From Lachnospiraceae bacterium (GTDB lineage: Bacteria > Bacillota > Clostridia > Lachnospirales > Lachnospiraceae): DNA of 64,000 bases. Below, piece after piece: positions 1 to 64,000 of this stretch. The stretch covers positions 141,317 through 205,316 of the forward strand of contig JAMPFQ010000005.1 of the NCBI GenBank assembly GCA_023664345.1, read 5' to 3'. The position numbers and the translations under genes are program-made. The notes under the pieces are model-generated. The model saw nothing but the letters and a program-made list of their open reading frames with translations. It made no database searches and was not told the origin of the DNA. Numbering within the stretch: the stretch's first letter is position 1; each line of letters starts with the position of its first letter.

Positions 1-1
1 G

Positions 2-598
2 GAGATCACGGAGGAGCAGATCGCGCGTTATTCCCGGATCAATGACGACTACTGGAAGCGTCTGGAACTCGGGGAGATCACCAGGGAAGAACTGCAGATC
101 GGTCGTTTTGCCACTCTCTTTCGTGAATATGGGCTCCAAGGCGTTGATGTGGAGGCTTTTCACAGAAAATATGAGGAAGCCCTGGGCAGTGTGTTCCGGT
201 TCAGGGACGACGGACTGACCGTGGTCAGATCCTTGCAGGGCAGAGTCGGACAGTATGTGATTACCAACGGTATGCCCGCTGTAGCGCACAATAAATTTAG
301 GATCTCAGGGCTTGAGGAGATCATGGACGGGATCTTTATTTCCGGAGAAATCGGAGTTCCGAAGCCTCAGAGCGGATTTTTCCGGTATTGCCTGGAGCAG
401 ATCCCGGAGAAAGACAGATCTAAAATACTGATCGTGGGAGATTCTCTCACCAGCGACATAAAAGGTGGTATGCAGATGGGGATCCCCACCTGCTGGTATC
501 ACCATGGGGACAGAACAAACGATACACCGTGGATACCCGATCATGAGATCACGGACCTGCATATGGTATGTGACATGGCGGTTCCGTTTCGGTCGTGA
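2..598 (+). CDS. HAD-family phosphatase, YjjG-like (5' end missing)
   Basis: The gene begins before the window; 198 codons are visible. It reads as a cytoplasmic haloacid-dehalogenase phosphatase of the YjjG type, a family that dephosphorylates nucleoside monophosphates, including non-canonical pyrimidine nucleotides. The visible part starts in the helical cap. It then carries the motif II region 'VITNG', the motif III lysine in 'GVPKPQ' and the motif IV acidic loop 'GDSLTSDI'. The nucleophile DxD motif must lie in the missing N-terminus, so catalytic competence cannot be judged. A short GC stem followed by T's (613-633) may end the transcript. Substrate assignment is family-level inference. 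Confidence 0.75.
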   Translation, partial: EITEEQIARYSRINDDYWKRLELGEITREELQIGRFATLFREYGLQGVDVEAFHRKYEEALGSVFRFRDDGLTVVRSLQGRVGQYVITNGMPAVAHNKFRISGLEEIMDGIFISGEIGVPKPQSGFFRYCLEQIPEKDRSKILIVGDSLTSDIKGGMQMGIPTCWYHHGDRTNDTPWIPDHEITDLHMVCDMAVPFRS

Positions 599-638
599 AG
601 CCGGGCGGTCATCCAGGGATCCTGGGGGTTTTTAAAAT

Positions 639-1658
639 ATGGCAAAATCAGCGGGGCAGAAATTAAAACTCTTATATATCATCAAGTTCCTGTCAGAAAC
701 CACGGATGAGAACCATCCTGTCAGTACCGCAGATATCATTGCCTACCTGGATGCCCAGGGAATCCATTCGGAACGGAAGAGCATCTATGACGATATCGAC
801 AAACTCTGCGAGTTCGGTTATGACATCATACAGGTGCACAGCAGGCTGGGCGGCGGCTATTATATGGCAGGCAGGGAGTTTGAACTGGCGGAGCTGAAGC
901 TGCTGGTGGATGCGGTGCAGTCCTCCCGGTTCATCACCACCCGGAAATCCCGGAGCCTGATCAGGAAACTGGAGCAGATGGCGGGAAAGTATGACGCCGG
1001 AAAACTGCAGAGGCAGGTGTTCGTGGCGGGCAGGATCAAGACGGAAAACGAGAGCATCTACTATAATGTGGACAGTATACACAGAGCCATTCAGGAGAAT
1101 AAACAGATCCGGTTCCAGTATCTGGACTGGAATCTGCGGAAGCAGCTGGTTCCCAGGGTCAACGCGGAGAGAACGGTAAGCCCCTGGGCGCTGATCTGGC
1201 GGGAAGAAAATTATTATCTGGCGGCCTTTGACAGTACGGACGGCGTCATGAAGCATTTCCGTGTGGACAAGATGGGAAAGACGGCGGTGCTGGAGCAGAA
1301 GCGGGAGGGCATGGAGCAGTTCGCCAGAGTGGATCCCGCAGCCTATACCAACCAGACATTCGGCATGTACAGCGGAGATGAGGAGAGCGTGACATTACAG
1401 TTCCCCAACAGGCTGATAGGCGTGGTGCTGGATCGGTTTGGCAGGGATGCCGATATCCGCCCCATGACGGATCGCATTTTCCGCGTCAGGGTAAAGGTGG
1501 CGGTCAGCGGCCAGTTTTTCGGGTGGCTGGCAGGCATCGGACGGGAGGCGGTGGTGGTCAGCCCGGCCTCTGTCAAAGAGCAGTACAGCCGATGGCTGAC
1601 GGATATTGTGGAAACGATCAAAATCACAGACGGATTGAACAATGGAAAAGGTATCTAA
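639..1658 (+). CDS. WYL-domain transcriptional regulator
   Basis: A 339-residue cytoplasmic DNA-binding regulator. Residues about 8-70 form an HTH_11-type winged helix ('HSERKSIYDDIDKLCEFGYD'), followed by a linker. A WYL ligand-sensing domain is centred on residues 145-210 ('SPWALIWREENYYLAAFD'), and a C-terminal extension (WCX-like) ends near 'WLTDIVETI'. WYL proteins usually sense a nucleotide or nucleic-acid-derived ligand and act as repressors or activators. The ligand here is unknown. The gene stands alone between a phosphatase and nrdD, with a terminator overlapping its last codons, so its target cannot be inferred from an operon. The ATG lacks a strong ribosome site. Confidence 0.85.
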   Translation: MAKSAGQKLKLLYIIKFLSETTDENHPVSTADIIAYLDAQGIHSERKSIYDDIDKLCEFGYDIIQVHSRLGGGYYMAGREFELAELKLLVDAVQSSRFITTRKSRSLIRKLEQMAGKYDAGKLQRQVFVAGRIKTENESIYYNVDSIHRAIQENKQIRFQYLDWNLRKQLVPRVNAERTVSPWALIWREENYYLAAFDSTDGVMKHFRVDKMGKTAVLEQKREGMEQFARVDPAAYTNQTFGMYSGDEESVTLQFPNRLIGVVLDRFGRDADIRPMTDRIFRVRVKVAVSGQFFGWLAGIGREAVVVSPASVKEQYSRWLTDIVETIKITDGLNNGKGI

Positions 1659-1677
1659 AAATCAGATGCCTTTTTTG
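1645..1677 (+). terminator. Rho-independent terminator after WYL regulator
   Basis: The arms AAAAGGTATCT and AGATGCCTTTT pair around a short A-rich loop and run into six T's. The hairpin overlaps the last codons and stop of the WYL gene. Confidence 0.75.
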
Positions 1678-1701
1678 TTTATTTTTATGATATATATCGA
1701 A

Positions 1702-1730
1702 TTGACAAGAGAGGAAAACTTCCTTATACT
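1702..1730 (+). promoter_or_regulatory. Sigma-A-type promoter for nrdD
   Basis: TTGACA (1702-1707) and TATACT (1725-1730) are separated by exactly 17 bp. Transcription would start near 1737. An ATG at 1739 would then be leaderless, which argues for a start near 1814-1823. Confidence 0.75.
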
Positions 1731-1822
1731 GTAATGTAATGGACACAATATATAGGGGGAAAGTGTTGGAAAGCCCCAAATATTGCGCTTTTTCAACGAG
1801 TTTCACGAAGGGAATGGAGCAG

Positions 1823-4012
1823 ATGAGCAGTAACTTTGACCAGAAGATAACGGAAAATGTGGATTATGCCGGGGAGTTTCAGCCTGAGAGGACAGTCTAT
1901 GTGATAAAGAAAGATGGCAGTACGGAGGCTTTCAATGTCCAGAAAGTGATCAACGCGGTAGGAAAGAGCGCTTACAGGGCGTTGACGAAATTTACCGAGG
2001 AAGAAGAGCGACACATTTGTCAGTATGTTATCGATAAGGTGAATGAGATGGAAGTGGATCAGATCCCCATTCCCGTGATGCATAATATCGTGGAGAGCGC
2101 TTTAGAGCAGGTCAAGCCCATTGTGGCAAAGAGTTACCGGGACTATCGCAATTATAAGCAGGATTTTGTGCGTATGCTGGATGACGTCTATAAAAAGAGC
2201 CAGTCCATCATGTACATAGGCGACAAGGAAAATGCCAACACCGACTCCGCCCTGGTGGCCACCAAGAGGAGCCTGATCTTCAATCAGCTGAACAAGGAAC
2301 TGTACCAGAAATTCTTCCTGACCACCGAGGAGATTCAGGCATGTCGTGACGGCTATATCTATATCCATGACATGTCGGCCAGGAGGGACACCATGAACTG
2401 CTGCCTTTTTGACGTGCAGAATGTGCTGAGCGGCGGGTTCGAGATGGGAAATGTGTGGTATAACGAGCCCAAGTCCCTTGATGTGGCCTTTGATGTGATC
2501 GGCGACATCGTGCTCAGCGCGGCAAGCCAGCAGTACGGTGGTTTCACCGTGCCCAGCGTGGATCTGATCCTGGAGCCTTATGCGGAGAAATCTTATCAAA
2601 AATATCTGGAAAAATATAAGCGGCTTGGTGTCGACGACCAGAGGGCGGAGCAGGAAGCTTACGGGGATGTGGTCAGGGAATACGAGCAGGGATTCCAGGG
2701 CTGGGAATATAAATTCAACACCGTGGGAAGCAGCCGGGGCGATTATCCTTTTATCACCGTGACGGCGGGAACCGGGACTGGAAGATTTGCCAGACTTGCC
2801 ACCATCACCATGTTGAAAGTGAGGAAGAACGGCCAGGGCAAGAAAGACTGCAAGAAGCCCGTGCTGTTCCCCAAGATCGTGTTCCTGTATGACGAGAACC
2901 TGCACGGCCCCGGAAAGCCCCTTGAGGACGTGTTTGAGGCGGGCGTGGAGTGTTCTGCAAAGACCATGTATCCCGACTGGCTGAGCCTGACGGGAAAGGG
3001 CTATGTGGCAAGTATCTATAAGAAGTACGGGCGGATCATCTCCCCCATGGGATGCAGGGCATTTCTCTCGCCCTGGTACGAGAGGGGTGGCATGCATCCC
3101 GCGGACGACCAGGACAGGCCTGTGTTTGTGGGGCGTTTTAACATCGGTGCGGTATCCCTGCATCTGCCCATGATCCTGGCAAAGGCGCGGAAGGAGAGCC
3201 GGGATTTTTATGAGGTGCTGGACTATTACCTGAACCTGATCCGCCAGCTGCATATCCGTACTTACGCCTACCTTGGCGAGATGAGGGCGTCCACCAATCC
3301 CCTGGCATACTGCGAGGGCGGTTTCCTGGGCGGAAAGCTGGGGCTGCATGACAAGATCAAGCCGCTGCTGCGATCCGCCACCGCAAGCTTCGGCATCACG
3401 GCGCTGAATGAACTGCAGGAACTTTACAACGGAAGATCCCTGGTGGAGGACGGCGCTTTCGCCCTGGAGGTCATGGAATATATCAACGCCCGGGTAAATG
3501 AGTTCAAGGAGGCGGACGGGAATCTTTACGCCATTTACGGCACCCCTGCGGAGAATCTCTGCGGCGTGCAGGTCACTCAGTTCCGGAATAAATACGGTAT
3601 CGTGGAGGGCGTTTCCGACAGGCAGTATGTGAGCAACAGTTTCCACTGCCATGTGAGCGAAGATATCACGCCCATTGAGAAGCAGGATAAGGAAGAGCGT
3701 TTCTGGAATCTCTGCAACGGCGGTAAGATCCAGTATGTGAAATATCCCATTGATTATAATATCACCGCGGTGAAGACATTGATCCGCCGGGCCATGGATA
3801 TGGGATTTTATGAAGGGGTAAATCTTTCCCTGGCTTATTGCGACGACTGCGGGCATCAGGAACTGGAAATGGACGTGTGCCCCAAGTGCGGCAGCCGCAA
3901 TCTGACGAAGATCGAGCGTATGAACGGTTATCTGTCCTATTCCCGGGTACATGGGGACACCAGACTGAACGATGCCAAGATGGCAGAGATTGCGGAAAGG
4001 AAATCAATGTGA
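1823..4012 (+). CDS. nrdD: Anaerobic ribonucleoside-triphosphate reductase (class III)
   Basis: Catalytic subunit of the oxygen-sensitive glycyl-radical reductase that makes dNTPs from NTPs. The N-terminus carries an ATP-cone regulatory domain ('RTVYVIKKDGSTEAF'), followed by the large barrel. The C-terminus has a zinc site made of two CxxC pairs ('YCDDCGH' and 'VCPKCGS') and the glycyl-radical region 'ERMNGYLSY'. I chose ATG 1823 because AAGGGA lies 9 nt upstream and the promoter places the transcript start at about 1737. In-frame ATGs at 1739 and 1814 are alternatives. The stop overlaps the GTG start of the activase (GTGA), which indicates translational coupling. Confidence 0.93.
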   Translation: MSSNFDQKITENVDYAGEFQPERTVYVIKKDGSTEAFNVQKVINAVGKSAYRALTKFTEEEERHICQYVIDKVNEMEVDQIPIPVMHNIVESALEQVKPIVAKSYRDYRNYKQDFVRMLDDVYKKSQSIMYIGDKENANTDSALVATKRSLIFNQLNKELYQKFFLTTEEIQACRDGYIYIHDMSARRDTMNCCLFDVQNVLSGGFEMGNVWYNEPKSLDVAFDVIGDIVLSAASQQYGGFTVPSVDLILEPYAEKSYQKYLEKYKRLGVDDQRAEQEAYGDVVREYEQGFQGWEYKFNTVGSSRGDYPFITVTAGTGTGRFARLATITMLKVRKNGQGKKDCKKPVLFPKIVFLYDENLHGPGKPLEDVFEAGVECSAKTMYPDWLSLTGKGYVASIYKKYGRIISPMGCRAFLSPWYERGGMHPADDQDRPVFVGRFNIGAVSLHLPMILAKARKESRDFYEVLDYYLNLIRQLHIRTYAYLGEMRASTNPLAYCEGGFLGGKLGLHDKIKPLLRSATASFGITALNELQELYNGRSLVEDGAFALEVMEYINARVNEFKEADGNLYAIYGTPAENLCGVQVTQFRNKYGIVEGVSDRQYVSNSFHCHVSEDITPIEKQDKEERFWNLCNGGKIQYVKYPIDYNITAVKTLIRRAMDMGFYEGVNLSLAYCDDCGHQELEMDVCPKCGSRNLTKIERMNGYLSYSRVHGDTRLNDAKMAEIAERKSM

Positions 4013-4569
4013 GATATCATAATATAACAAAGGATGACATGCTCAACGGCGACGGGCTCCGCGTGGTACTGTGGGTGGCGGGCTGCAACCATTGCTGCAG
4101 GGAATGCCATAACCCCATTACCTGGGATCCGGAGGGCGGACTGCTTTTCGATGAGGCCGCCAGGCAGGAAATCTTCGAGCAGCTGGACAAGGATTATATT
4201 TCAGGCATCACTTTTTCCGGCGGCGATCCGCTGCATCCTGCCAACGGAATGGAAGTCAGGGAACTGATGGCGGAAGTAAAGCGGAAGTACCCGCATAAGA
4301 CGATCTGGCTTTACACTGGTGACGTGTGGGAAAATATATACGGTTACGCCATGATGAAATACGTGGATGTGCTGGTGGATGGGGAATTCATGGCGGATAA
4401 AAAGGACGGGCAGCTGCTCTGGAAGGGCAGTTCCAACCAGCGGGTCATCGATGTGCCAAAAACCTTAGCGCAGAAAGATGTGACGGTTCCCGTGCTGTAC
4501 TGCGGCGATTACGCGGAAGGGTACAAGATAACGGAAAGGCCGGAAAATGCGGGTAGTTGTTGTGGATGA
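4009..4569 (+). CDS. nrdG: Anaerobic ribonucleotide reductase activating protein
   Basis: Radical-SAM activase of 186 residues that installs the glycyl radical on NrdD using S-adenosylmethionine and a 4Fe-4S cluster. The cluster motif CX3CX2C is visible in 'CNHCCRECHN', followed by the SAM-binding 'TFSGGDPL'. The GTG start overlaps the nrdD stop codon, and the first residues (MRYHNITKDDMLNGDGLR) match the usual NrdG N-terminus. The open frame extends further upstream inside nrdD but is not needed. The C-terminus ends in an unusual SCCG tail. Confidence 0.93.
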   Translation: MRYHNITKDDMLNGDGLRVVLWVAGCNHCCRECHNPITWDPEGGLLFDEAARQEIFEQLDKDYISGITFSGGDPLHPANGMEVRELMAEVKRKYPHKTIWLYTGDVWENIYGYAMMKYVDVLVDGEFMADKKDGQLLWKGSSNQRVIDVPKTLAQKDVTVPVLYCGDYAEGYKITERPENAGSCCG

Positions 4570-4678
4570 AGCACAGATAAAGGAGATATGGGTCAGCCTG
4601 TATTCAATGGCAGGAATTGTGATACTTTTTGAAAAGGAAGAAACGGAGAAATATGGAAGGAATAGCGCAATTTTATAA
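4547..4678 (+). CDS. Possible 43-residue protein bridging nrdG and dut
   Basis: A short frame begins at ATG 4547 inside the end of nrdG and stops at 4678 inside the start of dut. It has a plausible AAAGG ribosome site and encodes a peptide beginning MRVVVVDEAQIKEIW, with a small hydrophobic middle and a charged tail. I do not recognise it. Overlap with both neighbours would fit coupling, but a frame this short in an overlap could also be chance. Confidence 0.3.
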   Translation: MRVVVVDEAQIKEIWVSLYSMAGIVILFEKEETEKYGRNSAIL

Positions 4679-5168
4679 AGTTAGTGAGGCCTTGTTCCTA
4701 CAGGCGGTGAAAGAGGATTTCCCACAATATTCGGAGGAAGAGATCCGGGGCATGTATGAAGCCCTGAAACTGCCCAGGAGAGCCACAAAGGGCAGCGCGG
4801 GATATGACTTTTTTGCGCCTTTCGCTTTCTTCCTGCCGCCTGCGGCCACCATAAAGATCCCCACGGGCATCCGGGTGAAGATGGACGAGGACTGGGTGCT
4901 GCAGCTTTATCCCAGGAGCGGGCTTGGTTTTAAATACAGGCTGCAGATGAACAATACGGTTGGCATCATTGACAGCGATTATTTCTATTCCGACAATGAG
5001 GGACATATTTTCGTGAAACTCACCAACGATTCCAACGAGGGAAAGACCCTGACGGTGGAGCAGGGGACGGGGATCGTACAGGGGATTTTCCTGGAGTACG
5101 GCATCACCGTGGACGACGATGCGGAGGGAATCCGCAACGGCGGTTTCGGGAGCACCACAAAATCATAA
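4653..5168 (+). CDS. dut: dUTP diphosphatase (dUTPase)
   Basis: Trimeric-type dUTPase, 171 residues, hydrolysing dUTP to dUMP and pyrophosphate to keep uracil out of DNA and supply thymidylate synthesis. All five family motifs are visible: 'KGSAGYDFFAP' (1), 'LYPRSGLGF' (2), 'GIIDSDYFY' (3), the region around 'VEQGTGIVQGIF' (4) and 'NGGFGSTTKS' (5). The phosphate-arm motif 5 is at the extreme C-terminus as usual. An N-terminal extension of about 50 residues precedes motif 1. ATG 4653 has GGAG just upstream, and TTG 4629 is the alternative. Its place behind nrdDG fits a dNTP-supply operon. Confidence 0.9.
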   Translation: MEGIAQFYKVSEALFLQAVKEDFPQYSEEEIRGMYEALKLPRRATKGSAGYDFFAPFAFFLPPAATIKIPTGIRVKMDEDWVLQLYPRSGLGFKYRLQMNNTVGIIDSDYFYSDNEGHIFVKLTNDSNEGKTLTVEQGTGIVQGIFLEYGITVDDDAEGIRNGGFGSTTKS

Positions 5169-5239
5169 ATTGACAGGATAAAAAACTTCTCTTTGGGAAA
5201 TAATGAAAAGCAAGATTATTTCGGAAGGGGAGTTTTAAT

Positions 5240-6670
5240 TTGAGCGAAGAAAAGAAAACCGCCATAAGCGGCTCTCTGGCACAGGATATGGAATATCTGA
5301 ACCATGTGCTGGGGGCGGGACGCAATTTTGATATTATCTACCGGGTCATCCATGTGGGCGGAAAGGAAGCCTGCATGTACCTGGTGGACGGATTCTGTAA
5401 GGACGACCTGGTACAGAAGCTGCTGCAGTATCTCATGGATCTGACGCCGGACAAGATGCCGCAGGACATGCACGGAATCTCCAAGCAGTTTGTCCCCTAT
5501 GTGGAAGTGGAGGTCAACGATCAGTTTGATACGGTGATCGATTCCCTGCTGTCGGGCATGTTCATCCTGCTGATCGACGGCTACAGCAAGGCGCTGCTGA
5601 TCGATTCCCGTACCTACCCCGCCAGAAGCGTGGAGGAGCCGGAGAAAGATAAGGTGCTGCGGGGCTCCAAGGACGGCTTTGTGGAAACGGTGGTGTTCAA
5701 CACCGCCCTGATCCGCCGCAGGATCCGCAGCACGGATCTCTGCATGGAAATGCTCAACGCGGGGGAAAGTTCCCACACGGACATTGTGCTCTGCTATATG
5801 GACAAAAGGGTGGATCACAATTTTCTGGAGGCGGTCAGACGCAAGATAAACGCCATTACGGTGGATGCCCTGACCATGAACCAGGAATCCCTGGCGGAGT
5901 GCCTTTACCAGAAGAAGTGGTACAATCCGTTCCCCAAGTTCAAATATACGGAGAGGCCGGACGCGGCGGCAGCCCAGGTGCTGGAGGGAAATATCGTGAT
6001 CCTGGTGGACAATTCCCCCTCGGCAATGATTCTGCCTACTACAATATTTGATGTGGTGGAGGAGGCGGACGACTATTATTTCCCGCCTATCACGGGGACT
6101 TACCTGCGGATCACGAGACTTTTGATCTCCATTCTGACCTATATCCTGACGCCCACCTTTCTGCTGCTGGTGAACCATAGCGAATGGGTGCCGGAAAGCT
6201 TTTCCTTTATCCTGTTAAAGGAGGAGCCGAATATTCCGCTGATCTGGCAGTTCCTGATCCTGGAACTGGCCATAGACGGGCTGAAGCTGGCGGCGGTGAA
6301 CACGCCCAACATGCTGAGCACGCCGCTCAGTGTGCTGGCGGCGCTGGTGCTGGGAGAGTTCTCGGTGAACAGCGGATGGTTTAGCGCGGAGGTCATGCTG
6401 TACATGGCTTTCGTGGCGGTGGCCAATTATACCCAGCAGAATTATGAACTGGGGTATGCGCTGAAATTCATGCGGATCCTTAATCTGCTGCTGACCCAGT
6501 GGTTCGGGCTGTGGGGATATATCGGAGGGATATTGGTCACGGTTCTGGCCATTGCCTGCAATAGGACAGTGGCGAAGACCAGTTATATTTATCCGCTGAT
6601 CCCCTTTAACTGGAAAGATCTGAAGAACCGCGTGATCAGGCGCAGGCTGCCAGAGGCGTTGAAAAAGTGA
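5240..6670 (+). CDS. spoVAF: GerA-family spore germination protein, SpoVAF-like
   Basis: A 476-residue inner-membrane protein of the GerA/SpoVAF family, which takes part in germinant signalling or dipicolinate-channel function in spores. About 280 soluble N-terminal residues, including 'QFDTVIDSLLSGMFILLIDG', precede a hydrophobic C-terminal half with several membrane helices beginning near 'LLISILTYILTPTFLLL'. No GerB or GerC partner follows. That isolation, the short N-terminus and the length close to B. subtilis SpoVAF favour SpoVAF over a full GerA receptor subunit. The start is TTG with GGAAGGGG about 10 nt upstream. A terminator follows. Confidence 0.75.
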   Translation: MSEEKKTAISGSLAQDMEYLNHVLGAGRNFDIIYRVIHVGGKEACMYLVDGFCKDDLVQKLLQYLMDLTPDKMPQDMHGISKQFVPYVEVEVNDQFDTVIDSLLSGMFILLIDGYSKALLIDSRTYPARSVEEPEKDKVLRGSKDGFVETVVFNTALIRRRIRSTDLCMEMLNAGESSHTDIVLCYMDKRVDHNFLEAVRRKINAITVDALTMNQESLAECLYQKKWYNPFPKFKYTERPDAAAAQVLEGNIVILVDNSPSAMILPTTIFDVVEEADDYYFPPITGTYLRITRLLISILTYILTPTFLLLVNHSEWVPESFSFILLKEEPNIPLIWQFLILELAIDGLKLAAVNTPNMLSTPLSVLAALVLGEFSVNSGWFSAEVMLYMAFVAVANYTQQNYELGYALKFMRILNLLLTQWFGLWGYIGGILVTVLAIACNRTVAKTSYIYPLIPFNWKDLKNRVIRRRLPEALKK

Positions 6671-6690
6671 GGGAGAGGTGGTATACTAAG

Positions 6691-6718
6691 CTGCAGGACG
6701 GATGTCCTGCGGCTTTTT
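6691..6718 (+). terminator. Terminator after spoVAF-like gene
   Basis: GCAGGAC (6693-6699) and GTCCTGC (6704-6710) form a seven-bp stem with a four-nt loop, followed by GGCTTTTT. Confidence 0.75.
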
Positions 6719-6832
6719 AAGTGATGCGGTGGGGACGGCGTGGGGAAAGAGCCACTAAAAAACCTGACGCCCGCCGAAGCAGTTGATGGACATGGAACAG
6801 TGGTTATGTGGATTGTGAGGTGATTTATCCGT

Positions 6833-7315
6833 ATGGACACATTGGAGATAAAAAAAGTAGACAAGGGCACAGACCTGGCGGATGAATTAATCTGTTTTGT
6901 GGAAAATTTCTCGTGGGAAGACGTTAAAAACCATATGTTGGGCGAACTTCGGGCATGGACGTTTACTGATTGGGAAACCCCATTTGTGGCAATCATGAAT
7001 GGCCGGATCGTAGGAATAGCCTATATCAGGAAGAAAGACTATTATCCGTTGCCTGAAATATATCCGTGGGTATCAGGTGTCTTTGTGGCGGAGGATTATC
7101 GCGGGCACAGGATCAGTGAAAAGCTGATCGCCTTTGCAAACAAGTACGCAAGGGAAAATGGGTTTGATCAAACATATATCCCGTCGATACATACAGGTTT
7201 GTACGAAAAGTATGGGTATCGTTATCTCAGGGATATTGTCAATTATGGCAATGGAATAGACAGATTGTATGTCAAGGAAATCAATATACATTGTAAGCAA
7301 AAGGCAAATAAATAG
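6833..7315 (+). CDS. GNAT-family N-acetyltransferase
   Basis: A 160-residue cytoplasmic acetyl-CoA-dependent acetyltransferase. The fold signature is visible: a core strand with 'WVSGVFVAEDYRGHRISEKL', where VFVAEDYRGHRIS is the acetyl-CoA pyrophosphate loop (Q/RxxGxG/A variant), then 'YIPSIHTGLYEKYGYRY' as the typical C-terminal strand. The substrate cannot be read from sequence. GAGGTG lies upstream of ATG 6833. Codon use is more AT-rich than the preceding operon, and the gene begins a run of small accessory-type genes. Confidence 0.85.
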   Translation: MDTLEIKKVDKGTDLADELICFVENFSWEDVKNHMLGELRAWTFTDWETPFVAIMNGRIVGIAYIRKKDYYPLPEIYPWVSGVFVAEDYRGHRISEKLIAFANKYARENGFDQTYIPSIHTGLYEKYGYRYLRDIVNYGNGIDRLYVKEINIHCKQKANK

Positions 7316-7359
7316 GTTATAATCAAGTACATAAATCAGAGGCCGGCAAGGAGGATTTT

Positions 7360-7566
7360 ATGAAAACAGGCAATAAAGATGATGGCTGGGTAACTGGAAG
7401 ATTATATTTCAATAAAGAAGATAAAAGAGTGGTTATCAAGAGGCCGCAAAGTGGTTTTGGATATACAATGAATTTAGGGAATAAATGGACATGGATATTT
7501 AGTATTGTTGTATTTATTATAGTTATATTAGTCGGTAAGTATATCATATGTTTCCATTGTTTTTAA
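7360..7566 (+). CDS. Small membrane-anchored DUF5808-like protein
   Basis: A 68-residue protein with AAGGAGG seven bases before its ATG. The N-terminal half resembles the DUF5808 pattern ('GRLYFNKEDKRVVIKRP' then 'GFGYTMNLGNKWTW'). The C-terminal half is a single membrane helix (WIFSIVVFIIVILVGKYII). Function is unknown. The same domain usually sits at the cytosolic end of small membrane proteins in Firmicutes. The family match is from memory of the motif, not a search. Confidence 0.6.
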   Translation: MKTGNKDDGWVTGRLYFNKEDKRVVIKRPQSGFGYTMNLGNKWTWIFSIVVFIIVILVGKYIICFHCF

Positions 7567-7611
7567 CGCATAATTATGCTATAATTATGTCGAAGAAAGG
7601 AGCGAAGCATT

Positions 7612-7875
7612 ATGCCACTTATTATGCCTATCAAGGATTTACGTAATACAACCGAAATTTCCAATATTGCTCACAAGGAGCAGGAGCCTATTTTTATTAC
7701 CAAAAACGGATATAGCGACCTGGTCGTAATGAGTAGTGAATTGTATGATAAATTCGCAGGGATTAACCGCATTGACCAAGCTATCTATGAATCCGAACAG
7801 GAAATTGCAAACGGAGCAGAGGCAGCCGACGCAGAGATAGTGTTTGCAGAATTGGAGAAAAAGCATTTTGGATAA
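7612..7875 (+). CDS. Phd/YefM-type antitoxin (orphan)
   Basis: An 87-residue type II antitoxin. The N-terminal DNA-binding Phd/YefM fold is visible in 'MPIKDLRNTTEISNIAHKEQ' followed by 'EPIFITKNGYSDLVVMS'. The acidic C-terminal half (QAIYESEQEIANGAEAADAE) would be the toxin-neutralising segment. These proteins autorepress their operon. AAAGGAG precedes the ATG. The usual RelE/ParE toxin should start at the antitoxin stop, but only a few codons of it remain here, so the gene is probably an orphan. Confidence 0.85.
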   Translation: MPLIMPIKDLRNTTEISNIAHKEQEPIFITKNGYSDLVVMSSELYDKFAGINRIDQAIYESEQEIANGAEAADAEIVFAELEKKHFG

Positions 7876-7891
7876 ATACAAGGTCATGTGA
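7868..7891 (+). pseudogene. Remnant of RelE/ParE-type toxin start
   Basis: A TTG codon overlapping the antitoxin stop opens a frame reading (M)DKYKVM and then TGA. This matches the usual beginning of toxins paired with this antitoxin class, at the usual eight-base overlap. Downstream DNA up to the terminator at 7953 has no toxin-length frame. I infer that the toxin gene has been deleted or has decayed. Confidence 0.4.
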
Positions 7892-7952
7892 CGAACCGCA
7901 CAAAACGGTTTATGTGGTAACGATACAGTATCAAGGAAGAAATCTATAAGAT

Positions 7953-7990
7953 AAGCGCCAATGACGGAGTAAATCATTTGACGCTTTTTT
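7953..7990 (+). terminator. Terminator after antitoxin
   Basis: AAGCG-CAA-TGA and TCATTTGACGCTT pair with one mismatch and one bulge around a CGGAGTAAA loop, followed by TTTTTT. Confidence 0.7.
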
Positions 7991-8082
7991 CAATTTAAGA
8001 ATCAGTTGCCATATTTCTAATAATTCTCTGCAAGCGTCGGATGCGGCGAGGTTGGGGATGATTGTAAGGAGAAAACAGGGAT

Positions 8083-8778
8083 ATGTATCGGTTTGCAATT
8101 TGTGATGACAGGCGGGAGGATGTGGCGTATATGGAGGGGCTGATCCGGGAGTGGAACAGGGAAGCGGGGTATCAGATCCGGATCGACAGGTTTTCTTCGG
8201 GGGAGGCGTTTTTGTTTGCTTTTGAGGAGGATCAGGGGTTTGACGTTTTGCTTTTGGATATTGAGATGGGGGATTTGAGCGGTATCGAGTTGGCGCGGAG
8301 GCTCAGGCAGCTGGGAACCGGGATCCAGATCGTGTTTGTGACGGGGTATATGGAATATATCGCGCAGGGATATGATGTGGAGGCGTTGCATTACCTGTTG
8401 AAGCCGGTGACGGCAAAGAAGCTGTGCGGCGTGCTGGACCGCGCCATGGAACGGCTGAAAGACCGGGAGCGGGAGCTGACGCTCACTGTGCCGGAGGGGA
8501 TCGTCAGGATCCCTTTGGCAAAGATACGGTACCTGGAAGTGATGGGGAACTATGTGACGGTTCATGGGGAGAAGAGTTACAGCGTGAAGCGGACGCTGGG
8601 GCAGATGGCGGAACTGCTGGACGAGCGGTTTTACCGGATACACCGTTCCTATATCGTCAATCTGCAGTTTGTGAAAAAATGCACGCGCACGGAGGTGGTT
8701 CTAAAAGATGACGTTTCCCTGCCTCTTTCCAGGAAGCGCTACGACGGACTGAACCGTGCCATTATCATGTGTTTTTAG
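8083..8778 (+). CDS. LytTR-family response regulator
   Basis: A 231-residue regulator. The receiver domain has the acidic pair D8-D9, the phospho-acceptor D59 in 'VLLLDIEM', and the conserved lysine in 'HYLLKPV'. The C-terminal LytTR DNA-binding domain includes 'IRYLEVMGNYVTVHGEKSY' and 'YRIHRSYIVNLQFV'. Such regulators, of the AgrA type, bind direct repeats and often control peptide-signalling or bacteriocin functions. The gene is followed 15 nt later by a GHKL kinase and then an ABC exporter pair, which suggests that the pair controls the exporter. Confidence 0.92.
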   Translation: MYRFAICDDRREDVAYMEGLIREWNREAGYQIRIDRFSSGEAFLFAFEEDQGFDVLLLDIEMGDLSGIELARRLRQLGTGIQIVFVTGYMEYIAQGYDVEALHYLLKPVTAKKLCGVLDRAMERLKDRERELTLTVPEGIVRIPLAKIRYLEVMGNYVTVHGEKSYSVKRTLGQMAELLDERFYRIHRSYIVNLQFVKKCTRTEVVLKDDVSLPLSRKRYDGLNRAIIMCF

Positions 8779-8793
8779 GTTTGTGGAGCGCCT

Positions 8794-9453
8794 ATGTTAT
8801 TTTTGGAGAAACTGATCGACAAGAGAATAGCGGAGTACCAGAGCGACCTGCTGGCGGTGCATTATGCCGAGGTGGAGAATATGTACCGCCAGACCAGGGG
8901 CTGGCGGCATGATTACCGCAACCATATCCAGGTGCTGAAAGGGTATGCAGGACAGGGTGACCTGGAGGCGCTGAACCGGTATCTGAACGAACTGGCGGTA
9001 GACCTGGACACGGTGGATACGGCGCTGAAAACAGGAAATAAAATGACGGATGTGATCCTGAACAGCAAGATCTCCCTGGCCAGATCCAGGGAGATCGCGG
9101 TGAAAGCGGATGCCCATGTACCGGTCGCCCTGACCACAAAGGAGATCGACCTGTGCATTATCCTGGGGAATCTTTTTGACAATGCCATAGAAGCCTGTAT
9201 GCAGCTTCCGAAAGAGGAGAGGCTGATCCGGGTCTATATGGATATGAAGCAGACCCAGCTTTATATGTCCTTTACCAATACCACCGCTTTAAAGAAGCAG
9301 CAGAAGATAGGGCGGCGTTTCCTCACCACGAAAGGGGCGGGGCATGGCTATGGGCTGGTCAGGATCGATACCATCGTGGACCGCTATCAGGGCTATATCA
9401 GCCGCAACAGCGAGGATGGCGCGTTTACGACGGAGATATTGCTGCCGCAGTAG
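8794..9453 (+). CDS. GHKL sensor kinase lacking a membrane domain
   Basis: A 219-residue histidine kinase core of the AgrC/GHKL class. The phospho-accepting histidine is H39 in 'WRHDYRNHI', the N-box is 'IILGNLFDNAIEAC', and the G-box is 'GAGHGYGLVRI'. No membrane helix is present, although the family normally has five to seven N-terminal helices. The protein is therefore either a soluble sensor or a truncated form, but its start has a GGAG site and normal spacing behind the regulator. It should phosphorylate the adjacent LytTR regulator. What it senses is unknown. Confidence 0.88.
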   Translation: MLFLEKLIDKRIAEYQSDLLAVHYAEVENMYRQTRGWRHDYRNHIQVLKGYAGQGDLEALNRYLNELAVDLDTVDTALKTGNKMTDVILNSKISLARSREIAVKADAHVPVALTTKEIDLCIILGNLFDNAIEACMQLPKEERLIRVYMDMKQTQLYMSFTNTTALKKQQKIGRRFLTTKGAGHGYGLVRIDTIVDRYQGYISRNSEDGAFTTEILLPQ

Positions 9454-9474
9454 TCAAGACATTTCATCCCCCAG

Positions 9475-9512
9475 GACACGCATTTCGTCACCGAAACGCC
9501 GTGTCTTTTTTT
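9475..9512 (+). terminator. Terminator between kinase and exporter genes
   Basis: GACACG...TTTCG pairs with CGAAA...CGTGTC (one bulge) around a short loop, followed by seven T's. A GTG at 9501 lies inside this hairpin and is therefore an unlikely start for the next gene. Confidence 0.75.
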
Positions 9513-9584
9513 GGTTATGATAATATGTCCGTATTCAAGGCAGTCATCAGCCGCACAATTCAAACAGAAAGGGATAACCGGAAA

Positions 9585-11414
9585 ATGAAAATCAATAACC
9601 CCACTTCTCCCAAACCTCAATACCACATGCCAGGCAACCTCCTGTACATGCTGCGTCATGCCGCCGCTGTGCCGGGCGTGCTGGGGCTTTTGGGCGCGGA
9701 GGTGGCGTCCGGGGTGGCGGTCAGCGTGACCGCGCTGTACATGGCGCCGTCTTTCCTGCGGCTGCTGGAAAACCACGGAACCCTGCGGGAACTGCTGCTT
9801 ACGATTGCTGCCTTTTCCCTGGTGATGATCTGCCTGAACGGTGTGGAAACGTATGTGAAGACTATAAAATGGGTGGGCAGGAACCAGGTGCGGCTGGGCA
9901 TCCTCCAGGAGATCGACCGGAAGCTGGGAACCTGTTCCTACGCGCTGCTGTTTTCCAGGGAATTTCAGGATAAAAGGGTAAGCGCCCGAAGCGCCATCCA
10001 GAGCAACAGGGCCGCCACGCGGGAGTTCTGGGAGACGCTGCGTGGGCTTTCCCAAAATGTGATCTGCTTCCTGATCTACCTTGTCCTGATGGCCAGGGTA
10101 AAACCAGCGCTGGCGGTGATGGCCACGCTGATCACCGGGATTGGTTTCGCATGGACACGCCGCTTTGACAGATGGGGCTATGCCCACCGCAGGGAGGAGG
10201 CGGATATCCTCAGGAGAGGGAACTACTTTTATAACTGTGTGAGAAACAGGAAGCTGGCAAAGGATATCCGGATATTTGGGATGCAGGACTGGCTCTGGGA
10301 TCTGGAACAGGACGCGCTCAGGCTGTTTCGGGATTTCAGGGTCCGCAGCGAGAAGAATAACCTGACCGCTGATATCATTGGGATCGCACTTGATCTCCTG
10401 CGCAACGGCCTCGCTTACGCTTACTTGCTGGCGGTCACGCTGCAGGGCGGGCTGTCCGCCGCGGAATTCCTGCTTTATTTTACGGCGGCTTCGGGATTTA
10501 CGGCGCAGGTGACGGGGATTCTGTCCGGCGTGGGGGAAATGTACCGGGAGAGCCTGGAGATTTCCAGCGTCAGGGAATTCTGCGGGATGGAGGAGCCGTT
10601 TTTGCTTGAGGGTGGCAGGAAGATAAAGCATTGCCCGGGAGATAAATATGAATTTGAGTTCAAGGACGTGACGTTTTGTTATCCCTATGCGGAAAAGCCG
10701 GTGCTGGAGCATTTTAACCTGAAGATCAGGGCCGGGGAAAAGCTGGCGGTGGTGGGGCTGAACGGCGCGGGAAAGACCACCATGATCAGGCTCCTGTGCG
10801 GGCTGTTTGATCCGGATTCCGGCCAGGTGCTGATGAACGGCATTGATATAAGGGCGTATAACAGGCGGGATTATTATGATCTGTTTGGCGCCGTGTTCCA
10901 GGATTTTTCCGTGCTGGCGGGAACCATTTCGGAAAATGTGTCCCAGTCGCGCACGCCGGACAGGGAGCGGGTAAAGGAATGTTTGGAGCAGGCGGGCATA
11001 GGGGAGTGCATCCTGCGGCTGCCCGGGCAGTGTGACACTAAGCTGAACCGGCAGGTTTACCCGGAAGACGCGGTGGAACTGTCGGGCGGGGAACTGCAGC
11101 GGCTGATGCTGGCCCGGATGCTGTACAAGGGTGCGCCGGTGCTGATCCTGGATGAACCCACCGCTGCCCTGGATGCGCTGGCGGAACGGGATATCTATGA
11201 GCGGTATGAGGACTTTACCAAAGGCAGTACCGCCGTCTATATCTCCCACAGGCTGGCGAGCACCCGGTTCTGCGACAGGGTGATTCTGCTGGGGGAGGGC
11301 GGCATTCTGGAGGAAGGAACCCATGAGGAACTGATGAATCTGGGCGGCAGATACGCCGAACTGTTCGAGATACAGAGCAAGTACTACAAGGATGGGCAAG
11401 AGCAGGGGCGCTGA
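9585..11414 (+). CDS. ABC exporter, fused permease-ATPase (half 1)
   Basis: A 609-residue half-transporter: about 330 residues of membrane domain with six expected helices, then a nucleotide-binding domain. The Walker A is 'GLNGAGKTT', the Q-loop 'VFQDFS', the signature 'LSGGELQR', the Walker B 'VLILDEPTAALD' and the switch histidine 'SHR'. All catalytic residues look intact. No N-terminal peptidase domain is seen. ATG 9585 was chosen because longer starts fall within the preceding terminator. A second half-transporter follows after 58 nt, so the two probably form a heterodimer. The substrate is unknown; the LytTR/GHKL context allows a peptide. Confidence 0.9.
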   Translation: MKINNPTSPKPQYHMPGNLLYMLRHAAAVPGVLGLLGAEVASGVAVSVTALYMAPSFLRLLENHGTLRELLLTIAAFSLVMICLNGVETYVKTIKWVGRNQVRLGILQEIDRKLGTCSYALLFSREFQDKRVSARSAIQSNRAATREFWETLRGLSQNVICFLIYLVLMARVKPALAVMATLITGIGFAWTRRFDRWGYAHRREEADILRRGNYFYNCVRNRKLAKDIRIFGMQDWLWDLEQDALRLFRDFRVRSEKNNLTADIIGIALDLLRNGLAYAYLLAVTLQGGLSAAEFLLYFTAASGFTAQVTGILSGVGEMYRESLEISSVREFCGMEEPFLLEGGRKIKHCPGDKYEFEFKDVTFCYPYAEKPVLEHFNLKIRAGEKLAVVGLNGAGKTTMIRLLCGLFDPDSGQVLMNGIDIRAYNRRDYYDLFGAVFQDFSVLAGTISENVSQSRTPDRERVKECLEQAGIGECILRLPGQCDTKLNRQVYPEDAVELSGGELQRLMLARMLYKGAPVLILDEPTAALDALAERDIYERYEDFTKGSTAVYISHRLASTRFCDRVILLGEGGILEEGTHEELMNLGGRYAELFEIQSKYYKDGQEQGR

Positions 11415-11418
11415 AATA

Positions 11419-11462
11419 CAGAGAACGGAATAAGTTCCTGCAAGCAGGAACTGGAATAGGAG
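11419..11462 (+). promoter_or_regulatory. Conserved leader hairpin before second ABC half (copy A)
   Basis: CAGAGAACGGAA is followed by the stem AGTTCCTG/CAGGAACT with a CAAG loop, then GGAATAGGAG, which supplies the ribosome site for the gene at 11473. The same arrangement, with three compensated base-pair changes, occurs at 46925-46967. Confidence 0.6.
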
Positions 11463-11472
11463 ACTTTCACAC

Positions 11473-13356
11473 ATGAGCAGATCAAAACAGTCGGAAAACA
11501 CAACGGTAAAGCTTTCCGCAAAAGAAACCATTAAACTTTATATACGCGCCCTGAAAACAGTGTGGAAGCATTTCCCCAATTACCTGCTCAGCACTGTCCT
11601 GAGCAGCCTGCTGAAAGCGGTATCCCCCTATATCACCCTGTATTTTTCAGCCTGTTTCCTGGACGAACTGGCGGGGATGCGGAGGACGGAGGTTTTGTTC
11701 CGGTGGGTGCTTCTGGTGTTGGCGATGTCTGTGGCGGCTTCCCTGCTGGAGAGAGTTTTTTTCCGGTGGAAGACGGCGGAGGAATCCTGCTTTCATGTGC
11801 ACCATGGGAAGAGGATCTATGGCAGGAAACTGCTGGATGCGGACTTTGAGCGGATGGACGATCCGGATACCCTGGACAGGGTGACCCAGATTGAGCGGAA
11901 CAATGATTCCATGCGATATGGTTTTACCCTGTTCATGATGCACATGGAGACTTTTCTGGAGGCGTTTTTTAAGATCGCGGGCGGCGTCCTGCTGTCCTGG
12001 TCGTTGTTTGCCAGCCCGGTGGCGGAGCAGTACAGGGAGAGCGTATGGTTGAAGGCGGTGCTGGCGGGAGTGATGGCAGCCATATTGCTCACGATCCTGC
12101 TGCGCCCCCTGGCCAGCAGGGCGGAAAGGGCTGTGGCTCTTGCATACGGCGATTTTGCCACCCTGATCAACCGGCTGTTCTGGTGGTATGGGCTTCGCTT
12201 TTTTGAAACACTGGAGTATGCCGCGGATATCAGGCTGTATAAACAGGAAGTTTACGGAAACGACATACTGGAGGAGGTCTGTAAAAAGGAATCGGGACAG
12301 CTGGAGAACGGATTCCGGAGAGTCCTTGGCAGGTGCAGGTCGGGGAATGTCATGCTGTCTCATCTGATGATGGGATTCATCTACCTGTATGTCTGCCTGA
12401 AAGCATGGTTCGGCGCCTTTGGCGTGGGAAGCGTGACCCGGTATGTGGGAGCGGTCCACGCCGTGGCGGGCGGGGCTGCATCTATCCTCAACACCATGGC
12501 GGAGGCGGGAACGAACGCATATTACCTGAACAAAATATTTGAATTTCTGGATATCCCCAACGGAATGTATCAGGGCAGCCTGACTGTGGAGAAGCGCAAT
12601 GACCGGGATTATGAGGTGGAATTTCAGGATGTCGGTTTCCGGTATCCCAACGCTTCGGAGTACGCCCTGCGCCATGTGAGCATGAAGTTCCGGGTGGGGG
12701 AGCGGCTGGCGGTGGTGGGGGAGAACGGTTCCGGCAAGACCACTTTCATCAAGCTGCTCTGCAGGCTCTATGACCCCACGGAGGGGCGGATCCTGTTAAA
12801 CGGCATCGATATCAGGAAATATGATTATCGGGAATACCTGTCCGTCTTTTCCGTCGTGTTCCAGGATTTTCAGCTGCTGGCGCTGGAACTGGGGCGGAAT
12901 GTGGCGGCAGGGACGGATGTGGACGCCGGACGGGCCAGGGAATGCCTGGGGAAAGCAGGACTGTCAGACTGGCTGCGGGGGCAGGGGGCAGGACTGGATA
13001 CGAGATTATATAAAGACGTGTACGTGGAAGAGGGGGTGGAACTGTCCGGCGGGGAGGAGCAGAAGATTGCCATTGCCCGGAGCATGTACCGTGACGCGCC
13101 CTTTATCATACTGGACGAGCCCACGGCGGCGCTTGACCCTGTGTCGGAGCATGAGGTCTACACCCATTTCAATGATATCGTCACCGACTGTACAGCCATC
13201 TACATCAGTCATCGGCTGTCCTCCTGCCGGTTCTGCGACGAGATCGCCGTATTCCACCAGGGAAACGTGATCGAGCAGGGAACCCATGAGGAACTGTTGG
13301 AAAAGGGAGGGAAATACAGCGAACTTTGGAACGCGCAGGCGCAGTACTATGTGTAG
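11473..13356 (+). CDS. ABC exporter, fused permease-ATPase (half 2)
   Basis: A 627-residue half-transporter partnering the preceding gene. The membrane domain covers roughly residues 25-370. The nucleotide-binding domain carries Walker A 'GENGSGKTT', Q-loop 'VFQDFQ', signature 'LSGGEEQK', Walker B 'FIILDEPTAALD' and 'SHR'. Both partners keep a catalytic glutamate, so this is not an obviously asymmetric pair with one degenerate site. AGGAG sits nine bases before the ATG, immediately after a hairpin shared with another locus. A peptide or lipid-linked substrate is possible, and the sequence does not decide. Confidence 0.9.
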   Translation: MSRSKQSENTTVKLSAKETIKLYIRALKTVWKHFPNYLLSTVLSSLLKAVSPYITLYFSACFLDELAGMRRTEVLFRWVLLVLAMSVAASLLERVFFRWKTAEESCFHVHHGKRIYGRKLLDADFERMDDPDTLDRVTQIERNNDSMRYGFTLFMMHMETFLEAFFKIAGGVLLSWSLFASPVAEQYRESVWLKAVLAGVMAAILLTILLRPLASRAERAVALAYGDFATLINRLFWWYGLRFFETLEYAADIRLYKQEVYGNDILEEVCKKESGQLENGFRRVLGRCRSGNVMLSHLMMGFIYLYVCLKAWFGAFGVGSVTRYVGAVHAVAGGAASILNTMAEAGTNAYYLNKIFEFLDIPNGMYQGSLTVEKRNDRDYEVEFQDVGFRYPNASEYALRHVSMKFRVGERLAVVGENGSGKTTFIKLLCRLYDPTEGRILLNGIDIRKYDYREYLSVFSVVFQDFQLLALELGRNVAAGTDVDAGRARECLGKAGLSDWLRGQGAGLDTRLYKDVYVEEGVELSGGEEQKIAIARSMYRDAPFIILDEPTAALDPVSEHEVYTHFNDIVTDCTAIYISHRLSSCRFCDEIAVFHQGNVIEQGTHEELLEKGGKYSELWNAQAQYYV

Positions 13357-13409
13357 CAGATCATATGTATTACAATGAAATATAGCATATAATTATATTC
13401 ATTAAGACT

Positions 13410-13438
13410 TTGACAACGGATTGCCTTGGCAGTAAAAT
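13410..13438 (+). promoter_or_regulatory. Promoter for AraC-type regulator
   Basis: TTGACA (13410-13415) and TAAAAT (13433-13438) have a 17-bp spacer. Initiation would be near 13445, making an ATG at 13447 leaderless and supporting the internal start at 13540. Confidence 0.65.
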
Positions 13439-13539
13439 AATAGAAAATGCGCAACTGTCAGATTGAGGCGGAAATATATTTTTGCGGCGCTGGATCTGAA
13501 CAGTGGCGGAGATGCAGAAGGTTTGACGAGGTTAAAGGA

Positions 13540-15498
13540 ATGGATCATAGGGGAAAAAACACGCTTTCATACCGGCAGCGCATATTTTGCTGTTTCGGGG
13601 GACTGATGGGGGTCCTTGTTCTGATTTTTTTCGTGTACGCCTATTGCGATTTTCGGGAAGAGTGCCGGGAAAATGCTCTGCGGGAAGCCCAAAATACGGC
13701 GGATCATGCAGTGGTCTGGACGGAGGAATATTTTGCCCTGACTGATGAGGAGAGCATGGAACAGGAAGGGATTGGCATCGAACAGGATGTGGACGGCGCG
13801 ACCGACAGGGATCGGATCATATCCGGGTGGGAGCAGGGGCTGAGAGCGCTTTTGGGGGCAGGGGAGGAGATTGTGATCCTGGACGGCCAGGGTCAGGCAG
13901 TTTTTTCCACCGATCCGGAGTGGAACGACCTCTGCCAAAGGGTTTTGGAGGAAAATACGGAAAGCCCCATTTTAAGCGCGGGGGGGGGCATTTTTCTGGC
14001 GGCGGCAGAAAGGGCCCTGGAAAGACGGGATTGGAGTTGTTTTGTGTTCCATGACGTGGCAGTGGAAAAGGATATTTACCGTTTTCCCTATGGCCGCTTC
14101 CTCTTGCTGGTGCTGCTGGCGGGGATCGGTTTTGCTGTGGCGGCATACCTGCTCTACCGTCCCATCGGCAGACTGGTGGAGATCGCGGATGGGGAGACCA
14201 CACGGAAAGCGCCGGGGGAGAAAGAACTGGAATTTCTCAGCGGCAGTCTCAGTGTACTGAAAGATGACAGTCGGAAGCTGCAGAAGCTGATGCGCCAGAG
14301 GCAGGACAAGCTTCTGGAAATGTTCACTCTGCGCCTGATCCGGGGCGATGTCTCCACCCAGGAGGAGTATGAGGAATATGTGAAAGACCTTGACCTGCCT
14401 CCGTGGCAGTGCTTTGTCACCATAGTGGCGGTGCTGAATTTAAGAGAAGAGGAAGAGACCCAGAGCAATATCAAGGAAGATGTCATATGTCTGAAGATCG
14501 TGGAGGAAATGCCGCAGCAGCTGAAAGATCTGGCATGGATGCCGCCCATCTATAATGCCTGCGCCATTGTGGCGATACTTGGCGGGAACGATGAGGAAGA
14601 ACTGTTTAAGCAGATAGAGATATACTATACGGAACTTCAGAAATTTTCAAGAGAGACCTGCGGTTATCCGCTTTTGATGGGAGTCAGCGCAACCCATACG
14701 GATCCATGGCTGAATGCGGCATACCGGGAGAGTGTCCGCGCGCTTGTCCGGTCGGGAAACGCGAGAGAGGGAGAGAGGCAGGCAGATCCGGGTACCGATC
14801 TGACAGATTGTTATTTTTATCTCACCGGCGCCATGACATCCGAAACGCCCTATGACACATCCTATGAGAAAAAAATGCAGCAGGGGATCAAGAACATAGA
14901 CAAGGCGCAGTGCTATCAGGCGGCAAATGAATTTTTCCGATATCTGACAGAGGAAAATTACGATCAGGATGAGTTTGTGGTGTATGTCCTGCGGTTTGTG
15001 GACACGATCCTGCTCACTGCGATGGAGATCCGGGTGGATATGGAGGCGTTGTATCCGGACGGGCTCCGCAGGCTTTATGATGAACTGCTGGAGGTGCTGG
15101 AACCCTCCCGGGAGAGAAGGTATATCAAAAGGAACCTGATCGATCCGATCCTGGAGGCGCGCAGCGAACTGATGGAGAAGCGTTCCTACTCCCTGCTGGA
15201 GGATATCGAACAGCTGATCCGTGAGAAAAATGGAGACATCTCCCTGGTGGAATGCGCGGAGAGCCTGGGCGTCCACACCACGTATATCTGGAAAGTATTA
15301 AAGGCAGAGAGAGGAAAGACATTCAGCGATTTCCTGGAGGAGTACAAGCTGGAGGAGGCCAAGAGGCTTTTATTGAACACAAATATGACAGTGGCGGACA
15401 TTGCCGCGGCGCTTAATTATACAAACGCCCAGAATTTTATACGTTTTTTTAGCAAGAGTACAGGCATGACGCCTGGAAAATTCCGCAAATTATACTAA
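13540..15498 (+). CDS. Membrane-anchored AraC-family regulator
   Basis: A 652-residue sensor-regulator fusion. An N-terminal helix ('LMGVLVLIFFVYAYC') and a second helix ('FLLLVLLAGIGFAVAAYLLY') bracket an extracellular region of about 130 residues. A long cytoplasmic region follows. Two AraC helix-turn-helix motifs end the protein ('VECAESLGVHTTYIWKVLK' and 'VADIAAALNYTNAQNFIRFF'). The layout matches YtdP-like regulators that control neighbouring sugar transporters, so the likely target is the permease/binding-protein operon just downstream. ATG 13540 has GAGG eight bases upstream. A longer frame starting at 13447 would be leaderless. Confidence 0.88.
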   Translation: MDHRGKNTLSYRQRIFCCFGGLMGVLVLIFFVYAYCDFREECRENALREAQNTADHAVVWTEEYFALTDEESMEQEGIGIEQDVDGATDRDRIISGWEQGLRALLGAGEEIVILDGQGQAVFSTDPEWNDLCQRVLEENTESPILSAGGGIFLAAAERALERRDWSCFVFHDVAVEKDIYRFPYGRFLLLVLLAGIGFAVAAYLLYRPIGRLVEIADGETTRKAPGEKELEFLSGSLSVLKDDSRKLQKLMRQRQDKLLEMFTLRLIRGDVSTQEEYEEYVKDLDLPPWQCFVTIVAVLNLREEEETQSNIKEDVICLKIVEEMPQQLKDLAWMPPIYNACAIVAILGGNDEEELFKQIEIYYTELQKFSRETCGYPLLMGVSATHTDPWLNAAYRESVRALVRSGNAREGERQADPGTDLTDCYFYLTGAMTSETPYDTSYEKKMQQGIKNIDKAQCYQAANEFFRYLTEENYDQDEFVVYVLRFVDTILLTAMEIRVDMEALYPDGLRRLYDELLEVLEPSRERRYIKRNLIDPILEARSELMEKRSYSLLEDIEQLIREKNGDISLVECAESLGVHTTYIWKVLKAERGKTFSDFLEEYKLEEAKRLLLNTNMTVADIAAALNYTNAQNFIRFFSKSTGMTPGKFRKLY

Positions 15499-15525
15499 AA
15501 GACAAAATAAAAACCGTCTTTTTGG

Positions 15526-15580
15526 ATAATCATTAAATTTATTTTTGTAATCAGAAAATAAATTTAATGATTATTTTTTT
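15526..15580 (+). terminator. Strong terminator after AraC-type regulator
   Basis: A perfect 20-bp AT-rich stem (left arm 15526-15545, right arm 15555-15574) with a nine-nt loop leads into a run of T's. It separates the regulator from the transporter operon. The remaining 185 nt before the permease gene contain no recognisable gene. Confidence 0.8.
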
Positions 15581-15765
15581 GAGTTTTGCACAAAGAAGCG
15601 GCTGATAGAGGACACATATTGAAAGTTTTCAACAAAGGAATCCGAGAGTAAATAAGATGATTATAGACGTAATTACTAAAAAGAGACTAAAATTTTTATT
15701 AGTAAAAAGGATGCATTTTTGTTTAATCTATCCGTTTTATGACTAATTATGAAAGGTGGTTTCCT

Positions 15766-16743
15766 ATGGCAGAGAAAGTTAAGAAACAAAAAGGCGCCGT
15801 TACCCTCTCTGACGGACGGGTGATCGTGCCAAAACAAAAAAGCACCTGGCAGTATATGGTGCAGCACAAATGGCTGTACTTCTTATTGCTTCCCGGATTC
15901 ATCTACTTTATTATGTTCCGCTATATTCCTATGGGCGGTCTGGTGATCGCATTTAAGGAATATTCTCCTTTCAAGGGGATTTGGGCGAGCCCCTGGGTTG
16001 GATTTGATCAGTTCATAAAGTTCTTCAGCAATAACGATTTCCTGAAGCTGCTGACCAATACCCTGGGAATCAGTTTATTGCAGCTGATCTTTTATTTCCC
16101 GGCGCCGATCATTCTTTCTCTGTTTTTAAATGAAGTAAGGCACAGCGGCTATAAGAGAGTAGTGCAGACACTGGTGTACATCCCCCACTTCGTATCCTGG
16201 GTTATCGTAGCCAGCCTGACCTATCAGCTGTTCAATGTAACCGACGGTGTGTTCAATGTGATCTACAGGGCGTTGTCCGGCGGACAGACCTTTGATATCC
16301 TGCAGAAATCTTCCACGTTCTGGGGACTGATCGTAGGCCAGGATATCTGGCGTGAGACAGGTTACGGCACCATCGTGTTCCTGGCGGCGCTCTCCGGCGT
16401 GGATCAGGAACTGTACGAGGCGGCGAGAGTGGACGGCGCAGGGCGTTGGAGACTGATGTGGCACATTACCCTTCCCGCTATCCGTGGGACCATCGTCATG
16501 ATGCTGATCATGCGTGTGGGAAGTATCCTGAACACAGGTTATGAGCAGATCTTCCTGATGAGGAACGACCTGAACCTGGCCAGGGCGGAAGTGTTCGATA
16601 CCTACATTTACACGAAGGGTATCAAGAGCGGAATGTATTCATTCTCCTCGGCCGCAGGTATGTTCAAATCCGTTGTTGGTATGATCATGGTGCTCACTGC
16701 CGATAGGGTGGCCAAAGCGTTCGGCGAGAGCGGACTATATTAG
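15766..16743 (+). CDS. Sugar ABC transporter permease (LplB/MalF type)
   Basis: A 325-residue inner-membrane permease of the carbohydrate uptake 1 family, with about six helices beginning at 'WLYFLLLPGFIYFIMFRYIP'. The coupling EAA loop that contacts the ATPase is visible as 'YEAARVDGAGRWRLMWHITL'. ATG 15766 follows GAAAGGTGG. It pairs with the next permease. No ATPase gene is present in the operon, as is common when a shared MsmX-like ATPase serves several sugar transporters. Confidence 0.92.
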   Translation: MAEKVKKQKGAVTLSDGRVIVPKQKSTWQYMVQHKWLYFLLLPGFIYFIMFRYIPMGGLVIAFKEYSPFKGIWASPWVGFDQFIKFFSNNDFLKLLTNTLGISLLQLIFYFPAPIILSLFLNEVRHSGYKRVVQTLVYIPHFVSWVIVASLTYQLFNVTDGVFNVIYRALSGGQTFDILQKSSTFWGLIVGQDIWRETGYGTIVFLAALSGVDQELYEAARVDGAGRWRLMWHITLPAIRGTIVMMLIMRVGSILNTGYEQIFLMRNDLNLARAEVFDTYIYTKGIKSGMYSFSSAAGMFKSVVGMIMVLTADRVAKAFGESGLY

Positions 16744-16760
16744 AAAGGGGGATGTGACAC

Positions 16761-17669
16761 ATGGCGAAAGAACATAAAGTGAAAGAGGGCGCCAAGGTTC
16801 GTAAGAGTACCGGCGACCGCATTGTGGATGTGATCATCTATGTTGTGCTGGGATTGATTGCGTTAAGTACCGTATTACCGTTCTTATATGTGCTTGCAGG
16901 CTCCTTTGCCACAGAGAAAGAACTGACGGAGAAAGCGTTCTTCATCATACCCAGCGTGTGGTCCATCAACGCTTATCGTTACGCGATCCAGACGGCTAAT
17001 ATCCTGAGAGGATTGAGGAATTCCATTCTGTTGACGATACTGGGAACATTCTGCTGTATGGCGTTTTCCCTGACCTTTGCGTATCCTCTGTCCAAATCCC
17101 ATTTCAGGGGACGCAACTGGCTCATGAACATGGTTATCTTTACCATGCTGTTTGGCGGCGGCATGATTCCTTCCTACCTGGTATTCCAGGCATACGGCCT
17201 GCTGGACAGCTGGTGGGCGCTGATCCTGCCCGGACTGATCAATCCTTTTAATATGATCATCATCAAGAAGTTTTTCCAGGGACTGCCTGTGGAGTTGGAC
17301 GAGGCGTCTTACATGGACGGCGCGAACGATCTGCAGATATTCGCTAAGATCGCGCTTCCCCTGTCAAAGCCCGTTATCGCTTCCATATCCCTGTTTTACG
17401 GCGTGGGGTTCTGGAATGATTACTTCAATTCCATGATCTACCTGTCCACACCGGAGAAGTATCCGATCCAGATCCAGCTGCGTTCCATTATCCTGCTGTC
17501 GTCGAAGGTTTCCGATACCATGCTGGATTACGATATGTTCGGCGCACCGCCCGACAAAGCGGTTAAGATGGCTTGTACTGTTATCGCTACCGTACCTATC
17601 CTGATCGTGTATCCGTTCGTACAGAAGTACTTTACAAAGGGCGTTATGGTAGGCGCGGTAAAGGGTTGA
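16761..17669 (+). CDS. Sugar ABC transporter permease (LplC/YtcP type)
   Basis: A 302-residue second permease of the same transporter, starting 17 nt after the first behind GAAAGGGGG. The first helix is 'VIIYVVLGLIALSTVLPFLY', and the EAA coupling loop reads 'LDEASYMDGANDLQIFAKIA'. The combination of this permease with its LplB-type partner and a large binding lipoprotein is typical of oligosaccharide or complex-polysaccharide uptake in gut Clostridia. The actual sugar is not deducible. Confidence 0.92.
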   Translation: MAKEHKVKEGAKVRKSTGDRIVDVIIYVVLGLIALSTVLPFLYVLAGSFATEKELTEKAFFIIPSVWSINAYRYAIQTANILRGLRNSILLTILGTFCCMAFSLTFAYPLSKSHFRGRNWLMNMVIFTMLFGGGMIPSYLVFQAYGLLDSWWALILPGLINPFNMIIIKKFFQGLPVELDEASYMDGANDLQIFAKIALPLSKPVIASISLFYGVGFWNDYFNSMIYLSTPEKYPIQIQLRSIILLSSKVSDTMLDYDMFGAPPDKAVKMACTVIATVPILIVYPFVQKYFTKGVMVGAVKG

Positions 17670-17696
17670 TCAGATCAGCCGCACCATACGGTGATT

Positions 17697-17746
17697 ACGG
17701 GATATTCCCGTTTTCATAAATCAGTCTCTCTTTTTAAGGGAGACTA
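17697..17746 (+). terminator. Two intercistronic hairpins before the binding-protein gene
   Basis: ACGGGA-TAT-TCCCGT followed by TTTC (17697-17714) looks like a weak terminator. AGTCTCTCT paired with AGGGAGACT (17724-17746) forms a second hairpin just before the ribosome site. Such structures commonly raise binding-protein mRNA relative to permease mRNA by partial termination or 5' protection. That role is inferred. Confidence 0.5.
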
Positions 17747-17767
17747 GAAGAAACAAGGAGGATTAAA

Positions 17768-19408
17768 ATGAAAAGAAAAAGTTTAAGCAAAGTCTTTGCC
17801 CTGGCGCTGGCTTCTGCTATGACCCTTGGTCTTGCAGCCTGCGGCGGCGGTGACGACGGCGCGGCAGGTTCCAGCCAGGCGTCCACAGCAGGTTCCAGCC
17901 AGGCGTCCACGGCAGGTTCCAGCCAGGCATCCACAGGCGGGGATTCAGCATCTACCCCCATTGCGCGTCAGACCATCACATGGAGCGTTATCGATCTGAA
18001 CGCGGGCAACAACAATGTAGGTGATTACGCGGAGCAGATCTTCCAGCAGATCGAGGACTATGTAGGTCATGACATCGATATCACATGGGTTATGAACGAT
18101 GCGCTGTCAGAGACCAACTCACTGGCTTTTGCAAGCCCCAAGACTATGCCCATGATCATGTCCTACGGCGGAACCATGACAGGTGACGTTGTGCGTGCGG
18201 CAAAGGACGGCGCGTTCGTAGACCTGAACGAGTACATCTGGGATGCTGAGAAGTACCCCAACCTTGCAGGTATGTCCCCGGCTGTTGCGGCGAACCTGAC
18301 CGTGGACGGTAAGCTGATCGCCCTTCCCCGTACTCGTGTGGTAGGCCGTTATGGTCTCTGCTATCGTCAGGACTGGGCTGAGGCTCTGGGCGTGGAACTT
18401 TCCGAGAACGCTACTCCTGAAGACGTGTACAACATGCTGGTAGCCATGAAGAACGGCAATGACAAGCATGAAGGTTTCTGTACTTATCCTATGGAAATGA
18501 CTTCCTACACCGGTCCTTTTGATATCATCCAGACATGGTTCGGATGCGGCAATGCATGGGCTGATGTGGACGGACAGCTGGTTCCTGTATGGATGCAGGA
18601 CGAGTACTTTGAGGCAGTGGAATACATCAAGAAACTCTATGATGAAGAGCTTATGCCTCAGGACTGGCCTTCCAGAGGAACAGACACATGGTCTGACGGA
18701 TGTAAGAAAGGTGACAACGGCGTGTATATCGACGTTCTTGACTCCGGTAAGAGAATCTGGAACTACTTCGTAGCAGAAGAAACCTATACTCCTTCTGTGG
18801 TAAATCCTGATGAGTCTGCTTCCATGGTTCTGTACGGCGCTGTAAACGGCCATACCCTTGCAACCGCTGGATATAACGGATTCTTCACCCTGTCCGCATC
18901 TACTCTGGATACGCCCGAGAAGATTGAGGCAGCTCTGACCATCCTTGACAAGCTGAGCGATCCTGAGATGCAGGTACTGACCCAGTTCGGTCTGGAAGGC
19001 ATCAACTATGAGCGCGACGATCAGGGCAGAGTTGTGAAGCTGGATGCAGAAGATGAGAAACTGGCAGGCAACTACAAGGGTCTGAACCAGCTGCTGACAT
19101 TCCTTCCCTCCACAGAGGCTACAACCGTTCCCGTTGTTACCACGGAGAGAGACGACGCACAGAACGCAGCCTACGCTGCAGCGCTTCCTTTGGCAGAGGT
19201 TGATCCCGCGCTTTCCTTCAAGGTGAACTCTGAGTCATATTCCCTGAACGGTGCGGATCTGGATACTCAGGCTACAGCATTGAGATCCCAGTACATCTGC
19301 GGCGAGATCACTCTGGATCAGTTCAAGTCCGGTCTGGATGGGATCAGAGCGGCTGGCTATGACCAGATCATCGCTGAGATCAACGAGCAGTATGCGGCAA
19401 ATAAGTAA
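17768..19408 (+). CDS. Extracellular sugar-binding lipoprotein
   Basis: A 546-residue solute-binding protein with a lipoprotein signal: basic start MKRKS, hydrophobic core, lipobox 'LAAC' with Cys near residue 25. A low-complexity tether with three GSSQASTA-type repeats follows, then the binding domain. It is the large LplA/YtcQ type. It would capture the substrate outside the membrane for the two upstream permeases. AAGGAGG precedes the ATG, and two hairpins sit in the gap before it. A terminator follows the stop. Confidence 0.92.
   Translation: MKRKSLSKVFALALASAMTLGLAACGGGDDGAAGSSQASTAGSSQASTAGSSQASTGGDSASTPIARQTITWSVIDLNAGNNNVGDYAEQIFQQIEDYVGHDIDITWVMNDALSETNSLAFASPKTMPMIMSYGGTMTGDVVRAAKDGAFVDLNEYIWDAEKYPNLAGMSPAVAANLTVDGKLIALPRTRVVGRYGLCYRQDWAEALGVELSENATPEDVYNMLVAMKNGNDKHEGFCTYPMEMTSYTGPFDIIQTWFGCGNAWADVDGQLVPVWMQDEYFEAVEYIKKLYDEELMPQDWPSRGTDTWSDGCKKGDNGVYIDVLDSGKRIWNYFVAEETYTPSVVNPDESASMVLYGAVNGHTLATAGYNGFFTLSASTLDTPEKIEAALTILDKLSDPEMQVLTQFGLEGINYERDDQGRVVKLDAEDEKLAGNYKGLNQLLTFLPSTEATTVPVVTTERDDAQNAAYAAALPLAEVDPALSFKVNSESYSLNGADLDTQATALRSQYICGEITLDQFKSGLDGIRAAGYDQIIAEINEQYAANK
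17864..17935 (+). repeat. Three 24-bp tandem repeats in lipoprotein tether
   Basis: Three nearly identical units of GCAGGTTCCAGCCAGGC plus seven bases encode the Ser/Ala/Gln/Thr tether just after the lipid-modified cysteine. Unit number could vary by slippage and change tether length without breaking the frame. Confidence 0.9.
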
Positions 19409-19454
19409 TCATATTTGAGCGGTTTTGTCCGCCAGATTGTCGGATCGAAGAGGG

Positions 19455-19489
19455 ACACCGGCATCCACATGATTGGATGCCGGTGTTTT
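19455..19489 (+). terminator. Terminator after sugar transporter operon
   Basis: ACACCGGCATCC (19455-19466) pairs with GGATGCCGGTGT (19475-19486) around an eight-nt loop and is followed by TTTTC. Confidence 0.85.
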
Positions 19490-19581
19490 CTGTGCGAAAC
19501 TTTTTCCCATCGTTCAAACACCAATTTTCCCCGGTCACATATTATATATCAATGAAAACAACTTAAAAGGAAGGATTCAAA

Positions 19582-19749
19582 ATGCAGGATTACTTGTATG
19601 AGAATAACATTGACAAATTTCCGGTAGCCATGGCCTATGTGCCCTGGCAGAGATTTGACAAGATGTATGACGACCTGGAGAAAGCCTATTGTGCGGGCAC
19701 CATTTTCCCTGAACTGGATAAACCTTTTACAGGAAGGAGATGTGTATGA
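19582..19749 (+). CDS. cotJA: Spore coat-associated protein CotJA
   Basis: A 55-residue protein starting MQDYLYENNIDKFPVAMAYV. The family hallmark is the run AYVPWQ...Y..LE.A...GT.FPELDKPF, visible as 'VAMAYVPWQRFDKMY' and 'CAGTIFPELDKPF'. CotJA belongs to the spore coat operon made in the mother cell during sporulation. AAAAGGAAGG lies upstream of the ATG. The stop overlaps the start of cotJB (TATGATG), so the pair is translationally coupled. Confidence 0.85.
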   Translation: MQDYLYENNIDKFPVAMAYVPWQRFDKMYDDLEKAYCAGTIFPELDKPFTGRRCV

Positions 19750-20006
19750 TGGGCAATAATAAGGAGCAGCTTTTGAGGGATATCGGTATTGTGTGCTTTG
19801 TGCTGACGGATCTCACATTGTATCTGGACACTCATCCCTTTGACCGCAATGCCATGGAGTATTTCAACCATTACAACAGGATCAAGAATCAGATGGAAAA
19901 GGAATTTTCCATGAAGTATTATCCGTTGAACACCAATCTGGCTGAGAGCAACAAGGAATGGCGCTGGGGTATGGCGCCCCTGCCCTGGGAAGGAGAGTGC
20001 AGCTAA
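19746..20006 (+). CDS. cotJB: Spore coat protein CotJB
   Basis: An 86-residue CotJB-type protein. The region 'VLTDLTLYLDTHPFDRNAME' followed by 'YNRIKNQMEKEF' is characteristic, and the tail 'WRWGMAPLPWEGEC' matches the family ending. ATG 19746 is six bases after GGAG (19736-19739). In-frame ATGs at 19740 and 19749 are alternatives. The stop codon abuts the cotJC start with no gap. Confidence 0.85.
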   Translation: MMGNNKEQLLRDIGIVCFVLTDLTLYLDTHPFDRNAMEYFNHYNRIKNQMEKEFSMKYYPLNTNLAESNKEWRWGMAPLPWEGECS

Positions 20007-20645
20007 ATGTGGAGTTATGAGAAAAGATTAGAGTTTCCCGTGAATATCAAAGAACCCAATGCGATGCTGGCACAGGCGATCATTTCCCAGTACGGCGGGC
20101 CTGACGGCGAGATGGGAGCCAGCCTGCGTTATCTGTCCCAGCGGTATTCCATGCCTGACCGCGAAGTGGCGGGACTGCTGACGGATATCGGTACCGAGGA
20201 ACTGGCGCACCTGGAGATCGTGGCCACCATCGTACACCAGCTGACCCGCAATCTGTCCATGGAAGAAATCGAGAAGAGCGGATTCGCCAATTACTACGTG
20301 GATCATACCGTGGGCGTATGGCCCCAGTCCGCCGGAGGATTCCCTTTCTCTGCGGCAGAGTTTCAGGTGACCGGAGATCCTGTTACGGATCTGATGGAAG
20401 ACCTGGCGGCGGAGCAGAAAGCCCGCACCACCTATGACAATATCCTGCGCCTGATCAAGGAGCCGGATGTATGCGAGCCCATCAAATTCCTGCGCATGCG
20501 CGAGGTGGTTCATTTCCAGAGGTTCGGCGAAGCCCTCCGCATCGTACAGGACAGACTGAACTCCAAGAACTTCTACGCGTTCAATCCCGCTTTTGATAAA
20601 TGCAGGGATTGCGACGACAAGCCGGACTGCGGCTGCAGCAACTGA
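20007..20645 (+). CDS. cotJC: CotJC, manganese-catalase-like spore coat protein
   Basis: A 212-residue ferritin-like four-helix protein of the manganese catalase family incorporated in the spore coat. Candidate metal-ligand segments are 'GTEELAHLEIV' and 'DLAAEQKARTTYDNIL', with a later 'VVHFQRFGEAL'. The C-terminus ends in a cysteine-rich tail 'CRDCDDKPDCGC', which could cross-link or bind metal in the coat. It is the last gene of cotJABC, followed by a clear terminator. Confidence 0.9.
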   Translation: MWSYEKRLEFPVNIKEPNAMLAQAIISQYGGPDGEMGASLRYLSQRYSMPDREVAGLLTDIGTEELAHLEIVATIVHQLTRNLSMEEIEKSGFANYYVDHTVGVWPQSAGGFPFSAAEFQVTGDPVTDLMEDLAAEQKARTTYDNILRLIKEPDVCEPIKFLRMREVVHFQRFGEALRIVQDRLNSKNFYAFNPAFDKCRDCDDKPDCGCSN

Positions 20646-20660
20646 ATGTAAGAAAAAGAA

Positions 20661-20695
20661 ATGGCAGGGTGCGATATCCCTGCCATCATTTTTTT
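20661..20695 (+). terminator. Terminator after cotJABC
   Basis: TGGCAGGG and CCCTGCCA pair around TGCGATAT and are followed by TCATTTTTTT. Confidence 0.85.
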
Positions 20696-20775
20696 GAACC
20701 TTTATCCGATTCATTACAATATACAGTTGAAGGACAAAACTCCTTCACAAAAGACGTCTTTGGATAGGAGCAGTA

Positions 20776-21306
20776 ATGACAAAGCAGGAACTGACAGATT
20801 GCATTGATACATATGGCAGGGAACTCTATTCCTTTTGCAGGCATCTGACCGGGAACGCGCAGGAAGCGGACGAACTGTATCAGGACACGTGGCTGAAAAC
20901 CATGGAATTGCTGGAAGATATCGATCCCATGGGAAATGTGAAAAGCTACTGCCTGTCCGTAGCGCTGCGGCTCTGGAAGAACAGGAAGCGCAAGTTCGCC
21001 TGGCGGAAACGGATCGCCGGAACGCAGGACATTCTGGATGAAGAGGGACTGGAATATATCAGCGATGGCAGCCCCACCTCGGAAGAGCGGGTCCTGGAGA
21101 AAGAGCGGGACAGGATGGTCTGGAACGCCGTGGACGCCTTGCCGGAGAAGTTACGGACGGTCATTCTCCTGTACTACATGGAGGAACTGAGTGTTTCGCA
21201 GATCGCGGCTGCAGCGGGAGTGCCGGAGGGAACGGTAAAGAGCAGGCTGTATCATGCAAGGAAGATCCTGGAACAGAAATTGGAGGGTGTTTACTATGAA
21301 AAGTGA
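20776..21306 (+). CDS. ECF-type RNA polymerase sigma factor
   Basis: A 176-residue extracytoplasmic-function sigma factor. Region 2 is visible in 'SFCRHLTGNAQEADELYQDT' with 'WLKTMELLEDI'. Region 4 is visible in 'PEKLRTVILLYYMEELSVSQ' and 'GVPEGTVKSRLYHARKILEQ'. Its last 11 bases overlap the next gene, a membrane protein that probably sequesters it. Regulon unknown. The upstream gap contains a GAAGGA-TCCTTC hairpin just before the gene. Confidence 0.9.
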   Translation: MTKQELTDCIDTYGRELYSFCRHLTGNAQEADELYQDTWLKTMELLEDIDPMGNVKSYCLSVALRLWKNRKRKFAWRKRIAGTQDILDEEGLEYISDGSPTSEERVLEKERDRMVWNAVDALPEKLRTVILLYYMEELSVSQIAAAAGVPEGTVKSRLYHARKILEQKLEGVYYEK

Positions 21307-22543
21307 GCTGGATGAGCTTTTGACACGTGTCCTTACTCCAAGGGAGGAACCCGGTGATATCCTGAACCGGAAGATCTTAAACCAGGTAAAGGAGAGAGAG
21401 TCTATGAGATCAAAGAAATATAAGAGAGCCTCCGCCGCAGTGATCGCGGCTGCCGTTGTAGCCGCCAGTTCCATCACCGCCGTGGCGGCATGGCAGTACA
21501 GGAGCGCGTCCCAGGTGGCGGAAGAATTCGGGGATGAAAGCCTTGCGGGCCATTTTGCGGAGCAGGCGTCCCAGGGCGCGGTCACAGATCCCCCCGCAGG
21601 GCAGGCAGGGAGTGCGGAAACGGGCAGCAATGGCATTTCGGAGATTGCGGGAGAGAGCCAGAGTTTCGGCGGTTATAAGGTGACCGTGCTGGGGCTGTTG
21701 TCCGGCGAGAACCTGTCCGAGTACCGGAGCAGGATCAACGGAAATGTGCGGAACGACAGTACCTACTGCGTGGTAGCCATTGAGAGGGAGGATGGCGCTG
21801 CGGTGGATGCGGAGAAGAGTGAGTTCTTCGTGTCGCCCCTGATCGGCGGCCTGGAGCCCTGGAAGTATAACGCGGCGTCCATGGGCGGAAATTACAGTGA
21901 GTTTGTGGAAAACGGTGTGCTTTACCGGCTGTCGGAGTGCGATAATATTGCATATTTCGCAGATCATGAACTGTATCTGTGCGTCACTGACACCAGTTTT
22001 TATGACACGCGCCTCTATCATTATGACGAGGCTGCGGGAAGCATTTCCAGGAATACGGATTATGAGGGCTTGAACGCGCTGTTCGAACTGAAGCTGGACG
22101 CCTCCCTGGCCGACCCGGTGAAGGCACAGGCGCTGATCGATGCGGTCAACGCGCCCGATGAGGATGACGGGACGGAAGTTGAAGTCCCCCCGGAGGCAGC
22201 GGAAGCCATGGCATGGGCAGGGAACCTGACCTCAGAGAACCTGGAGCAGTACTGCGTCAGGATGGAGAATACGGTGCAGACGGTCTTTCCCGACAGGGAT
22301 GGAATTTATGTCATCGAGTCCTGGCTGGTAAACGAGGCGGTTTCCGATACCGCGGGCGGCAGCGCGACATTTCCTGCTGAGTTATATAATGCCGAAAACT
22401 ATACGCTGGGAACGCTGTATATCGGCGGCTATGGCGGCAGCAGCATGGAGGACCTGGTGATCGACACATTTATCTTAAATGAGGACGGCAGCCTGACTTT
22501 CGCGGCGTGGGTGCCCAGAGAGGTCAGCATGTATCTGAAATAA
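21296..22543 (+). CDS. Putative anti-sigma factor, single-pass membrane protein
   Basis: A 415-residue protein with a short cytosolic N-terminus (MKSELDELLTRVLTPREEPG). A membrane helix lies near residues 40-62 ('AAVIAAAVVAASSITAVAAW'), and a large extracellular part follows. It overlaps the ECF sigma gene by 11 bases and has GGAGGG before its ATG, the standard sigma/anti-sigma layout. No zinc-finger anti-sigma motif is visible, so the sigma-binding role is inferred from position and topology. The extracellular part resembles DUF4179-type proteins found in such pairs, but that match is weak. Confidence 0.7.
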   Translation: MKSELDELLTRVLTPREEPGDILNRKILNQVKERESMRSKKYKRASAAVIAAAVVAASSITAVAAWQYRSASQVAEEFGDESLAGHFAEQASQGAVTDPPAGQAGSAETGSNGISEIAGESQSFGGYKVTVLGLLSGENLSEYRSRINGNVRNDSTYCVVAIEREDGAAVDAEKSEFFVSPLIGGLEPWKYNAASMGGNYSEFVENGVLYRLSECDNIAYFADHELYLCVTDTSFYDTRLYHYDEAAGSISRNTDYEGLNALFELKLDASLADPVKAQALIDAVNAPDEDDGTEVEVPPEAAEAMAWAGNLTSENLEQYCVRMENTVQTVFPDRDGIYVIESWLVNEAVSDTAGGSATFPAELYNAENYTLGTLYIGGYGGSSMEDLVIDTFILNEDGSLTFAAWVPREVSMYLK

Positions 22544-22587
22544 AAAGTATTAATCATTAACCCCTGAAACACTGCAAAGTTACGAAA

Positions 22588-22625
22588 AGGAGCGTCGATC
22601 TCAACGGGATTGGCGCTCTTTCGAC
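22588..22625 (+). terminator. Weak hairpin between converging genes
   Basis: GAGCG and CGCTC flank an imperfect inner stem and lead into TTTC. It may serve as a terminator for the anti-sigma gene. Confidence 0.35.
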
Positions 22626-22648
22626 TATCATGCCGACTGTTGTGCGGT

Positions 22649-23005
22649 TCACGATTCCGGACAGGCGGCGAGGAACAGTTTCAGCATATCCAGGGCATAT
22701 TTCCTGTTCCGTGTCTGGGCGTGATCCAGCATATTTACAATGGCGGCCACCTCCTCGGTATGGCTGCCTTTTTCGTCTTCTCCATCTTCTTTTCCATAAA
22801 TGATATAGTCCATGGACATATTCATGGAGGCGGAAATGGCCATCAGGGTCTCCACGGACATGCCGCAGCTGCCCCGTTCTATGTCTGCGTAGTATTTTGA
22901 CGCGCGGTTGATCCGTTCTGCCATCTCATCCTGCGTAAAACCCAGCAGTGTGCGCTTTAAGCGTATTCTGTCCCCGGCGGCGAGCCGGTCATAAGTTTCT
23001 TTCAT
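22649..23005 (-). CDS. Xre-family helix-turn-helix regulator
   Basis: A 118-residue cytoplasmic repressor-type protein. The N-terminal HTH reads 'RIRLKRTLLGFTQDEMAERI' followed by 'YYADIERGSCGMSVETLMAI'. A short charged and helical C-terminus follows ('AAIVNMLDHAQTRNRKYAL'). The chosen ATG has GGAGG 11 bases upstream; a longer frame reaches 23065. The gene is divergent from the glycan cluster beginning at 23143 and is a plausible regulator of it. No operator was identified. Confidence 0.85.
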   Translation of the reverse strand: MKETYDRLAAGDRIRLKRTLLGFTQDEMAERINRASKYYADIERGSCGMSVETLMAISASMNMSMDYIIYGKEDGEDEKGSHTEEVAAIVNMLDHAQTRNRKYALDMLKLFLAACPES

Positions 23006-23142
23006 ATCATATTTATCCTCCGTGATCATTTTATTATCTGCGAAATAATTATGTTGACGACACACGTTATGGACGTATATAATAAGTATGTTTAAAACGT
23101 ATATGATATAGGGAGCATGAAACGAAGCAGCGGCAGAGGAAG

Positions 23143-24285
23143 ATGAAGAAAATACTGATCATTACGGCTATTGGCGGTTTTCTGCCGCAATTTGAGATGA
23201 ATGACGTGAAAATACTGATGGAACAGGGTTATGAGGTCCATTATGCCTCCAATTTTGCCAATCCCATATATGAATTGGATATGGGATCGCTGGAACAGAT
23301 GGGGATCAGGCTCCATCCCATCGACATACAGAAGTCCCCTTTAAGGTTCCTGCGCAATATGCGGGCGCTGAGAGAAATCATTTCCATCCTGCGGAAAGAA
23401 AAGATCAGTGTCGTCCATTGCCATAATCCCATGGGTGGGGCGTTGGGGAGACTGGCGGCCATGGCATGCGGTCCGTCGGGTCCTTATGTGTTATATACGG
23501 CCCACGGATTTCATTTTTATGATGGGGCGCCGCCTTTGAACTGGCTGTTGTTCTTTCCGGCGGAGTACCTGCTTGCCAGACATACGGATACCATCATCAC
23601 CATCAACGGGGAGGATGATGCCCGGGCGCGCAGATGCCTGGCCGGAAAGAGAAAAGAGGTATACAGGATCCCCGGAGTAGGGGTGAAGACATCCCGTTTC
23701 GCGCCGGATCCGGATATGCGGAAAGAAGTGCGGAAGACCCTGGGGATAAGGGACGGCATCTTTTACATATTATCGGTAGGAGAACTGAACCGCAATAAGA
23801 ACCATGAGGTGATCATCCGAGCCATTGCCAGCCTGCATGATCCCGATATCTGTTATGGCATATGCGGTAAGGGTTATCGACAGGGATATCTGGAAGAACT
23901 GGCCAGGAAAGAGGGCATAGAGGATCAGGTAAAGTTGTTTGGATTTCGGAACGATATCCCCCGGATGCTCCAGGGCGCGGACTGCTTTGTTTTCCCGTCC
24001 AGGCGGGAAGGCCTTGGGATCGCGGCGCTGGAGGCCATGGCGGCGGGACTGCCCATGATCACATCCGACTGCCGCGGCACAAGGGAATATATGGAGGATA
24101 ACGTGACCGGTTATATGTGCCGCAGCGGACAGGTCAGCGAATACGCGCGTCTGATCAAAAAGATGAAGGACAACCCGGAGAAACGGGCAGAAATGTCATG
24201 TGTGTGCCACAGGGTCGCGGAGAACTTTAACCTGGACAGGACAGACAGGATCATGAGAGAGATCTATGGAGGTCTGAAACAATGA
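23143..24285 (+). CDS. Glycosyltransferase family 4
   Basis: A 380-residue cytoplasmic GT-B transferase. The N-terminal domain starts 'KKILIITAIGGFLPQFEMND'. The C-terminal donor-binding domain has the retaining GT4 EX7E motif in 'RREGLGIAALEAMAAGLPMI', preceded by 'LFGFRNDIPRMLQGADCFVF'. It would add a sugar from a nucleotide donor to a lipid-linked acceptor. It is the first gene of a run of surface-glycan genes and is followed within 45 nt by a GT2 gene. Sugar and linkage are not deducible. Confidence 0.9.
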   Translation: MKKILIITAIGGFLPQFEMNDVKILMEQGYEVHYASNFANPIYELDMGSLEQMGIRLHPIDIQKSPLRFLRNMRALREIISILRKEKISVVHCHNPMGGALGRLAAMACGPSGPYVLYTAHGFHFYDGAPPLNWLLFFPAEYLLARHTDTIITINGEDDARARRCLAGKRKEVYRIPGVGVKTSRFAPDPDMRKEVRKTLGIRDGIFYILSVGELNRNKNHEVIIRAIASLHDPDICYGICGKGYRQGYLEELARKEGIEDQVKLFGFRNDIPRMLQGADCFVFPSRREGLGIAALEAMAAGLPMITSDCRGTREYMEDNVTGYMCRSGQVSEYARLIKKMKDNPEKRAEMSCVCHRVAENFNLDRTDRIMREIYGGLKQ

Positions 24286-24330
24286 AAAGAAGAGAGTCGG
24301 TCAGACGGATGGCGGAGGAATGAGGAAACA

Positions 24331-25233
24331 TTGAAAGAAAGCAGGGACGAAAAAAGAGCGCCGAAGATCAGCGTGATCATGAGTATATACAATCAGCGGA
24401 ACAGCGGATATCTGGACCAGGCGGTCATGTCCATCTTGAACCAGACTTTCGGGGATCTTGAGTTTATCATCTACGACGACGGATCGGACGCGGCTGTCTG
24501 CCGCCAGCTTGAAAAATATGAGCAGCTTGACGACAGGATCACTCTGATCCACAGCCATGAGAACTGCGGGCTGGCGTATTCCCTGAACACCTGCATCAAT
24601 GTGGCCAGGGGAAAATACCTTGCCAGGATGGACGACGATGATATCAGCGATCCGGAACGGCTGGCTGTACAGTATGAATACATGGAAAACCACCCTGAGA
24701 TCGCTTATGTGGGCTGTAACGCCCGGCTGATCGATTCCAGAGGCGTGTGGGGGCACAGGGTCATGCCGGAGTTCCCCATGAAGCATTCTTTCCTGCGCTA
24801 TTCGCCTTTCATCCATCCATCGGTGATGATCCGGCGGAGCATCTTTGACACCCAGGAAGCCTATCGCTTTTCCAAGGATACATGGCGGTGTGAGGATTAT
24901 GAACTGTTCATGAGACTGATGCGGCTGGGGTATCGCGGCGGGAATATCCAGCAGGAATTGTTCTGTTACAGAGAGGATGCCGATTCCTATCGGAAAAGGA
25001 AGTTCAAGTACCGGATAGATGAGATGAAGCTCAGATACCGGAATTTCAAAGACCTTGGGCTGTTGTATCCCATTGGCTGGCTGTATGTGGCCAGACCACT
25101 TGCGGCTGCCATTGTGCCGTCCAGGCTGACCTATATGGCGAAGAAGCTGTACCACAGGCAGCCACGGGTTGAAAACAGCGGAGAGGAGGTCCTTGCCCTG
25201 TCAGGACCGTTATATGCACAGAGAGGAATGTAA
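24331..25233 (+). CDS. Glycosyltransferase family 2
   Basis: A 300-residue GT-A transferase. The nucleotide-binding start 'ISVIMSIYNQRNSGYLDQAV' and the metal-binding acidic motif 'ARMDDDDISDPERL' are clear. The C-terminal helix region is basic and may contact the membrane ('LTYMAKKLYHRQPRVE'). TTG is the start codon, with GAGG six bases upstream. It stands two bases before the sortase gene, so glycan synthesis and protein anchoring are co-transcribed here. Substrate unknown. Confidence 0.9.
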   Translation: MKESRDEKRAPKISVIMSIYNQRNSGYLDQAVMSILNQTFGDLEFIIYDDGSDAAVCRQLEKYEQLDDRITLIHSHENCGLAYSLNTCINVARGKYLARMDDDDISDPERLAVQYEYMENHPEIAYVGCNARLIDSRGVWGHRVMPEFPMKHSFLRYSPFIHPSVMIRRSIFDTQEAYRFSKDTWRCEDYELFMRLMRLGYRGGNIQQELFCYREDADSYRKRKFKYRIDEMKLRYRNFKDLGLLYPIGWLYVARPLAAAIVPSRLTYMAKKLYHRQPRVENSGEEVLALSGPLYAQRGM

Positions 25234-25235
25234 GA

Positions 25236-26135
25236 ATGCAGAAGACATCGGGACAGAAGATCATCAAGATAGCCGCCGGGATCGTGGGGCTGGCATTGGT
25301 ATTCTTTTTCGGAGTATGGATCAGCAGACAGATATACCACAGGCCGGACGCGGAAGCAGCCTCGGCGTCTCAGGCGGAGGAACTGGCGGAGGCAGCTTCC
25401 GCGCCGACACACACGGAGGAGGAACTGGAAGAACTGTATCGTTCCATAAAGGAGACTGCGCTGCTCTCCGGAGGTTCGGAGGAGGTTATCGGCATCCTGT
25501 CGGGAAAGGATCCGGCGGGATCTGACGGAAACGCGCAAGAACCTGGAAACGGCCAGACGGAGGTTGATTTCGAATATTTATGGACAGTCAACGAAGACAT
25601 CATCGCCTGGATAACCATCCCTGGAACCAATATAGATTACCCGGTCCTGCGGCATCCGTCAAATGACGGCTATTATCTGAACCATAATATCGACGGTTCA
25701 CCCGGATATCCCGGCTGTATCTATATCGAAAGCCTTAATTCCGCCGACTTTACGGACGCAAATACCGTGCTCTACGGGCATAACCTGAAAGCAAAGACCA
25801 TGTTCACAGAACTGCACAGATTTGAGAACCGGGACTTTTTTGATGAGAATGATGAAGTTATCATCTATCTGCCTGACAGGGAGCTCCATTATCAGATATT
25901 TGCCGCCCATGTCTATGACGACAGGCACCTGCTGTACAGCTTTGACTTTGCAGACGAGGATATCTATGCCGGATTTTTGCAGTCGATCTACGATATCCGC
26001 GATATGAGCGCCAATATCAACAGGGATCTCACAGTGACTTCACAGGACAGGATCATTACCATGTCAACCTGTATGCCTAACAAGGCAGATGCGGAGAAGA
26101 GGCTGTTGGTGCATGCGGTCCTGCTGCAGGAGTAG
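25236..26135 (+). CDS. srtB: Class B sortase
   Basis: A 299-residue membrane-anchored transpeptidase that cleaves a sorting motif and links the protein to the cell wall. An N-terminal helix spans about residues 9-30. A low-complexity stalk follows, then the catalytic domain. The triad is visible: H182 in 'VLYGHNLK', C279 in 'TMSTCMP' and R289 in 'KRLLVHAV'. The class B layout is supported by 'TIPGTNIDYPVL' and by the extended insert between His and Cys. The likely substrate is the small secreted protein at 27305, whose C-terminus carries an SPKTG motif. Confidence 0.92.
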   Translation: MQKTSGQKIIKIAAGIVGLALVFFFGVWISRQIYHRPDAEAASASQAEELAEAASAPTHTEEELEELYRSIKETALLSGGSEEVIGILSGKDPAGSDGNAQEPGNGQTEVDFEYLWTVNEDIIAWITIPGTNIDYPVLRHPSNDGYYLNHNIDGSPGYPGCIYIESLNSADFTDANTVLYGHNLKAKTMFTELHRFENRDFFDENDEVIIYLPDRELHYQIFAAHVYDDRHLLYSFDFADEDIYAGFLQSIYDIRDMSANINRDLTVTSQDRIITMSTCMPNKADAEKRLLVHAVLLQE

Positions 26136-26168
26136 CATGCGGGGAAGTCTTGAGCATGGAGGTTGGGA

Positions 26169-27230
26169 ATGGCAGGGAAGAGAATAAAACGTGTTTTGAT
26201 CGTGCTTCTTGTGGTCGTGCTCTTACTGTTGGCGCTGTTGGCGGGCGGATTCGGGGTCTACCGTATGATGGGCAGGGCGGCGCTGCAGAGCCATGCGGCG
26301 GCGCTGCAGGCGGAGCCAATGCTGCCTTTGCAGTCCGATGGCAGTGAGCAGGAACTATCTTTGGAAGAGGGGCAGATCGCCTATCACAACAAAATATATG
26401 AGTACAATGACGATCTGCTCATTTTCCTGTGCCTGGGCATTGACAGCAGGCAGGATATCCAGAAAGAAAAGATCCCGGGCGAAGGGGGGCAGGCCGATAC
26501 CATTATCCTGGCGGTCCTGGATCAGAACGCCAGGACACTGAAGATCATCAATATATCCAGGGATACCATGACAAAGATCAAAATGTATGATATCAACGGC
26601 CTGTACCTGTATGATGAGGAAGCCCAGCTGGCATTACAGTACGCCTATGGGGATGGACGGGAGAAAAGCTGTGAACTGATGGAGCAGGCGGTCTCCAACC
26701 TCTTTTACGGCATTCCCATCCACGGTTATGCCGCGATCGATATCAAGGCGGTATCCCAGCTGAACGATGCCGCAGGCGGCGTGGAAGTGACTGTGATCGA
26801 AGACCTGTCCCGCTTTACGCCGGAACTGGCGCTGGGCAATACATTGACCCTGACAGGCAGGCAGGCTCTGCATTATGTACAGGAACGCCAGGTGGAAACG
26901 GAGGAACTGGGCGCCAATAACCTCAGGATCGAGAGACAGAAGCAGTATCTCATGGCCTTTTTCGCCAAAGTAAAGGAGGGCACGAAAAAGGACATCACGC
27001 TCCCCGTAAAGCTGTTCAATACGGCCTCACAGCATATGATCACCAGCTTTACCGCCGATCAGGCGGCCTATCTGAGCACCATTGTGCTGGACTGCAGCTT
27101 TGGAGAGGAAGATATGATCTCCGTGCAGGGAACGGTGGGAAAAGAAGATGTATATGAGGAATTCCATGTGGATGAGCAGGCGCTGTATGACCTGATCGTC
27201 AACGTGTTCTACCGGGAAGCAGATCTGTGA
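26169..27230 (+). CDS. LytR-CpsA-Psr (LCP) family glycopolymer transferase
   Basis: A 353-residue membrane protein: an N-terminal helix at about residues 8-28 ('VLIVLLVVVLLLLALLAGGF'), then an extracellular LCP domain. Visible hallmarks are 'LCLGIDSRQD', 'ADTIILAVLD', 'KIINISRDTM' and the later arginine in 'NNLRIERQKQYL'. LCP enzymes transfer lipid-linked glycopolymers to peptidoglycan. The position between sortase and glycan exporter fits attachment of the polymer made by this locus. ATG 26169 is seven bases after GGAGG. Confidence 0.9.
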   Translation: MAGKRIKRVLIVLLVVVLLLLALLAGGFGVYRMMGRAALQSHAAALQAEPMLPLQSDGSEQELSLEEGQIAYHNKIYEYNDDLLIFLCLGIDSRQDIQKEKIPGEGGQADTIILAVLDQNARTLKIINISRDTMTKIKMYDINGLYLYDEEAQLALQYAYGDGREKSCELMEQAVSNLFYGIPIHGYAAIDIKAVSQLNDAAGGVEVTVIEDLSRFTPELALGNTLTLTGRQALHYVQERQVETEELGANNLRIERQKQYLMAFFAKVKEGTKKDITLPVKLFNTASQHMITSFTADQAAYLSTIVLDCSFGEEDMISVQGTVGKEDVYEEFHVDEQALYDLIVNVFYREADL

Positions 27231-27304
27231 CAAACGGTATTACTACCGGGCAGCCGGTATTAATATATAGAAACCAACTATCAAACGAAAGGAGGAAATG
27301 TCCA

Positions 27305-27823
27305 ATGAAAAAGTTATACAGAATGATGCTGGCAGTAGCGATGATAGCCGCTATGGCGTTGCCCGTGATGGCTTCACCCAGCCCGGAGGCAGAGACCATT
27401 TCTCTTTCTGAATCCGTTACCACACCTGTAAAAGGTGTGCTGCCGGAGGAGCCTTCCAAAGAACTGTCTGACGAAGTGGTAAGAGTCACTTCAAACGCGC
27501 AGGTATTAACGGATCTCAATGTATCCTCATCCGCGCATCTTGCCGCAACGATCGACGTAAGCTTTGAGGGTACCATCCCCGCGGGTGGAATACAGGTTCC
27601 CTTTAATGTAAGCGCCTTTGCCAAGAAAGGGGATCTGGTCTATATATTGCACAGGCGTCCGTTCGCTCCTTACCAGTGGGAAGTCGTAGGACAGACTATC
27701 GTGGGAGACGATCTGACCGCAACAGGAACTTTCACATCATTTTCACCTGTGGCATTTATGGTGCTGGACGCTTCCCAGGTGAAGTCCGCCGGGGTCAAGT
27801 CGCCCAAGACGGGAGAATATTAA
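27305..27823 (+). CDS. Small secreted protein ending in a sortase-type motif
   Basis: A 172-residue protein with a signal peptide (MKKLYRMMLAVAMIAAMALP, cleavage near VMA-SPS) and AAAGGAGG before its ATG. The rest is a compact, probably beta-rich domain. The protein stops at 'GVKSPKTGEY'. SPKTG matches the [S/N]PxTG motif known for clostridial class B sortases, but the hydrophobic helix and basic tail that normally follow are absent, and no frame downstream restores them. It may be a substrate recognised without a tail, a shed protein, or a decayed anchor protein. Confidence 0.75.
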   Translation: MKKLYRMMLAVAMIAAMALPVMASPSPEAETISLSESVTTPVKGVLPEEPSKELSDEVVRVTSNAQVLTDLNVSSSAHLAATIDVSFEGTIPAGGIQVPFNVSAFAKKGDLVYILHRRPFAPYQWEVVGQTIVGDDLTATGTFTSFSPVAFMVLDASQVKSAGVKSPKTGEY

Positions 27824-27858
27824 GAGAAGCACATGAGTAGTATGGTTTCTATCAAAAT

Positions 27859-27902
27859 GGGATGAGCGCATCCCGGAGGGGCGTTCCGATGAGCGCCCCT
27901 TG
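27859..27902 (+). terminator. Tandem GC hairpins after the secreted protein gene
   Basis: GGGAT-GAGCGC-ATCCC is followed by GGGGCG (27878-27883) paired with CGCCCC (27894-27899). The trailing T-run is weak, so termination may be partial. Confidence 0.4.
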
Positions 27903-27979
27903 AACTGGCAATATTGCCATAGGGCAAAACATAGATCAAGGCAATCGTTCAGGATCGGTTTAAAAGATATGACAAGATC

Positions 27980-29410
27980 ATGATGCAGGATTTATCAAAA
28001 AGATTTCGATCATACAGGGATATATCGGGCGGGCATCCCTTGTACGGCAAGGCCGCCTGCCGGACAGAAAGCAGCTTAAAGCTGTCAGAACCGACTCCGG
28101 GCGCAGGGTTTTATCTGTACGGATTTATCCCGGCGATCATGGGATTTGCCGGATGGACGCTGGAGGAGGCCGTCCGTTCAGGGAAGAAACGACTCTATTT
28201 CCTGAGCAGGGATGGGCATCAGATCTGTCTGGCGGCCCGCAGACTGGCAGAACTTCGGAAGCTGCCTGTAGAATGCCGATACCTCCACGTATCCCGGTAT
28301 GCCATGCGGGTTCCCGCATATCATCTGGATATGGAGCATGGTCTGGAACAGATCTGTTCGAACGGGATGGAGGTCACGCTGGAGCGGGTCTTAAAGCGGG
28401 GCGCGCTCACGGAGGAGGAAGCCCTCAGAGTGGCGGAGCGGATCGGCCGGAAAGAGGCATACAGGGATATCCTGGACCGCCGCCGGATAACGGAACTGAA
28501 AGATATCCTGAGAAAAGAGCCGCAGTTTCTGAACTATGTAAAGGCTCATTCCATGGAAGCATATGACAACACCATGGGTTATCTGCAGCAGGAGGGGCTG
28601 CTTTCAGACGTTCCTTACGCCATTGTGGACAGCGGCTGGGTGGGAACATTCCAACAGTCTTTATCAACGCTGCTTCGGAGCCGTATGCCCCATATTCGTC
28701 TGGAGGGCTATTATTTTGGCCTGTATGAGATCCCCGATGACGCGGATATCCGGGACTATCATGCATGGTATTTCTCGCCGCGTGCAGGCCTGAGGCGGAA
28801 GGTATATTTCAGTAACTCCCTCTTTGAAGCGGTATGCGGCGCAGATGAGGGCATGACGGTGGGATACTGTCAGGAGAACGGCAGGTATCTGCCCCGCCTG
28901 GATCCGAAAGGGAATCCGAATGGGAAAGTCCTGCGCAAGGAGCAGAAAGTATTGGAATGTTTCCTGGAGCAGTATGCCAGGGCGGAGGAAGAATCTGCTC
29001 TGACAGGTTCCCGGAGAAATTTGGACCGCAGCGGCATGAAAAGATCAGTGAACAGGCTCTTTACGCTGCTGATGGCCAAGCCGTCAATGCCGGAGGCGGT
29101 AAGTTTTGGAGGACTGCTTTTTTCCGATGATGTGCTGCCGGGGAACTATCGGGAAACAGCCGCCCGGCTGACAGCAGAAGAGATCCGGGATCTGTATATC
29201 CTGCGCAGGCTGGCTGTCTTTAGCGGGATGCGGAAAGGAACGATCCGGGAGAGCGCCTGGATCGAGGGCAGCATTGTCAGATGTGGGATGCACAGACGCC
29301 GCGTCCGAAAGAACCTGCGGCATATCAGATGGTATAAATGGCTGGTATATGGCAGGAAGCAGTTGAGAGCATGGACGCATATTGTGCGGTGGGAGAGAAA
29401 CGATCATTGA
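27980..29410 (+). CDS. COG5610-type (HAD-related) glycan-locus protein
   Basis: A 476-residue cytoplasmic protein. Key stretches 'RLYFLSRDGHQICLAARRLA', 'CRYLHVSRYAMRVPAY' and 'YAIVDSGWVGTFQQSLSTLL' align with the C-terminal third of the fusion protein at 31401 ('IHFTSRDGFYLKKVY', 'YIYVSRKSMIPFEI', 'AIFDLGYSGKLQASI'). This domain occurs in predicted HAD-superfamily proteins (COG5610) of polysaccharide loci. Biochemistry is unknown to me. The acidic residues in SRDG and VDSG suggest phosphate or sugar-phosphate chemistry. The stop overlaps the TTG start of the exporter permease. Confidence 0.7.
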   Translation: MMQDLSKRFRSYRDISGGHPLYGKAACRTESSLKLSEPTPGAGFYLYGFIPAIMGFAGWTLEEAVRSGKKRLYFLSRDGHQICLAARRLAELRKLPVECRYLHVSRYAMRVPAYHLDMEHGLEQICSNGMEVTLERVLKRGALTEEEALRVAERIGRKEAYRDILDRRRITELKDILRKEPQFLNYVKAHSMEAYDNTMGYLQQEGLLSDVPYAIVDSGWVGTFQQSLSTLLRSRMPHIRLEGYYFGLYEIPDDADIRDYHAWYFSPRAGLRRKVYFSNSLFEAVCGADEGMTVGYCQENGRYLPRLDPKGNPNGKVLRKEQKVLECFLEQYARAEEESALTGSRRNLDRSGMKRSVNRLFTLLMAKPSMPEAVSFGGLLFSDDVLPGNYRETAARLTAEEIRDLYILRRLAVFSGMRKGTIRESAWIEGSIVRCGMHRRRVRKNLRHIRWYKWLVYGRKQLRAWTHIVRWERNDH

Positions 29411-30189
29411 AAATAAAGGAAAAACTCAGGGAACGCAGACAATATTTCTTTGCAATCAAACAGATGGTGGCAAGGGAAGTGAAAAGGAAATATGCCAGAT
29501 CCTATCTGGGCATTGCGTGGAGCGTGCTGAACCCGCTCCTTACCATGGCGGTCATGTCCATGATCTTTTCCACTATTTTTAAGCGCTCCATTGAGAATTA
29601 CCCCATATATTACCTGACGGGATCCCTTTTCTGGCAGCTGTTTTCCGGCGCCACACAGTCGGCGATGACGGCGCTTGTGGACAACCGTTCGCTGCTCCTC
29701 AAGGTAAAGCTGACAAAACAGACTTTTGTGATCGCCAGGGTCTTTACGGCGCTGACGAACTTCGGCTATTCCTGTGTCGCGTATGTGCTGATGCTCCTTG
29801 TCTTCCGGGTGAAGTTTAATATATATATGCTCCTGTTCCCCGTGGACGCGTTCTTCATGCTGCTGTTTGCCATGGGGATCGGATATGCGCTCTGTATCTT
29901 ATATGTCTTTTTCGCGGATATCAAGTATTTATACTCGGTGTTCCTGACCCTGTGGATGTATATGTCGGCATTGTTCTACCCGGTGGATAACCTGAGTGAG
30001 ATCATGCAGAAAGTGGTCAACGCGAATCCGATTTATAACTATGTCCGGTTTGCGCGGGATATCATGCTCTATGGGAATCTGCCGGAACCCATGGTTTGGG
30101 TGAAAATCATTGTCTGGGGAGTTCTCAGCTTCGCGATAGGGTATTTTGTATTCAGGAAAAATGAAAATCTGGTCATGCAGAGGATTTAA
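29407..30189 (+). CDS. ABC-2 type glycan exporter permease
   Basis: A 260-residue polytopic membrane protein of the Wzm/TagG class. The amphipathic N-terminus 'KQMVAREVKRKYARSYLGIA' and the helices 'NPLLTMAVMSMIFSTIF' and 'GSLFWQLFSGATQSAM' are typical. Together with the ATPase that follows after six bases it would move a lipid-linked polysaccharide or teichoic-acid-like polymer across the membrane. The start is TTG, overlapping the previous stop (ATTGA), with GGAGAG about nine bases upstream. An in-frame start further upstream would lie inside the preceding gene. Confidence 0.9.
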   Translation: MKIKEKLRERRQYFFAIKQMVAREVKRKYARSYLGIAWSVLNPLLTMAVMSMIFSTIFKRSIENYPIYYLTGSLFWQLFSGATQSAMTALVDNRSLLLKVKLTKQTFVIARVFTALTNFGYSCVAYVLMLLVFRVKFNIYMLLFPVDAFFMLLFAMGIGYALCILYVFFADIKYLYSVFLTLWMYMSALFYPVDNLSEIMQKVVNANPIYNYVRFARDIMLYGNLPEPMVWVKIIVWGVLSFAIGYFVFRKNENLVMQRI

Positions 30190-30195
30190 GCGAGA

Positions 30196-31383
30196 ATGAA
30201 GAAGACGAAAAAACGAAATGCCAGAATAGATCGAATGAACAGGCCGCCTGATGAACTGGAATTTATAGAAGGGTTTAATTCTATTGAAAAAATAAGTAAT
30301 CTGGATGATTATGGAACCTCCGAAAATTACGATGGCCAGGCAGGTTATGATTCACCGGACGGATTTGAGGATATAGGGGATTTTGAAACTTCAGCGGAGG
30401 TCAGCTTTCCGGAAAATGAGGGAGAGACAGCGGAATCTGATGACTTGGAAAAACTTGAGATCGGGTATGTGGAATTAGATTATGACGATTTTGAGTATAA
30501 GGATTTTGACTATGAAGTCTATGACAATGAGGACTTCGATTATGAAATAAATGAATACGAAGACTTCGATTACCAGGACTTTGGAACTGAGGGACTGGAA
30601 TATATCGAAATGGGCAGCCGACCGCAGGACGAGGGAGAGCATCCCATCATTTCCGTGCGGGACGTGACAATGAACTTTAAAGTGCCTGCCAGCGCCGCAT
30701 CCGGCATCAAGGAGTATGTGATTCAGAAGATCAACCACCAGATGAAATTCCGGGAACTGATTGCGCTGAACCATGTCAGCTTCGATATTCTTCCGGGAGA
30801 GGTGGTGGGGCTGATCGGTACCAACGGTTCCGGGAAGAGCACCCTGCTGAGGATCGTATCAGGGGCGCTGAAGCCCACCGAGGGAGAAGTGCTCATAGAC
30901 CGCAGGAAAGTGCAGCTGCTCACTCTGGGGACGGGCTTTGACATGGAACTGTCCGCAAGGGAGAATGTGTATCTGAACGGCTCCATTATCGGGTATTCCA
31001 AGGAATTTCTGGATGAGCATTATGAGGAAATCGTGGAGTTCGCGGAACTGCAGGATTTCATGGAAGAGAGGGTGAAGAACTTTTCCTCCGGCATGGTGTC
31101 CAGGCTGGGCTTTGCCATCGCCACGGCGGGCGACGCGGCGGAGATACTGATACTGGATGAGGTGCTCAGCGTGGGGGATGAGTTTTTTCGGAAGAAGAGT
31201 TTGAAGAGGATCAAAGAGATGATACATGGGGGGAGCACGGTGATCATGGTGTCGCATGGTATGGGGACGATATTGGAGAACTGTACTAAGGTGGTGTGGA
31301 TTGAGAAAGGGGTCTTGCAGATGGTCGGGGACGCTAAGACTGTGTGCGGGGCTTATCAGAGGATGAATGGAAGACGATACTAA
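30196..31383 (+). CDS. Glycan exporter ATPase with acidic N-terminal extension
   Basis: A 395-residue ATPase of the Wzt/TagH class. The domain begins near residue 150 ('PIISVRDVTMNF'), with Walker A 'GTNGSGKST', signature 'FSSGMVSRLGFA', Walker B 'EILILDEVLSVGD' and switch histidine 'SHG'. The first 150 residues are unusual: strongly acidic and rich in Tyr, Phe and Asp, with repeated units like 'YDNEDFDYEINEYEDFDYQD'. No Wzt-type C-terminal glycan-binding domain is present. The gene is the last one with host-like composition before the AT-rich segment. Confidence 0.9.
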   Translation: MKKTKKRNARIDRMNRPPDELEFIEGFNSIEKISNLDDYGTSENYDGQAGYDSPDGFEDIGDFETSAEVSFPENEGETAESDDLEKLEIGYVELDYDDFEYKDFDYEVYDNEDFDYEINEYEDFDYQDFGTEGLEYIEMGSRPQDEGEHPIISVRDVTMNFKVPASAASGIKEYVIQKINHQMKFRELIALNHVSFDILPGEVVGLIGTNGSGKSTLLRIVSGALKPTEGEVLIDRRKVQLLTLGTGFDMELSARENVYLNGSIIGYSKEFLDEHYEEIVEFAELQDFMEERVKNFSSGMVSRLGFAIATAGDAAEILILDEVLSVGDEFFRKKSLKRIKEMIHGGSTVIMVSHGMGTILENCTKVVWIEKGVLQMVGDAKTVCGAYQRMNGRRY

Positions 31384-31400
31384 CAGAGGAACAAATAAAT

Positions 31401-34400
31401 ATGGACGAAAAAAAATGCAGTGTGATAATAACGGAACCCTTGGTTTCGGTTATTGTGCCCGTTTATCACGTTTCGGATAATTTACTTCAAAAATGTATTA
31501 CTAGCATATTAAAACAGACGTATCGCAATTTTGAAGTTATATTGGTGGATGATGCTACAAATGAAACAAATAAAAAAATAATCCAACAATATGCATTTAC
31601 TCATGAAAATGTGAAAGCAGTTACACATCAAATAAATAAAGGGTTGTTTCAAGCAAGGCTTACAGGAGTAAAAGCATCTTGTGCGGATTATATAATGTTT
31701 GTTGATGCAGATGATTATATAACTGTGGATTGGATTAGACTGCTGGTTGATAAAAGTGAAAATGAAAAATCAGATATTACAATGGGACAATTTATTTCGA
31801 TAGATGAAAATGGAAATAAAACTATTTATAATGCTACATACAACTATTGTCATAACAGAAAGTGTCTTTGTGGAAAAGAGATTTTGAAAGTTCTTGCGGA
31901 AGATGAAGGTCTTTTTTTCGGATTACATACAATGTGGAATAAGTTGTATACAATGAAGTTATGGAAAAAAGCAATGCCCTTTTTGGAAAAATACGATAAG
32001 CATTTTGTAATGACCGAGGATATTGCGTTATCATTTGTATTATTTTTATTTGCAGATAAAATGGCTTTTTCTTCTCACGACGGATATTTTTATTACCGCA
32101 ATTCCGAGTCTTCAACGGTAAGTGCGAGACAACATAATTTGGAAAAAGCGAAAAAAAATGTGGAAGATTTAATTTACTCATTTTCTATAGTAAATGACCT
32201 TTTAGTCAAGTTTGATTTGTTGAAAGAGTACAAAGGTAATATCCAAGAATGGAAAGACAGATATTTTAGAATTTGGTCATATAATGTAAAATTTAATACT
32301 GAGAATCCCTTAAATTGTGAACAAGCAGAATTGAAAGATAGATTCCTAAAGTATTTCAATAAAACAGAATTTGAAGAGTGTCGAGAGGATGATAGCTTTT
32401 GTACTAACGAAACCACCGCGTGGAACAGCCGTTTGGAAACGCTGAAAGAACTTATATGCTCAGATGATATAAAAATAGTTTCTCTTGACATTTTTGATAC
32501 ATTGATATTAAGGCCACTTCTTGCGCCGGAGGAAATTTATGACCTTATTCAGTGGGAGCAGTCTCTAAGTATAAAACAGCATTTCCGTACTTTTAGAGTT
32601 TTTGCCGAGAAATACGCCAGAAAGGAGGCTTCAGTTAAGAGTTCGGGTAAAGAGGATATAACTTTAGCAGATATATATAGAGAAATGGAGCGGTCTTTCG
32701 GTATTCCCCATGATGATTGTGTTTTTTTGTATGAAGCTGAATTGAATCTGGAAAAAGATATGGCGTCAGAAAGAAAGATAGGAAAGGAAATTTACGAACT
32801 TTCGGCTTATTTGGGGAAAGACATTATTTTACTTTCTGATATGTATCTTGAAAGGACAACAGTTGAGCAAATTCTGAGAGATAACGGGTACGATAAACAT
32901 AGAAAACTGTATCTGTCTTCCGACTGTAAAAAACTTAAGGCAACTGGCAAGCTATTTGACTATATGCTGAAAAGCGAGAATGTATTATCTCCGAATACCA
33001 TACTTCATATAGGAGATAACTGGAACTCGGATTATCTTGTGCCCAAATCAAAGGGGATACAGGCTTATTTTTTGCCTAAAACAAAAGATATTTTATTTAA
33101 TACGTTGGGGGATCAATATACAGGAAACTCTATTGGATATGCAGTAGATAACAGAAATTCATTTATAGACCTCTCAACTCATCTGAAAAAGTTTCCTGTT
33201 CGCTGCCTATATAAACTTGTTGCAAATGAAATGTTTGACAATCCATTTTGTTCATTTAAACCTGATTCAGATTATAACTGTGATCCTTATTTTATAGGGA
33301 TGTTTCCTGTGGGAATGCATATGTTTGGTATCGCAAAATGGATGCTTGAGCATTCGGAGAAAAGGGGAATTCAAAAGATACATTTTACATCCCGGGATGG
33401 ATTTTACCTAAAAAAGGTTTATGATCAGCTGCGGGAAAAGTGTTATGTAAATGCCCCTGAGTCAAATTATATTTATGTAAGTCGTAAATCCATGATACCC
33501 TTTGAAATTGAAAGCGAATTAGATATTCTAGGAATATTGGACAATATATCATGGAGCAAGCAGTCTCCTATAAGCATAATGGATACATATGAGGCTGTTC
33601 TAAGGCCTTTAGATAAGGAAGCAGTGTCCAAGTACAAAAAGGAAGGCATATGCTTGGACGATAATTTTGCAAGTGCAGATGATTGTTTATTCTTTTTAAA
33701 ACAAATGAGCCGTATTTCGTATTCGAAAGAAAAGGCTGAAAAAAATCGTAAGCTTTGTAGCAGGTATTTTAAAACTTATATTGGCCCCTCTGACGCAATT
33801 TTTGATTTGGGTTATAGCGGTAAGCTACAGGCTTCGATTGTAAAGGCACTGGGGTTTCCAATAGACTGCTATTATGTGCATGGCAATGGGTTTGAATCCA
33901 TAAAACGTGCTCAAAAATATAATTTTAATATTTACAATTTTTATAGTTTTGCTCCTTCTATGTCAGGGATTATTAATGAATTTATTTTTTCCGATTACAG
34001 ACCATCCTGTATCGGTTACAAATCAAGTGATTCAGAAGTGATTCCGGTTTTTGAGAAGACCTCTTTCTCTGCTGTGGAAAAGTATATTCATGATGAAATA
34101 TCAAGAGGAACTTTAGATTATGCTTTCGCTGTTTCAAACTTTTTAAAAGAGCATAAAAGCCTGCTTGAATTAGAGAGTTTGGATACAGGACTTCAATATG
34201 AAAAGTTTCTTATGTCCGAAAAATATGCAGACCGTGTTTTTTTTAAATGTTTCCACTTGGAGGATCAATATTATGGTGATAAAAACAAAATAAATATGCT
34301 TGGTCTTTGGGATTGGCAGTTATTGGACAAAAAAGTGCATGCAAATTTGCCGCTAGTCCCTATTGATAATAATCAGTTGGAGTTTTATCAAGATGGAGTG

Positions 34401-34508
34401 TTTATGACTCTCTATAATAAAATCAATAAGTGGTTTCCTATAAAAAGTAAGAAAAGAGAATTAGTAAAAAAAATAGCGTCGGTATTTCTCGGAAAAAAAT
34501 GCGAATAA
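31401..34508 (+). CDS. GT2 - HAD - COG5610 three-domain fusion
   Basis: A 1035-residue protein. Residues 1-260 form a GT2 transferase ('VSVIVPVYHVSDNLLQKCI', acidic motif 'MFVDADDYITVDW'). The middle carries a HAD phosphatase-like domain: motif I 'VSLDIFDTLI', motif II region 'ILLSDMYLE', motif IV 'LHIGDNWNSDYL'. The last third is the same domain as the gene at 27980. Such fusions occur in surface-polysaccharide loci and may add sugar-phosphate or alditol-phosphate units; that role is inference. ATG 31401 follows GAGGAA. Composition changes abruptly here to strongly AT-rich. Confidence 0.8.
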   Translation: MDEKKCSVIITEPLVSVIVPVYHVSDNLLQKCITSILKQTYRNFEVILVDDATNETNKKIIQQYAFTHENVKAVTHQINKGLFQARLTGVKASCADYIMFVDADDYITVDWIRLLVDKSENEKSDITMGQFISIDENGNKTIYNATYNYCHNRKCLCGKEILKVLAEDEGLFFGLHTMWNKLYTMKLWKKAMPFLEKYDKHFVMTEDIALSFVLFLFADKMAFSSHDGYFYYRNSESSTVSARQHNLEKAKKNVEDLIYSFSIVNDLLVKFDLLKEYKGNIQEWKDRYFRIWSYNVKFNTENPLNCEQAELKDRFLKYFNKTEFEECREDDSFCTNETTAWNSRLETLKELICSDDIKIVSLDIFDTLILRPLLAPEEIYDLIQWEQSLSIKQHFRTFRVFAEKYARKEASVKSSGKEDITLADIYREMERSFGIPHDDCVFLYEAELNLEKDMASERKIGKEIYELSAYLGKDIILLSDMYLERTTVEQILRDNGYDKHRKLYLSSDCKKLKATGKLFDYMLKSENVLSPNTILHIGDNWNSDYLVPKSKGIQAYFLPKTKDILFNTLGDQYTGNSIGYAVDNRNSFIDLSTHLKKFPVRCLYKLVANEMFDNPFCSFKPDSDYNCDPYFIGMFPVGMHMFGIAKWMLEHSEKRGIQKIHFTSRDGFYLKKVYDQLREKCYVNAPESNYIYVSRKSMIPFEIESELDILGILDNISWSKQSPISIMDTYEAVLRPLDKEAVSKYKKEGICLDDNFASADDCLFFLKQMSRISYSKEKAEKNRKLCSRYFKTYIGPSDAIFDLGYSGKLQASIVKALGFPIDCYYVHGNGFESIKRAQKYNFNIYNFYSFAPSMSGIINEFIFSDYRPSCIGYKSSDSEVIPVFEKTSFSAVEKYIHDEISRGTLDYAFAVSNFLKEHKSLLELESLDTGLQYEKFLMSEKYADRVFFKCFHLEDQYYGDKNKINMLGLWDWQLLDKKVHANLPLVPIDNNQLEFYQDGVFMTLYNKINKWFPIKSKKRELVKKIASVFLGKKCE

Positions 34509-34668
34509 ACCAAAGAAAAGTATAATTATGGCTTGAATTCCGTATTGAAATATAACGAAAACTTCAAGCCCTTGTAAACGCTGACGTGCAAAATGCATAG
34601 TTATAAAGTGACAAGCTTTAATCCCTTTTAAATACTGACTCGTTATAATTTTGAGAGGAATTTGGATC

Positions 34669-34800
34669 ATGAAATTGTTCCTAATTGAAAAAATTACTTT
34701 ATATATGGAATCAAAGAACCACATTTTTCGATGGTTGCCAAGAGCTTTTTTAATTAAAATGAGAAATATTAATATAAAGGATTGGCATTTACTGATTTAG
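34669..34800 (+). CDS. Possible 43-residue basic peptide
   Basis: The 323 nt between the large fusion gene and the DUF1919 gene hold one plausible small frame. It has an ATG preceded by GAGAGGAA and encodes a basic, hydrophobic peptide starting MKLFLIEKITLYMESKNH. It is unrecognised and could be the remnant of a longer gene in this AT-rich segment. Nothing else is evident in the gap. Confidence 0.3.
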   Translation: MKLFLIEKITLYMESKNHIFRWLPRAFLIKMRNINIKDWHLLI

Positions 34801-34831
34801 AGATTATAGCACATTATTGGAGGAAAAAAAT

Positions 34832-35761
34832 ATGACACTTGAACAAGCCAACAAGCCTACTGCGATTTTATGGGCAGACCGAATTCATGCGATGATAAAT
34901 TTGAGATTATGTATTGCACGGCATTATGAAGATACGGGTGAATTAGATATTTTAGGAATTACAACTAATGATATATATTACGAGGAAATTTATGGATATC
35001 AATATATTAAAAAAGCTGATATTAATCCCCAAAATATTAATTATGTGATTGCGCTTGAAACGGATGACAAATATACTAAAATCAGAAACGAAATAATTTC
35101 CTGTGGTTTTTCTGATGAGGCAATAATCCCAATTCGCCCAATGACTTTAGATGGTTTTACTGTACAAAAATACAATCGTCTTAAAATATCCAAACCGAGT
35201 ATTTTCTCTAAGAATTGTTGGGGTAGTGTTACGTATAATAAATTAGGCTTGCAATTTAATTCGCCTACAATAAATATGTTTTTTTTAGATAACGATTATA
35301 TTAAATTTCTTGGTAATCCCAAATATTATTTAAGTTTGCCTCTTGATTATGATTCATTGGGATATGATGAAACACAGCGCAAAAGTTATCCAATTGCAAA
35401 ATGCGACGATATTTTATTGCATTTTAATCATTATGAAACATTTAGTAATGCGGAAGAATGTTGGAGAAGACGAGTTCAGAGAATTAATTGGGATAATATT
35501 TTTGTAATGATGTATACCGAAGATAAAGATATCGCGTCTCAATTTGTAAAACTGCCTTATGAGAAAAAAATTTGCTTTGTGTCGTTTCCAACCGATGAAA
35601 AGTCTCTCTTGTACATTGATTATATGCCGAAGATTCCTAGTTTTAAAATTTGGCAGACTGTTATTAATCTGGCAGGAAATAACCTTCTATATTATGATAT
35701 TTTCGATTTACTTAATGATGGGAAAGTTACTAGAACTACTGTTTTGAGAGAACGAAGATAA
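34832..35761 (+). CDS. DUF1919 exopolysaccharide-biosynthesis protein
   Basis: A 309-residue protein with GGAGG eight bases before ATG. The C-terminal two thirds match the DUF1919 pattern: 'FSKNCWGSVTYNKLGLQFNS', 'DNDYIKFLGNPKYYLSLPL', 'DDILLHFNHYETFSNAEECW' and 'RRRVQRINWDNIFVMMY'. The N-terminal 100 residues form a Rossmann-like region of unknown role. DUF1919 proteins cluster with capsule genes, and some may be glycosyl- or other transferases. Mechanism unknown. It sits 14 nt before the ferredoxin/pyruvyl-transferase fusion in the AT-rich block. Confidence 0.8.
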   Translation: MTLEQANKPTAILWADRIHAMINLRLCIARHYEDTGELDILGITTNDIYYEEIYGYQYIKKADINPQNINYVIALETDDKYTKIRNEIISCGFSDEAIIPIRPMTLDGFTVQKYNRLKISKPSIFSKNCWGSVTYNKLGLQFNSPTINMFFLDNDYIKFLGNPKYYLSLPLDYDSLGYDETQRKSYPIAKCDDILLHFNHYETFSNAEECWRRRVQRINWDNIFVMMYTEDKDIASQFVKLPYEKKICFVSFPTDEKSLLYIDYMPKIPSFKIWQTVINLAGNNLLYYDIFDLLNDGKVTRTTVLRERR

Positions 35762-35775
35762 GAGAGAGGGAAAAG

Positions 35776-37920
35776 ATGAGAATAGATACTCTATTAAAAT
35801 CTAAGTGTACAGGATGTTCGGCATGTTTAAATGTTTGTCCTAACCAAGCTATAGAAATGCAAAGTGATAATGAAGGATTTTTATCGCCGGAAATCAACGA
35901 ACAGTGTATTGATTGTGGGTTATGCGCTGAAATATGTCCATCTATTACAAAGAGCCCTCATTTGAATCAAGAACCAAAGTGTTTTGCTGTCTGGGCAAGA
36001 TCTCAATATAGAGAACAAGGGAGTAGCGGCGGCGTTTTTGCATGTATTGCAGAACATATTTTGAATATGAATGGAACCGTTTACGGTGCAGCTTTTGAAA
36101 AAAACTTCAAGAAAGTCCATCATATTAAAGTTGCTGAAAAAAGTAATTTGCCACGGCTGTATAAGTCAAAGTATGTGCAAAGCGAAATCGGCGATGTATA
36201 TTCTGAAATAAAAGAACAACTGGAAATTGGAAAAAATGTATTGTTCAGTGGCTGCCCTTGTCAGGTAGATGGTTTAAAATCATATCTGAGACAAGAATAT
36301 GATAATCTGTATACTATTGATATAGTATGTCTAGGTGTGCCTTCCCCATTAGCATATAATAAGTTTCTTGAGGAGGTTTCACAAAAGAGAGAAATAGAAT
36401 CTGTTGATTTTCGTGATAAGAAATACGGCTGGGGAAGTTTATTGAATATTACATTTGGCGACGGAAGCATATACTATGAGCATTATGATGAAAAATATTT
36501 TAGAGCGTTTCATTCAGGGTTATTTACACGTGAGGCTTGTTTCTATTGTCAGTATGCTCAACCGTTGAGAGTAGGAGATCTTACTCTCGGAGATTTTTGG
36601 GGGATAGATAGATATAAGAAAGAGTTGAATGACGGTAAAGGAACATCAATTGTCCTCTGTAGTTCAAAAAAAGGGTTGAAGTTATTTAATGATATATCTG
36701 AAAAACTTGATAAGAAAGAAGAAATTCCCTATGAGACAGTAATAAATATTGCAAAAAAAAGCAATGGTGCTCTAATTCGACCAGCACATAAGCCGGAGAT
36801 GAGAAAGTGCTTTTTGGAACATCTTGAAAAGGGAGATTCTTTTTCAAAGTCATTAAGATATGCGGAAAAAGCCCTTATGGATATTGGTATTTTAGGATGG
36901 TGGATCGAGACTCCATGGTCAAATTATGGTTCAACGCTTACATGTTATGCTCTATATCGTTATTTATCGGATGAGGGATACTCCGTAACATTTGTTTCAC
37001 CCCCAGATTTTGATCGAAAAAAGGCGGGGAAATTTAATCTCGAAAATGGTTATCGTATGACTATGAAGAGGTCTATGGAAGAGATGTCGGAAAACAACAA
37101 ATATATTGATACGTTTATTGTAGGATCAGATGTTTTGTGGTATTATGATGCTTTTATTAAGATAGGTTATACATTTCTGCTGGATTTTGTTAATGATAGT
37201 AAGAAAAAAATAGCATATTCAACTTCTTTTGGAAATACGGCGAGATTTTTTCCAAAAGAAGAAATGGAAAAGGCAAGGGCACTTATGAGACGTTTTGACA
37301 GCATTGCAGTGCGTGAACTTGAAGCCGTTGATATATGCAGAGACAGATTCGGAGTTCATGCAACTCTTGTGTTAGATCCTGTTTTTCTGTGCAGTAATTA
37401 TTCTTGGCAAAAACTTGCCGATAAAGCAGTGATTAGAACAGAAGGAAAATACTTGTTTGCTTATATGCTTGATCCAACGGAAAAGAATGCAAATGAAATT
37501 AAGATTTTTGCCGAAAGAATGAATCTGAAAGTAGTTTCAATCACAGACAAGCAATTTAAGCCGGATCAAAAGAAGGAAATTTTAAATGAGTGCGGAATTA
37601 TTAGGAATGCAAACGTCAATGATTATATATATCACTTGATGAATGCAGAATATATTGTGACGGATTCTTATCATGGTTTTTGTTTTTCGTTAGTGTTTAG
37701 AAAACAGTTTGCGGTTCTTATTAACCGTTCACGAGGCGGGGCAAGATTTGAAACTCTTATTTCTTTACTCGGTGTGAGTGACCGAGCCCTTGAAGATATT
37801 TCTGAACTTTCAACTAACAATAGAATTACTGAACCGGTAAATTATAAAAAGATTACACCTATTATTGAAAGTGAAACTTTGCGATGTAAAGAATGGCTTA
37901 AAAATGCTATTGAACTGTAA
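35776..37920 (+). CDS. Ferredoxin - F420-dehydrogenase-beta-like - pyruvyl transferase fusion
   Basis: A 714-residue protein with three parts. The N-terminus carries two 4Fe-4S motifs ('CTGCSACLNVCP' and 'CIDCGLCAEICP'). The middle is an FrhB/FdhB-like domain with 'GSSGGVFACIAEHIL', 'LFSGCPCQVDGLKSYL' and 'GDLTLGDFWGI'. The last 320 residues are a polysaccharide pyruvyl transferase (WcaK/CsaB-like) domain, visible in 'DTFIVGSDVLWYYDA', 'AYSTSFGNT' and 'VTDSYHGFCFSLVF'. These domains are often adjacent genes in glycan loci. The fusion suggests a redox-linked ketal-forming or modifying enzyme for the surface polymer. The reaction is unproven. Confidence 0.85.
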   Translation: MRIDTLLKSKCTGCSACLNVCPNQAIEMQSDNEGFLSPEINEQCIDCGLCAEICPSITKSPHLNQEPKCFAVWARSQYREQGSSGGVFACIAEHILNMNGTVYGAAFEKNFKKVHHIKVAEKSNLPRLYKSKYVQSEIGDVYSEIKEQLEIGKNVLFSGCPCQVDGLKSYLRQEYDNLYTIDIVCLGVPSPLAYNKFLEEVSQKREIESVDFRDKKYGWGSLLNITFGDGSIYYEHYDEKYFRAFHSGLFTREACFYCQYAQPLRVGDLTLGDFWGIDRYKKELNDGKGTSIVLCSSKKGLKLFNDISEKLDKKEEIPYETVINIAKKSNGALIRPAHKPEMRKCFLEHLEKGDSFSKSLRYAEKALMDIGILGWWIETPWSNYGSTLTCYALYRYLSDEGYSVTFVSPPDFDRKKAGKFNLENGYRMTMKRSMEEMSENNKYIDTFIVGSDVLWYYDAFIKIGYTFLLDFVNDSKKKIAYSTSFGNTARFFPKEEMEKARALMRRFDSIAVRELEAVDICRDRFGVHATLVLDPVFLCSNYSWQKLADKAVIRTEGKYLFAYMLDPTEKNANEIKIFAERMNLKVVSITDKQFKPDQKKEILNECGIIRNANVNDYIYHLMNAEYIVTDSYHGFCFSLVFRKQFAVLINRSRGGARFETLISLLGVSDRALEDISELSTNNRITEPVNYKKITPIIESETLRCKEWLKNAIEL

Positions 37921-38556
37921 GTATCCATGATAGATGGTAAATGGTTATTGCACGTGAAACAAAATTTTATACGATTTTTTGTGAGTAATGTAAATATGAA
38001 ATAGAAAAATGAGGAGTCTTTTCGATTCTACATCTTTAAGAAACCACAATATATGTGTAATAGTGGTAGATGTAAATTGGTCTAATGGATTAGAATACCA
38101 TATTATGGTGTTCTAAAAGGACAAAGACTGCATCCCACATGGTTTTATGTAATTGACCTCTGTTCTGTAACAAAATAATAACCAATTATTTCTGTTTTAC
38201 TTTCTCCAGGAAGAAATCCCCATGATGTCCCGGTGGAGAAACTGTATCCCTGTTAGGGAAGGAAACGATAAAAACATGCCGGATGATATCTGCAGGTGGC
38301 TGCATTTTGAACCTGCCAGATAGATTACGAAAAGCACAGCATGACGCTCATTCCTTGGTAGCTGGAATTTATCAACTCCAAATATGTGAACAGCAGTCCG
38401 CTGGATTGTGCGGCTAGTGCGTTTCGAATAAACGGATTATATTTATCGAAAGTATGTTCCGGCTTTCATAATTCTAAAAAATATGATAATATAACACCAT
38501 AAAGTATATCGATTAAATTATAATAATATTCTCGAAACATATAATGGAGGTATATC
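37921..38556. other. 636-nt gene-free, degenerate AT-rich spacer
   Basis: No credible gene is seen on either strand. A 12-bp near-perfect hairpin (TAGAATACCATA with TATGGTGTTCTA, 38091-38115) is present. A less AT-rich patch at about 38200-38430 has a different composition and may be a relic of an older sequence or insertion element, but no transposase motif is readable. Confidence 0.6.
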
Positions 38557-39192
38557 ATGTCAAAAAGAATGGCAGCTATATTAAGGATGTTGGTGTCTTT
38601 TGTATTTGTATTGTTCTCATTTGTTATCGTGTCTATGAATGGGGTAGTAAATGGACAAACAAAATTTTACGAAACTTTTTTTGTGTTCAACGAAAATTAT
38701 ATTGATGATAAATTGCTTATTAATATAGCTACGGGTATTTTTTTTGTAGCATTTTTGGTTTTTATTATGTCTGGACTTCTTTTGTATAAGAAGAAGAAAA
38801 TAATATTTAGCTTAAACACTATTTTCAATATATTAGGTTTTATATTGACTATGTTTTTTTGTCAACAGCAAAGCTACATATTTATGATGATTTGTGTTTG
38901 CGCTTGCGTCACAATAAATCTCATATCAGTAAGCGTGAATGGGACTAAAAAACAATCAAATATAGTTGTGGTCATTCTCGCTTTTGTAATTGCATTTATA
39001 AATATATTAGAATTGAGTGAGCACCTCATAATAAGTATGCAATGGAAATTATGCGGTGTAAATAATTTGATTCTTGAACGTGTAATAGAGAATTCAACAA
39101 CAAACGCGGTATTTTTTTCCCTATACTTCATGCTATGTTTAATATTATTTTTTCAAGAAAAAAGGATAAATAAAAAATTTAGGAGGATTTAA
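38557..39192 (+). CDS. Multi-pass membrane protein, unknown
   Basis: A 211-residue hydrophobic protein with about five to six predicted helices, including 'MLVSFVFVLFSFVIVSM', 'IATGIFFVAFLVFIMSGLLL', 'NILGFILTMFF', 'VVVILAFVIAFINIL' and 'AVFFSLYFMLCLILFF'. It has a short basic C-terminal tail. I do not recognise a family. ATAATGGAGG lies upstream of the ATG. The next gene starts two bases after the stop behind a perfect AGGAGG, so the two are likely co-expressed. Composition is as AT-rich as the surrounding block. Confidence 0.7.
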   Translation: MSKRMAAILRMLVSFVFVLFSFVIVSMNGVVNGQTKFYETFFVFNENYIDDKLLINIATGIFFVAFLVFIMSGLLLYKKKKIIFSLNTIFNILGFILTMFFCQQQSYIFMMICVCACVTINLISVSVNGTKKQSNIVVVILAFVIAFINILELSEHLIISMQWKLCGVNNLILERVIENSTTNAVFFSLYFMLCLILFFQEKRINKKFRRI

Positions 39193-39193
39193 A

Positions 39194-39595
39194 ATGTTTG
39201 ATTCGATTATAAAAGTAGAAAATGTTAAAATAGAGGATGTGGTTGGCGGAGGTATAGCTGCAGTTATTATAATAGTCTTTATGTCTCTATTAAGCATTAT
39301 AAAATCGCCCCAAAGTAACATTATAGGCGTTTGGGAAAGGAATGATACCAAATTGCTTTATGAATTTACAAAGGATGGGCATATTTATTTAAATGGAAGT
39401 AATTATGGGACTATTACATTCAACGAAGCAAATGATAAGATAGAAATAGATATTGATATATTGTGGTCTCATACGAGGCTGTTTGCTGACGTAAATTATT
39501 ATGGGGATACAATAACATTATCAAATTTTACTGATTCAGATAACATATTTGGTGTCGGTAGTGATGACACATGGGTTTTTACAAAAGTCTATTAG
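39194..39595 (+). CDS. Membrane-anchored lipocalin-like small protein
   Basis: A 133-residue protein: a short N-terminus, a single helix ('GGIAAVIIIVFMSLLSII'), and an exported domain of about 90 residues. The domain reads 'IIGVWERNDTKLLYEFTKDG' followed by repeated beta-strands, ending 'DDTWVFTKVY'. The GxW...F..DG pattern resembles lipocalin-like or DUF5640-type domains common in clostridial surface proteins. Function unknown. It is coupled to the preceding membrane protein. Confidence 0.65.
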   Translation: MFDSIIKVENVKIEDVVGGGIAAVIIIVFMSLLSIIKSPQSNIIGVWERNDTKLLYEFTKDGHIYLNGSNYGTITFNEANDKIEIDIDILWSHTRLFADVNYYGDTITLSNFTDSDNIFGVGSDDTWVFTKVY

Positions 39596-39937
39596 ATTTT
39601 TTACATGGTTCATATTTCTTCTGACTTAAAATATTCAATATCTACAAAAAGCAAGGGGGATTCTTGTAACGGAAATGTTTCAGTATCTTTTCTGCGGATT
39701 TTTTCCAGCAGAAGTATGTACAGGAATCTCCTTATCCGCAGAAATCCCCCAATTTTTGCCAAAGACAGCATACCGTTTCCTGAACATTCAGATCAATGGG
39801 ATTTGTTTCACAGCGCCTAAAGTATATAAAAATCCCCATCAGATATCAACAATCTTTTACAAAATAAAAATATGCCACAAATATATATTGAAATATTTAA
39901 TGTAAGGTTGTAAAATATAATTGTTGTACCGAAGGTA
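39596..39937. other. Gene-free stretch with a long two-tier hairpin
   Basis: No convincing gene. GGGGGATT (39655-39662) pairs with AATCCCCC (39743-39750), and inside it TCTGCGGAT (39691-39699) pairs with ATCCGCAGA (39734-39742), the two right arms being contiguous. Short open frames across it have no ribosome site. Confidence 0.5.
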
Positions 39938-39975
39938 TGACGGAGCACCACCCCCTGGAAAGGGGGTGGCCGTCA
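39938..39975 (+). promoter_or_regulatory. Hairpin sequestering the ribosome site of the small peptide gene
   Basis: TGACGG (39938-39943) pairs with CCGTCA (39970-39975). Above it, CCACCCCCT (39948-39956) pairs with AGGGGGTGG (39961-39969) around a GGAA tetraloop. The purine-rich AAAGGGGGTGG is the only ribosome site for the ATG at 39975, and it is buried in the stem together with the A of the start codon. TATAAT at 39916-39921 is a candidate -10. Confidence 0.7.
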
Positions 39976-40070
39976 TGACAGAGTTCATAGTAGCTTTGCT
40001 AGGTGCTATCATGGGTAATATAATTTCGCATTATATTATCAAGTGGTTAGATAGCTTAAAAAACAACTAA
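39975..40070 (+). CDS. 31-residue hydrophobic peptide, type I toxin-like
   Basis: The peptide starts MTEFIVALLGAIMGNIISHY and ends KWLDSLKNN: a single membrane helix with a short charged tail. The gene is tightly bounded by a 15-bp structured leader that hides its ribosome site and a terminator eight bases after its stop. This anatomy is typical of type I toxin mRNAs (small hydrophobic peptide, locked translation start, own terminator). No antisense RNA has been identified by eye. It could alternatively be a small membrane regulator. It lies in the accessory AT-rich block. Confidence 0.65.
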   Translation: MTEFIVALLGAIMGNIISHYIIKWLDSLKNN

Positions 40071-40077
40071 CCAAATG

Positions 40078-40105
40078 AGGCCACATTTTGTATGTGGCCT
40101 TGTTT
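40078..40105 (+). terminator. Terminator after small peptide gene
   Basis: AGGCCACAT (40078-40086) pairs perfectly with ATGTGGCCT (40092-40100) around TTTGT, followed by TGTTT. Confidence 0.75.
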
Positions 40106-40143
40106 AGGTGCGTATGGCGGCGCATTCTATACACTCTGACACA

Positions 40144-40641
40144 TTATCTGGAATCAGAAATCGCTGATTCATATTCAGGTTGATGAAAGCCATCATAATC
40201 CTTGATCTTTTTGCATAATGACCAGCATTCTTCAAAATATGCCAACATGATGTTCACAATCTTGTCATCGAAAACAGAGCAGTAATTATCTTTGTATTCG
40301 TAGCTTGCAAATATGACTTCTGCACTGTCGATGATAAGGAAATTCAGTTTGGGGAATCTTGGAATCTGCCCATTAGATTCATAAAAACCACACCAATAAG
40401 AATCATATTGCATTAAGTTATTCATTTTATTAATACGTTCTTTCCGTTTGTAAAATGTAAATATATCTTTATAAAAAATACCCTCCACTAATTTTGATTC
40501 AATCGTTTGGAGCAGATCTTGTTGAAAGCACATATATGCCATGTGGTTAGGGCGGCTGGAATTTGGATTGAAATCTTTCCAGGATAAATGATATATGGAT
40601 TTTTTCGCGCTCGCGATCCGCTCGACGATATATGAGTCCAT
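40144..40641 (-). CDS. Hypothetical protein, probably 5'-truncated
   Basis: A 165-residue soluble protein beginning MDSYIVERIASAKKSIYHLS, with a later 'LNFLIIDSAEVIFASYEYKD'. I do not recognise it. The codons just upstream of the ATG continue in frame as ILGSSDA before a TGA, which reads like the interior of a longer protein, and no ribosome site precedes the ATG. I infer a remnant whose N-terminal part, perhaps an effector or DNA-binding domain, has been lost. It is divergent from the Rpn-type gene and lies at the edge of the AT-rich block. Confidence 0.5.
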   Translation of the reverse strand: MDSYIVERIASAKKSIYHLSWKDFNPNSSRPNHMAYMCFQQDLLQTIESKLVEGIFYKDIFTFYKRKERINKMNNLMQYDSYWCGFYESNGQIPRFPKLNFLIIDSAEVIFASYEYKDNYCSVFDDKIVNIMLAYFEECWSLCKKIKDYDGFHQPEYESAISDSR

Positions 40642-40795
40642 TGCATCGCTGCTGCCTAAGATTCATAAAAAGTGCATGATTATATTCAATCTTTAAATAA
40701 AGCAAATATGTTTTTGTGATAATAGACACAGACCGCGCGGAATAGAACTTTTGGATCCAGTAGTGCATAAAAAAGTCAAACTTCATATTTCCGTA

Positions 40796-40823
40796 TTGAC
40801 TTTTACCGTTTATCGGTTATAAT
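40796..40823 (+). promoter_or_regulatory. Promoter upstream of Rpn-type nuclease gene
   Basis: TTGACT (40796-40801) and TATAAT (40818-40823) are separated by 16 bp. The leader to the next gene would be about 190 nt and contains a TGGTAT-CC-ATACCA palindrome. The remaining sequence of the 375-nt gap (40642-41016) holds no gene I can support. Confidence 0.6.
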
Positions 40824-41016
40824 ATAATCAAAGCATATTTTTCACATTAGGCATGGCCTTGGTATCCATACCATGTGCTGCATGTTTGTCGGTTATCGTT
40901 AGTGTTTATTCTGTTCATGAAAATTCATGCTTTTAACCCCACTATAACAAGAGCAGGAGTTTTTATCAGGCAGGGTAAATGCCATGGCTCCTGCATATAC
41001 GCAAGGAGGAAAAATG

Positions 41017-42030
41017 ATGAAAGGCAACAGGGAGTACAAGAGTGATGTTTTCAGCATGCTGATGGAGGACAGGGAAAGGGCTCTGCAGCTTTACAATGCG
41101 GTGAACCGTTCGGATTACAGGAATCCGGAAGCGGTGGAGATGCACAACCTCGACAAGGGGATCTCGCTGACGGTAAGGAATGATGCGGCGTTTGTCCTTG
41201 ATATGAGCCTGAGTATCTATGAGCACCAGTCCACGGTATGTCCGAACATGCCGATAAGGAGTTTGGTCTACTTTTCCGTGATGTTGAAGAAGTATGTCAA
41301 TGATCGCAACATTTATGGAAGGTCGCTGGTGACGATACCGACGCCGCGGTTTGCGGTATTTTACAATGGGGATGAGGAGCAGCCGGAGCAATATGACCTG
41401 AAATTGTCCGATGCATTCCAGAAACCGATGGAGAAGCCGGAAATCGAACTGGTATGCAGAGTGTATAACATCAACAGTGGGAAGAACCGGGAACTGCTGG
41501 ATGGCTGTCCTTGGTTAAGGGAATACATGACCTTTGTGGAACTGGTCAGAAAATTTTATGCGGACAACGGCCATGAAGACCTGAAAGACGCGATCGAGAG
41601 GGCGATAGACCGCTGTATAGAGGAAAATGTATTAAGGAACTTCCTGGCGGCACATCGATGGGAGGTAGTGAAAGCAATGACATTGGATTACACATTTGAC
41701 AGGCAGCTCATGCTGGAGCGTCAGGAAGCCAGGGTGGAAGGACGCGAAGAGGGACGTGCGGAGGGACGTGAAGAGGGACGTGCGGAGGGACGTGAAGAGG
41801 GACGTGCGGAGGGACGCGAAGAAGGACGTGCGGAAGGTTTTGTGGAAGGCGAAGAAAAAAGCCTTATTCGTCTTGTATGTAAAAAGATGAAAAAAGGGAT
41901 AGCTCCGGAAATGATCGCGGAGATATTGGAGGAAGACCTGGAAGAGATTGTGCGTATCTGTAGTGCGGCAGAGAGATTTTCGCCAGATTATGACTGTGGC
42001 AGTATTTATGAAGAATTAAAACTCCGATGA
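41017..42030 (+). CDS. Rpn-family (PD-(D/E)XK) recombination-promoting nuclease-like protein
   Basis: A 337-residue protein of the Rpn/transposase_31-like class. The N-terminal nuclease-like domain has 'YKSDVFSMLMEDRERALQLY', an acidic 'AAFVLDMSLSIYEHQ' that matches the D...(E/S)xQ metal-binding region, and 'RSLVYFSVMLKKYV'. A helical region follows, then four perfect EGREEGRA repeats (residues about 241-272) and a charged C-terminus. Rpn proteins promote RecA-independent recombination and vary in repeat number. ATG 41017 is seven bases after GGAGG, and ATG 41014 is equally in frame. Confidence 0.8.
   Translation: MKGNREYKSDVFSMLMEDRERALQLYNAVNRSDYRNPEAVEMHNLDKGISLTVRNDAAFVLDMSLSIYEHQSTVCPNMPIRSLVYFSVMLKKYVNDRNIYGRSLVTIPTPRFAVFYNGDEEQPEQYDLKLSDAFQKPMEKPEIELVCRVYNINSGKNRELLDGCPWLREYMTFVELVRKFYADNGHEDLKDAIERAIDRCIEENVLRNFLAAHRWEVVKAMTLDYTFDRQLMLERQEARVEGREEGRAEGREEGRAEGREEGRAEGREEGRAEGFVEGEEKSLIRLVCKKMKKGIAPEMIAEILEEDLEEIVRICSAAERFSPDYDCGSIYEELKLR
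41737..41832 (+). repeat. Four 24-bp tandem repeats encoding EGREEGRA
   Basis: Four in-frame 24-bp units at 41737, 41761, 41785 and 41809 encode a highly charged, probably helical segment. A fifth, degenerate unit follows (EGFVEGEE). The repeat is coding, not a CRISPR. Confidence 0.9.
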
Positions 42031-42542
42031 TTTACATGATGGATCTCTGGAACAAGATAACAAACAATTTTCTCCGCTTTTTTCCGGCAGCGTTTCTGAT
42101 ATCGCTGGCGTTGACTTTGCTGTATAGGAAAATATTGCGGAAAGACAGGTGGGTGCCATTTTTCTTCTTCTGCATCTACCTGGTGCTGCTTATCGGCGAG
42201 ACGGTCTGGGGACGTCTGGGACAAAATATTGTGACGAAAGACTTCATCGGTATAGGTTCCTTATTTGAAGATCCCTGGTATATGGCGGCTGCGGTGGAAA
42301 ATGTTATCATGTTTCTTCCGTTTGGGTTCCTGAGTGTCAGCGCATTCCCGGCTGAAAAGGCGTGGAAACGCCACCTGGCCGGGGCGGCGTTTATGAGTGG
42401 CTGTATTGAACTGGCCCAGTATGCATTACATATCGGAGAAGCGCAGGTGGTCGATATATCAGCCAACGTACTGGGAGCCGTGCTGGGTATTCTTTTGCAG
42501 AATATTTTCACGATGATGGCCAAAAAGCCGGCACGCTTTTAG
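42027..42542 (+). CDS. VanZ-family membrane protein
   Basis: A 171-residue protein with about four helices. It shows the VanZ family pattern: the acidic 'IGETVWGRLG', then 'AVENVIMFLPFGFLSVSAFP', 'GAAFMSGCIELAQYALHIGE' and 'QVVDISANVLGAVLGILL'. The D/N-x3-N and E-x2-Q residues are conserved. VanZ proteins contribute to low-level teicoplanin resistance in one system, but most homologues have unknown envelope roles. Its ATG overlaps the stop of the Rpn-type gene (ATGA). Confidence 0.88.
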   Translation: MIYMMDLWNKITNNFLRFFPAAFLISLALTLLYRKILRKDRWVPFFFFCIYLVLLIGETVWGRLGQNIVTKDFIGIGSLFEDPWYMAAAVENVIMFLPFGFLSVSAFPAEKAWKRHLAGAAFMSGCIELAQYALHIGEAQVVDISANVLGAVLGILLQNIFTMMAKKPARF

Positions 42543-42555
42543 GTTATGATCCTGA

Positions 42556-45500
42556 TCAAAGTTCTCCTTTCAGGAACTGGCAGGCGTTCATCAGCATATC
42601 AGGATTTTTCCCCGCGATAAAATAGTAGTCCATCTGAACCTCCTTTTCTGTGTGCAGGTAAGTGCCATATGTCGGCAGGTCACAGTAGATCACAGGGGCA
42701 TCAGAGGCGACCAGGATGCCATAACCCTGATTGGAGAACAGGAAGGGCAGTTCGTCCATGGCGGAGATATATCGTGCTGTTCTCCGTAGGGAGAGCGCTT
42801 TAGTGCCGCTGGGGCCAATGGCGAAAAGCTGTTCTTTTCTGGCGGGTTCCAAAAAGAGCCATGACTGCAATCCTCCGCCGGGAATAGGTTCCTGCTGCCT
42901 GCATTCCCTGTTGCGTTCCGCCAGCAAAAGCTTTTTGTTATGGTCAAGATAGCGGATCGCACCTGTCGATTTGTCTGCCTGAAGAATCAGTTCATCTGTA
43001 GAGAATGTGACCGTCTGCCCGGATTCTTTATAAAGCCAGAATTTCTCCAGTCTGTCCACTTTGATCTGTGGATGTATACCGTCTAAAAGTTTCCCGCCTT
43101 TTGCAAAAGTTATCCGAACAATGCCGCTGCCCACAGGTGAAAGCCGCAGGATGCCGTAGCGGCTCTGTAAATACAGACCGTCAGGCTGTTTCATCACCCA
43201 GCGCACGGCCAGATCGATCCTGGCATGCCCCGCGGGACGAAGCTTCTCGGTGGGAGGAAAGTCCCCGAAATCCGGATATCCGTTTTGGGAGGATATAGCG
43301 GTCACGTTCGTGGCAGGAAAGTGCGATTCGGGGCTTTGACGGGTGCAGGCGTCTGTCGGATCACTTTGACCAGCATGGTCACTATCTTTGCTTGGGGCAT
43401 TTTGGACTTGTTGACTGGTTGAGACATTTTGACCAAAACGGTCATTTTCCGCCGCTTTATTCTCGCGAGGCTTGTATCGGGGTTGTTGGCGCTGACGGTT
43501 GTTTCTATACACCTGCATGACGGACGCTGCAGGAGATGCAGCCCTCATTTCAGGTATGTTTTCTGGACTTGCGGCGACCGGACGGGGCTTTCTTGTGTTG
43601 TATGCATTTCCGTGAGTTCTCCCGGAAGCGTCTTTATTGCCTGGATTCCCTGACGGAACATTCCTCTGTATAAAGTTTTCTGAAACTGCTTTTTCCTGCG
43701 GAACCGCTTCGCCCGGCATCATTTCCGCCGCTTCCGGCACAGGATCCGCGATCAGCCTGGTGAGGTTTCCGGTATGCAGCACGCAGAGTTCGTGCAACGC
43801 TCTGGTGGCTGCTACATACAGAAGCTTTGCGTGTCCGTCATCCACAGGATATTCTTCCCTGGTGGGATTTAAAATCAGCACGGCGTCAAATTCCAGGCCT
43901 TTCGTATATTCCACCGGAAGCACTATGATGCCGTTGCCAAATTCGGCCTTTTCCGGGTCTGTCTCCATGATCTCGATCCGTTTCCCAAGTTCCCCGGCAG
44001 CCTTATCGGCGCTTTCCCGATCCCTGCATATGACGGCAATGGTAGGCAGGTCTTTTTCCTGCCATTCATGGCACTTTTGGACGACTGCCTGCCACAGTGC
44101 ATCGCCGTCCGGAACGGACTGCACCGTTACGGGCTCTCCATGGCGGATGATGGGTTCTACAGGATAGCGCACCGATTGCCCATGGTGCAGGATATCTGTG
44201 GCGAAATGGGAAATTTCTACCGTATTGCGATAGCTTTTTTTCAAAACGCCGAAGCTGGACATGGGATCGTTGTCCAGAAGAAGCTTTCTTAAGTCCTCCC
44301 AGTCGTTCAGCCCGAAACCAAAGCGGATATTCTGGGACACATCCCCCATGATGGTGTAAGTACAGTCCTTGATGCAGAAGTGCAGGCAGTGGTATACCAT
44401 CATTCCGAAATCCTGTGCCTCGTCGATCACAATGTGGTGCGCCTCGCTGATGACATCTGTCTCCTTGGTGCGCTTATAAATATAAGCCAGCGCCGCCAGA
44501 TCGTAGATGTCAAACTCATTGCCGGGAAGCGTGATCGGCATATCCGCGTCGGGGCTGCAGCCGGGCGCTTTCGTCTGTAGGTGATCGATCGTTTCGCTGT
44601 TGGCAGGCAGGGACGCCTGCTCTTTGAGGAAATCGTCATACAGCCTGTAGGTGGACCGTTTCCAGTTCCTGCCGCCATAACGGTTCCGATAAGCTTTCAG
44701 GATGGCTTTCCGCTCGGCCTCCGTGTATTTGATGCCTTTTCCCAGAAATTCATCTTTCACCCTGGTCAGCAGCCGCTCGTTCAGCATGTTGATCTTGCTC
44801 TGGATGGAAACATGGGGATTCTGCCGGATATACCGTTCCACAGCCTGTCCGTCCATCAAAAGTATCAGCGCACTCTCGTCAGGCGTTTCCCCGCCGCTCC
44901 TGTCATAGATCCCGGATCGGCCGTTCTCGATCCCCTCGACGAACTGTCTGGGGTTTAGATAGATGGATTTTGTGGAGATCATATCCCGTTCCAGCCTGTC
45001 ACAAAACCGCTCCAACGCGTGAAACCAGCCGTCCGTTCCCTTGATGTTTCCGCTGTCCGCGTTCTGCGCTTTTTTGCGGATGTGGTATTTTTTCCCATCC
45101 CAGTCCTCGTAAAGCAGCCTGACGAAAAGCTGTTCCATGGTCATCTGGTGTACGCCGCGGACGTCCAGGCTGGGCAGGACGCCGGTGATGTAATTTAACA
45201 GGATACGGTTGCTGCCCACAATATAAAAGTCCCTGGGCTGGAAGCGTTCCGCGTAATTATACAGGATAAAGGAGATCCGGTGCATGGCCACGGTGGTCTT
45301 CCCGGAACCCGCCACTCCCTGTACGATCATATTGTGGTAAGGGGACTTGCGGATGATGTCATTCTGTTCTTTCTGGATGGTAGCGACGATCTCGCCCAGC
45401 ACGGCCTGCTTGTTCTTTGCCAGATATTTGGTGAGCAGGTCGTCATTGGAGATCACCTCGCTGTCAAAATAATCCAGAAGTTTTCCCTGTTCGATCTCGT

Positions 45501-45981
45501 AAGTGCGTTTTAACCGCAGGTCTATCCACAGGGGAGCGCCGCCGGGGGAGGGGTAACTGCATCTTCCCAGGCCGTTTTCGTAGTAGGCGTTGGCCACGGG
45601 GGCACGCCAGTCGATCACTTCCTGATGGGTGGAGTCCCGGGAGATGCCGCCTTTGCCGATATAAAGGGATTCCTCTTTGCCCAGGGCCTCGTCATGGAAG
45701 CAGATGCGCCCGAAATAAGGCTTGTTCGCAGCCCTTTCGTTCCGCTCCAGGGCGCGCTTCATGTGGTCGTGCAGGGTGATGGTGTTGTTCAGGATCACAT
45801 ACACCTCGGCGTCATTATCGTGGTAATGTTCCAGCATCTCGTCAATATTTTCTTTCATTTCCCGAACCTGACGACCATAGCTATCCATGTTCGCATGGAT
45901 CACATCGAGTGTCTCTTTCAGGTGCTTCTCCTCGTCTTCGCGGGAGGTTCCCTGAACGTGCTTTTGCTCTTCAAGTTTCAT
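42556..45981 (-). CDS. helD: HelD-type superfamily 1 helicase with GH31-N-like C-terminal domain
   Basis: A 1141-residue protein. The N-terminal coiled coil (residues 1-90) and the UvrD/HelD motor match HelD, which clears stalled RNA polymerase: Walker A 'VQGVAGSGKTTVAMHR', Walker B 'HHIVIDEAQDF', motif III/IV 'DVSQNIRFGFGLNDW', motif VI 'YVAATRALHEL'. The motor ends near residue 740. A disordered linker of about 170 residues follows. Residues about 921-1141 then form a domain resembling the N-terminal beta-sandwich of GH31 glycosidases ('EQLFAIGPSGTKALSLRRTA', 'PFLFSNQGYGILVASDAPV', 'MDYYFIAGKNPDMLM'). No GH31 catalytic barrel follows. AAAGGAG precedes the ATG. Confidence 0.88.
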   Translation of the reverse strand: MKLEEQKHVQGTSREDEEKHLKETLDVIHANMDSYGRQVREMKENIDEMLEHYHDNDAEVYVILNNTITLHDHMKRALERNERAANKPYFGRICFHDEALGKEESLYIGKGGISRDSTHQEVIDWRAPVANAYYENGLGRCSYPSPGGAPLWIDLRLKRTYEIEQGKLLDYFDSEVISNDDLLTKYLAKNKQAVLGEIVATIQKEQNDIIRKSPYHNMIVQGVAGSGKTTVAMHRISFILYNYAERFQPRDFYIVGSNRILLNYITGVLPSLDVRGVHQMTMEQLFVRLLYEDWDGKKYHIRKKAQNADSGNIKGTDGWFHALERFCDRLERDMISTKSIYLNPRQFVEGIENGRSGIYDRSGGETPDESALILLMDGQAVERYIRQNPHVSIQSKINMLNERLLTRVKDEFLGKGIKYTEAERKAILKAYRNRYGGRNWKRSTYRLYDDFLKEQASLPANSETIDHLQTKAPGCSPDADMPITLPGNEFDIYDLAALAYIYKRTKETDVISEAHHIVIDEAQDFGMMVYHCLHFCIKDCTYTIMGDVSQNIRFGFGLNDWEDLRKLLLDNDPMSSFGVLKKSYRNTVEISHFATDILHHGQSVRYPVEPIIRHGEPVTVQSVPDGDALWQAVVQKCHEWQEKDLPTIAVICRDRESADKAAGELGKRIEIMETDPEKAEFGNGIIVLPVEYTKGLEFDAVLILNPTREEYPVDDGHAKLLYVAATRALHELCVLHTGNLTRLIADPVPEAAEMMPGEAVPQEKAVSENFIQRNVPSGNPGNKDASGRTHGNAYNTRKPRPVAASPENIPEMRAASPAASVMQVYRNNRQRQQPRYKPRENKAAENDRFGQNVSTSQQVQNAPSKDSDHAGQSDPTDACTRQSPESHFPATNVTAISSQNGYPDFGDFPPTEKLRPAGHARIDLAVRWVMKQPDGLYLQSRYGILRLSPVGSGIVRITFAKGGKLLDGIHPQIKVDRLEKFWLYKESGQTVTFSTDELILQADKSTGAIRYLDHNKKLLLAERNRECRQQEPIPGGGLQSWLFLEPARKEQLFAIGPSGTKALSLRRTARYISAMDELPFLFSNQGYGILVASDAPVIYCDLPTYGTYLHTEKEVQMDYYFIAGKNPDMLMNACQFLKGEL

Positions 45982-46074
45982 TTGGTGCTCCTTTCTGTGG
46001 GTGATCGTTCAAAGCTAAGGGACGGAGGCGTGCCGTTCCCTTGGCGCCAGCTCACCGGACGCCACCGGTGCTGA

Positions 46075-46097
46075 ACTGTTACAACTGTACTAACAGT
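46075..46097. promoter_or_regulatory. Inverted repeat between divergent helD and sigma gene
   Basis: ACTGTTA (46075-46081) and TAACAGT (46091-46097) flank nine bases in the 327-nt intergenic region, upstream of the sigma-gene promoter and on the helD 5' side. This is a candidate operator. The remainder of the gap holds no gene I can support. Confidence 0.4.
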
Positions 46098-46120
46098 GTA
46101 TCAAAAACAAAAAATAATAC

Positions 46121-46149
46121 TAGACTTTTCTTTTCCCATATGTTATCAT
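46121..46149 (+). promoter_or_regulatory. Candidate promoter for ECF sigma gene
   Basis: TAGACT (46121-46126) and TATCAT (46144-46149) have 17-bp spacing. The resulting leader is about 150 nt. Confidence 0.5.
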
Positions 46150-46308
46150 ACATACTGAAGTTTGACCTGGATCACAGAACACCCCATCAGCTATTGCAGG
46201 CAGCCGGAGGAGCCGCCAGCGCAATGGCTTTTTTTGATTTTCTTTGTAACATTTTCCGTTCTCGACCGTTATTGATACAGCAGCCGGATACAAGGGAGGT
46301 GAAAAGCA

Positions 46309-46815
46309 GTGCGCGATATGGATTTTGACAGCATTTACCGGAATTATTTCAGGGACGTCTATTTCTATATCTACGGCATCGCCCGCAGCGAGAGCCTGGC
46401 GGAGGAGATCACCCAGGAGACGTTTGTGAAAGCCCTGAAAGCGATCGACGGTTTTGACGGCGGGAAAGATATCAGGGCATGGCTTTTCACCATAGCCAGA
46501 AATACCTTTTACACCTGCTGCAGGCGGCGGAAGATTTACGCGGAACAGCCCCTGGACGAGAATACCGACGCGCCGGGGCCGTCCCTGGTGGATCGGATCG
46601 TTGATGAGGAGACCGCTTTTTGCATCCATCGGTTCCTGCATGAAATGAGAGAACCCTATAAAGAGGTCTTTACGCTGCGGGTATTCGGGGAACTTTCCTA
46701 CGAGCGGATCGGAACGCTGTTCGGCAAAAGCGCAGGCTGGGCCCGCGTCATATTTTACCGGGCAAAGAAGCAGATCAATGATTATCTGGAACAAATTGCC
46801 GCAAACGGCAATTGA
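46309..46815 (+). CDS. ECF-type RNA polymerase sigma factor
   Basis: A 168-residue sigma factor. Region 2 is visible in 'YFYIYGIARSESLAEEITQE' and 'FTIARNTFYTCCRR'. Region 4 is visible in 'PYKEVFTLRVFGELSYERIG' and 'FGKSAGWARVIFYRAKKQIN'. The start is GTG, nine bases after GGAGG. The last seven codons (EQIAANGN) are encoded by a hairpin-forming 28-bp sequence that is repeated before the next gene. Its partner is the zinc-finger anti-sigma factor 158 nt downstream. Confidence 0.92.
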   Translation: MRDMDFDSIYRNYFRDVYFYIYGIARSESLAEEITQETFVKALKAIDGFDGGKDIRAWLFTIARNTFYTCCRRRKIYAEQPLDENTDAPGPSLVDRIVDEETAFCIHRFLHEMREPYKEVFTLRVFGELSYERIGTLFGKSAGWARVIFYRAKKQINDYLEQIAANGN

Positions 46816-46967
46816 AAAAACAGTCTCGAAACGGGAAGCACAATGTGCCAGAGAGCGGCACATGGAAGGATTTTCAGACGCTTTGGCGGCTGAAGAATCC
46901 TTCCCCACCAAGGGGACTGAAGTGCAGAGAACGGAACAAATTGCCGCAAACGGCAATTGAATAGAGG
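46788..46967 (+). repeat. Duplicated hairpin sequence between sigma and anti-sigma genes
   Basis: A 28-bp sequence at 46788-46815 recurs identically at 46933-46960. Each copy contains AATTGCCG-CAAA-CGGCAATT. The first ends the sigma gene. The second lies just before the anti-sigma ribosome site, with CAGAGAACGGAA on its 5' side as in the element at 11419. Between them are further hairpins: ATGTGCC/GGCACAT and GAAGGATT/AATCCTTC. Confidence 0.8.
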
Positions 46968-46973
46968 TGTATC

Positions 46974-47666
46974 ATGATGAACGAAATAAACTGTAGTATC
47001 ATAAAAGATCTTCTTCCGCTGTATATAGATGATGTGGTGAGCGCGGAGACGAGAGGTTTTATGGAGGCGCATCTAGCCCATTGTGAAACCTGCAGACAGG
47101 AATACGAGAAGCTCTCCCAAAATGCAGCGGTAGCGGATAATGCCGCCGTCAGGCTGAGAGAAGCCGCCCCGCTCCGTTCCCTGAAAAAGCGCCTGCAGCG
47201 AAAAAGGGCATTGCTGGTATCTGCGGCGCTGATTCTCCTTATCCTTGCCATAGTGCCCTTGCCCGTAAAGATCAGCCGTACCCTGGACGGCGTCCGCTGG
47301 GAGGGCGGCACAGGGCAGCCCCTGGAGGAATGTCGGGTGACGGTGGACGGATGGTATTACCGCTATCTGCTGAAAGACAGTTTTTTCAAGGGAGACATCA
47401 GCTTTACAACGGCGGAGGGGACGGTTTCCTATCATGCGCCAAACGTCACTTTGGGCCGCGACGCCATGTACCGGGACAGGGGCGGTTCCGCCACTGTATA
47501 CGATGCGGCGCCAAACCGGATGAGGGCCTTGGGATACCTGGCCGTCACAGGGAATTTTAAAGAAATCTTCATCCGCTCGGAGGAATGGAATTTTGCGGCT
47601 CCGGCGGAGAACCTGGAAGAGGCGCTGGAACTGGCGGGAGAACTCACCGTGGGAGAGTGGTATTGA
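46974..47666 (+). CDS. Zinc-finger anti-sigma factor
   Basis: A 230-residue single-pass membrane protein. The cytosolic N-terminus carries a ZAS/zf-HC2 motif: C7 in 'EINCSIIKDLLPLYIDD', then the HxxxCxxC in 'HLAHCETCRQEYEKL'. A helix follows at about residues 80-98 ('ALLVSAALILLILAIVPLPV'), then an extracellular domain ending 'LAGELTVGEWY'. It should hold the upstream sigma factor inactive until an envelope signal releases it. AGAGG lies six bases before ATG 46974, and a conserved hairpin directly precedes it. Confidence 0.9.
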   Translation: MMNEINCSIIKDLLPLYIDDVVSAETRGFMEAHLAHCETCRQEYEKLSQNAAVADNAAVRLREAAPLRSLKKRLQRKRALLVSAALILLILAIVPLPVKISRTLDGVRWEGGTGQPLEECRVTVDGWYYRYLLKDSFFKGDISFTTAEGTVSYHAPNVTLGRDAMYRDRGGSATVYDAAPNRMRALGYLAVTGNFKEIFIRSEEWNFAAPAENLEEALELAGELTVGEWY

Positions 47667-47683
47667 ACCGCCGCTGGCTTTGA

Positions 47684-47714
47684 TTACATTTTTTCATACG
47701 TTTCGTTACATTTT
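47684..47714 (+). promoter_or_regulatory. Candidate LytTR direct-repeat site
   Basis: TTACATTTT occurs at 47684 and again at 47706, exactly 22 bp (two helical turns) apart, upstream of a GATATAG -10-like sequence and the LytTR regulator gene. LytTR proteins bind such phased direct repeats. TTACATTT recurs at 49976 before the next transcription unit, at nearly the same distance from GATATAA. Confidence 0.5.
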
Positions 47715-47767
47715 GCCCCAGATTTTCCGGAAAACTACCGATATAGATAGGGAGGAGAACGAGAGGC

Positions 47768-48478
47768 ATGAACATAGGAATTTGTGACGATGAAAAGGAG
47801 ATCTGTCTGCAGATCAAAAAACTGATCCTGACAATGGCGCCTGAAAGCCAGGTGGTATGCTATTGTTCCGGGAAACAGCTTCTGGCTGAGAGACAGCGCT
47901 TTGATATACTTTTTCTGGATATACAGATGTCCGATACCAACGGAATGGACATAGCAAAGACACTGCGGGAGCGAAAGGAAGACACGGTCCTGATCTTTGT
48001 GACCGCGCTGAAGGAATATGTTTTTGAGGCCTTTGACGTGTCGGCCTTTCATTATCTGCTGAAACCGTTGGTGAAAGACAAGTTCAGCAGTGTGTTCCAG
48101 GAGGCGTTAAAGGAAGCGGAGAAGCGCATCCGTGGCAGGGAGGAATCCCTTTTTTTCCAGACGAAATCAAGGAGTTTTACCCTCTTAAAGAGCGAGATAA
48201 TCTATGTGGAGAACTGCAGGCGCAAGGTGGACATCCATACCCTGAACCAGACGGAGACCATCTATGCCACCATGGCCCACATGGAGGAACTGCTGGGGGA
48301 TGGCTTCTTCCGATGCCACAGGGGGTATCTGGTGAATATGGCGTATATCGCCCAGTACAGCGCGGACAGTATCTTTTTGAACAATGGCGAGACCATTTAC
48401 CTTTCAAAGGAAAAATACAACGACTTTGTAACCGCTTACATGAACTTTTTGAAACAGGAAGGAGTTTCCTGTGTCTGA
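47768..48478 (+). CDS. LytTR-family response regulator
   Basis: A 236-residue regulator. The receiver has D7-D8, phospho-acceptor D51 in 'ILFLDIQM' and 'HYLLKPL'. The LytTR DNA-binding domain has 'SEIIYVENCRRKVDIHT' and 'FRCHRGYLVNMAYI'. GGGAGGAGAACG lies upstream of the ATG. It overlaps the kinase gene by eight bases. Direct repeats upstream suggest autoregulation, and a matching half-site lies before the gene at 50224. Confidence 0.92.
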   Translation: MNIGICDDEKEICLQIKKLILTMAPESQVVCYCSGKQLLAERQRFDILFLDIQMSDTNGMDIAKTLRERKEDTVLIFVTALKEYVFEAFDVSAFHYLLKPLVKDKFSSVFQEALKEAEKRIRGREESLFFQTKSRSFTLLKSEIIYVENCRRKVDIHTLNQTETIYATMAHMEELLGDGFFRCHRGYLVNMAYIAQYSADSIFLNNGETIYLSKEKYNDFVTAYMNFLKQEGVSCV

Positions 48479-49946
48479 AACTTATTACCTGAGCATTGAA
48501 GTGATGAGTTTTGTCATGCGGGTCATATGGTCCGTGATCTTATGTCTCATGTACCGTCACTTTTTCAGATTAAGATTCCGTCCCGGATCCCGGTGGATGA
48601 TATTTCTCCCCGGGGTTTTGTGGTTTGCGGTCAAACAGATCCTGGATGTTTTTATCGTGGTCTCCCTGGCAACGCCTGCGGAAAGCATGAAAAGCCTTTT
48701 TAAGCAGCTGTTGGTCTACGGGATCCTGCTTTTGTTCTCTTTTCTGTTCTATCAGGGGAGCAGGAAGCAGCTTTTCCTGGTTACCATGCTGTTTGCGGCG
48801 GTCAGTGAGACAGGGCGTTTCCTCTCGTTTTCTCTTTCCGTCTTCTGGAGTAAGGCCATGGACCTCAGCAACCAGTGGTTTGAGCGCAATTATACCACGG
48901 TGGCGTTGGAGGATTATATGTCCCTGATAGAACTTCTGGCATTCCTTCAGCAATTGTCCTATACGCTGATCTTTCTTGCGGTCATATATGGCACGTTCCG
49001 CTATGTGCGCAGGATCTTTAAGAACCGGGAACTGCCCGTCCACAGGACGGAATTCCTGTTCCTGTTGTTTCCCTGTGCAAGCAGTTTCCTGCTGTGCACG
49101 CTGCTTCGGACTATTATGTTTACGTTTAACACGGGGGACGTGATGCCAAAGACGCTGTTTGAGGCGTTTCCCCTGCTCATAGGCATTGTCCCGCTGCTGC
49201 TGGTCCTGTGCCTGTTTTCCGTGCTCTATAGCATGAAGCTGTACCAGGAAATGCTGACCCTGAACGAGGAGCGCAACAGGAGGGCGGTGCTGGAAAAGCA
49301 GGTCGTCAGCATGGAGGAACATGCCAGGGAATTGGAACGCATCTATTCCGGCGTCCGTTCCATGAAGCATGATATGAAGAACCAGCTGGCGGTGCTGGAA
49401 AACCTGATCGGGCGGCGGGACGGCGGGGAGGAAATCCCCGGTTATCTGGAGCAGCTGGGCCGGACGCTGGGGAAGCTGGACATTCCGTTCCAGACGGGCA
49501 GCACGGTGGTGGATTCCCTGCTCTTCATGAAATATCATGAAGCCTGCGAGAAGCTTCCGGGAATCTGTTTTGAGGCGGAAAGCCTGATCTTTCCGAAAGA
49601 GTGCAGGATCCAGCCCACGGATCTGTGCATTATCCTGGGGAATGCGCTGGATAATGCCATAGAAGCCTGCGAGAGACCGGGCGCAGGTGCAAGCGGATGT
49701 TTTATCCGCCTGTCTTCCCGCAGCCGACAGGATATGTTTCTTCTGACAGTGGAGAACAGTTTTAACGGAGAACTGAAGATCAGCCGCGGGAGCGCTTTTC
49801 CCGCCACCACCAAGGCCGACGGCGAGGCTCACGGCATCGGAATGCACAACATCAGGACAGCCGCCGAGCGGTATCGGGGCGGAGTGTCCTGGGAGGCGGA
49901 GAAAAATAAGTTTGTGCTTACGGTGATGTTGAACAATAGCCTGTAA
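48471..49946 (+). CDS. GHKL sensor histidine kinase (AgrC-like)
   Basis: A 491-residue kinase. The N-terminal 260 residues are a multi-helix membrane sensor ('VMRVIWSVILCLMY', 'FLPGVLWFAVKQILDVFIVV', 'LIFLAVIYGTFRYV', 'PLLIGIVPLLLVLCLFSVLY'). A coiled coil and the kinase core follow: histidine in 'RSMKHDMKNQLAVL', N-box 'IILGNALDNAIEAC', G-box 'AHGIGMHNIRTA'. The start is GTG behind GGAAGGAG, overlapping the regulator. Kinases of this class usually detect peptides. No AgrB/AgrD pair is adjacent. Confidence 0.92.
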   Translation: MSETYYLSIEVMSFVMRVIWSVILCLMYRHFFRLRFRPGSRWMIFLPGVLWFAVKQILDVFIVVSLATPAESMKSLFKQLLVYGILLLFSFLFYQGSRKQLFLVTMLFAAVSETGRFLSFSLSVFWSKAMDLSNQWFERNYTTVALEDYMSLIELLAFLQQLSYTLIFLAVIYGTFRYVRRIFKNRELPVHRTEFLFLLFPCASSFLLCTLLRTIMFTFNTGDVMPKTLFEAFPLLIGIVPLLLVLCLFSVLYSMKLYQEMLTLNEERNRRAVLEKQVVSMEEHARELERIYSGVRSMKHDMKNQLAVLENLIGRRDGGEEIPGYLEQLGRTLGKLDIPFQTGSTVVDSLLFMKYHEACEKLPGICFEAESLIFPKECRIQPTDLCIILGNALDNAIEACERPGAGASGCFIRLSSRSRQDMFLLTVENSFNGELKISRGSAFPATTKADGEAHGIGMHNIRTAAERYRGGVSWEAEKNKFVLTVMLNNSL

Positions 49947-49975
49947 AGCGTTCATTCCGATCATAGGCGGCTTGG

Positions 49976-50016
49976 TTACATTTGACTTGTTTGCGGGATG
50001 TTTTCCCCGATATAAT
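49976..50016 (+). promoter_or_regulatory. Promoter with LytTR-like half-site
   Basis: TTACATTT (49976-49983) lies just before TTGTTT (49987-49992) and TATAAT (50011-50016), which have an 18-bp spacer. The weak -35 would need an activator, which fits control by the LytTR pair just upstream. Confidence 0.5.
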
Positions 50017-50044
50017 ATGTGTCAGCAAAAAGAATGGGTTTTCA

Positions 50045-50174
50045 TTCCCGCGGGCAATGAGCCAAGTGCCATGCTTGCATGAGCATTTGGCGAATGCCGC
50101 GAGGGTCACATACCCCGCTGCTCTGCAGCGTTGCAAGCTTGATGTTACGTTGCTTGCAGCGGGGTTGTTGATTC
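50045..50174 (+). repeat. 130-bp structured dispersed repeat, copy 1
   Basis: The element lies in the 5' leader of the gene at 50224. It contains a variable hairpin (GCCAAGTGC pairing with GCATTTGGC), the conserved core GCCGCGAGGGTCA, then CCCCGCTGC pairing with GCAGCGGGG, ending TTGATT. The same order of parts recurs at 62268-62402. It has no coding potential. Confidence 0.7.
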
Positions 50175-50223
50175 AGACGGCGTAAAATGACGATCATAAA
50201 CGAGGAAAGGAGAGGCGTGGAGC

Positions 50224-50646
50224 ATGGGATATAATCTATTCGGATACAATTTCATGAATGCGGGCGGCTATGATCCTTATGGCATGAATATGACAAATTC
50301 GCTGTACATGATGAACTTCTATGAGCAGCTGAAAAAATATTATGCCGGGAACGCCGATAAGGCAGCGGGCAGCGGCGGGAGCACAGCTGCAGGCCAGGGA
50401 ATCTCAGGCGTATCTTCCACCGATTTCCAGACGGCTTTTCAGGAAGCGTTCCGCAAGGCGCTGCAGGAATCCATGGGAATCGCGGACAGTGCGCAGACTG
50501 CGTCGCAGACGGAGTCCGGCGCCGGAAAAACTGCTTCGGGGACGGGATCAGACCGCAGTGTTTCCGCCCAGAGGGTCTATCAGACCATGAACAGTTATTG
50601 CAGCCATCCGTCACATATCTGGACATCGAATTTCGTGAGGAGTTGA
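50224..50646 (+). CDS. Unknown Tyr/Met/Gly-rich small protein
   Basis: A 140-residue protein with AAAGGAGAGG before its ATG. The N-terminus is rich in Tyr, Asn, Met and Gly (MGYNLFGYNFMNAGGYDPYG). The middle contains a short amphipathic helix ('DFQTAFQEAFRKALQESMG'), and the C-terminal half is Ser/Ala/Gly/Thr-rich. No signal peptide or membrane helix is visible, and I recognise no family. It is the first gene after a LytTR-like site and promoter, with a 200-nt structured leader. That makes it a candidate output of the two-component pair. Confidence 0.6.
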   Translation: MGYNLFGYNFMNAGGYDPYGMNMTNSLYMMNFYEQLKKYYAGNADKAAGSGGSTAAGQGISGVSSTDFQTAFQEAFRKALQESMGIADSAQTASQTESGAGKTASGTGSDRSVSAQRVYQTMNSYCSHPSHIWTSNFVRS

Positions 50647-50792
50647 TGCGATATATCTGTGAGGCAGTTTGTGCAGAAGCGTCGCAGGCAATGCCTCACT
50701 AACATTCATCCGTAATCAAACGCTTCAAAAACGAGGAGTAGATTGAAAAAACAGAGTTTTTTCAATCACAAATTTGTGCCTGTGGCCCAAAT

Positions 50793-50820
50793 TCGCAGGT
50801 TACAGAAAGGCATGGTTACT
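50793..50820 (+). repeat. Repeated leader sequence, copy 1
   Basis: TCGCAGGTTACAGAAAGGCA followed by TGGTTACT lies immediately before ATG 50824. A matching sequence lies before ATG 56818, and a partial copy is at 56702-56719. Confidence 0.75.
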
Positions 50821-50823
50821 ATT

Positions 50824-51534
50824 ATGAGAATCACCACACAAATGTTGAACAGGTCCGCCCAGAGGGCAGGACTTCCTGCCAACAGGACATCACTGCTTAA
50901 CTACATCAATGGGAACAATTCCAATGTTTCCCTGGCAAACGCCCTGTCCAAAACGAATAAGGCGGCGGATGCCACAAAGAAAACGGACTATGAGAAGCTG
51001 GAGAGATCCGCGGATCAGACAGTTGCCTCCACTGACAGGCTGTTGTCCGCAGGCAGCGAAAATGTCACTGCTTCCGACCTGCAGAACTTTGTGGACAAAT
51101 ACAACGATATGTTGAAAAACCTGGGCAAGTCTTCCGACACCTTGAACCTGTTCTATGCCCAGACCGCAAAGGATACTGTGAAGGAATATACACAGGAACT
51201 GGCCGAACTGGGAGTCACTGTGGCAAAGGACGGCACACTGAGTTTCGCCAGGGCCGGATTTGAGAAGACCCGTGCGGCACAGTCCGCAGGACAGGAAAGC
51301 GCGGCACAGGAGAATGCGGCGTCAGAAGGATCCGCAGCCGCATCAACCGCTTCCGGGGCAGATATGAACGCACTCTTTGCGAAAGAGAGCGGTTTCTTCT
51401 CGAAGCTGAATTATCTGGCCTCCCGCGTATCCGACTATGCGGATGCCAACGCGGAAAGCTATTCCGACTATTACAATGCCGCCGGATTCAGGGCGAACGC
51501 ATATTCCAACGGAAAATACAACTTCTGGAGTTAA
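50824..51534 (+). CDS. Unknown coiled-coil protein with FliD-C-like stretch
   Basis: A 236-residue protein beginning MRITTQMLNRSAQRAGLPAN. The middle ('LQNFVDKYNDMLKNLGKSSD', 'LAELGVTVAKDGTLSFA') resembles the C-terminal helices of the flagellar cap protein FliD. An Ala/Ser/Glu-rich linker and a Tyr-rich tail follow. No flagellar genes and no signal peptide are seen nearby, so the role is open. An in-frame TTG at 50743 lies inside a perfect hairpin and is an unlikely start; ATG 50812 is also in frame. The 3' end overlaps the opposite-strand gene by four bases. Confidence 0.65.
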   Translation: MRITTQMLNRSAQRAGLPANRTSLLNYINGNNSNVSLANALSKTNKAADATKKTDYEKLERSADQTVASTDRLLSAGSENVTASDLQNFVDKYNDMLKNLGKSSDTLNLFYAQTAKDTVKEYTQELAELGVTVAKDGTLSFARAGFEKTRAAQSAGQESAAQENAASEGSAAASTASGADMNALFAKESGFFSKLNYLASRVSDYADANAESYSDYYNAAGFRANAYSNGKYNFWS

Positions 51535-51908
51535 TCTTCCGTCACGGGATCCATGACAGTATCCTGAGACATGGCTGTTACTACTTTTTCTATATTTTCT
51601 TCAAGATCCGCCGAGATCACCTGATAGATCTGTTCCGAGGTGATCCCGGCGATCTTGATGTCATTCCGGTCCATGGAGATGACGGCTGCCCCCAGGAGCA
51701 GGGCGATCACAAGGCGGATCTTGAACGTGGAAAAGGGTCTGGGGTCTGTGTCGGGGTCTTCCCGGGTCATGTTGTCCGAGGGTTCCCTGACAAAGCTTTT
51801 CCCATACAGGATGCGTTCCCTGTTGGACAGGTCATATTGATTTTCATGGTAGCGGGATCGAACCTGCTGTACCAGGCGAAGTCTTTGTTCTGTAGTCACG
51901 TCACGCAT
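51531..51908 (-). CDS. Single-pass membrane protein, unknown
   Basis: A 125-residue protein: a basic, cytosolic N-terminus ('EQRLRLVQQVRSRYHENQYD', 'LSNRERILYG'), a helix at about residues 64-80 ('FKIRLVIALLLGAAVIS'), and an extracytoplasmic helix-rich tail ('SADLEENIEKVVTAMSQ'). I have no named family for it. It converges on, and overlaps by four bases, the FliD-C-like gene. Its start has only a weak ribosome site. Confidence 0.6.
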   Translation of the reverse strand: MRDVTTEQRLRLVQQVRSRYHENQYDLSNRERILYGKSFVREPSDNMTREDPDTDPRPFSTFKIRLVIALLLGAAVISMDRNDIKIAGITSEQIYQVISADLEENIEKVVTAMSQDTVMDPVTED

Positions 51909-51936
51909 ATTACACCAGCAACATAGTCTGCCTTAC

Positions 51937-51969
51937 TTGCCTATATCCGAATAAATTCGGAATAGGCAA
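51937..51969. promoter_or_regulatory. 33-bp near-perfect palindrome
   Basis: TTGCCTAT-A-TCCGAAT and ATTCGGA-ATAGGCAA pair around AA with one unpaired base. It lies between divergent genes (51531 minus, 52175 plus) and is a candidate operator or transcript-end hairpin. No T-run follows on either strand. The rest of the 266-nt gap shows nothing else I can support. Confidence 0.45.
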
Positions 51970-52174
51970 ATGCGGCATACCATCAACCTTTGATTATTAT
52001 AAATTATGTATGCTTTATCATTTTAGAACAGGCCGTACCAAATCTTTTTGCGGCGTCCGTTATCCGGCTGAATTAGAAAAAGTTGCCAGCGTAGAAAATT
52101 TATGTTTTATGTATTCGCGGGAAATACTGAAAAAAGAGGATGATATTCCTTACAGAGGAACAAAAATATAAAAT

Positions 52175-53023
52175 ATGGACAAAGAATCAAAATCCGCAAA
52201 AGCGGTAGAATGTGTGGTAAAAATGAAGAAGAAAACAGCGATCATATTTGCGGTGACGCTCACCGCCGCGCTGTCGTCCGCGTCCGGAAGTACGCGGACG
52301 GCAGCCGCGGAAGATGTCAGCGCGATCATAAGCCATACGGTCGTTATCGGCGAGCCAGGCAATATGGCTGCGTCAGACTGGAATGACATGCTCAAAAAGC
52401 TGGATGTGGCGATCCAGGAGGGAAAGGGGCAGAATGTAAATGTCACGGTGGGAGATTCCGTTATCGTGCCCACGGATGTTTTGAACCGGCTGGCCGGGCA
52501 GAACGCCACGCTGGCCCTGCATATGACAGATGGGCCTACGTTCAGCATAAGCGGCGGGGATATTGACAGGGTGGAGTATCCTGTGCAGATCACGATGTGT
52601 GGGGAATCCGGCATCCCCGAGGATGTGAGAGGGCAGCTGCTGGAGGGGATCACCATCAGCCGTGAGTTCACCATGGAAGAAAAAGACGCTTATCCCTGCC
52701 GTGTGAACGCGCATCTGGCTTTTGGGCCGCAGAACGCGGGCAGACATGCGGTCCTGTATTTTTATGATGAGTTTGACGGGACCATGAGACAGGAGGGCTT
52801 CTGTCGTATCCAGGAGTCCGGGAACGCCATGTTCGGCCTGAACAGAGGTGACGAGTATATCGTGGTGGTGATGAAAGGCTATACCATAGAAGATGGGGAC
52901 GTGCTTTCCCGTATTGCCGTGAGAAATGGGATCAGTCTGAAGTCCCTGATGGCAGCCAATCCCCAGATCGCGGACAGCGACAAGATCAGAGTGGGGCAGA
53001 TGATCAATATCCCGGCAAGGTGA
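52175..53023 (+). CDS. Exported LysM-domain protein
   Basis: A 282-residue protein. A signal-peptide-like segment lies near residues 17-40 ('MKKKTAIIFAVTLTAALSSA'). A unique domain of about 170 residues follows, then a C-terminal LysM motif that binds peptidoglycan ('GYTIEDGDVLSRIAVRNGIS' and 'LMAANPQIADSDKIRVGQMI'). It is exported and probably wall-associated; no catalytic domain is evident. ATG 52175 has AGAGGAA upstream. ATG 52223, immediately before the signal sequence, may be the true start. Confidence 0.8.
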   Translation: MDKESKSAKAVECVVKMKKKTAIIFAVTLTAALSSASGSTRTAAAEDVSAIISHTVVIGEPGNMAASDWNDMLKKLDVAIQEGKGQNVNVTVGDSVIVPTDVLNRLAGQNATLALHMTDGPTFSISGGDIDRVEYPVQITMCGESGIPEDVRGQLLEGITISREFTMEEKDAYPCRVNAHLAFGPQNAGRHAVLYFYDEFDGTMRQEGFCRIQESGNAMFGLNRGDEYIVVVMKGYTIEDGDVLSRIAVRNGISLKSLMAANPQIADSDKIRVGQMINIPAR

Positions 53024-53106
53024 AGTGGGGGATGGGAAAGGGCTCCGTCCCTTTCGCCAAATTTGGAATAGCAATATACCTCATTCTGTGGTAGAATATC
53101 CGTAAA

Positions 53107-53222
53107 GGGCAGAGTCAAGTGGGCAAAGAAGCAGATGCCGAGCTTGCTCGAGCAGATGCTTTTTTGCCCATTTGACGAGCGAAGCGAACCCGAAAAATCT
53201 CTGATTTTTCGGGTCTCTGCCC
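53107..53222 (+). ncRNA. Candidate structured RNA (three-way junction) before moxR operon
   Basis: GGGCAGAG (53107-53114) pairs with CTCTGCCC (53215-53222), enclosing two stems. The first is 14 bp long (53114-53127 with 53163-53176) and encloses a CGAGC-TT-GCTCG hairpin flanked by direct AGCAGATGC repeats. The second is a perfect 11-bp stem CCCGAAAAATC/GATTTTTCGGG (53189-53213). It lies about 60 nt before the moxR start in a 261-nt gap, behind a TGGTAGAAT extended -10. Confidence 0.55.
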
Positions 53223-53284
53223 GGGACTTTGCACCAACATGGTAAAAAGCAAAATCTTACCTCAGGAAAGGAACAAAAACAGAG

Positions 53285-54235
53285 ATGGAAGGCAACGGAA
53301 AGGCATTGGGTGAAAAGGTACTTGGAAATATCGCAAAGGTGATCGTGGGAAAAGAACAGACCACAAAACTCCTGCTGACAGCCCTGCTGGCGGACGGGCA
53401 TGTGCTGCTGGAAGACGTGCCCGGGACCGGAAAGACGAAGCTGGCAAAGACGCTGGCGAGAACCATCGCGGGAGAGTTCTCCAGGATCCAGTTTACCCCT
53501 GACCTGCTTCCCAGCGACATCACCGGCTTGAATATCTTTGACAGCAAAGAGAATGAATTTGTCCTCAGGAAAGGCCCTGTCTTTACCAACATTCTTCTGG
53601 CGGACGAGATCAACCGAGCCACCCCCAGGACCCAGGCTGGACTGCTGGAATGCATGGAAGAAAGACAGGTGACCATCGACGGGGAATCTTACATACCGGG
53701 AAATCCATTTTTCGTGATCGCCACACAGAACCCTGTGGAGACCGCAGGCACTTTCCCCCTGCCCGAGGCGCAGATGGATCGCTTTATGATGAAGCTTTCC
53801 ATGGGGCTTCCGGGAAAGGCGGAGGAACTGGCCATCCTGCAGCGCTACCTGACAAAAGAGCCGCTGGATGAACTGCAGAGCGTCCTGACCCTGGAGGAAC
53901 TGCTGCAGGCAAGACAGGAAGCGGGCCAGGTCTTTGTACATAAATGCGTGATGGAATATATGGTCTCCCTTGTGGATGCCACCAGACAGGGCGGCAATAT
54001 CGTCATGGGCGTCAGCCCCAGAGGGAACCTGGCGCTGCTTCGCTGTGCCAAAGCTTACGCGTACCTGGAGGGCAGGAATTATGTGACGCCGGACGATGTG
54101 AAGGCGCTGGCAGTGCCTGTCCTGGCCCACAGGCTGGTGCTTGGCTACGGCTCGGGCGGGAGCGAGAACGCCATGGAACTGATCCGGAAGCTGCTCGATA
54201 CCACGCCCGTGCCCACAGAGGATTTTACAGCATGA
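53285..54235 (+). CDS. MoxR-family AAA+ ATPase
   Basis: A 316-residue cytoplasmic ATPase acting as a chaperone-like activator for metal or surface protein assembly. Walker A 'EDVPGTGKTKLAKTLA', Walker B 'LLADEINRATPRTQ', sensor 1 'FFVIATQNPVE' and the C-terminal lid 'AYLEGRNYVTPDDVKALA' are clear. It starts a three-gene operon with a DUF58 protein and a membrane protein, the common MoxR-DUF58-transglutaminase-like module order. The stop overlaps the next start (ATGA). A structured leader precedes it. Confidence 0.93.
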   Translation: MEGNGKALGEKVLGNIAKVIVGKEQTTKLLLTALLADGHVLLEDVPGTGKTKLAKTLARTIAGEFSRIQFTPDLLPSDITGLNIFDSKENEFVLRKGPVFTNILLADEINRATPRTQAGLLECMEERQVTIDGESYIPGNPFFVIATQNPVETAGTFPLPEAQMDRFMMKLSMGLPGKAEELAILQRYLTKEPLDELQSVLTLEELLQARQEAGQVFVHKCVMEYMVSLVDATRQGGNIVMGVSPRGNLALLRCAKAYAYLEGRNYVTPDDVKALAVPVLAHRLVLGYGSGGSENAMELIRKLLDTTPVPTEDFTA

Positions 54236-55359
54236 TAAAATTATTAGGCATCGGCCTGCTCTTTTTCCTGCTGTTTTTGCTGCAGAAAGCGGTCTACCGG
54301 AAATTGTGGAACAAGAACCTGACGGTGGACATCAGCTTTGCCAGAGAGCATATTTTCCAAGGGGAAGAGAGTGCGCTGAAAGAGATCATCCAAAATAAAA
54401 AGAAGCTGCCCCTGCCCATGCTGAAAGTAAAGTTCAAGACAGACCGCCATCTGGTGTTCGGGGACAGCGTGGAGGGCGCCCGGACCACCGATCAGTTTTA
54501 CCGGAACGATATGTTCCGCGTGGGCGGCGGGGAGAAGATCACGAGAACGCTGAGATTCACTGGCGGCAGGCGGGGCTTTTATGAGATCGACGGCGCCAGC
54601 CTGGTGGCCTCCGACATCTTCCTGACCAGCCTGATGGTGGACGACATATTCCTCCACGCGGAGATCTATGTATATCCCAGGCCCTATGACAGTCCGGAGA
54701 TGCGCCGTTCTCTGACACAGCTGAACGGCGAAGTGCTGTCCAGACGTCATCTGCTGGAAGATCCTTTTGAATACAGGGGAATCCGGGAATACCAGCCCTT
54801 TGACGACATGCGCAGCATCAACTGGAAAGCCACCGCCAAGACTGGGGAACTGAAAGTAAACCAGAAGAATTATACCGCCCTGAAATCCATCCGTATCTTT
54901 TTTAACGTGGAGGATAACGGCATCATGAAAAGGGAGGACTGCGTGGAAGCGTCCCTGCAGTTGGTTGCGGGATTGAGCGCCTTTTTCCTGCGGCAGGGGA
55001 TTCAGACAGCGTGCTATGGGAACGGTGTGGATATCAGGACCCATGAACCCCTTTCCATCGCCGCGAAAGCGGGGGACGGCCAGTTCGATACCATCTGCAG
55101 GGGGCTTGCACGCCTGGATCTGGAGCAGCCTGTGGCGGATTTTACCGGATGCTTTGAGGAGAGGCTGTTTTCCGAGGCAAAAGGAACCATTACCTGTTTC
55201 GTCGCCCCCAATCAGTACGATGATTTTCTGGCGCTTCTGGAAAAATACGCGGACGCGGGGAATGACTTCTATTGGTTTTATCCTGTTTTTGGAAAAGAGG
55301 AACCGGAACTTCCGGAAAAGATACGGAAACAGGCGCGGTTTATTCACATTGACAGGTAG
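54232..55359 (+). CDS. DUF58-domain membrane protein
   Basis: A 375-residue protein anchored by a single N-terminal helix ('LLGIGLLFFLLFLL'). A beta-rich region follows, then the DUF58 signature 'FEYRGIREYQPFDDMRSINW' and 'KATAKTGELKVNQ'. The C-terminal part is a von Willebrand A-like fold. DUF58 proteins are probable partners of MoxR ATPases. The ATG overlaps the moxR stop, so the two are coupled. A longer frame reaching back into moxR in another phase is not used. Confidence 0.88.
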   Translation: MIKLLGIGLLFFLLFLLQKAVYRKLWNKNLTVDISFAREHIFQGEESALKEIIQNKKKLPLPMLKVKFKTDRHLVFGDSVEGARTTDQFYRNDMFRVGGGEKITRTLRFTGGRRGFYEIDGASLVASDIFLTSLMVDDIFLHAEIYVYPRPYDSPEMRRSLTQLNGEVLSRRHLLEDPFEYRGIREYQPFDDMRSINWKATAKTGELKVNQKNYTALKSIRIFFNVEDNGIMKREDCVEASLQLVAGLSAFFLRQGIQTACYGNGVDIRTHEPLSIAAKAGDGQFDTICRGLARLDLEQPVADFTGCFEERLFSEAKGTITCFVAPNQYDDFLALLEKYADAGNDFYWFYPVFGKEEPELPEKIRKQARFIHIDR

Positions 55360-55374
55360 TGAGAGAGGTATGAT

Positions 55375-56676
55375 ATGGTAAAGACCGAAAGACTGGAGTT
55401 TGTGATAGAGATACTGACCTCCGTGATGAACCACTGGATCTTTTTCCCGTTGGTGATGACAGCGCTGGGGATTGCCATGAAGCTGGCGGAACAGCCCATG
55501 GCAGGGAATCCCAATCTTTTGCTGTGGACGGTCTGCGGCCTGATCCCCATTGCCTTTTTCTTGGTCAGGTATTATGTGGAGCGGTTTTGGCTTTTCGTGC
55601 TGTGCCATGGCGCGGTTCTGGCGGCGGCGCTGGCTGCTGCGTCCCTGCTTTCCATCGGCGGGGCGGTTACCTGTGTGGTCTGTACGGCGGCGTATGTCAT
55701 TTATTCTTTTATGCTGCGTCTGAAAGAGAATGAAACCGTCTATTCCGGCAATATCCATCCGGTCACGGCGCTGGGGATCTCCGTGGCGGCGAATTTCATG
55801 TTCCACAGGGAGGAGGATATGCCGGACTGGGACGGATATTATCTGTTCATCCTGATCGGCGTATTTGCCTGTTATCTGCTCATCCATTACCTGAAACACT
55901 ATCTGAGTTTTCTGCAGGTGAACAGATCCAGCGCCGGATATCTGCCTGCGAAGGAGATCCTGCACTCAGGGATCGGTTTTGTGCTGCCATATACATTGAT
56001 CGGGGCGCTGATCCTGGTCTTAAGCCTGAACGTGGAGTGGCTGGAACCGATTCTGCGTGTATTAAGAGAGGGGCTGAAGATCGTGCTGAGATTTCTCATC
56101 GGCCTGCTTCCTGCCGGAGAAGAGCCGGGGGAGCCAGTTCCCATTGAGGAACCGATGCGGGGAAATAATGATCCCGGGCTGGGCGAACTGCCTGTGGCGG
56201 AGACGTTCTGGCTCTGGGAAGTCCTGGAATATGTGGTGATCATCCTGTTCTTCTGCGGGTGCGCCTATGTGCTGTTTAAGGCTGTCAAATGGCTGATCCG
56301 CTATATAAGGGAGAAGTTTGACGACAGGGCGGGCTATGCGGACATCGTTACCGGTCAGGCTGAAGTTTATGATATCAGGGAAAAGTGCAGTATTGAGAAA
56401 AAAGATCCCGTCAGCAGGGGCGGAGGCCTGTTCCAGCGTTTTTCTCCCGTGGAACGGGTGCGAAGATTATATAAAAAGCGTGTGCTGTCCGGTAAGACTA
56501 CGGCGGATGACAGGAGCGGACTGAATTTTATGACGGCGAGAGAGTGCGGCGATAAGCTTTCCCTGCCGGATATGGCGGATATTTACGAACAGGCGCGCTA
56601 TTCGGAGCGGGAGATCACCGCGGAGGATGTAAAGCGGATGAAGCTGGCCTGCAGCGGACAGATGGGGAGAAATTGA
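55375..56676 (+). CDS. Polytopic membrane protein with DUF4129-like tail
   Basis: A 433-residue protein with about eight membrane helices in two groups, a Pro/Glu-rich loop ('GEEPGEPVPIEEPMRGN') and a cytosolic C-terminus. The end ('MTARECGDKLSLPDMADIYE', 'QARYSEREITAEDVKRMK') matches the DUF4129 pattern found at the C-terminus of the third protein in MoxR-DUF58 operons. The transglutaminase-like extracellular domain usual in such proteins is missing. GAGAGAGG lies six bases before the ATG. Confidence 0.75.
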   Translation: MVKTERLEFVIEILTSVMNHWIFFPLVMTALGIAMKLAEQPMAGNPNLLLWTVCGLIPIAFFLVRYYVERFWLFVLCHGAVLAAALAAASLLSIGGAVTCVVCTAAYVIYSFMLRLKENETVYSGNIHPVTALGISVAANFMFHREEDMPDWDGYYLFILIGVFACYLLIHYLKHYLSFLQVNRSSAGYLPAKEILHSGIGFVLPYTLIGALILVLSLNVEWLEPILRVLREGLKIVLRFLIGLLPAGEEPGEPVPIEEPMRGNNDPGLGELPVAETFWLWEVLEYVVIILFFCGCAYVLFKAVKWLIRYIREKFDDRAGYADIVTGQAEVYDIREKCSIEKKDPVSRGGGLFQRFSPVERVRRLYKKRVLSGKTTADDRSGLNFMTARECGDKLSLPDMADIYEQARYSEREITAEDVKRMKLACSGQMGRN

Positions 56677-56786
56677 TTCCCACAAGGGGTCAGTGCGGGA
56701 ATTTACGGAAAGGCATGGGTCAGCATGAGGAAGATTGTGTCTGCGGCTTGCACACACTAAAAGCTTCCGCTTTCGTTGTCAGGAAG

Positions 56787-56813
56787 TCGCAGGTTACGGA
56801 AAGGCATGGTTAT
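56787..56813 (+). repeat. Repeated leader sequence, copy 2
   Basis: TCGCAGGTTACGGAAAGGCA plus TGGTTAT matches the sequence before ATG 50824 with one or two changes. A shorter copy (TTTACGGAAAGGCATGGGT) lies 85 bp upstream at 56702. Confidence 0.75.
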
Positions 56814-56817
56814 TGGT

Positions 56818-58701
56818 ATGGACGATCATTTGGCGCTTTCAGATGATATTCTGATGGCGATAGAGAAACCGGAACGCTATATCGGGCATGAGGTGAATTC
56901 CGTGATAAAGGATAAGGACAGGATAAAGGTTCGCTTTGCCATGTGTTTTCCCGATGTGTATGAGATTGGGATGTCCCATCTGGGGATCCAGATCTTATAC
57001 GATATGTTCAACACCATGGAGGACGTGTGGTGCGAGCGTGTTTATTCCCCCTGGCTGGATCTGGACGCTATCATGCGCAGGGAACAGATCCCGCTGTTTG
57101 CCCTGGAGTCCCAGGATCCGGTGAAAGACTTTGACTTCCTGGGCATCACTATCCAGTACGAGATGTGTTACACTAATATTTTACAGGTGCTTGATCTGGC
57201 GCAAATTCCCTTATTGGCGAAAGAGCGCGGGGAGGACTGTCCCATTGTGATCGGAGGCGGCCCCTGTGCCTATAATCCGGAGCCGCTGGCAGACTTTTTT
57301 GATCTCTTTTACATCGGCGAGGGAGAGACGCAGTACCGGCATCTCATCGACCTGTATGAAAAATGCAGGGAAGAGGGGACAGGGCGGGAAGGATTCCTGC
57401 GCCGTGCCGCCAGTCTGCCGGGCATGTATGTGCCCCAATTTTATCAGGTTGCTTATAACGAGGACGGTACCATCCATTCTTTTGCGCCCGTGGAGGAGGG
57501 GATTCCCGCCGTCATACGCAAGGAGATCGAGATGGACGTGACGGACACCTATTATCCCATGAAGCCGGTGGTTCCCTTTATCAAGATCACTCAGGACAGG
57601 GTGGTGCTGGAGATCCAACGGGGCTGTATCAGGGGATGCCGTTTCTGTCAGGCGGGACAGATTTACAGGCCGGTCAGGGAGCGGGATGTGGAGACGCTGA
57701 AAAAGTATGCCCTGGAAATGTTGAAAAATACAGGGTATGAGGAGATTTCCTTAAGTTCCTTAAGTTCCAGCGATTATTCCAGACTGCCGGAACTGATCGA
57801 CTTTCTGATAGAGGAGTGTGGCAGGCAGCATGTGAATATTTCGCTTCCATCCCTTAGAATCGACGCTTTTTCGCTGGACGTGATGAGCAAGGTTCAGGAT
57901 GTGAAGAAATCCAGCCTGACCTTTGCTCCGGAGGCGGGAAGCCAGAGGCTCCGCAATGTGATCAACAAGGGGCTTACCGAGGAGGCCATCCTGAAAGGCG
58001 CAGCCCTTGCTTTCGAGGGCGGCTGGACCAGGGTAAAGCTGTATTTCATGTTGGGACTTCCCACGGAGACGCCGGAGGATATCAGAGGGATCGCGGAACT
58101 TTCCAACAAGATCGCAGCCGTCTTTTTTGACACGGTCCCAAAGGAAAAGCGTGTCAATGGCAGGGTGCAGATCGTGGCGAGCACCTCCTTTTTCGTGCCC
58201 AAGCCTTTCACGCCTTTTCAGTGGGCGGCCCAGTGTACCAGCGAAGAGTTCCTGGACAAGGCATACCAGACCAGGACGGCCATCTCCGAACAGCTGAACC
58301 AGAAGAGCATCAAGTACAATTGGCACGAGGCGGATGCCAGCGTGATGGAGGGCGTGCTGGCAAGGGGCGACAGGCGGCTCTGCGAAGTCATCAGGAAAGT
58401 CTATGAAAAGGGAAGCTTTTATGACGCCTGGGGCGAATATTATGACAATGAGCGATGGCTTGAGACCATGGAAGAGTGCGGGCTTTCTGTGGATTTTTAT
58501 ACCCATAGGGAGCGTTGTGTGGATGAGATCCTGCCTTGGGATTTCATTGACTGCGGCGTGACAAAGGAATTTCTGGCGAGGGAGTGGGAGAGGGCGAAGC
58601 GGGAGGAAACTTCTGAGAACTGTAAGCTGAAATGCCAGGGCTGCGGCGCGGCCAGCTTCGGCGGAGGAATCTGCTTTGAACCCAGGGAGCACAGTCAATA
58701 A
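56818..58701 (+). CDS. B12-binding-type radical SAM protein (TIGR03960 family)
   Basis: A 627-residue enzyme. The N-terminal cobalamin-binding-like Rossmann region has 'MCFPDVYEIGMSHLGIQILY' and 'IVIGGGPCAYNPEPLADFFD'. The radical SAM core has CX3CX2C in 'IQRGCIRGCRFCQAGQ'. A C-terminal Cys-rich end 'CKLKCQGCGA' is present. The family is almost always next to the DUF2344 gene and rng, as here, and its substrate is not established. ATG 56818 was chosen. ATG 56806, part of the repeated leader, is in frame but has the AAAGG motif almost touching it. Confidence 0.9.
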   Translation: MDDHLALSDDILMAIEKPERYIGHEVNSVIKDKDRIKVRFAMCFPDVYEIGMSHLGIQILYDMFNTMEDVWCERVYSPWLDLDAIMRREQIPLFALESQDPVKDFDFLGITIQYEMCYTNILQVLDLAQIPLLAKERGEDCPIVIGGGPCAYNPEPLADFFDLFYIGEGETQYRHLIDLYEKCREEGTGREGFLRRAASLPGMYVPQFYQVAYNEDGTIHSFAPVEEGIPAVIRKEIEMDVTDTYYPMKPVVPFIKITQDRVVLEIQRGCIRGCRFCQAGQIYRPVRERDVETLKKYALEMLKNTGYEEISLSSLSSSDYSRLPELIDFLIEECGRQHVNISLPSLRIDAFSLDVMSKVQDVKKSSLTFAPEAGSQRLRNVINKGLTEEAILKGAALAFEGGWTRVKLYFMLGLPTETPEDIRGIAELSNKIAAVFFDTVPKEKRVNGRVQIVASTSFFVPKPFTPFQWAAQCTSEEFLDKAYQTRTAISEQLNQKSIKYNWHEADASVMEGVLARGDRRLCEVIRKVYEKGSFYDAWGEYYDNERWLETMEECGLSVDFYTHRERCVDEILPWDFIDCGVTKEFLAREWERAKREETSENCKLKCQGCGAASFGGGICFEPREHSQ

Positions 58702-58715
58702 CCCCGTTGCAGGCA

Positions 58716-58855
58716 GCGGCACAAACAATCAATGAGAAGAACGCTGCCCTTGCGTTCTTCAGTGTGAGATTCAGAGTCTGACATGCCGCCATCGGCGGCA
58801 CAAACAATCTATGAACTGGTGCAAGGCCGGAAGAATCCGCTCTGCGGATTCTTCC
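58716..58855 (+). repeat. Two tandem repeat-plus-hairpin modules inside the radical SAM operon
   Basis: GCGGCACAAACAATCAATGA (58716-58735) is followed by GAAGAACGC/GCGTTCTTC. GCGGCACAAACAATCTATGA (58795-58814) is followed by GGAAGAATCCGC/GCGGATTCTTCC (58829-58855). TGCCGCC-ATC-GGCGGCA lies between them. This is the whole content of the 197-nt gap. T-runs are absent, so these are not plain terminators. Confidence 0.7.
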
Positions 58856-58898
58856 CGGAATGACTTAGAAGTTTACCAATAAGGAGATTTCGTCGATC

Positions 58899-59606
58899 AT
58901 GAGACTTCGGATCAAATTTAAAAAGTACGGCCCTGTCCGCTTCATCGGGCATCTGGACGTCATGCGCTTTTTCCAGAAAGCCATCCGCCGGGCAGGGATC
59001 GATGTCAGATATACCACGGGATTCAGCCCCCATCAGGTGATGTCCTTTGCGGCGCCCCTGGGAGTGGGCCTGATCAGCAACGGGGAATATATGGATATTG
59101 AGGTTAATTCCATGGAGTCCTGCCAGGATATCATGGAGCGGCTCAACCGTGCCAGCGTACCGGGACTGGAGGTGGTTTCGGTGAAAGTCCTGCCGGAGGG
59201 CGCGGGAAACGCCATGGCCAGCGTAGCGGTGGCTTCCTATACGGTGCGCTTCCGAAAGGGGCGTGAACCGGCAGCGGATATGGCGGCTGTCCTGCCCGGA
59301 TTTCTGGAAAAAGAACATATCCCGATCACCAAGGAGACAAAAAAGGGAAGCCGGGAAGTGGACTTAAGACCGGGGATCTATCGGCTGGAATGGTCAGGCG
59401 CTGCCTTTTATATGCTGGTTGACGCATCCAGCGGCGGCAATATCAAGCCCATGCAGATCATAGGCGCGCTGCTGGCGGACTGTGGGGAAGTTTTGCAGGA
59501 GAACGCCCTGCTTATCACCAGAGAAGAGGTATATGCCAATATGGGCACCAAAGAGCGGCCCAGACTGGTGCCGTTGGATGAGATCGGCATCGTGCAGGAA
59601 TTGTAA
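58899..59606 (+). CDS. TIGR03936 / DUF2344 radical-SAM-associated protein
   Basis: A 235-residue protein of the DUF2344 family that accompanies the TIGR03960 radical SAM enzyme, sometimes fused to it. Family features are the start 'RLRIKFKKYGPVRFIGHLDV', 'FFQKAIRRAGIDVRYTTGFS' and 'SFAAPLGVGLISNGEYMDIE'. AAGGAG lies upstream of the ATG. A 197-nt repeat-bearing spacer separates it from its partner, which is unusual for such tightly linked genes. Biochemical role unknown. Confidence 0.9.
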   Translation: MRLRIKFKKYGPVRFIGHLDVMRFFQKAIRRAGIDVRYTTGFSPHQVMSFAAPLGVGLISNGEYMDIEVNSMESCQDIMERLNRASVPGLEVVSVKVLPEGAGNAMASVAVASYTVRFRKGREPAADMAAVLPGFLEKEHIPITKETKKGSREVDLRPGIYRLEWSGAAFYMLVDASSGGNIKPMQIIGALLADCGEVLQENALLITREEVYANMGTKERPRLVPLDEIGIVQEL

Positions 59607-59626
59607 CAATAGCAGGAGAGAAGAGT

Positions 59627-60979
59627 ATGAGCAGACAGATTCCGGCAAAAAATTCCCTGAGCATATCAGAAAAAGAGGCTGCGGAATGTGATACGATACA
59701 GGGAAAGATCCTTTTTACCACATATCGGGGGCATGACTGCGCCTTTCTGATCCGGAAAGACCGACTTACCGCGGTCCGCGTCCTGTCAGGAACGTCCAGC
59801 AAGATCGGTGCGGTCTACATCGGAAAGATCAAGAATATGGCCAAAAATATAGGTGCCTGCTTTGTGGAGATCGGGGACAGGGAAATCTGTTTCCTGTCAT
59901 TAAAAAAGGCTGTCTTTCCCTGTCTTTTGAACCGCCCATATGACGGACGGCTGGTGGAGGGAGATACTCTTTTGGTCCAGGTGGAGCAGGATGCGCAGAA
60001 GACCAAGCAGGCATCCGTCACCGCCCATATCTCCCTTTCCAACGACTGTTTTGTGATAGCAATGGGAGCAAAACGGATCGGTTATTCCACAAAACTTGGG
60101 AAAGAAAAGAGAGAGGCGCTGAGAAAAAGGACGGAGGATCTTTTTACAGAAGGCGTTATTGCCCGGAACGGCGAACTGATCCAGGACTGGAATAATCTGC
60201 TGTCCGCGTCCTCCGCGGAACGCCTGGCTGCGGACAGCATTTTCACGAACCTTCTGCCTCTGCCGCCCACAGGCTGTATTGTCCGGACAAAAGCGGCGGA
60301 CGAGGCAGAGCCTTTGCAGGAGTCTTTTTTTGCGCTGATGGAAGAATATGCCCGATTGCTGCATACGGCAAGGTACAGAAGCTGTTATTCCTGCCTGAAG
60401 AAAGCGCCCGGCGCTGTGGAAACGGCGATACAGGAACTGGCTGAAGAGCACGAATACCAGGAGATCGTAACGGACAATGAGAAGCTTTATCAGTCGCTTC
60501 AGGAATATCGTGATACCCATAAGGATTCCAGGCCCTTGCGGTTTTATCAGGATGACCTGCTGACGCTTTCCAAACTGTACGCCATAGAGAGTAAGATGGC
60601 GGGGGCCCTGGAGAGCCGTGTATGGCTCAAATCGGGCGGTTATCTTGTGATCGAACCAACGGAAGCCCTGACCGTGATCGACGTTAATTCGGGCAAATAC
60701 GAGGCCAGAAAGGGCAATGAGGAAGCTGTGCTGGCCGTCAATCTGGAGGCGGCAAGGGAAGTCGCCCTGCAGCTGCGTCTGCGCAACCTGTCCGGTATCA
60801 TTATCGTAGACTTTATCAATATGTCGCAGGAGACTTCCAGAGCACAGGTCATGGCCCTGTTAAAACATCTGGCCGACAGAGACAGGGTCAGAACATCGAT
60901 CGTGGATATGACGCCTTTAGGGCTGGTGGAGATCACCAGAAAAAAGACGAGTAAGCCTTTGCGGGAGCAGCTTCGATGA
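59627..60979 (+). CDS. rng: Ribonuclease G/E family endoribonuclease
   Basis: A 450-residue RNase. The S1 RNA-binding domain covers about residues 60-130 ('AVYIGKIKNMAKNIGACFVE'), and the catalytic metal-binding aspartates lie in 'LTVIDVNSG' and 'IIIVDFINMS'. The family takes part in rRNA 5' processing and mRNA turnover. The protein ends right after 'DMTPLGLVEITRKKTSKPLR', so it lacks the zinc-link and C-terminal scaffold of proteobacterial enzymes. The usual next gene, ribosomal protein L21, is absent; a NUDIX gene follows. Confidence 0.9.
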   Translation: MSRQIPAKNSLSISEKEAAECDTIQGKILFTTYRGHDCAFLIRKDRLTAVRVLSGTSSKIGAVYIGKIKNMAKNIGACFVEIGDREICFLSLKKAVFPCLLNRPYDGRLVEGDTLLVQVEQDAQKTKQASVTAHISLSNDCFVIAMGAKRIGYSTKLGKEKREALRKRTEDLFTEGVIARNGELIQDWNNLLSASSAERLAADSIFTNLLPLPPTGCIVRTKAADEAEPLQESFFALMEEYARLLHTARYRSCYSCLKKAPGAVETAIQELAEEHEYQEIVTDNEKLYQSLQEYRDTHKDSRPLRFYQDDLLTLSKLYAIESKMAGALESRVWLKSGGYLVIEPTEALTVIDVNSGKYEARKGNEEAVLAVNLEAAREVALQLRLRNLSGIIIVDFINMSQETSRAQVMALLKHLADRDRVRTSIVDMTPLGLVEITRKKTSKPLREQLR

Positions 60980-61012
60980 GGATTACTTACAGAAAGGATA
61001 CGATGGTGGAAA

Positions 61013-61564
61013 ATGGAACTGATACGGTTTGAGAAAGTGAAAGACGGCAGATATCTCAAAAATTATGAGATCACATACCTCAATAAACTGGGCAGGGAAA
61101 AGAAGTACGAGATCGTCAGCCGGAGAAATCTCAACAGCGCCGACGACCTTGGAGCCAAGCCCAGCGGAGTCTCAATTGTTGCAACCAATAATGATAAGCT
61201 TTTATTACTTCATGAATTTCGTATGGGTGTGAACAGGACTGTATACAATCTATGCGCGGGAATGCTGGAGGACGGCGAGGATATCGAGACCTGCATCGCC
61301 AGAGAATTATATGAGGAAACAGGTTTGAAGGTCAAAGAGATCAAAAAGATCCTGCCGCCTTCTTTCGCAGCGGTCGCTTTTTCCGATACCACGACCTATA
61401 TTGCCTTTGTGGAGGTTGAAGGTGATTTTGAGGATAATTCCTCCGAAAACGAACAGATCGAGGCAAGGTTTTATACCCGTGAGGAAGTCACGGAACTGAT
61501 CGATAATGAGGAGGCTTTCAGTTCACGCGCACAGATGGCGGCATATTTCTTTACGTTGGGTTAA
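61013..61564 (+). CDS. NUDIX hydrolase, ADP-ribose pyrophosphatase-like
   Basis: A 183-residue cytoplasmic hydrolase. The complete Nudix box GX5EX7REUXEEXGU is visible across 'GMLEDGEDIETCIARELYEE' and the following TGL. The upstream 'LLHEFRMGVNRTVYNLCAGM' matches the (deoxy)ADP-ribose pyrophosphatase subgroup. It would cleave nucleoside diphosphate-sugars to monophosphates. It begins 33 nt after rng. Substrate preference is inferred from the subgroup only. Confidence 0.88.
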   Translation: MELIRFEKVKDGRYLKNYEITYLNKLGREKKYEIVSRRNLNSADDLGAKPSGVSIVATNNDKLLLLHEFRMGVNRTVYNLCAGMLEDGEDIETCIARELYEETGLKVKEIKKILPPSFAAVAFSDTTTYIAFVEVEGDFEDNSSENEQIEARFYTREEVTELIDNEEAFSSRAQMAAYFFTLG

Positions 61565-61593
61565 AGAAGAGTTGAATCCAACTATGCGCAAAA

Positions 61594-61678
61594 GCCAACT
61601 TTAACGAATAGTTGGCGTGATCTGATATGGGTTAACAAGGCTGCTGTGTGTGGAACGCCAACTATTCGTTAAAGTTGG
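61594..61678. repeat. Perfect 23-bp inverted repeat before acetyltransferase gene
   Basis: 61595-61617 and 61656-61678 are exact reverse complements, separated by 38 bp. Each arm is itself a partial palindrome: CCAACT...AGTTGG on the left and CCAACT...AGTTGG on the right. A further CCAACTA lies just upstream at 61578. It could be a small insertion-element relic, a multi-site operator, or a cruciform-forming element. Confidence 0.85.
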
Positions 61679-61701
61679 TGGTTGGTGGGAGGATGTTAAA
61701 A

Positions 61702-62283
61702 ATGATCACACATAAGGGAACACAGACTATTTATACGGAAAGGCTTGTATTGCGGAAATTTACCGTTGACGATGCCCAGGCTATGTATGAGAACTGGGCA
61801 CGTGATGAAAGGGTTACGCGATACCTGACCTGGTGTCCTCATGAAACATCGGAAGTTACCAGGCAGCTTTTGGAAGTCTGGTGTGCTGATTATGATAAAC
61901 CAAATAATTATAATTGGGTTATGGGATATTCAGGGACACCCATCGGCAATATCAGTGTCGTTCATCTGAATGAAAAAAGCGAATGGGCGGAACTTGGTTA
62001 CTGCATGGGTTTTGCTTATTGGAACAAGGGACTTATGTCTGAAGCTGTCAAAGCAGTCATTGATTTTCTGTTTGCCGAAGTCGGGATAAACCGGGTTGGG
62101 ATATCCCATGCTGTTGAAAATCCTGCTTCTGGCAGGATTGCTCAAAAATGCGGACTTACCTATGAAGGAACAAAGCGGGAATATATCAGGGCATCCGGCG
62201 GGAAATTTCTTGATATATCTGATCACGGTATCATTAGGAGCGATTGGGAAAAGCGGATATCACATTGTTCCCGCAGGCAGTGA
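61702..62283 (+). CDS. GNAT acetyltransferase, RimJ/RimL type
   Basis: A 193-residue enzyme with the Acetyltransf_3 layout: 'IYTERLVLRKFTVDDAQAMY' at the start, 'IGNISVVHLNEKSEWAELGY' in the core, 'WNKGLMSEAVKAVIDFLFAE' as the acetyl-CoA loop region, and 'NPASGRIAQKCGLTYEGTKR' at the end. Likely substrates are protein N-termini, amino acids or antibiotics; the sequence does not decide. ATG 61702 lies nine bases after GGGAGG. The gene sits directly behind a 23-bp inverted repeat that probably contributes to its regulation. Confidence 0.88.
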   Translation: MITHKGTQTIYTERLVLRKFTVDDAQAMYENWARDERVTRYLTWCPHETSEVTRQLLEVWCADYDKPNNYNWVMGYSGTPIGNISVVHLNEKSEWAELGYCMGFAYWNKGLMSEAVKAVIDFLFAEVGINRVGISHAVENPASGRIAQKCGLTYEGTKREYIRASGGKFLDISDHGIIRSDWEKRISHCSRRQ

Positions 62284-62402
62284 GCCACAAGTCCAGGGGA
62301 TCATGATTCCCTTGGACCTTGGCGGATGCCGCGAGGGTCAAAGACCCCGCAGCTTGCTGCGTGCAAGATTGATATCATGGCTTTGCTGCGGGGTCTTTGA
62401 TT
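62268..62402 (+). repeat. 135-bp structured dispersed repeat, copy 2
   Basis: Same order of parts as at 50045: TTCCCGCAGGCAGTGAGCCA, then a variable hairpin (AAGTCCA...TTGGACCTT), the core GATGCCGCGAGGGTCAAAGA, and CCCCGCAGC pairing with GCTGCGGGG followed by TCTTTGATT. Here it overlaps the end of the acetyltransferase gene and probably terminates it. Confidence 0.7.
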
Positions 62403-62404
62403 AT

Positions 62405-63874
62405 TTATTTGTATGAATCCTGGGAAGACGTTGCCGCAGGATCATGGTTCTGCTTCGTGGTAGCCACCTTTCCGGCCAGGAATCCTGACAGTACCGCCTG
62501 CAGGTCAACACCTGTTGATTCTTTCAGGCCGTCAGTGATCTGTACCACTGTTCCCATGACGTCTTTCATCAGCTTTGCGGAATTTCCCTCGCCGTACATG
62601 GTGATCTTATCCACATTGGACAAAGGTTCCGCGGCATTCTTTACCACCTCGGGCAATGCTTTAAAGTACATTTCCAATACGGCTGCCTCTCCCATCTTAG
62701 CCATAGCTTCCGCTTTTTTCTCGATACCTTCCGCTTCTGCCACAGCTTTCGCGCGGATTGCTTCCGCTTCGGCTACGCCGCGGGTACGGATACCCTCCGC
62801 CTCCTGCTCCATGGTATACTTTTTAGCGTCAGCCTGCGCCCTCATGGCCTCGGATTCTTTCTCCGTCTCGAACTTCTTCGCTTCTGCCTCACGCTGGCGC
62901 TCGTAAAGCTGTGCATCGGCGAACTGTTGTTTCGCGAACTTTTCCGCTTCCGCTTTCTTCTTGACCTGGGCATCCAGCGCCTGCTCCATAACCTCGGCTT
63001 CTCTCTGCTTTAAGAGAATCTCTTTTTCCTGCTTGGCAATGTTCGCGTTTGCGGTGGTGACTTCAACGGTCTTGCGCTGTTCCTCTTCCTGGATCTTATA
63101 CGCCGCATCCGCTTCCGCACGTTTCACATCCGCCTCGCGCTTTAATTCCGCTTTCTGGATATCCAGTTCATTCTTCTTTTTCGCGATCTCGGATTCCGCG
63201 TTGACCTCGGCTTCATTAGCCTCACGTTTTGCCTGCGCCTGCGCTTTGGCAATCTCCTTTTCGCTTTCTGCCCTGGAGATAGCGGCATTTTTCTGAATCT
63301 TTACGATATTGTCCACACCAAGGTTCTCAATGACACCGTTGCCGTCCACGAAATTCTGCACGTTAAAACTGATGATGTCCAGACCCATCGCGGCCAGATC
63401 CGGCTCCGCGTTTTCCTTTACCAGCATGGCGAATTTCTGCCGGTCGGAAACCATCTCCTCCAACGCCATCTTGCCCACGATCTCACGGACATTGCCCTCC
63501 AGGACCTCTCTGGCAACATGGCCGATGTATTCAGGCTTCTTGTTCAGAAAGTTCTGGGCCGCCAGCTTAAGGCGTTCCTCGTTGTCGCTGATCTTGACAT
63601 TTACGGTGGCATCCACGTTGATGTTTATGTAATCCGCCGTAGGCACCGCGCTGGATGTCTTTACATCGATAGGGATCAGCTGCAGGTTCAGAGCGTCTTT
63701 CCGCTCCAGAAAAGGGATCTTGATGCCAGCCTTACCGATCAGTACCTTGGGTTTCTTCCGAAGACCTGATATGATCAGCGCTGTGTCAGGCGATGCCTTT
63801 ACATAGCCGGTCAGAAAGATCACAACCAGACAGATGACCACGATTACCGCGACAGTTGTTACAAAATTGATCAT
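62405..63874 (-). CDS. Flotillin-family membrane scaffold protein
   Basis: A 489-residue SPFH protein of the FloT/YuaG type that organises membrane microdomains. An N-terminal hairpin helix ('FVTTVAVIVVICLVVIFLTG') is followed by the SPFH domain ('INVDATVNVKISDNEERLKL'). A long coiled coil rich in Ala/Glu/Lys with repeated EA motifs ('AEAIRAKAVAEAEGIEKKAE') and a short flexible C-terminus complete it. The length fits FloT rather than FloA. The ATG at 63872-63874 follows GGAGGGG. A longer frame to 63982 has no ribosome site. Confidence 0.92.
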   Translation of the reverse strand: MINFVTTVAVIVVICLVVIFLTGYVKASPDTALIISGLRKKPKVLIGKAGIKIPFLERKDALNLQLIPIDVKTSSAVPTADYININVDATVNVKISDNEERLKLAAQNFLNKKPEYIGHVAREVLEGNVREIVGKMALEEMVSDRQKFAMLVKENAEPDLAAMGLDIISFNVQNFVDGNGVIENLGVDNIVKIQKNAAISRAESEKEIAKAQAQAKREANEAEVNAESEIAKKKNELDIQKAELKREADVKRAEADAAYKIQEEEQRKTVEVTTANANIAKQEKEILLKQREAEVMEQALDAQVKKKAEAEKFAKQQFADAQLYERQREAEAKKFETEKESEAMRAQADAKKYTMEQEAEGIRTRGVAEAEAIRAKAVAEAEGIEKKAEAMAKMGEAAVLEMYFKALPEVVKNAAEPLSNVDKITMYGEGNSAKLMKDVMGTVVQITDGLKESTGVDLQAVLSGFLAGKVATTKQNHDPAATSSQDSYK

Positions 63875-63972
63875 AATACCCCTCCGCTTTCTCTTATGTA
63901 TATTTTTATGTATCCTGGTATGTTTAATATGATACCATGTTTCCATGCGCTTCAGCGCACATGGAATCAGAA

Positions 63973-63999
63973 GTTGACACAATGCCCTTCTGTGTCAAC
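63973..63999. promoter_or_regulatory. Nine-bp inverted repeat at window end
   Basis: GTTGACACA (63973-63981) pairs with TGTGTCAAC (63991-63999) around nine bases, about 100 bp upstream of the flotillin start. It may be an operator or the end hairpin of a gene outside the window. Confidence 0.4.
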
Positions 64000-64000
64000 A

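Follow-up and report, generated by a model that had tools for sequence, protein, structure and literature searches.

A HelD-type motor joined to a GH31 N-terminal-like domain without a catalytic barrel in the Lachnospiraceae

Introduction

HelD, an RNA polymerase recycling motor taken to free stalled polymerase from DNA, has been studied in Bacillus and in mycobacteria as a motor that acts via its own arms. The B. subtilis protein reaches around the beta2 lobe of RNA polymerase, and its two prongs go into the secondary channel and the main channel (PMC7749165). The stretch of DNA analysed here, 64,000 nucleotides from a Lachnospiraceae bacterium and referred to as the window, holds a gene at 42556..45981 on the minus strand whose 1141-aa product combines a HelD-type motor, a linker and a domain resembling the N-terminal beta-sandwich of GH31 glycosidases. 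This raises the question of whether such a protein exists as a single unit and, if it does, what a domain from a carbohydrate enzyme is doing at the end of a HelD motor.

Results

The frame opens with an ATG at 45981 and closes with a stop codon at 42556-42558, exactly where an earlier sequence-only reading had placed it, and the sequence AAAGGAG lies six bases 5' of the ATG. To judge from its sequence, the N-terminal part (residues ~1-85, 45727..45981, minus strand) presumably forms the coiled-coil arm for the RNA polymerase secondary channel, and the acidic residues D55, D57 and E59 lie near the presumed arm tip; the PDB alignment begins at residue 63 and leaves this tip unaligned. The tip residues of B. 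subtilis HelD are D56, D57 and E60 (PMC7749165). Residues ~86-746 (43744..45726, minus strand) make up an SF1 helicase-type motor whose best NCBIfam match is HelD_BACSU (E 3.8e-96) and which matches B. subtilis HelD in the PDB (6wvk, E 2.4e-63), with the stretches 63-286 and 505-746 aligned. Given that 322.7 bits falls below the curated equivalog cut-off of 419 bits for HelD_BACSU, the protein is claimed as a HelD-type motor only and not as that equivalog. The Walker A motif GVAGSGKTT was located by pattern search at residues 222-230 (45292..45318, minus strand), and the patterns for a DEAQD-type motif II and for motif VI are also matched. The HelD-like motor proposed from the sequence alone is upheld. 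In motor sequence and helicase motifs the protein is alike to HelD of the B. subtilis type (PDB 6wvk, 6zfb); the difference lies in what follows, as B. subtilis HelD is 774 aa long whereas the window's protein has ~395 further residues after the last helicase motif.

The same motifs recur in relatives: the Walker A pattern is found in all 60 fused and all 27 unfused motors compared, motif II and motif VI in 59 and 60 of the 60 fused motors, and the TxQKEQ pattern in 43/60 fused and 25/27 unfused motors. Identity as a defence system was considered and rejected, as the PADLOC matches (best GajB, E 5.2e-12) cover the shared helicase motor and amount to general helicase similarity. A second, distant HelD-like gene is present elsewhere in the window's genome (contig C7, 4428-6668, minus strand; L181), with a 747-aa frame that is ~30% identical over the N-terminal part and ends soon after the last helicase motif.

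The C-terminal domain (residues 921-1141, 42559..43221, minus strand) is placed by profiles and predicted fold as a GH31 N-terminal, Gal_mutarotas_2-like beta-sandwich. The last 221 aa alone match the alpha-xylosidase BoGH31A (5jou) in the PDB with E 1.1e-7, and a profile of 23 relatives does so with E 4.9e-15. All 16 PDB sequences found at E <= 0.01 with this profile are GH31-type enzymes, including a few whose names omit the family and which we take to be members of it. NCBIfam returned only a weak alpha-xylosidase match (E 0.042) for the domain and a Pfam search of the window's protein returned no GH31 match, N-terminal or barrel; the GH31 N-terminal domain family PF13802 matches 12 of the 23 relatives and not the window's own domain. 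A structure model of the domain, built from 5 sequences with a mean pLDDT of 51.7, gave modest Foldseek TM-scores (0.42-0.58 over the model among the best 39 rows) that again placed it with the GH31 N-terminal beta-sandwich, so that the structural match was found, at modest scores and from a low-confidence model. Sequence, the low-confidence predicted fold and homologous loci together support the assignment, in agreement with the sequence-only reading of the last ~220 residues; it had also stated that no catalytic barrel follows, and the frame indeed ends with the N-domain, the (beta/alpha)8 barrel being absent.

The fusion was compared with GH31-type loci (L060-L084), of which 22/25 passed a coverage filter; a barrel was confirmed by Pfam in 3/3 of those checked, and the remaining 19 are taken as GH31 by their match and frame length. 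Core residues are common to the fusions and GH31, and with respect to sequence profile, predicted fold and core residues the domain is alike to the N-domains of BoGH31A (5jou), FjDex31A (6jr8) and YicI. In contrast to the GH31 enzymes, the fusion has neither a barrel nor the C-terminal GH31 domains nor the N-loop motif considered below, and it is joined to a helicase. Five positions (R1028, K1048, A1069, S1073 and C1100) show much stronger conservation among the fusions (0.87-0.97) than among GH31 proteins. One subclade (L046-L053, L154-L158) lacks the helix that comes after the last strand in GH31, its domain ending with that strand or very shortly beyond it.

Between motor and domain lies a low-complexity linker (residues ~747-904, 43270..43743, minus strand), which is presumed from its composition to be disordered. 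The sequence-only reading had given a disordered linker of ~170 residues; the low-complexity linker is there, with a length nearer ~150-160 residues when measured up to a conserved FG...GH motif, and its disorder stays a presumption from composition. Across 59 fused loci the linker is 40-247 aa long (median 97) with a median net charge of +5, and A, K, E, P and S are its commonest residues. The extension begins right after the last helicase motif, such that a linker of 40-247 residues suspends the domain from the motor. Immediately before the domain, an alignment reveals a short motif (residues 905-924, 43210..43269, minus strand) with the main form FGDxPxTExLRPxGHxRID, in which F, G, L and H are conserved at 0.94, 0.97, 0.95 and 0.90 in 63 fusions. 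A strict pattern for this motif fits 44/63 fusions, and many of the others show looser forms of it, while most of the 22 GH31-type proteins have gaps or other residues at this place.

The fusion is found well beyond the window. A domain profile search gave fused-type matches (E 5.8e-45 or better) in 68/138 genomes of the genus, with open frames of 1006-1277 aa in 65 of the 68, and another genus genome (G762) has part of the domain where a contig stops. Family-wide the same search gave fused-type matches in 33/397 genomes and 26/334 genera, and the next-best family match after the fused type (E 2.6e-39) is a 786-aa frame beside a GH31 barrel match; the counts per genus and family were tallied from the search tables. 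A whole-protein search of 61 genomes likewise turned it up in numerous genomes of the genus. In a scan of 295 genomes of the order, fused-type matches occurred in five (G000, which is the window's genome, G322, G328, G319 and G270), all of the window's family, and in a scan of 291 genomes of the class the window's genome was the only one with such a match, two other matched genomes having GH31-sized frames.

It is conceivable that the fusion is an artefact, either of mis-assembly or of two genes taken as one. Loci were retrieved from 28 of the 68 fused-type genus genomes, the window's included, and from 33/33 family genomes, with the motor read wherever the contig was long enough to include it. 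The domain is present in 63 of the 64 loci examined. A single frame spans motor and domain in 59 of the 63, the window's among them; contig ends cut three of the other four (L044, L143 and L144), leaving L156 as the only case among the 63 with a frame break, which falls within the linker. Of two loci read separately, L202 runs off its contig and L203 has a break as well. In the two relatives with a break (G469 with L156, ~7219-7328, plus strand; G766 with L203, ~4038-4528, minus strand) the frames of motor and domain differ and overlap within the linker, which would fit an artefact; the two breaks are either sequencing errors or young gene splits. The genome of L044 also yields L054, a fragment of the motor that contains an in-frame stop. 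Against the artefact stand the 59 single-frame loci, where a general split into two genes among the relatives would have shown itself, and the occurrence of the fusion in 26 genera, including genomes of 1 to 5 contigs (G006, G371 and G425). For practical purposes the artefact is refuted, and the domain order, which the sequence-only reading had proposed to look for in other Lachnospiraceae, is a real architecture that is widespread in one family.

Literature searches, which covered few subscription journals, found no publication describing a HelD that carries a glycosidase domain, and as far as searched the HelD/GH31-N fusion is undescribed; the proposal that the architecture is new holds to that extent. 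In the main text of Larsen and colleagues (PMC8655204) the terms 'C-terminal' and 'glyco' occur 0 times, and since a figure legend there includes HelDs from Blautia and Roseburia, fused proteins may sit unremarked in those data (PMC8655204).

Given the origin of the fold in a carbohydrate enzyme, the domain might bind a sugar or small metabolite and switch HelD, so that polymerase recycling would follow carbon supply. This is improbable for several reasons. First, the active-site pocket of glucosidase II is built by the barrel together with the N-loop, which contributes to it in other GH31s too; Asp303 of the N-loop binds the +1 sugar (PMC4742823). The fusion has no barrel. Second, residues 1069-1079 (42745..42777, minus strand), which from their position in the alignment appear to correspond to the N-loop, are shortened and lack an [HQ]xN pattern. 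This pattern, written after inspecting the alignment and then counted, occurs a few residues before a conserved proline in 22/22 GH31-type relatives and in 0/63 fusions, in which the loop is shorter. Third, GH31 barrel family matches in 18/20 fused genomes, which would favour a sugar ligand, are in some cases weak and partial (as is the sole match in G006), and the fusion occurs in two genomes, the window's and G322, where no barrel match reaches E <= 1e-5.

Fourth, with neighbouring genes grouped by clustering without family naming, no gene cluster apart from HelD itself is common to more than 13 of 64 loci. The sugar-coupled RNA polymerase rescue suggested by the sequence-only reading is thus unlikely, with the loop motif in 0/63 fusions, 2/20 genomes without a barrel match and no neighbour family shared by more than 13 of 64 loci, though the domain may bind a ligand of another kind.

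What appear to be a histidine-biosynthesis-like gene on one side and AAA/MoxR-like genes on the other flank the HelD gene in some genomes of the genus. A promoter and terminator scan gave sites no more frequent than in shuffles. In the window, a VanZ-like protein (PF04892) is encoded at 42027-42542 (plus strand), convergent with the HelD gene and with 13 bases between the stop codons. It is preceded at 40984-42030 (plus strand) by a 348-aa frame with several GREEGRAE-type repeats near its C terminus and no Pfam match at E <= 1e-5, presumably resembling Rpn/PD-(D/E)XK transposase-like proteins. A row of genes at 46309-49946 (plus strand), oriented divergently from that of HelD, encodes an ECF-type sigma factor, a zf-HC2 (anti-sigma-like) protein, a LytTR response regulator and a GHKL-type kinase.

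The origin of the fusion was approached through its motor. A motor-only search of the family gave strong matches in 65/397 genomes, 32 with a fused-type match also and 33 without one; this search is insensitive to the domain and at most 2 candidates were scored per genome, so the motor counts are lower bounds. From the 33 unfused-only genomes 18 were fetched, and of the 30 unfused HelDs read (these 18 and 12 others) 29 end within ~25 residues of the last helicase motif, the remaining one, L201, being a truncated frame. One genome (G662) carries a fused (L170) and an unfused (L182) HelD as separate genes on different contigs. The closest unfused HelDs reach 63% identity over matched segments, and the ten closest share 42-56% across the full motor. 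For the 87-motor tree, obtained by a quick method with a midpoint root and after dropping L181 and L025 (very long unfused rows) and the truncated L201, a branch (98) sets the 27 unfused motors apart, and the 60 fused motors group together (98). None of the 27 falls within the fused group, so no loss of the domain is seen there. In the domain tree a branch (98/94; present in 99% of 200 bootstrap trees) sets the 22 GH31-type rows apart. Trees and distances fit, without proving, a fusion that probably happened once and was followed by vertical descent.

By protein distance the domain diverges ~2.2x faster than the motor, and related unfused HelDs manage without it, both of which would be expected of a passive passenger, that is, a stabilising or neutral C-terminal tail of little function left by a chance fusion. 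However, dN/dS of the domain is 0.07-0.16 in 9/11 pairs, like that of the motor, and shows purifying selection. In the three pairs that involve the window's gene (with L031, L033 and L038) the motor has values of 0.10-0.11 and the domain 0.09-0.10, against 0.35-0.51 in the linker. The pair L049/L050 is saturated, and L165/L166 are so close that their domain value of 1.17 is meaningless at dS 0.006; constraint on the linker varies, with 0.15-0.23 in four of the eleven pairs. Given this selection and the lack of any loss among the 27 unfused motors in the tree, a passive passenger is improbable, slightly more so than a ligand sensor.

Pairwise distances of motor and domain are correlated (Mantel r 0.84, n=59, 0/2000 permutations as high). 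This raises the possibility that the domain is an intramolecular regulator, which folds back onto the motor or clamp arm and controls the ATPase, polymerase release or self-association, and the conservation of the pre-domain motif, while the rest of the linker is not conserved, points the same way. However, the correlation is expected from shared descent alone, and the linker ranges in length from 40 to 247 residues. Regulation within the molecule is a doubtful but possible account.

Discussion

The reading preferred here, at a probability of about 0.45, is that the domain would be an exapted GH31-N scaffold that HelD carries on a tether and that serves for docking or regulation, in the manner of the Tudor domain of PcrA. 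A single event would probably have added a GH31 N-terminal beta-sandwich to the C-terminal end of HelD in one lineage; this domain would have arrived without its barrel or lost it, lost the sugar-facing loop motif and been retained as a folded scaffold. With the motor gripping the polymerase around the beta2 lobe, the linker would give the domain access to a site either on the polymerase itself or on a partner, and binding of a protein partner by the domain is something that we infer.

This docking or regulatory arm is favoured because the domain sits on a long linker after the motor and because PcrA offers a parallel. PcrA carries its C-terminal Tudor domain on a long linker that appears to be disordered, and this domain binds an insert in the beta subunit that is lineage-specific (PMC8318588). 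PcrA/UvrD with its Tudor domain likewise has a helicase-type motor, a long linker and a small C-terminal domain, and the comparison is one of how they may work only (PMC8318588): the fold and the motor subfamily are different, and binding to RNA polymerase has been shown for PcrA and is supposed for the fusion. The sequence and fold match lists place the domain with GH31 and include no Tudor row, a Tudor fold being possible nonetheless. Other points weigh against a docking arm. The ~2.2x faster divergence of the domain exceeds what is expected if it touches only the highly conserved polymerase; the comparison with PcrA is an analogy between different folds; support from the structure model and Foldseek is modest (pLDDT 51.7; TM 0.42-0.58); and, with regard to origin, the motor tree is quick and midpoint-rooted and includes only 17 of the 33 unfused-only family genomes.

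A further comparison is with the delta subunit of RNA polymerase, the partner of HelD in B. subtilis, which is likewise an additional module with a flexible tail that aids HelD (PMC7749165). Delta is, however, a separate protein and its tail is very acidic, whereas the linker of the fusion is mildly basic. The delta family PF05066 was found in 0/20 fused genomes by a search whose control recovered the delta subunits of B. subtilis and L. lactis. Newing and colleagues describe delta as missing from many HelD-bearing organisms, for example Clostridia (PMC7749167).

In summary, a docking or regulatory arm is the most likely role of the domain, folding back onto the motor comes next and ligand sensing third. 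A broader speculation, that a glycosidase domain has turned transcription regulator across an entire branch of the family, sensing a partner protein or a small ligand other than a GH31 substrate and gating the stripping of polymerase by HelD according to the state of the cell, is held to be rather unlikely. What is seen is that widespread bacteria add to HelD a second folded module that is glycosidase-related and has neither the catalytic barrel nor the sugar-facing loop motif. If this module acts on HelD or RNA polymerase, it would clearly exemplify the reuse of a domain from a metabolic enzyme in transcription, and would provide a test of how HelD is controlled where the delta subunit is not found.
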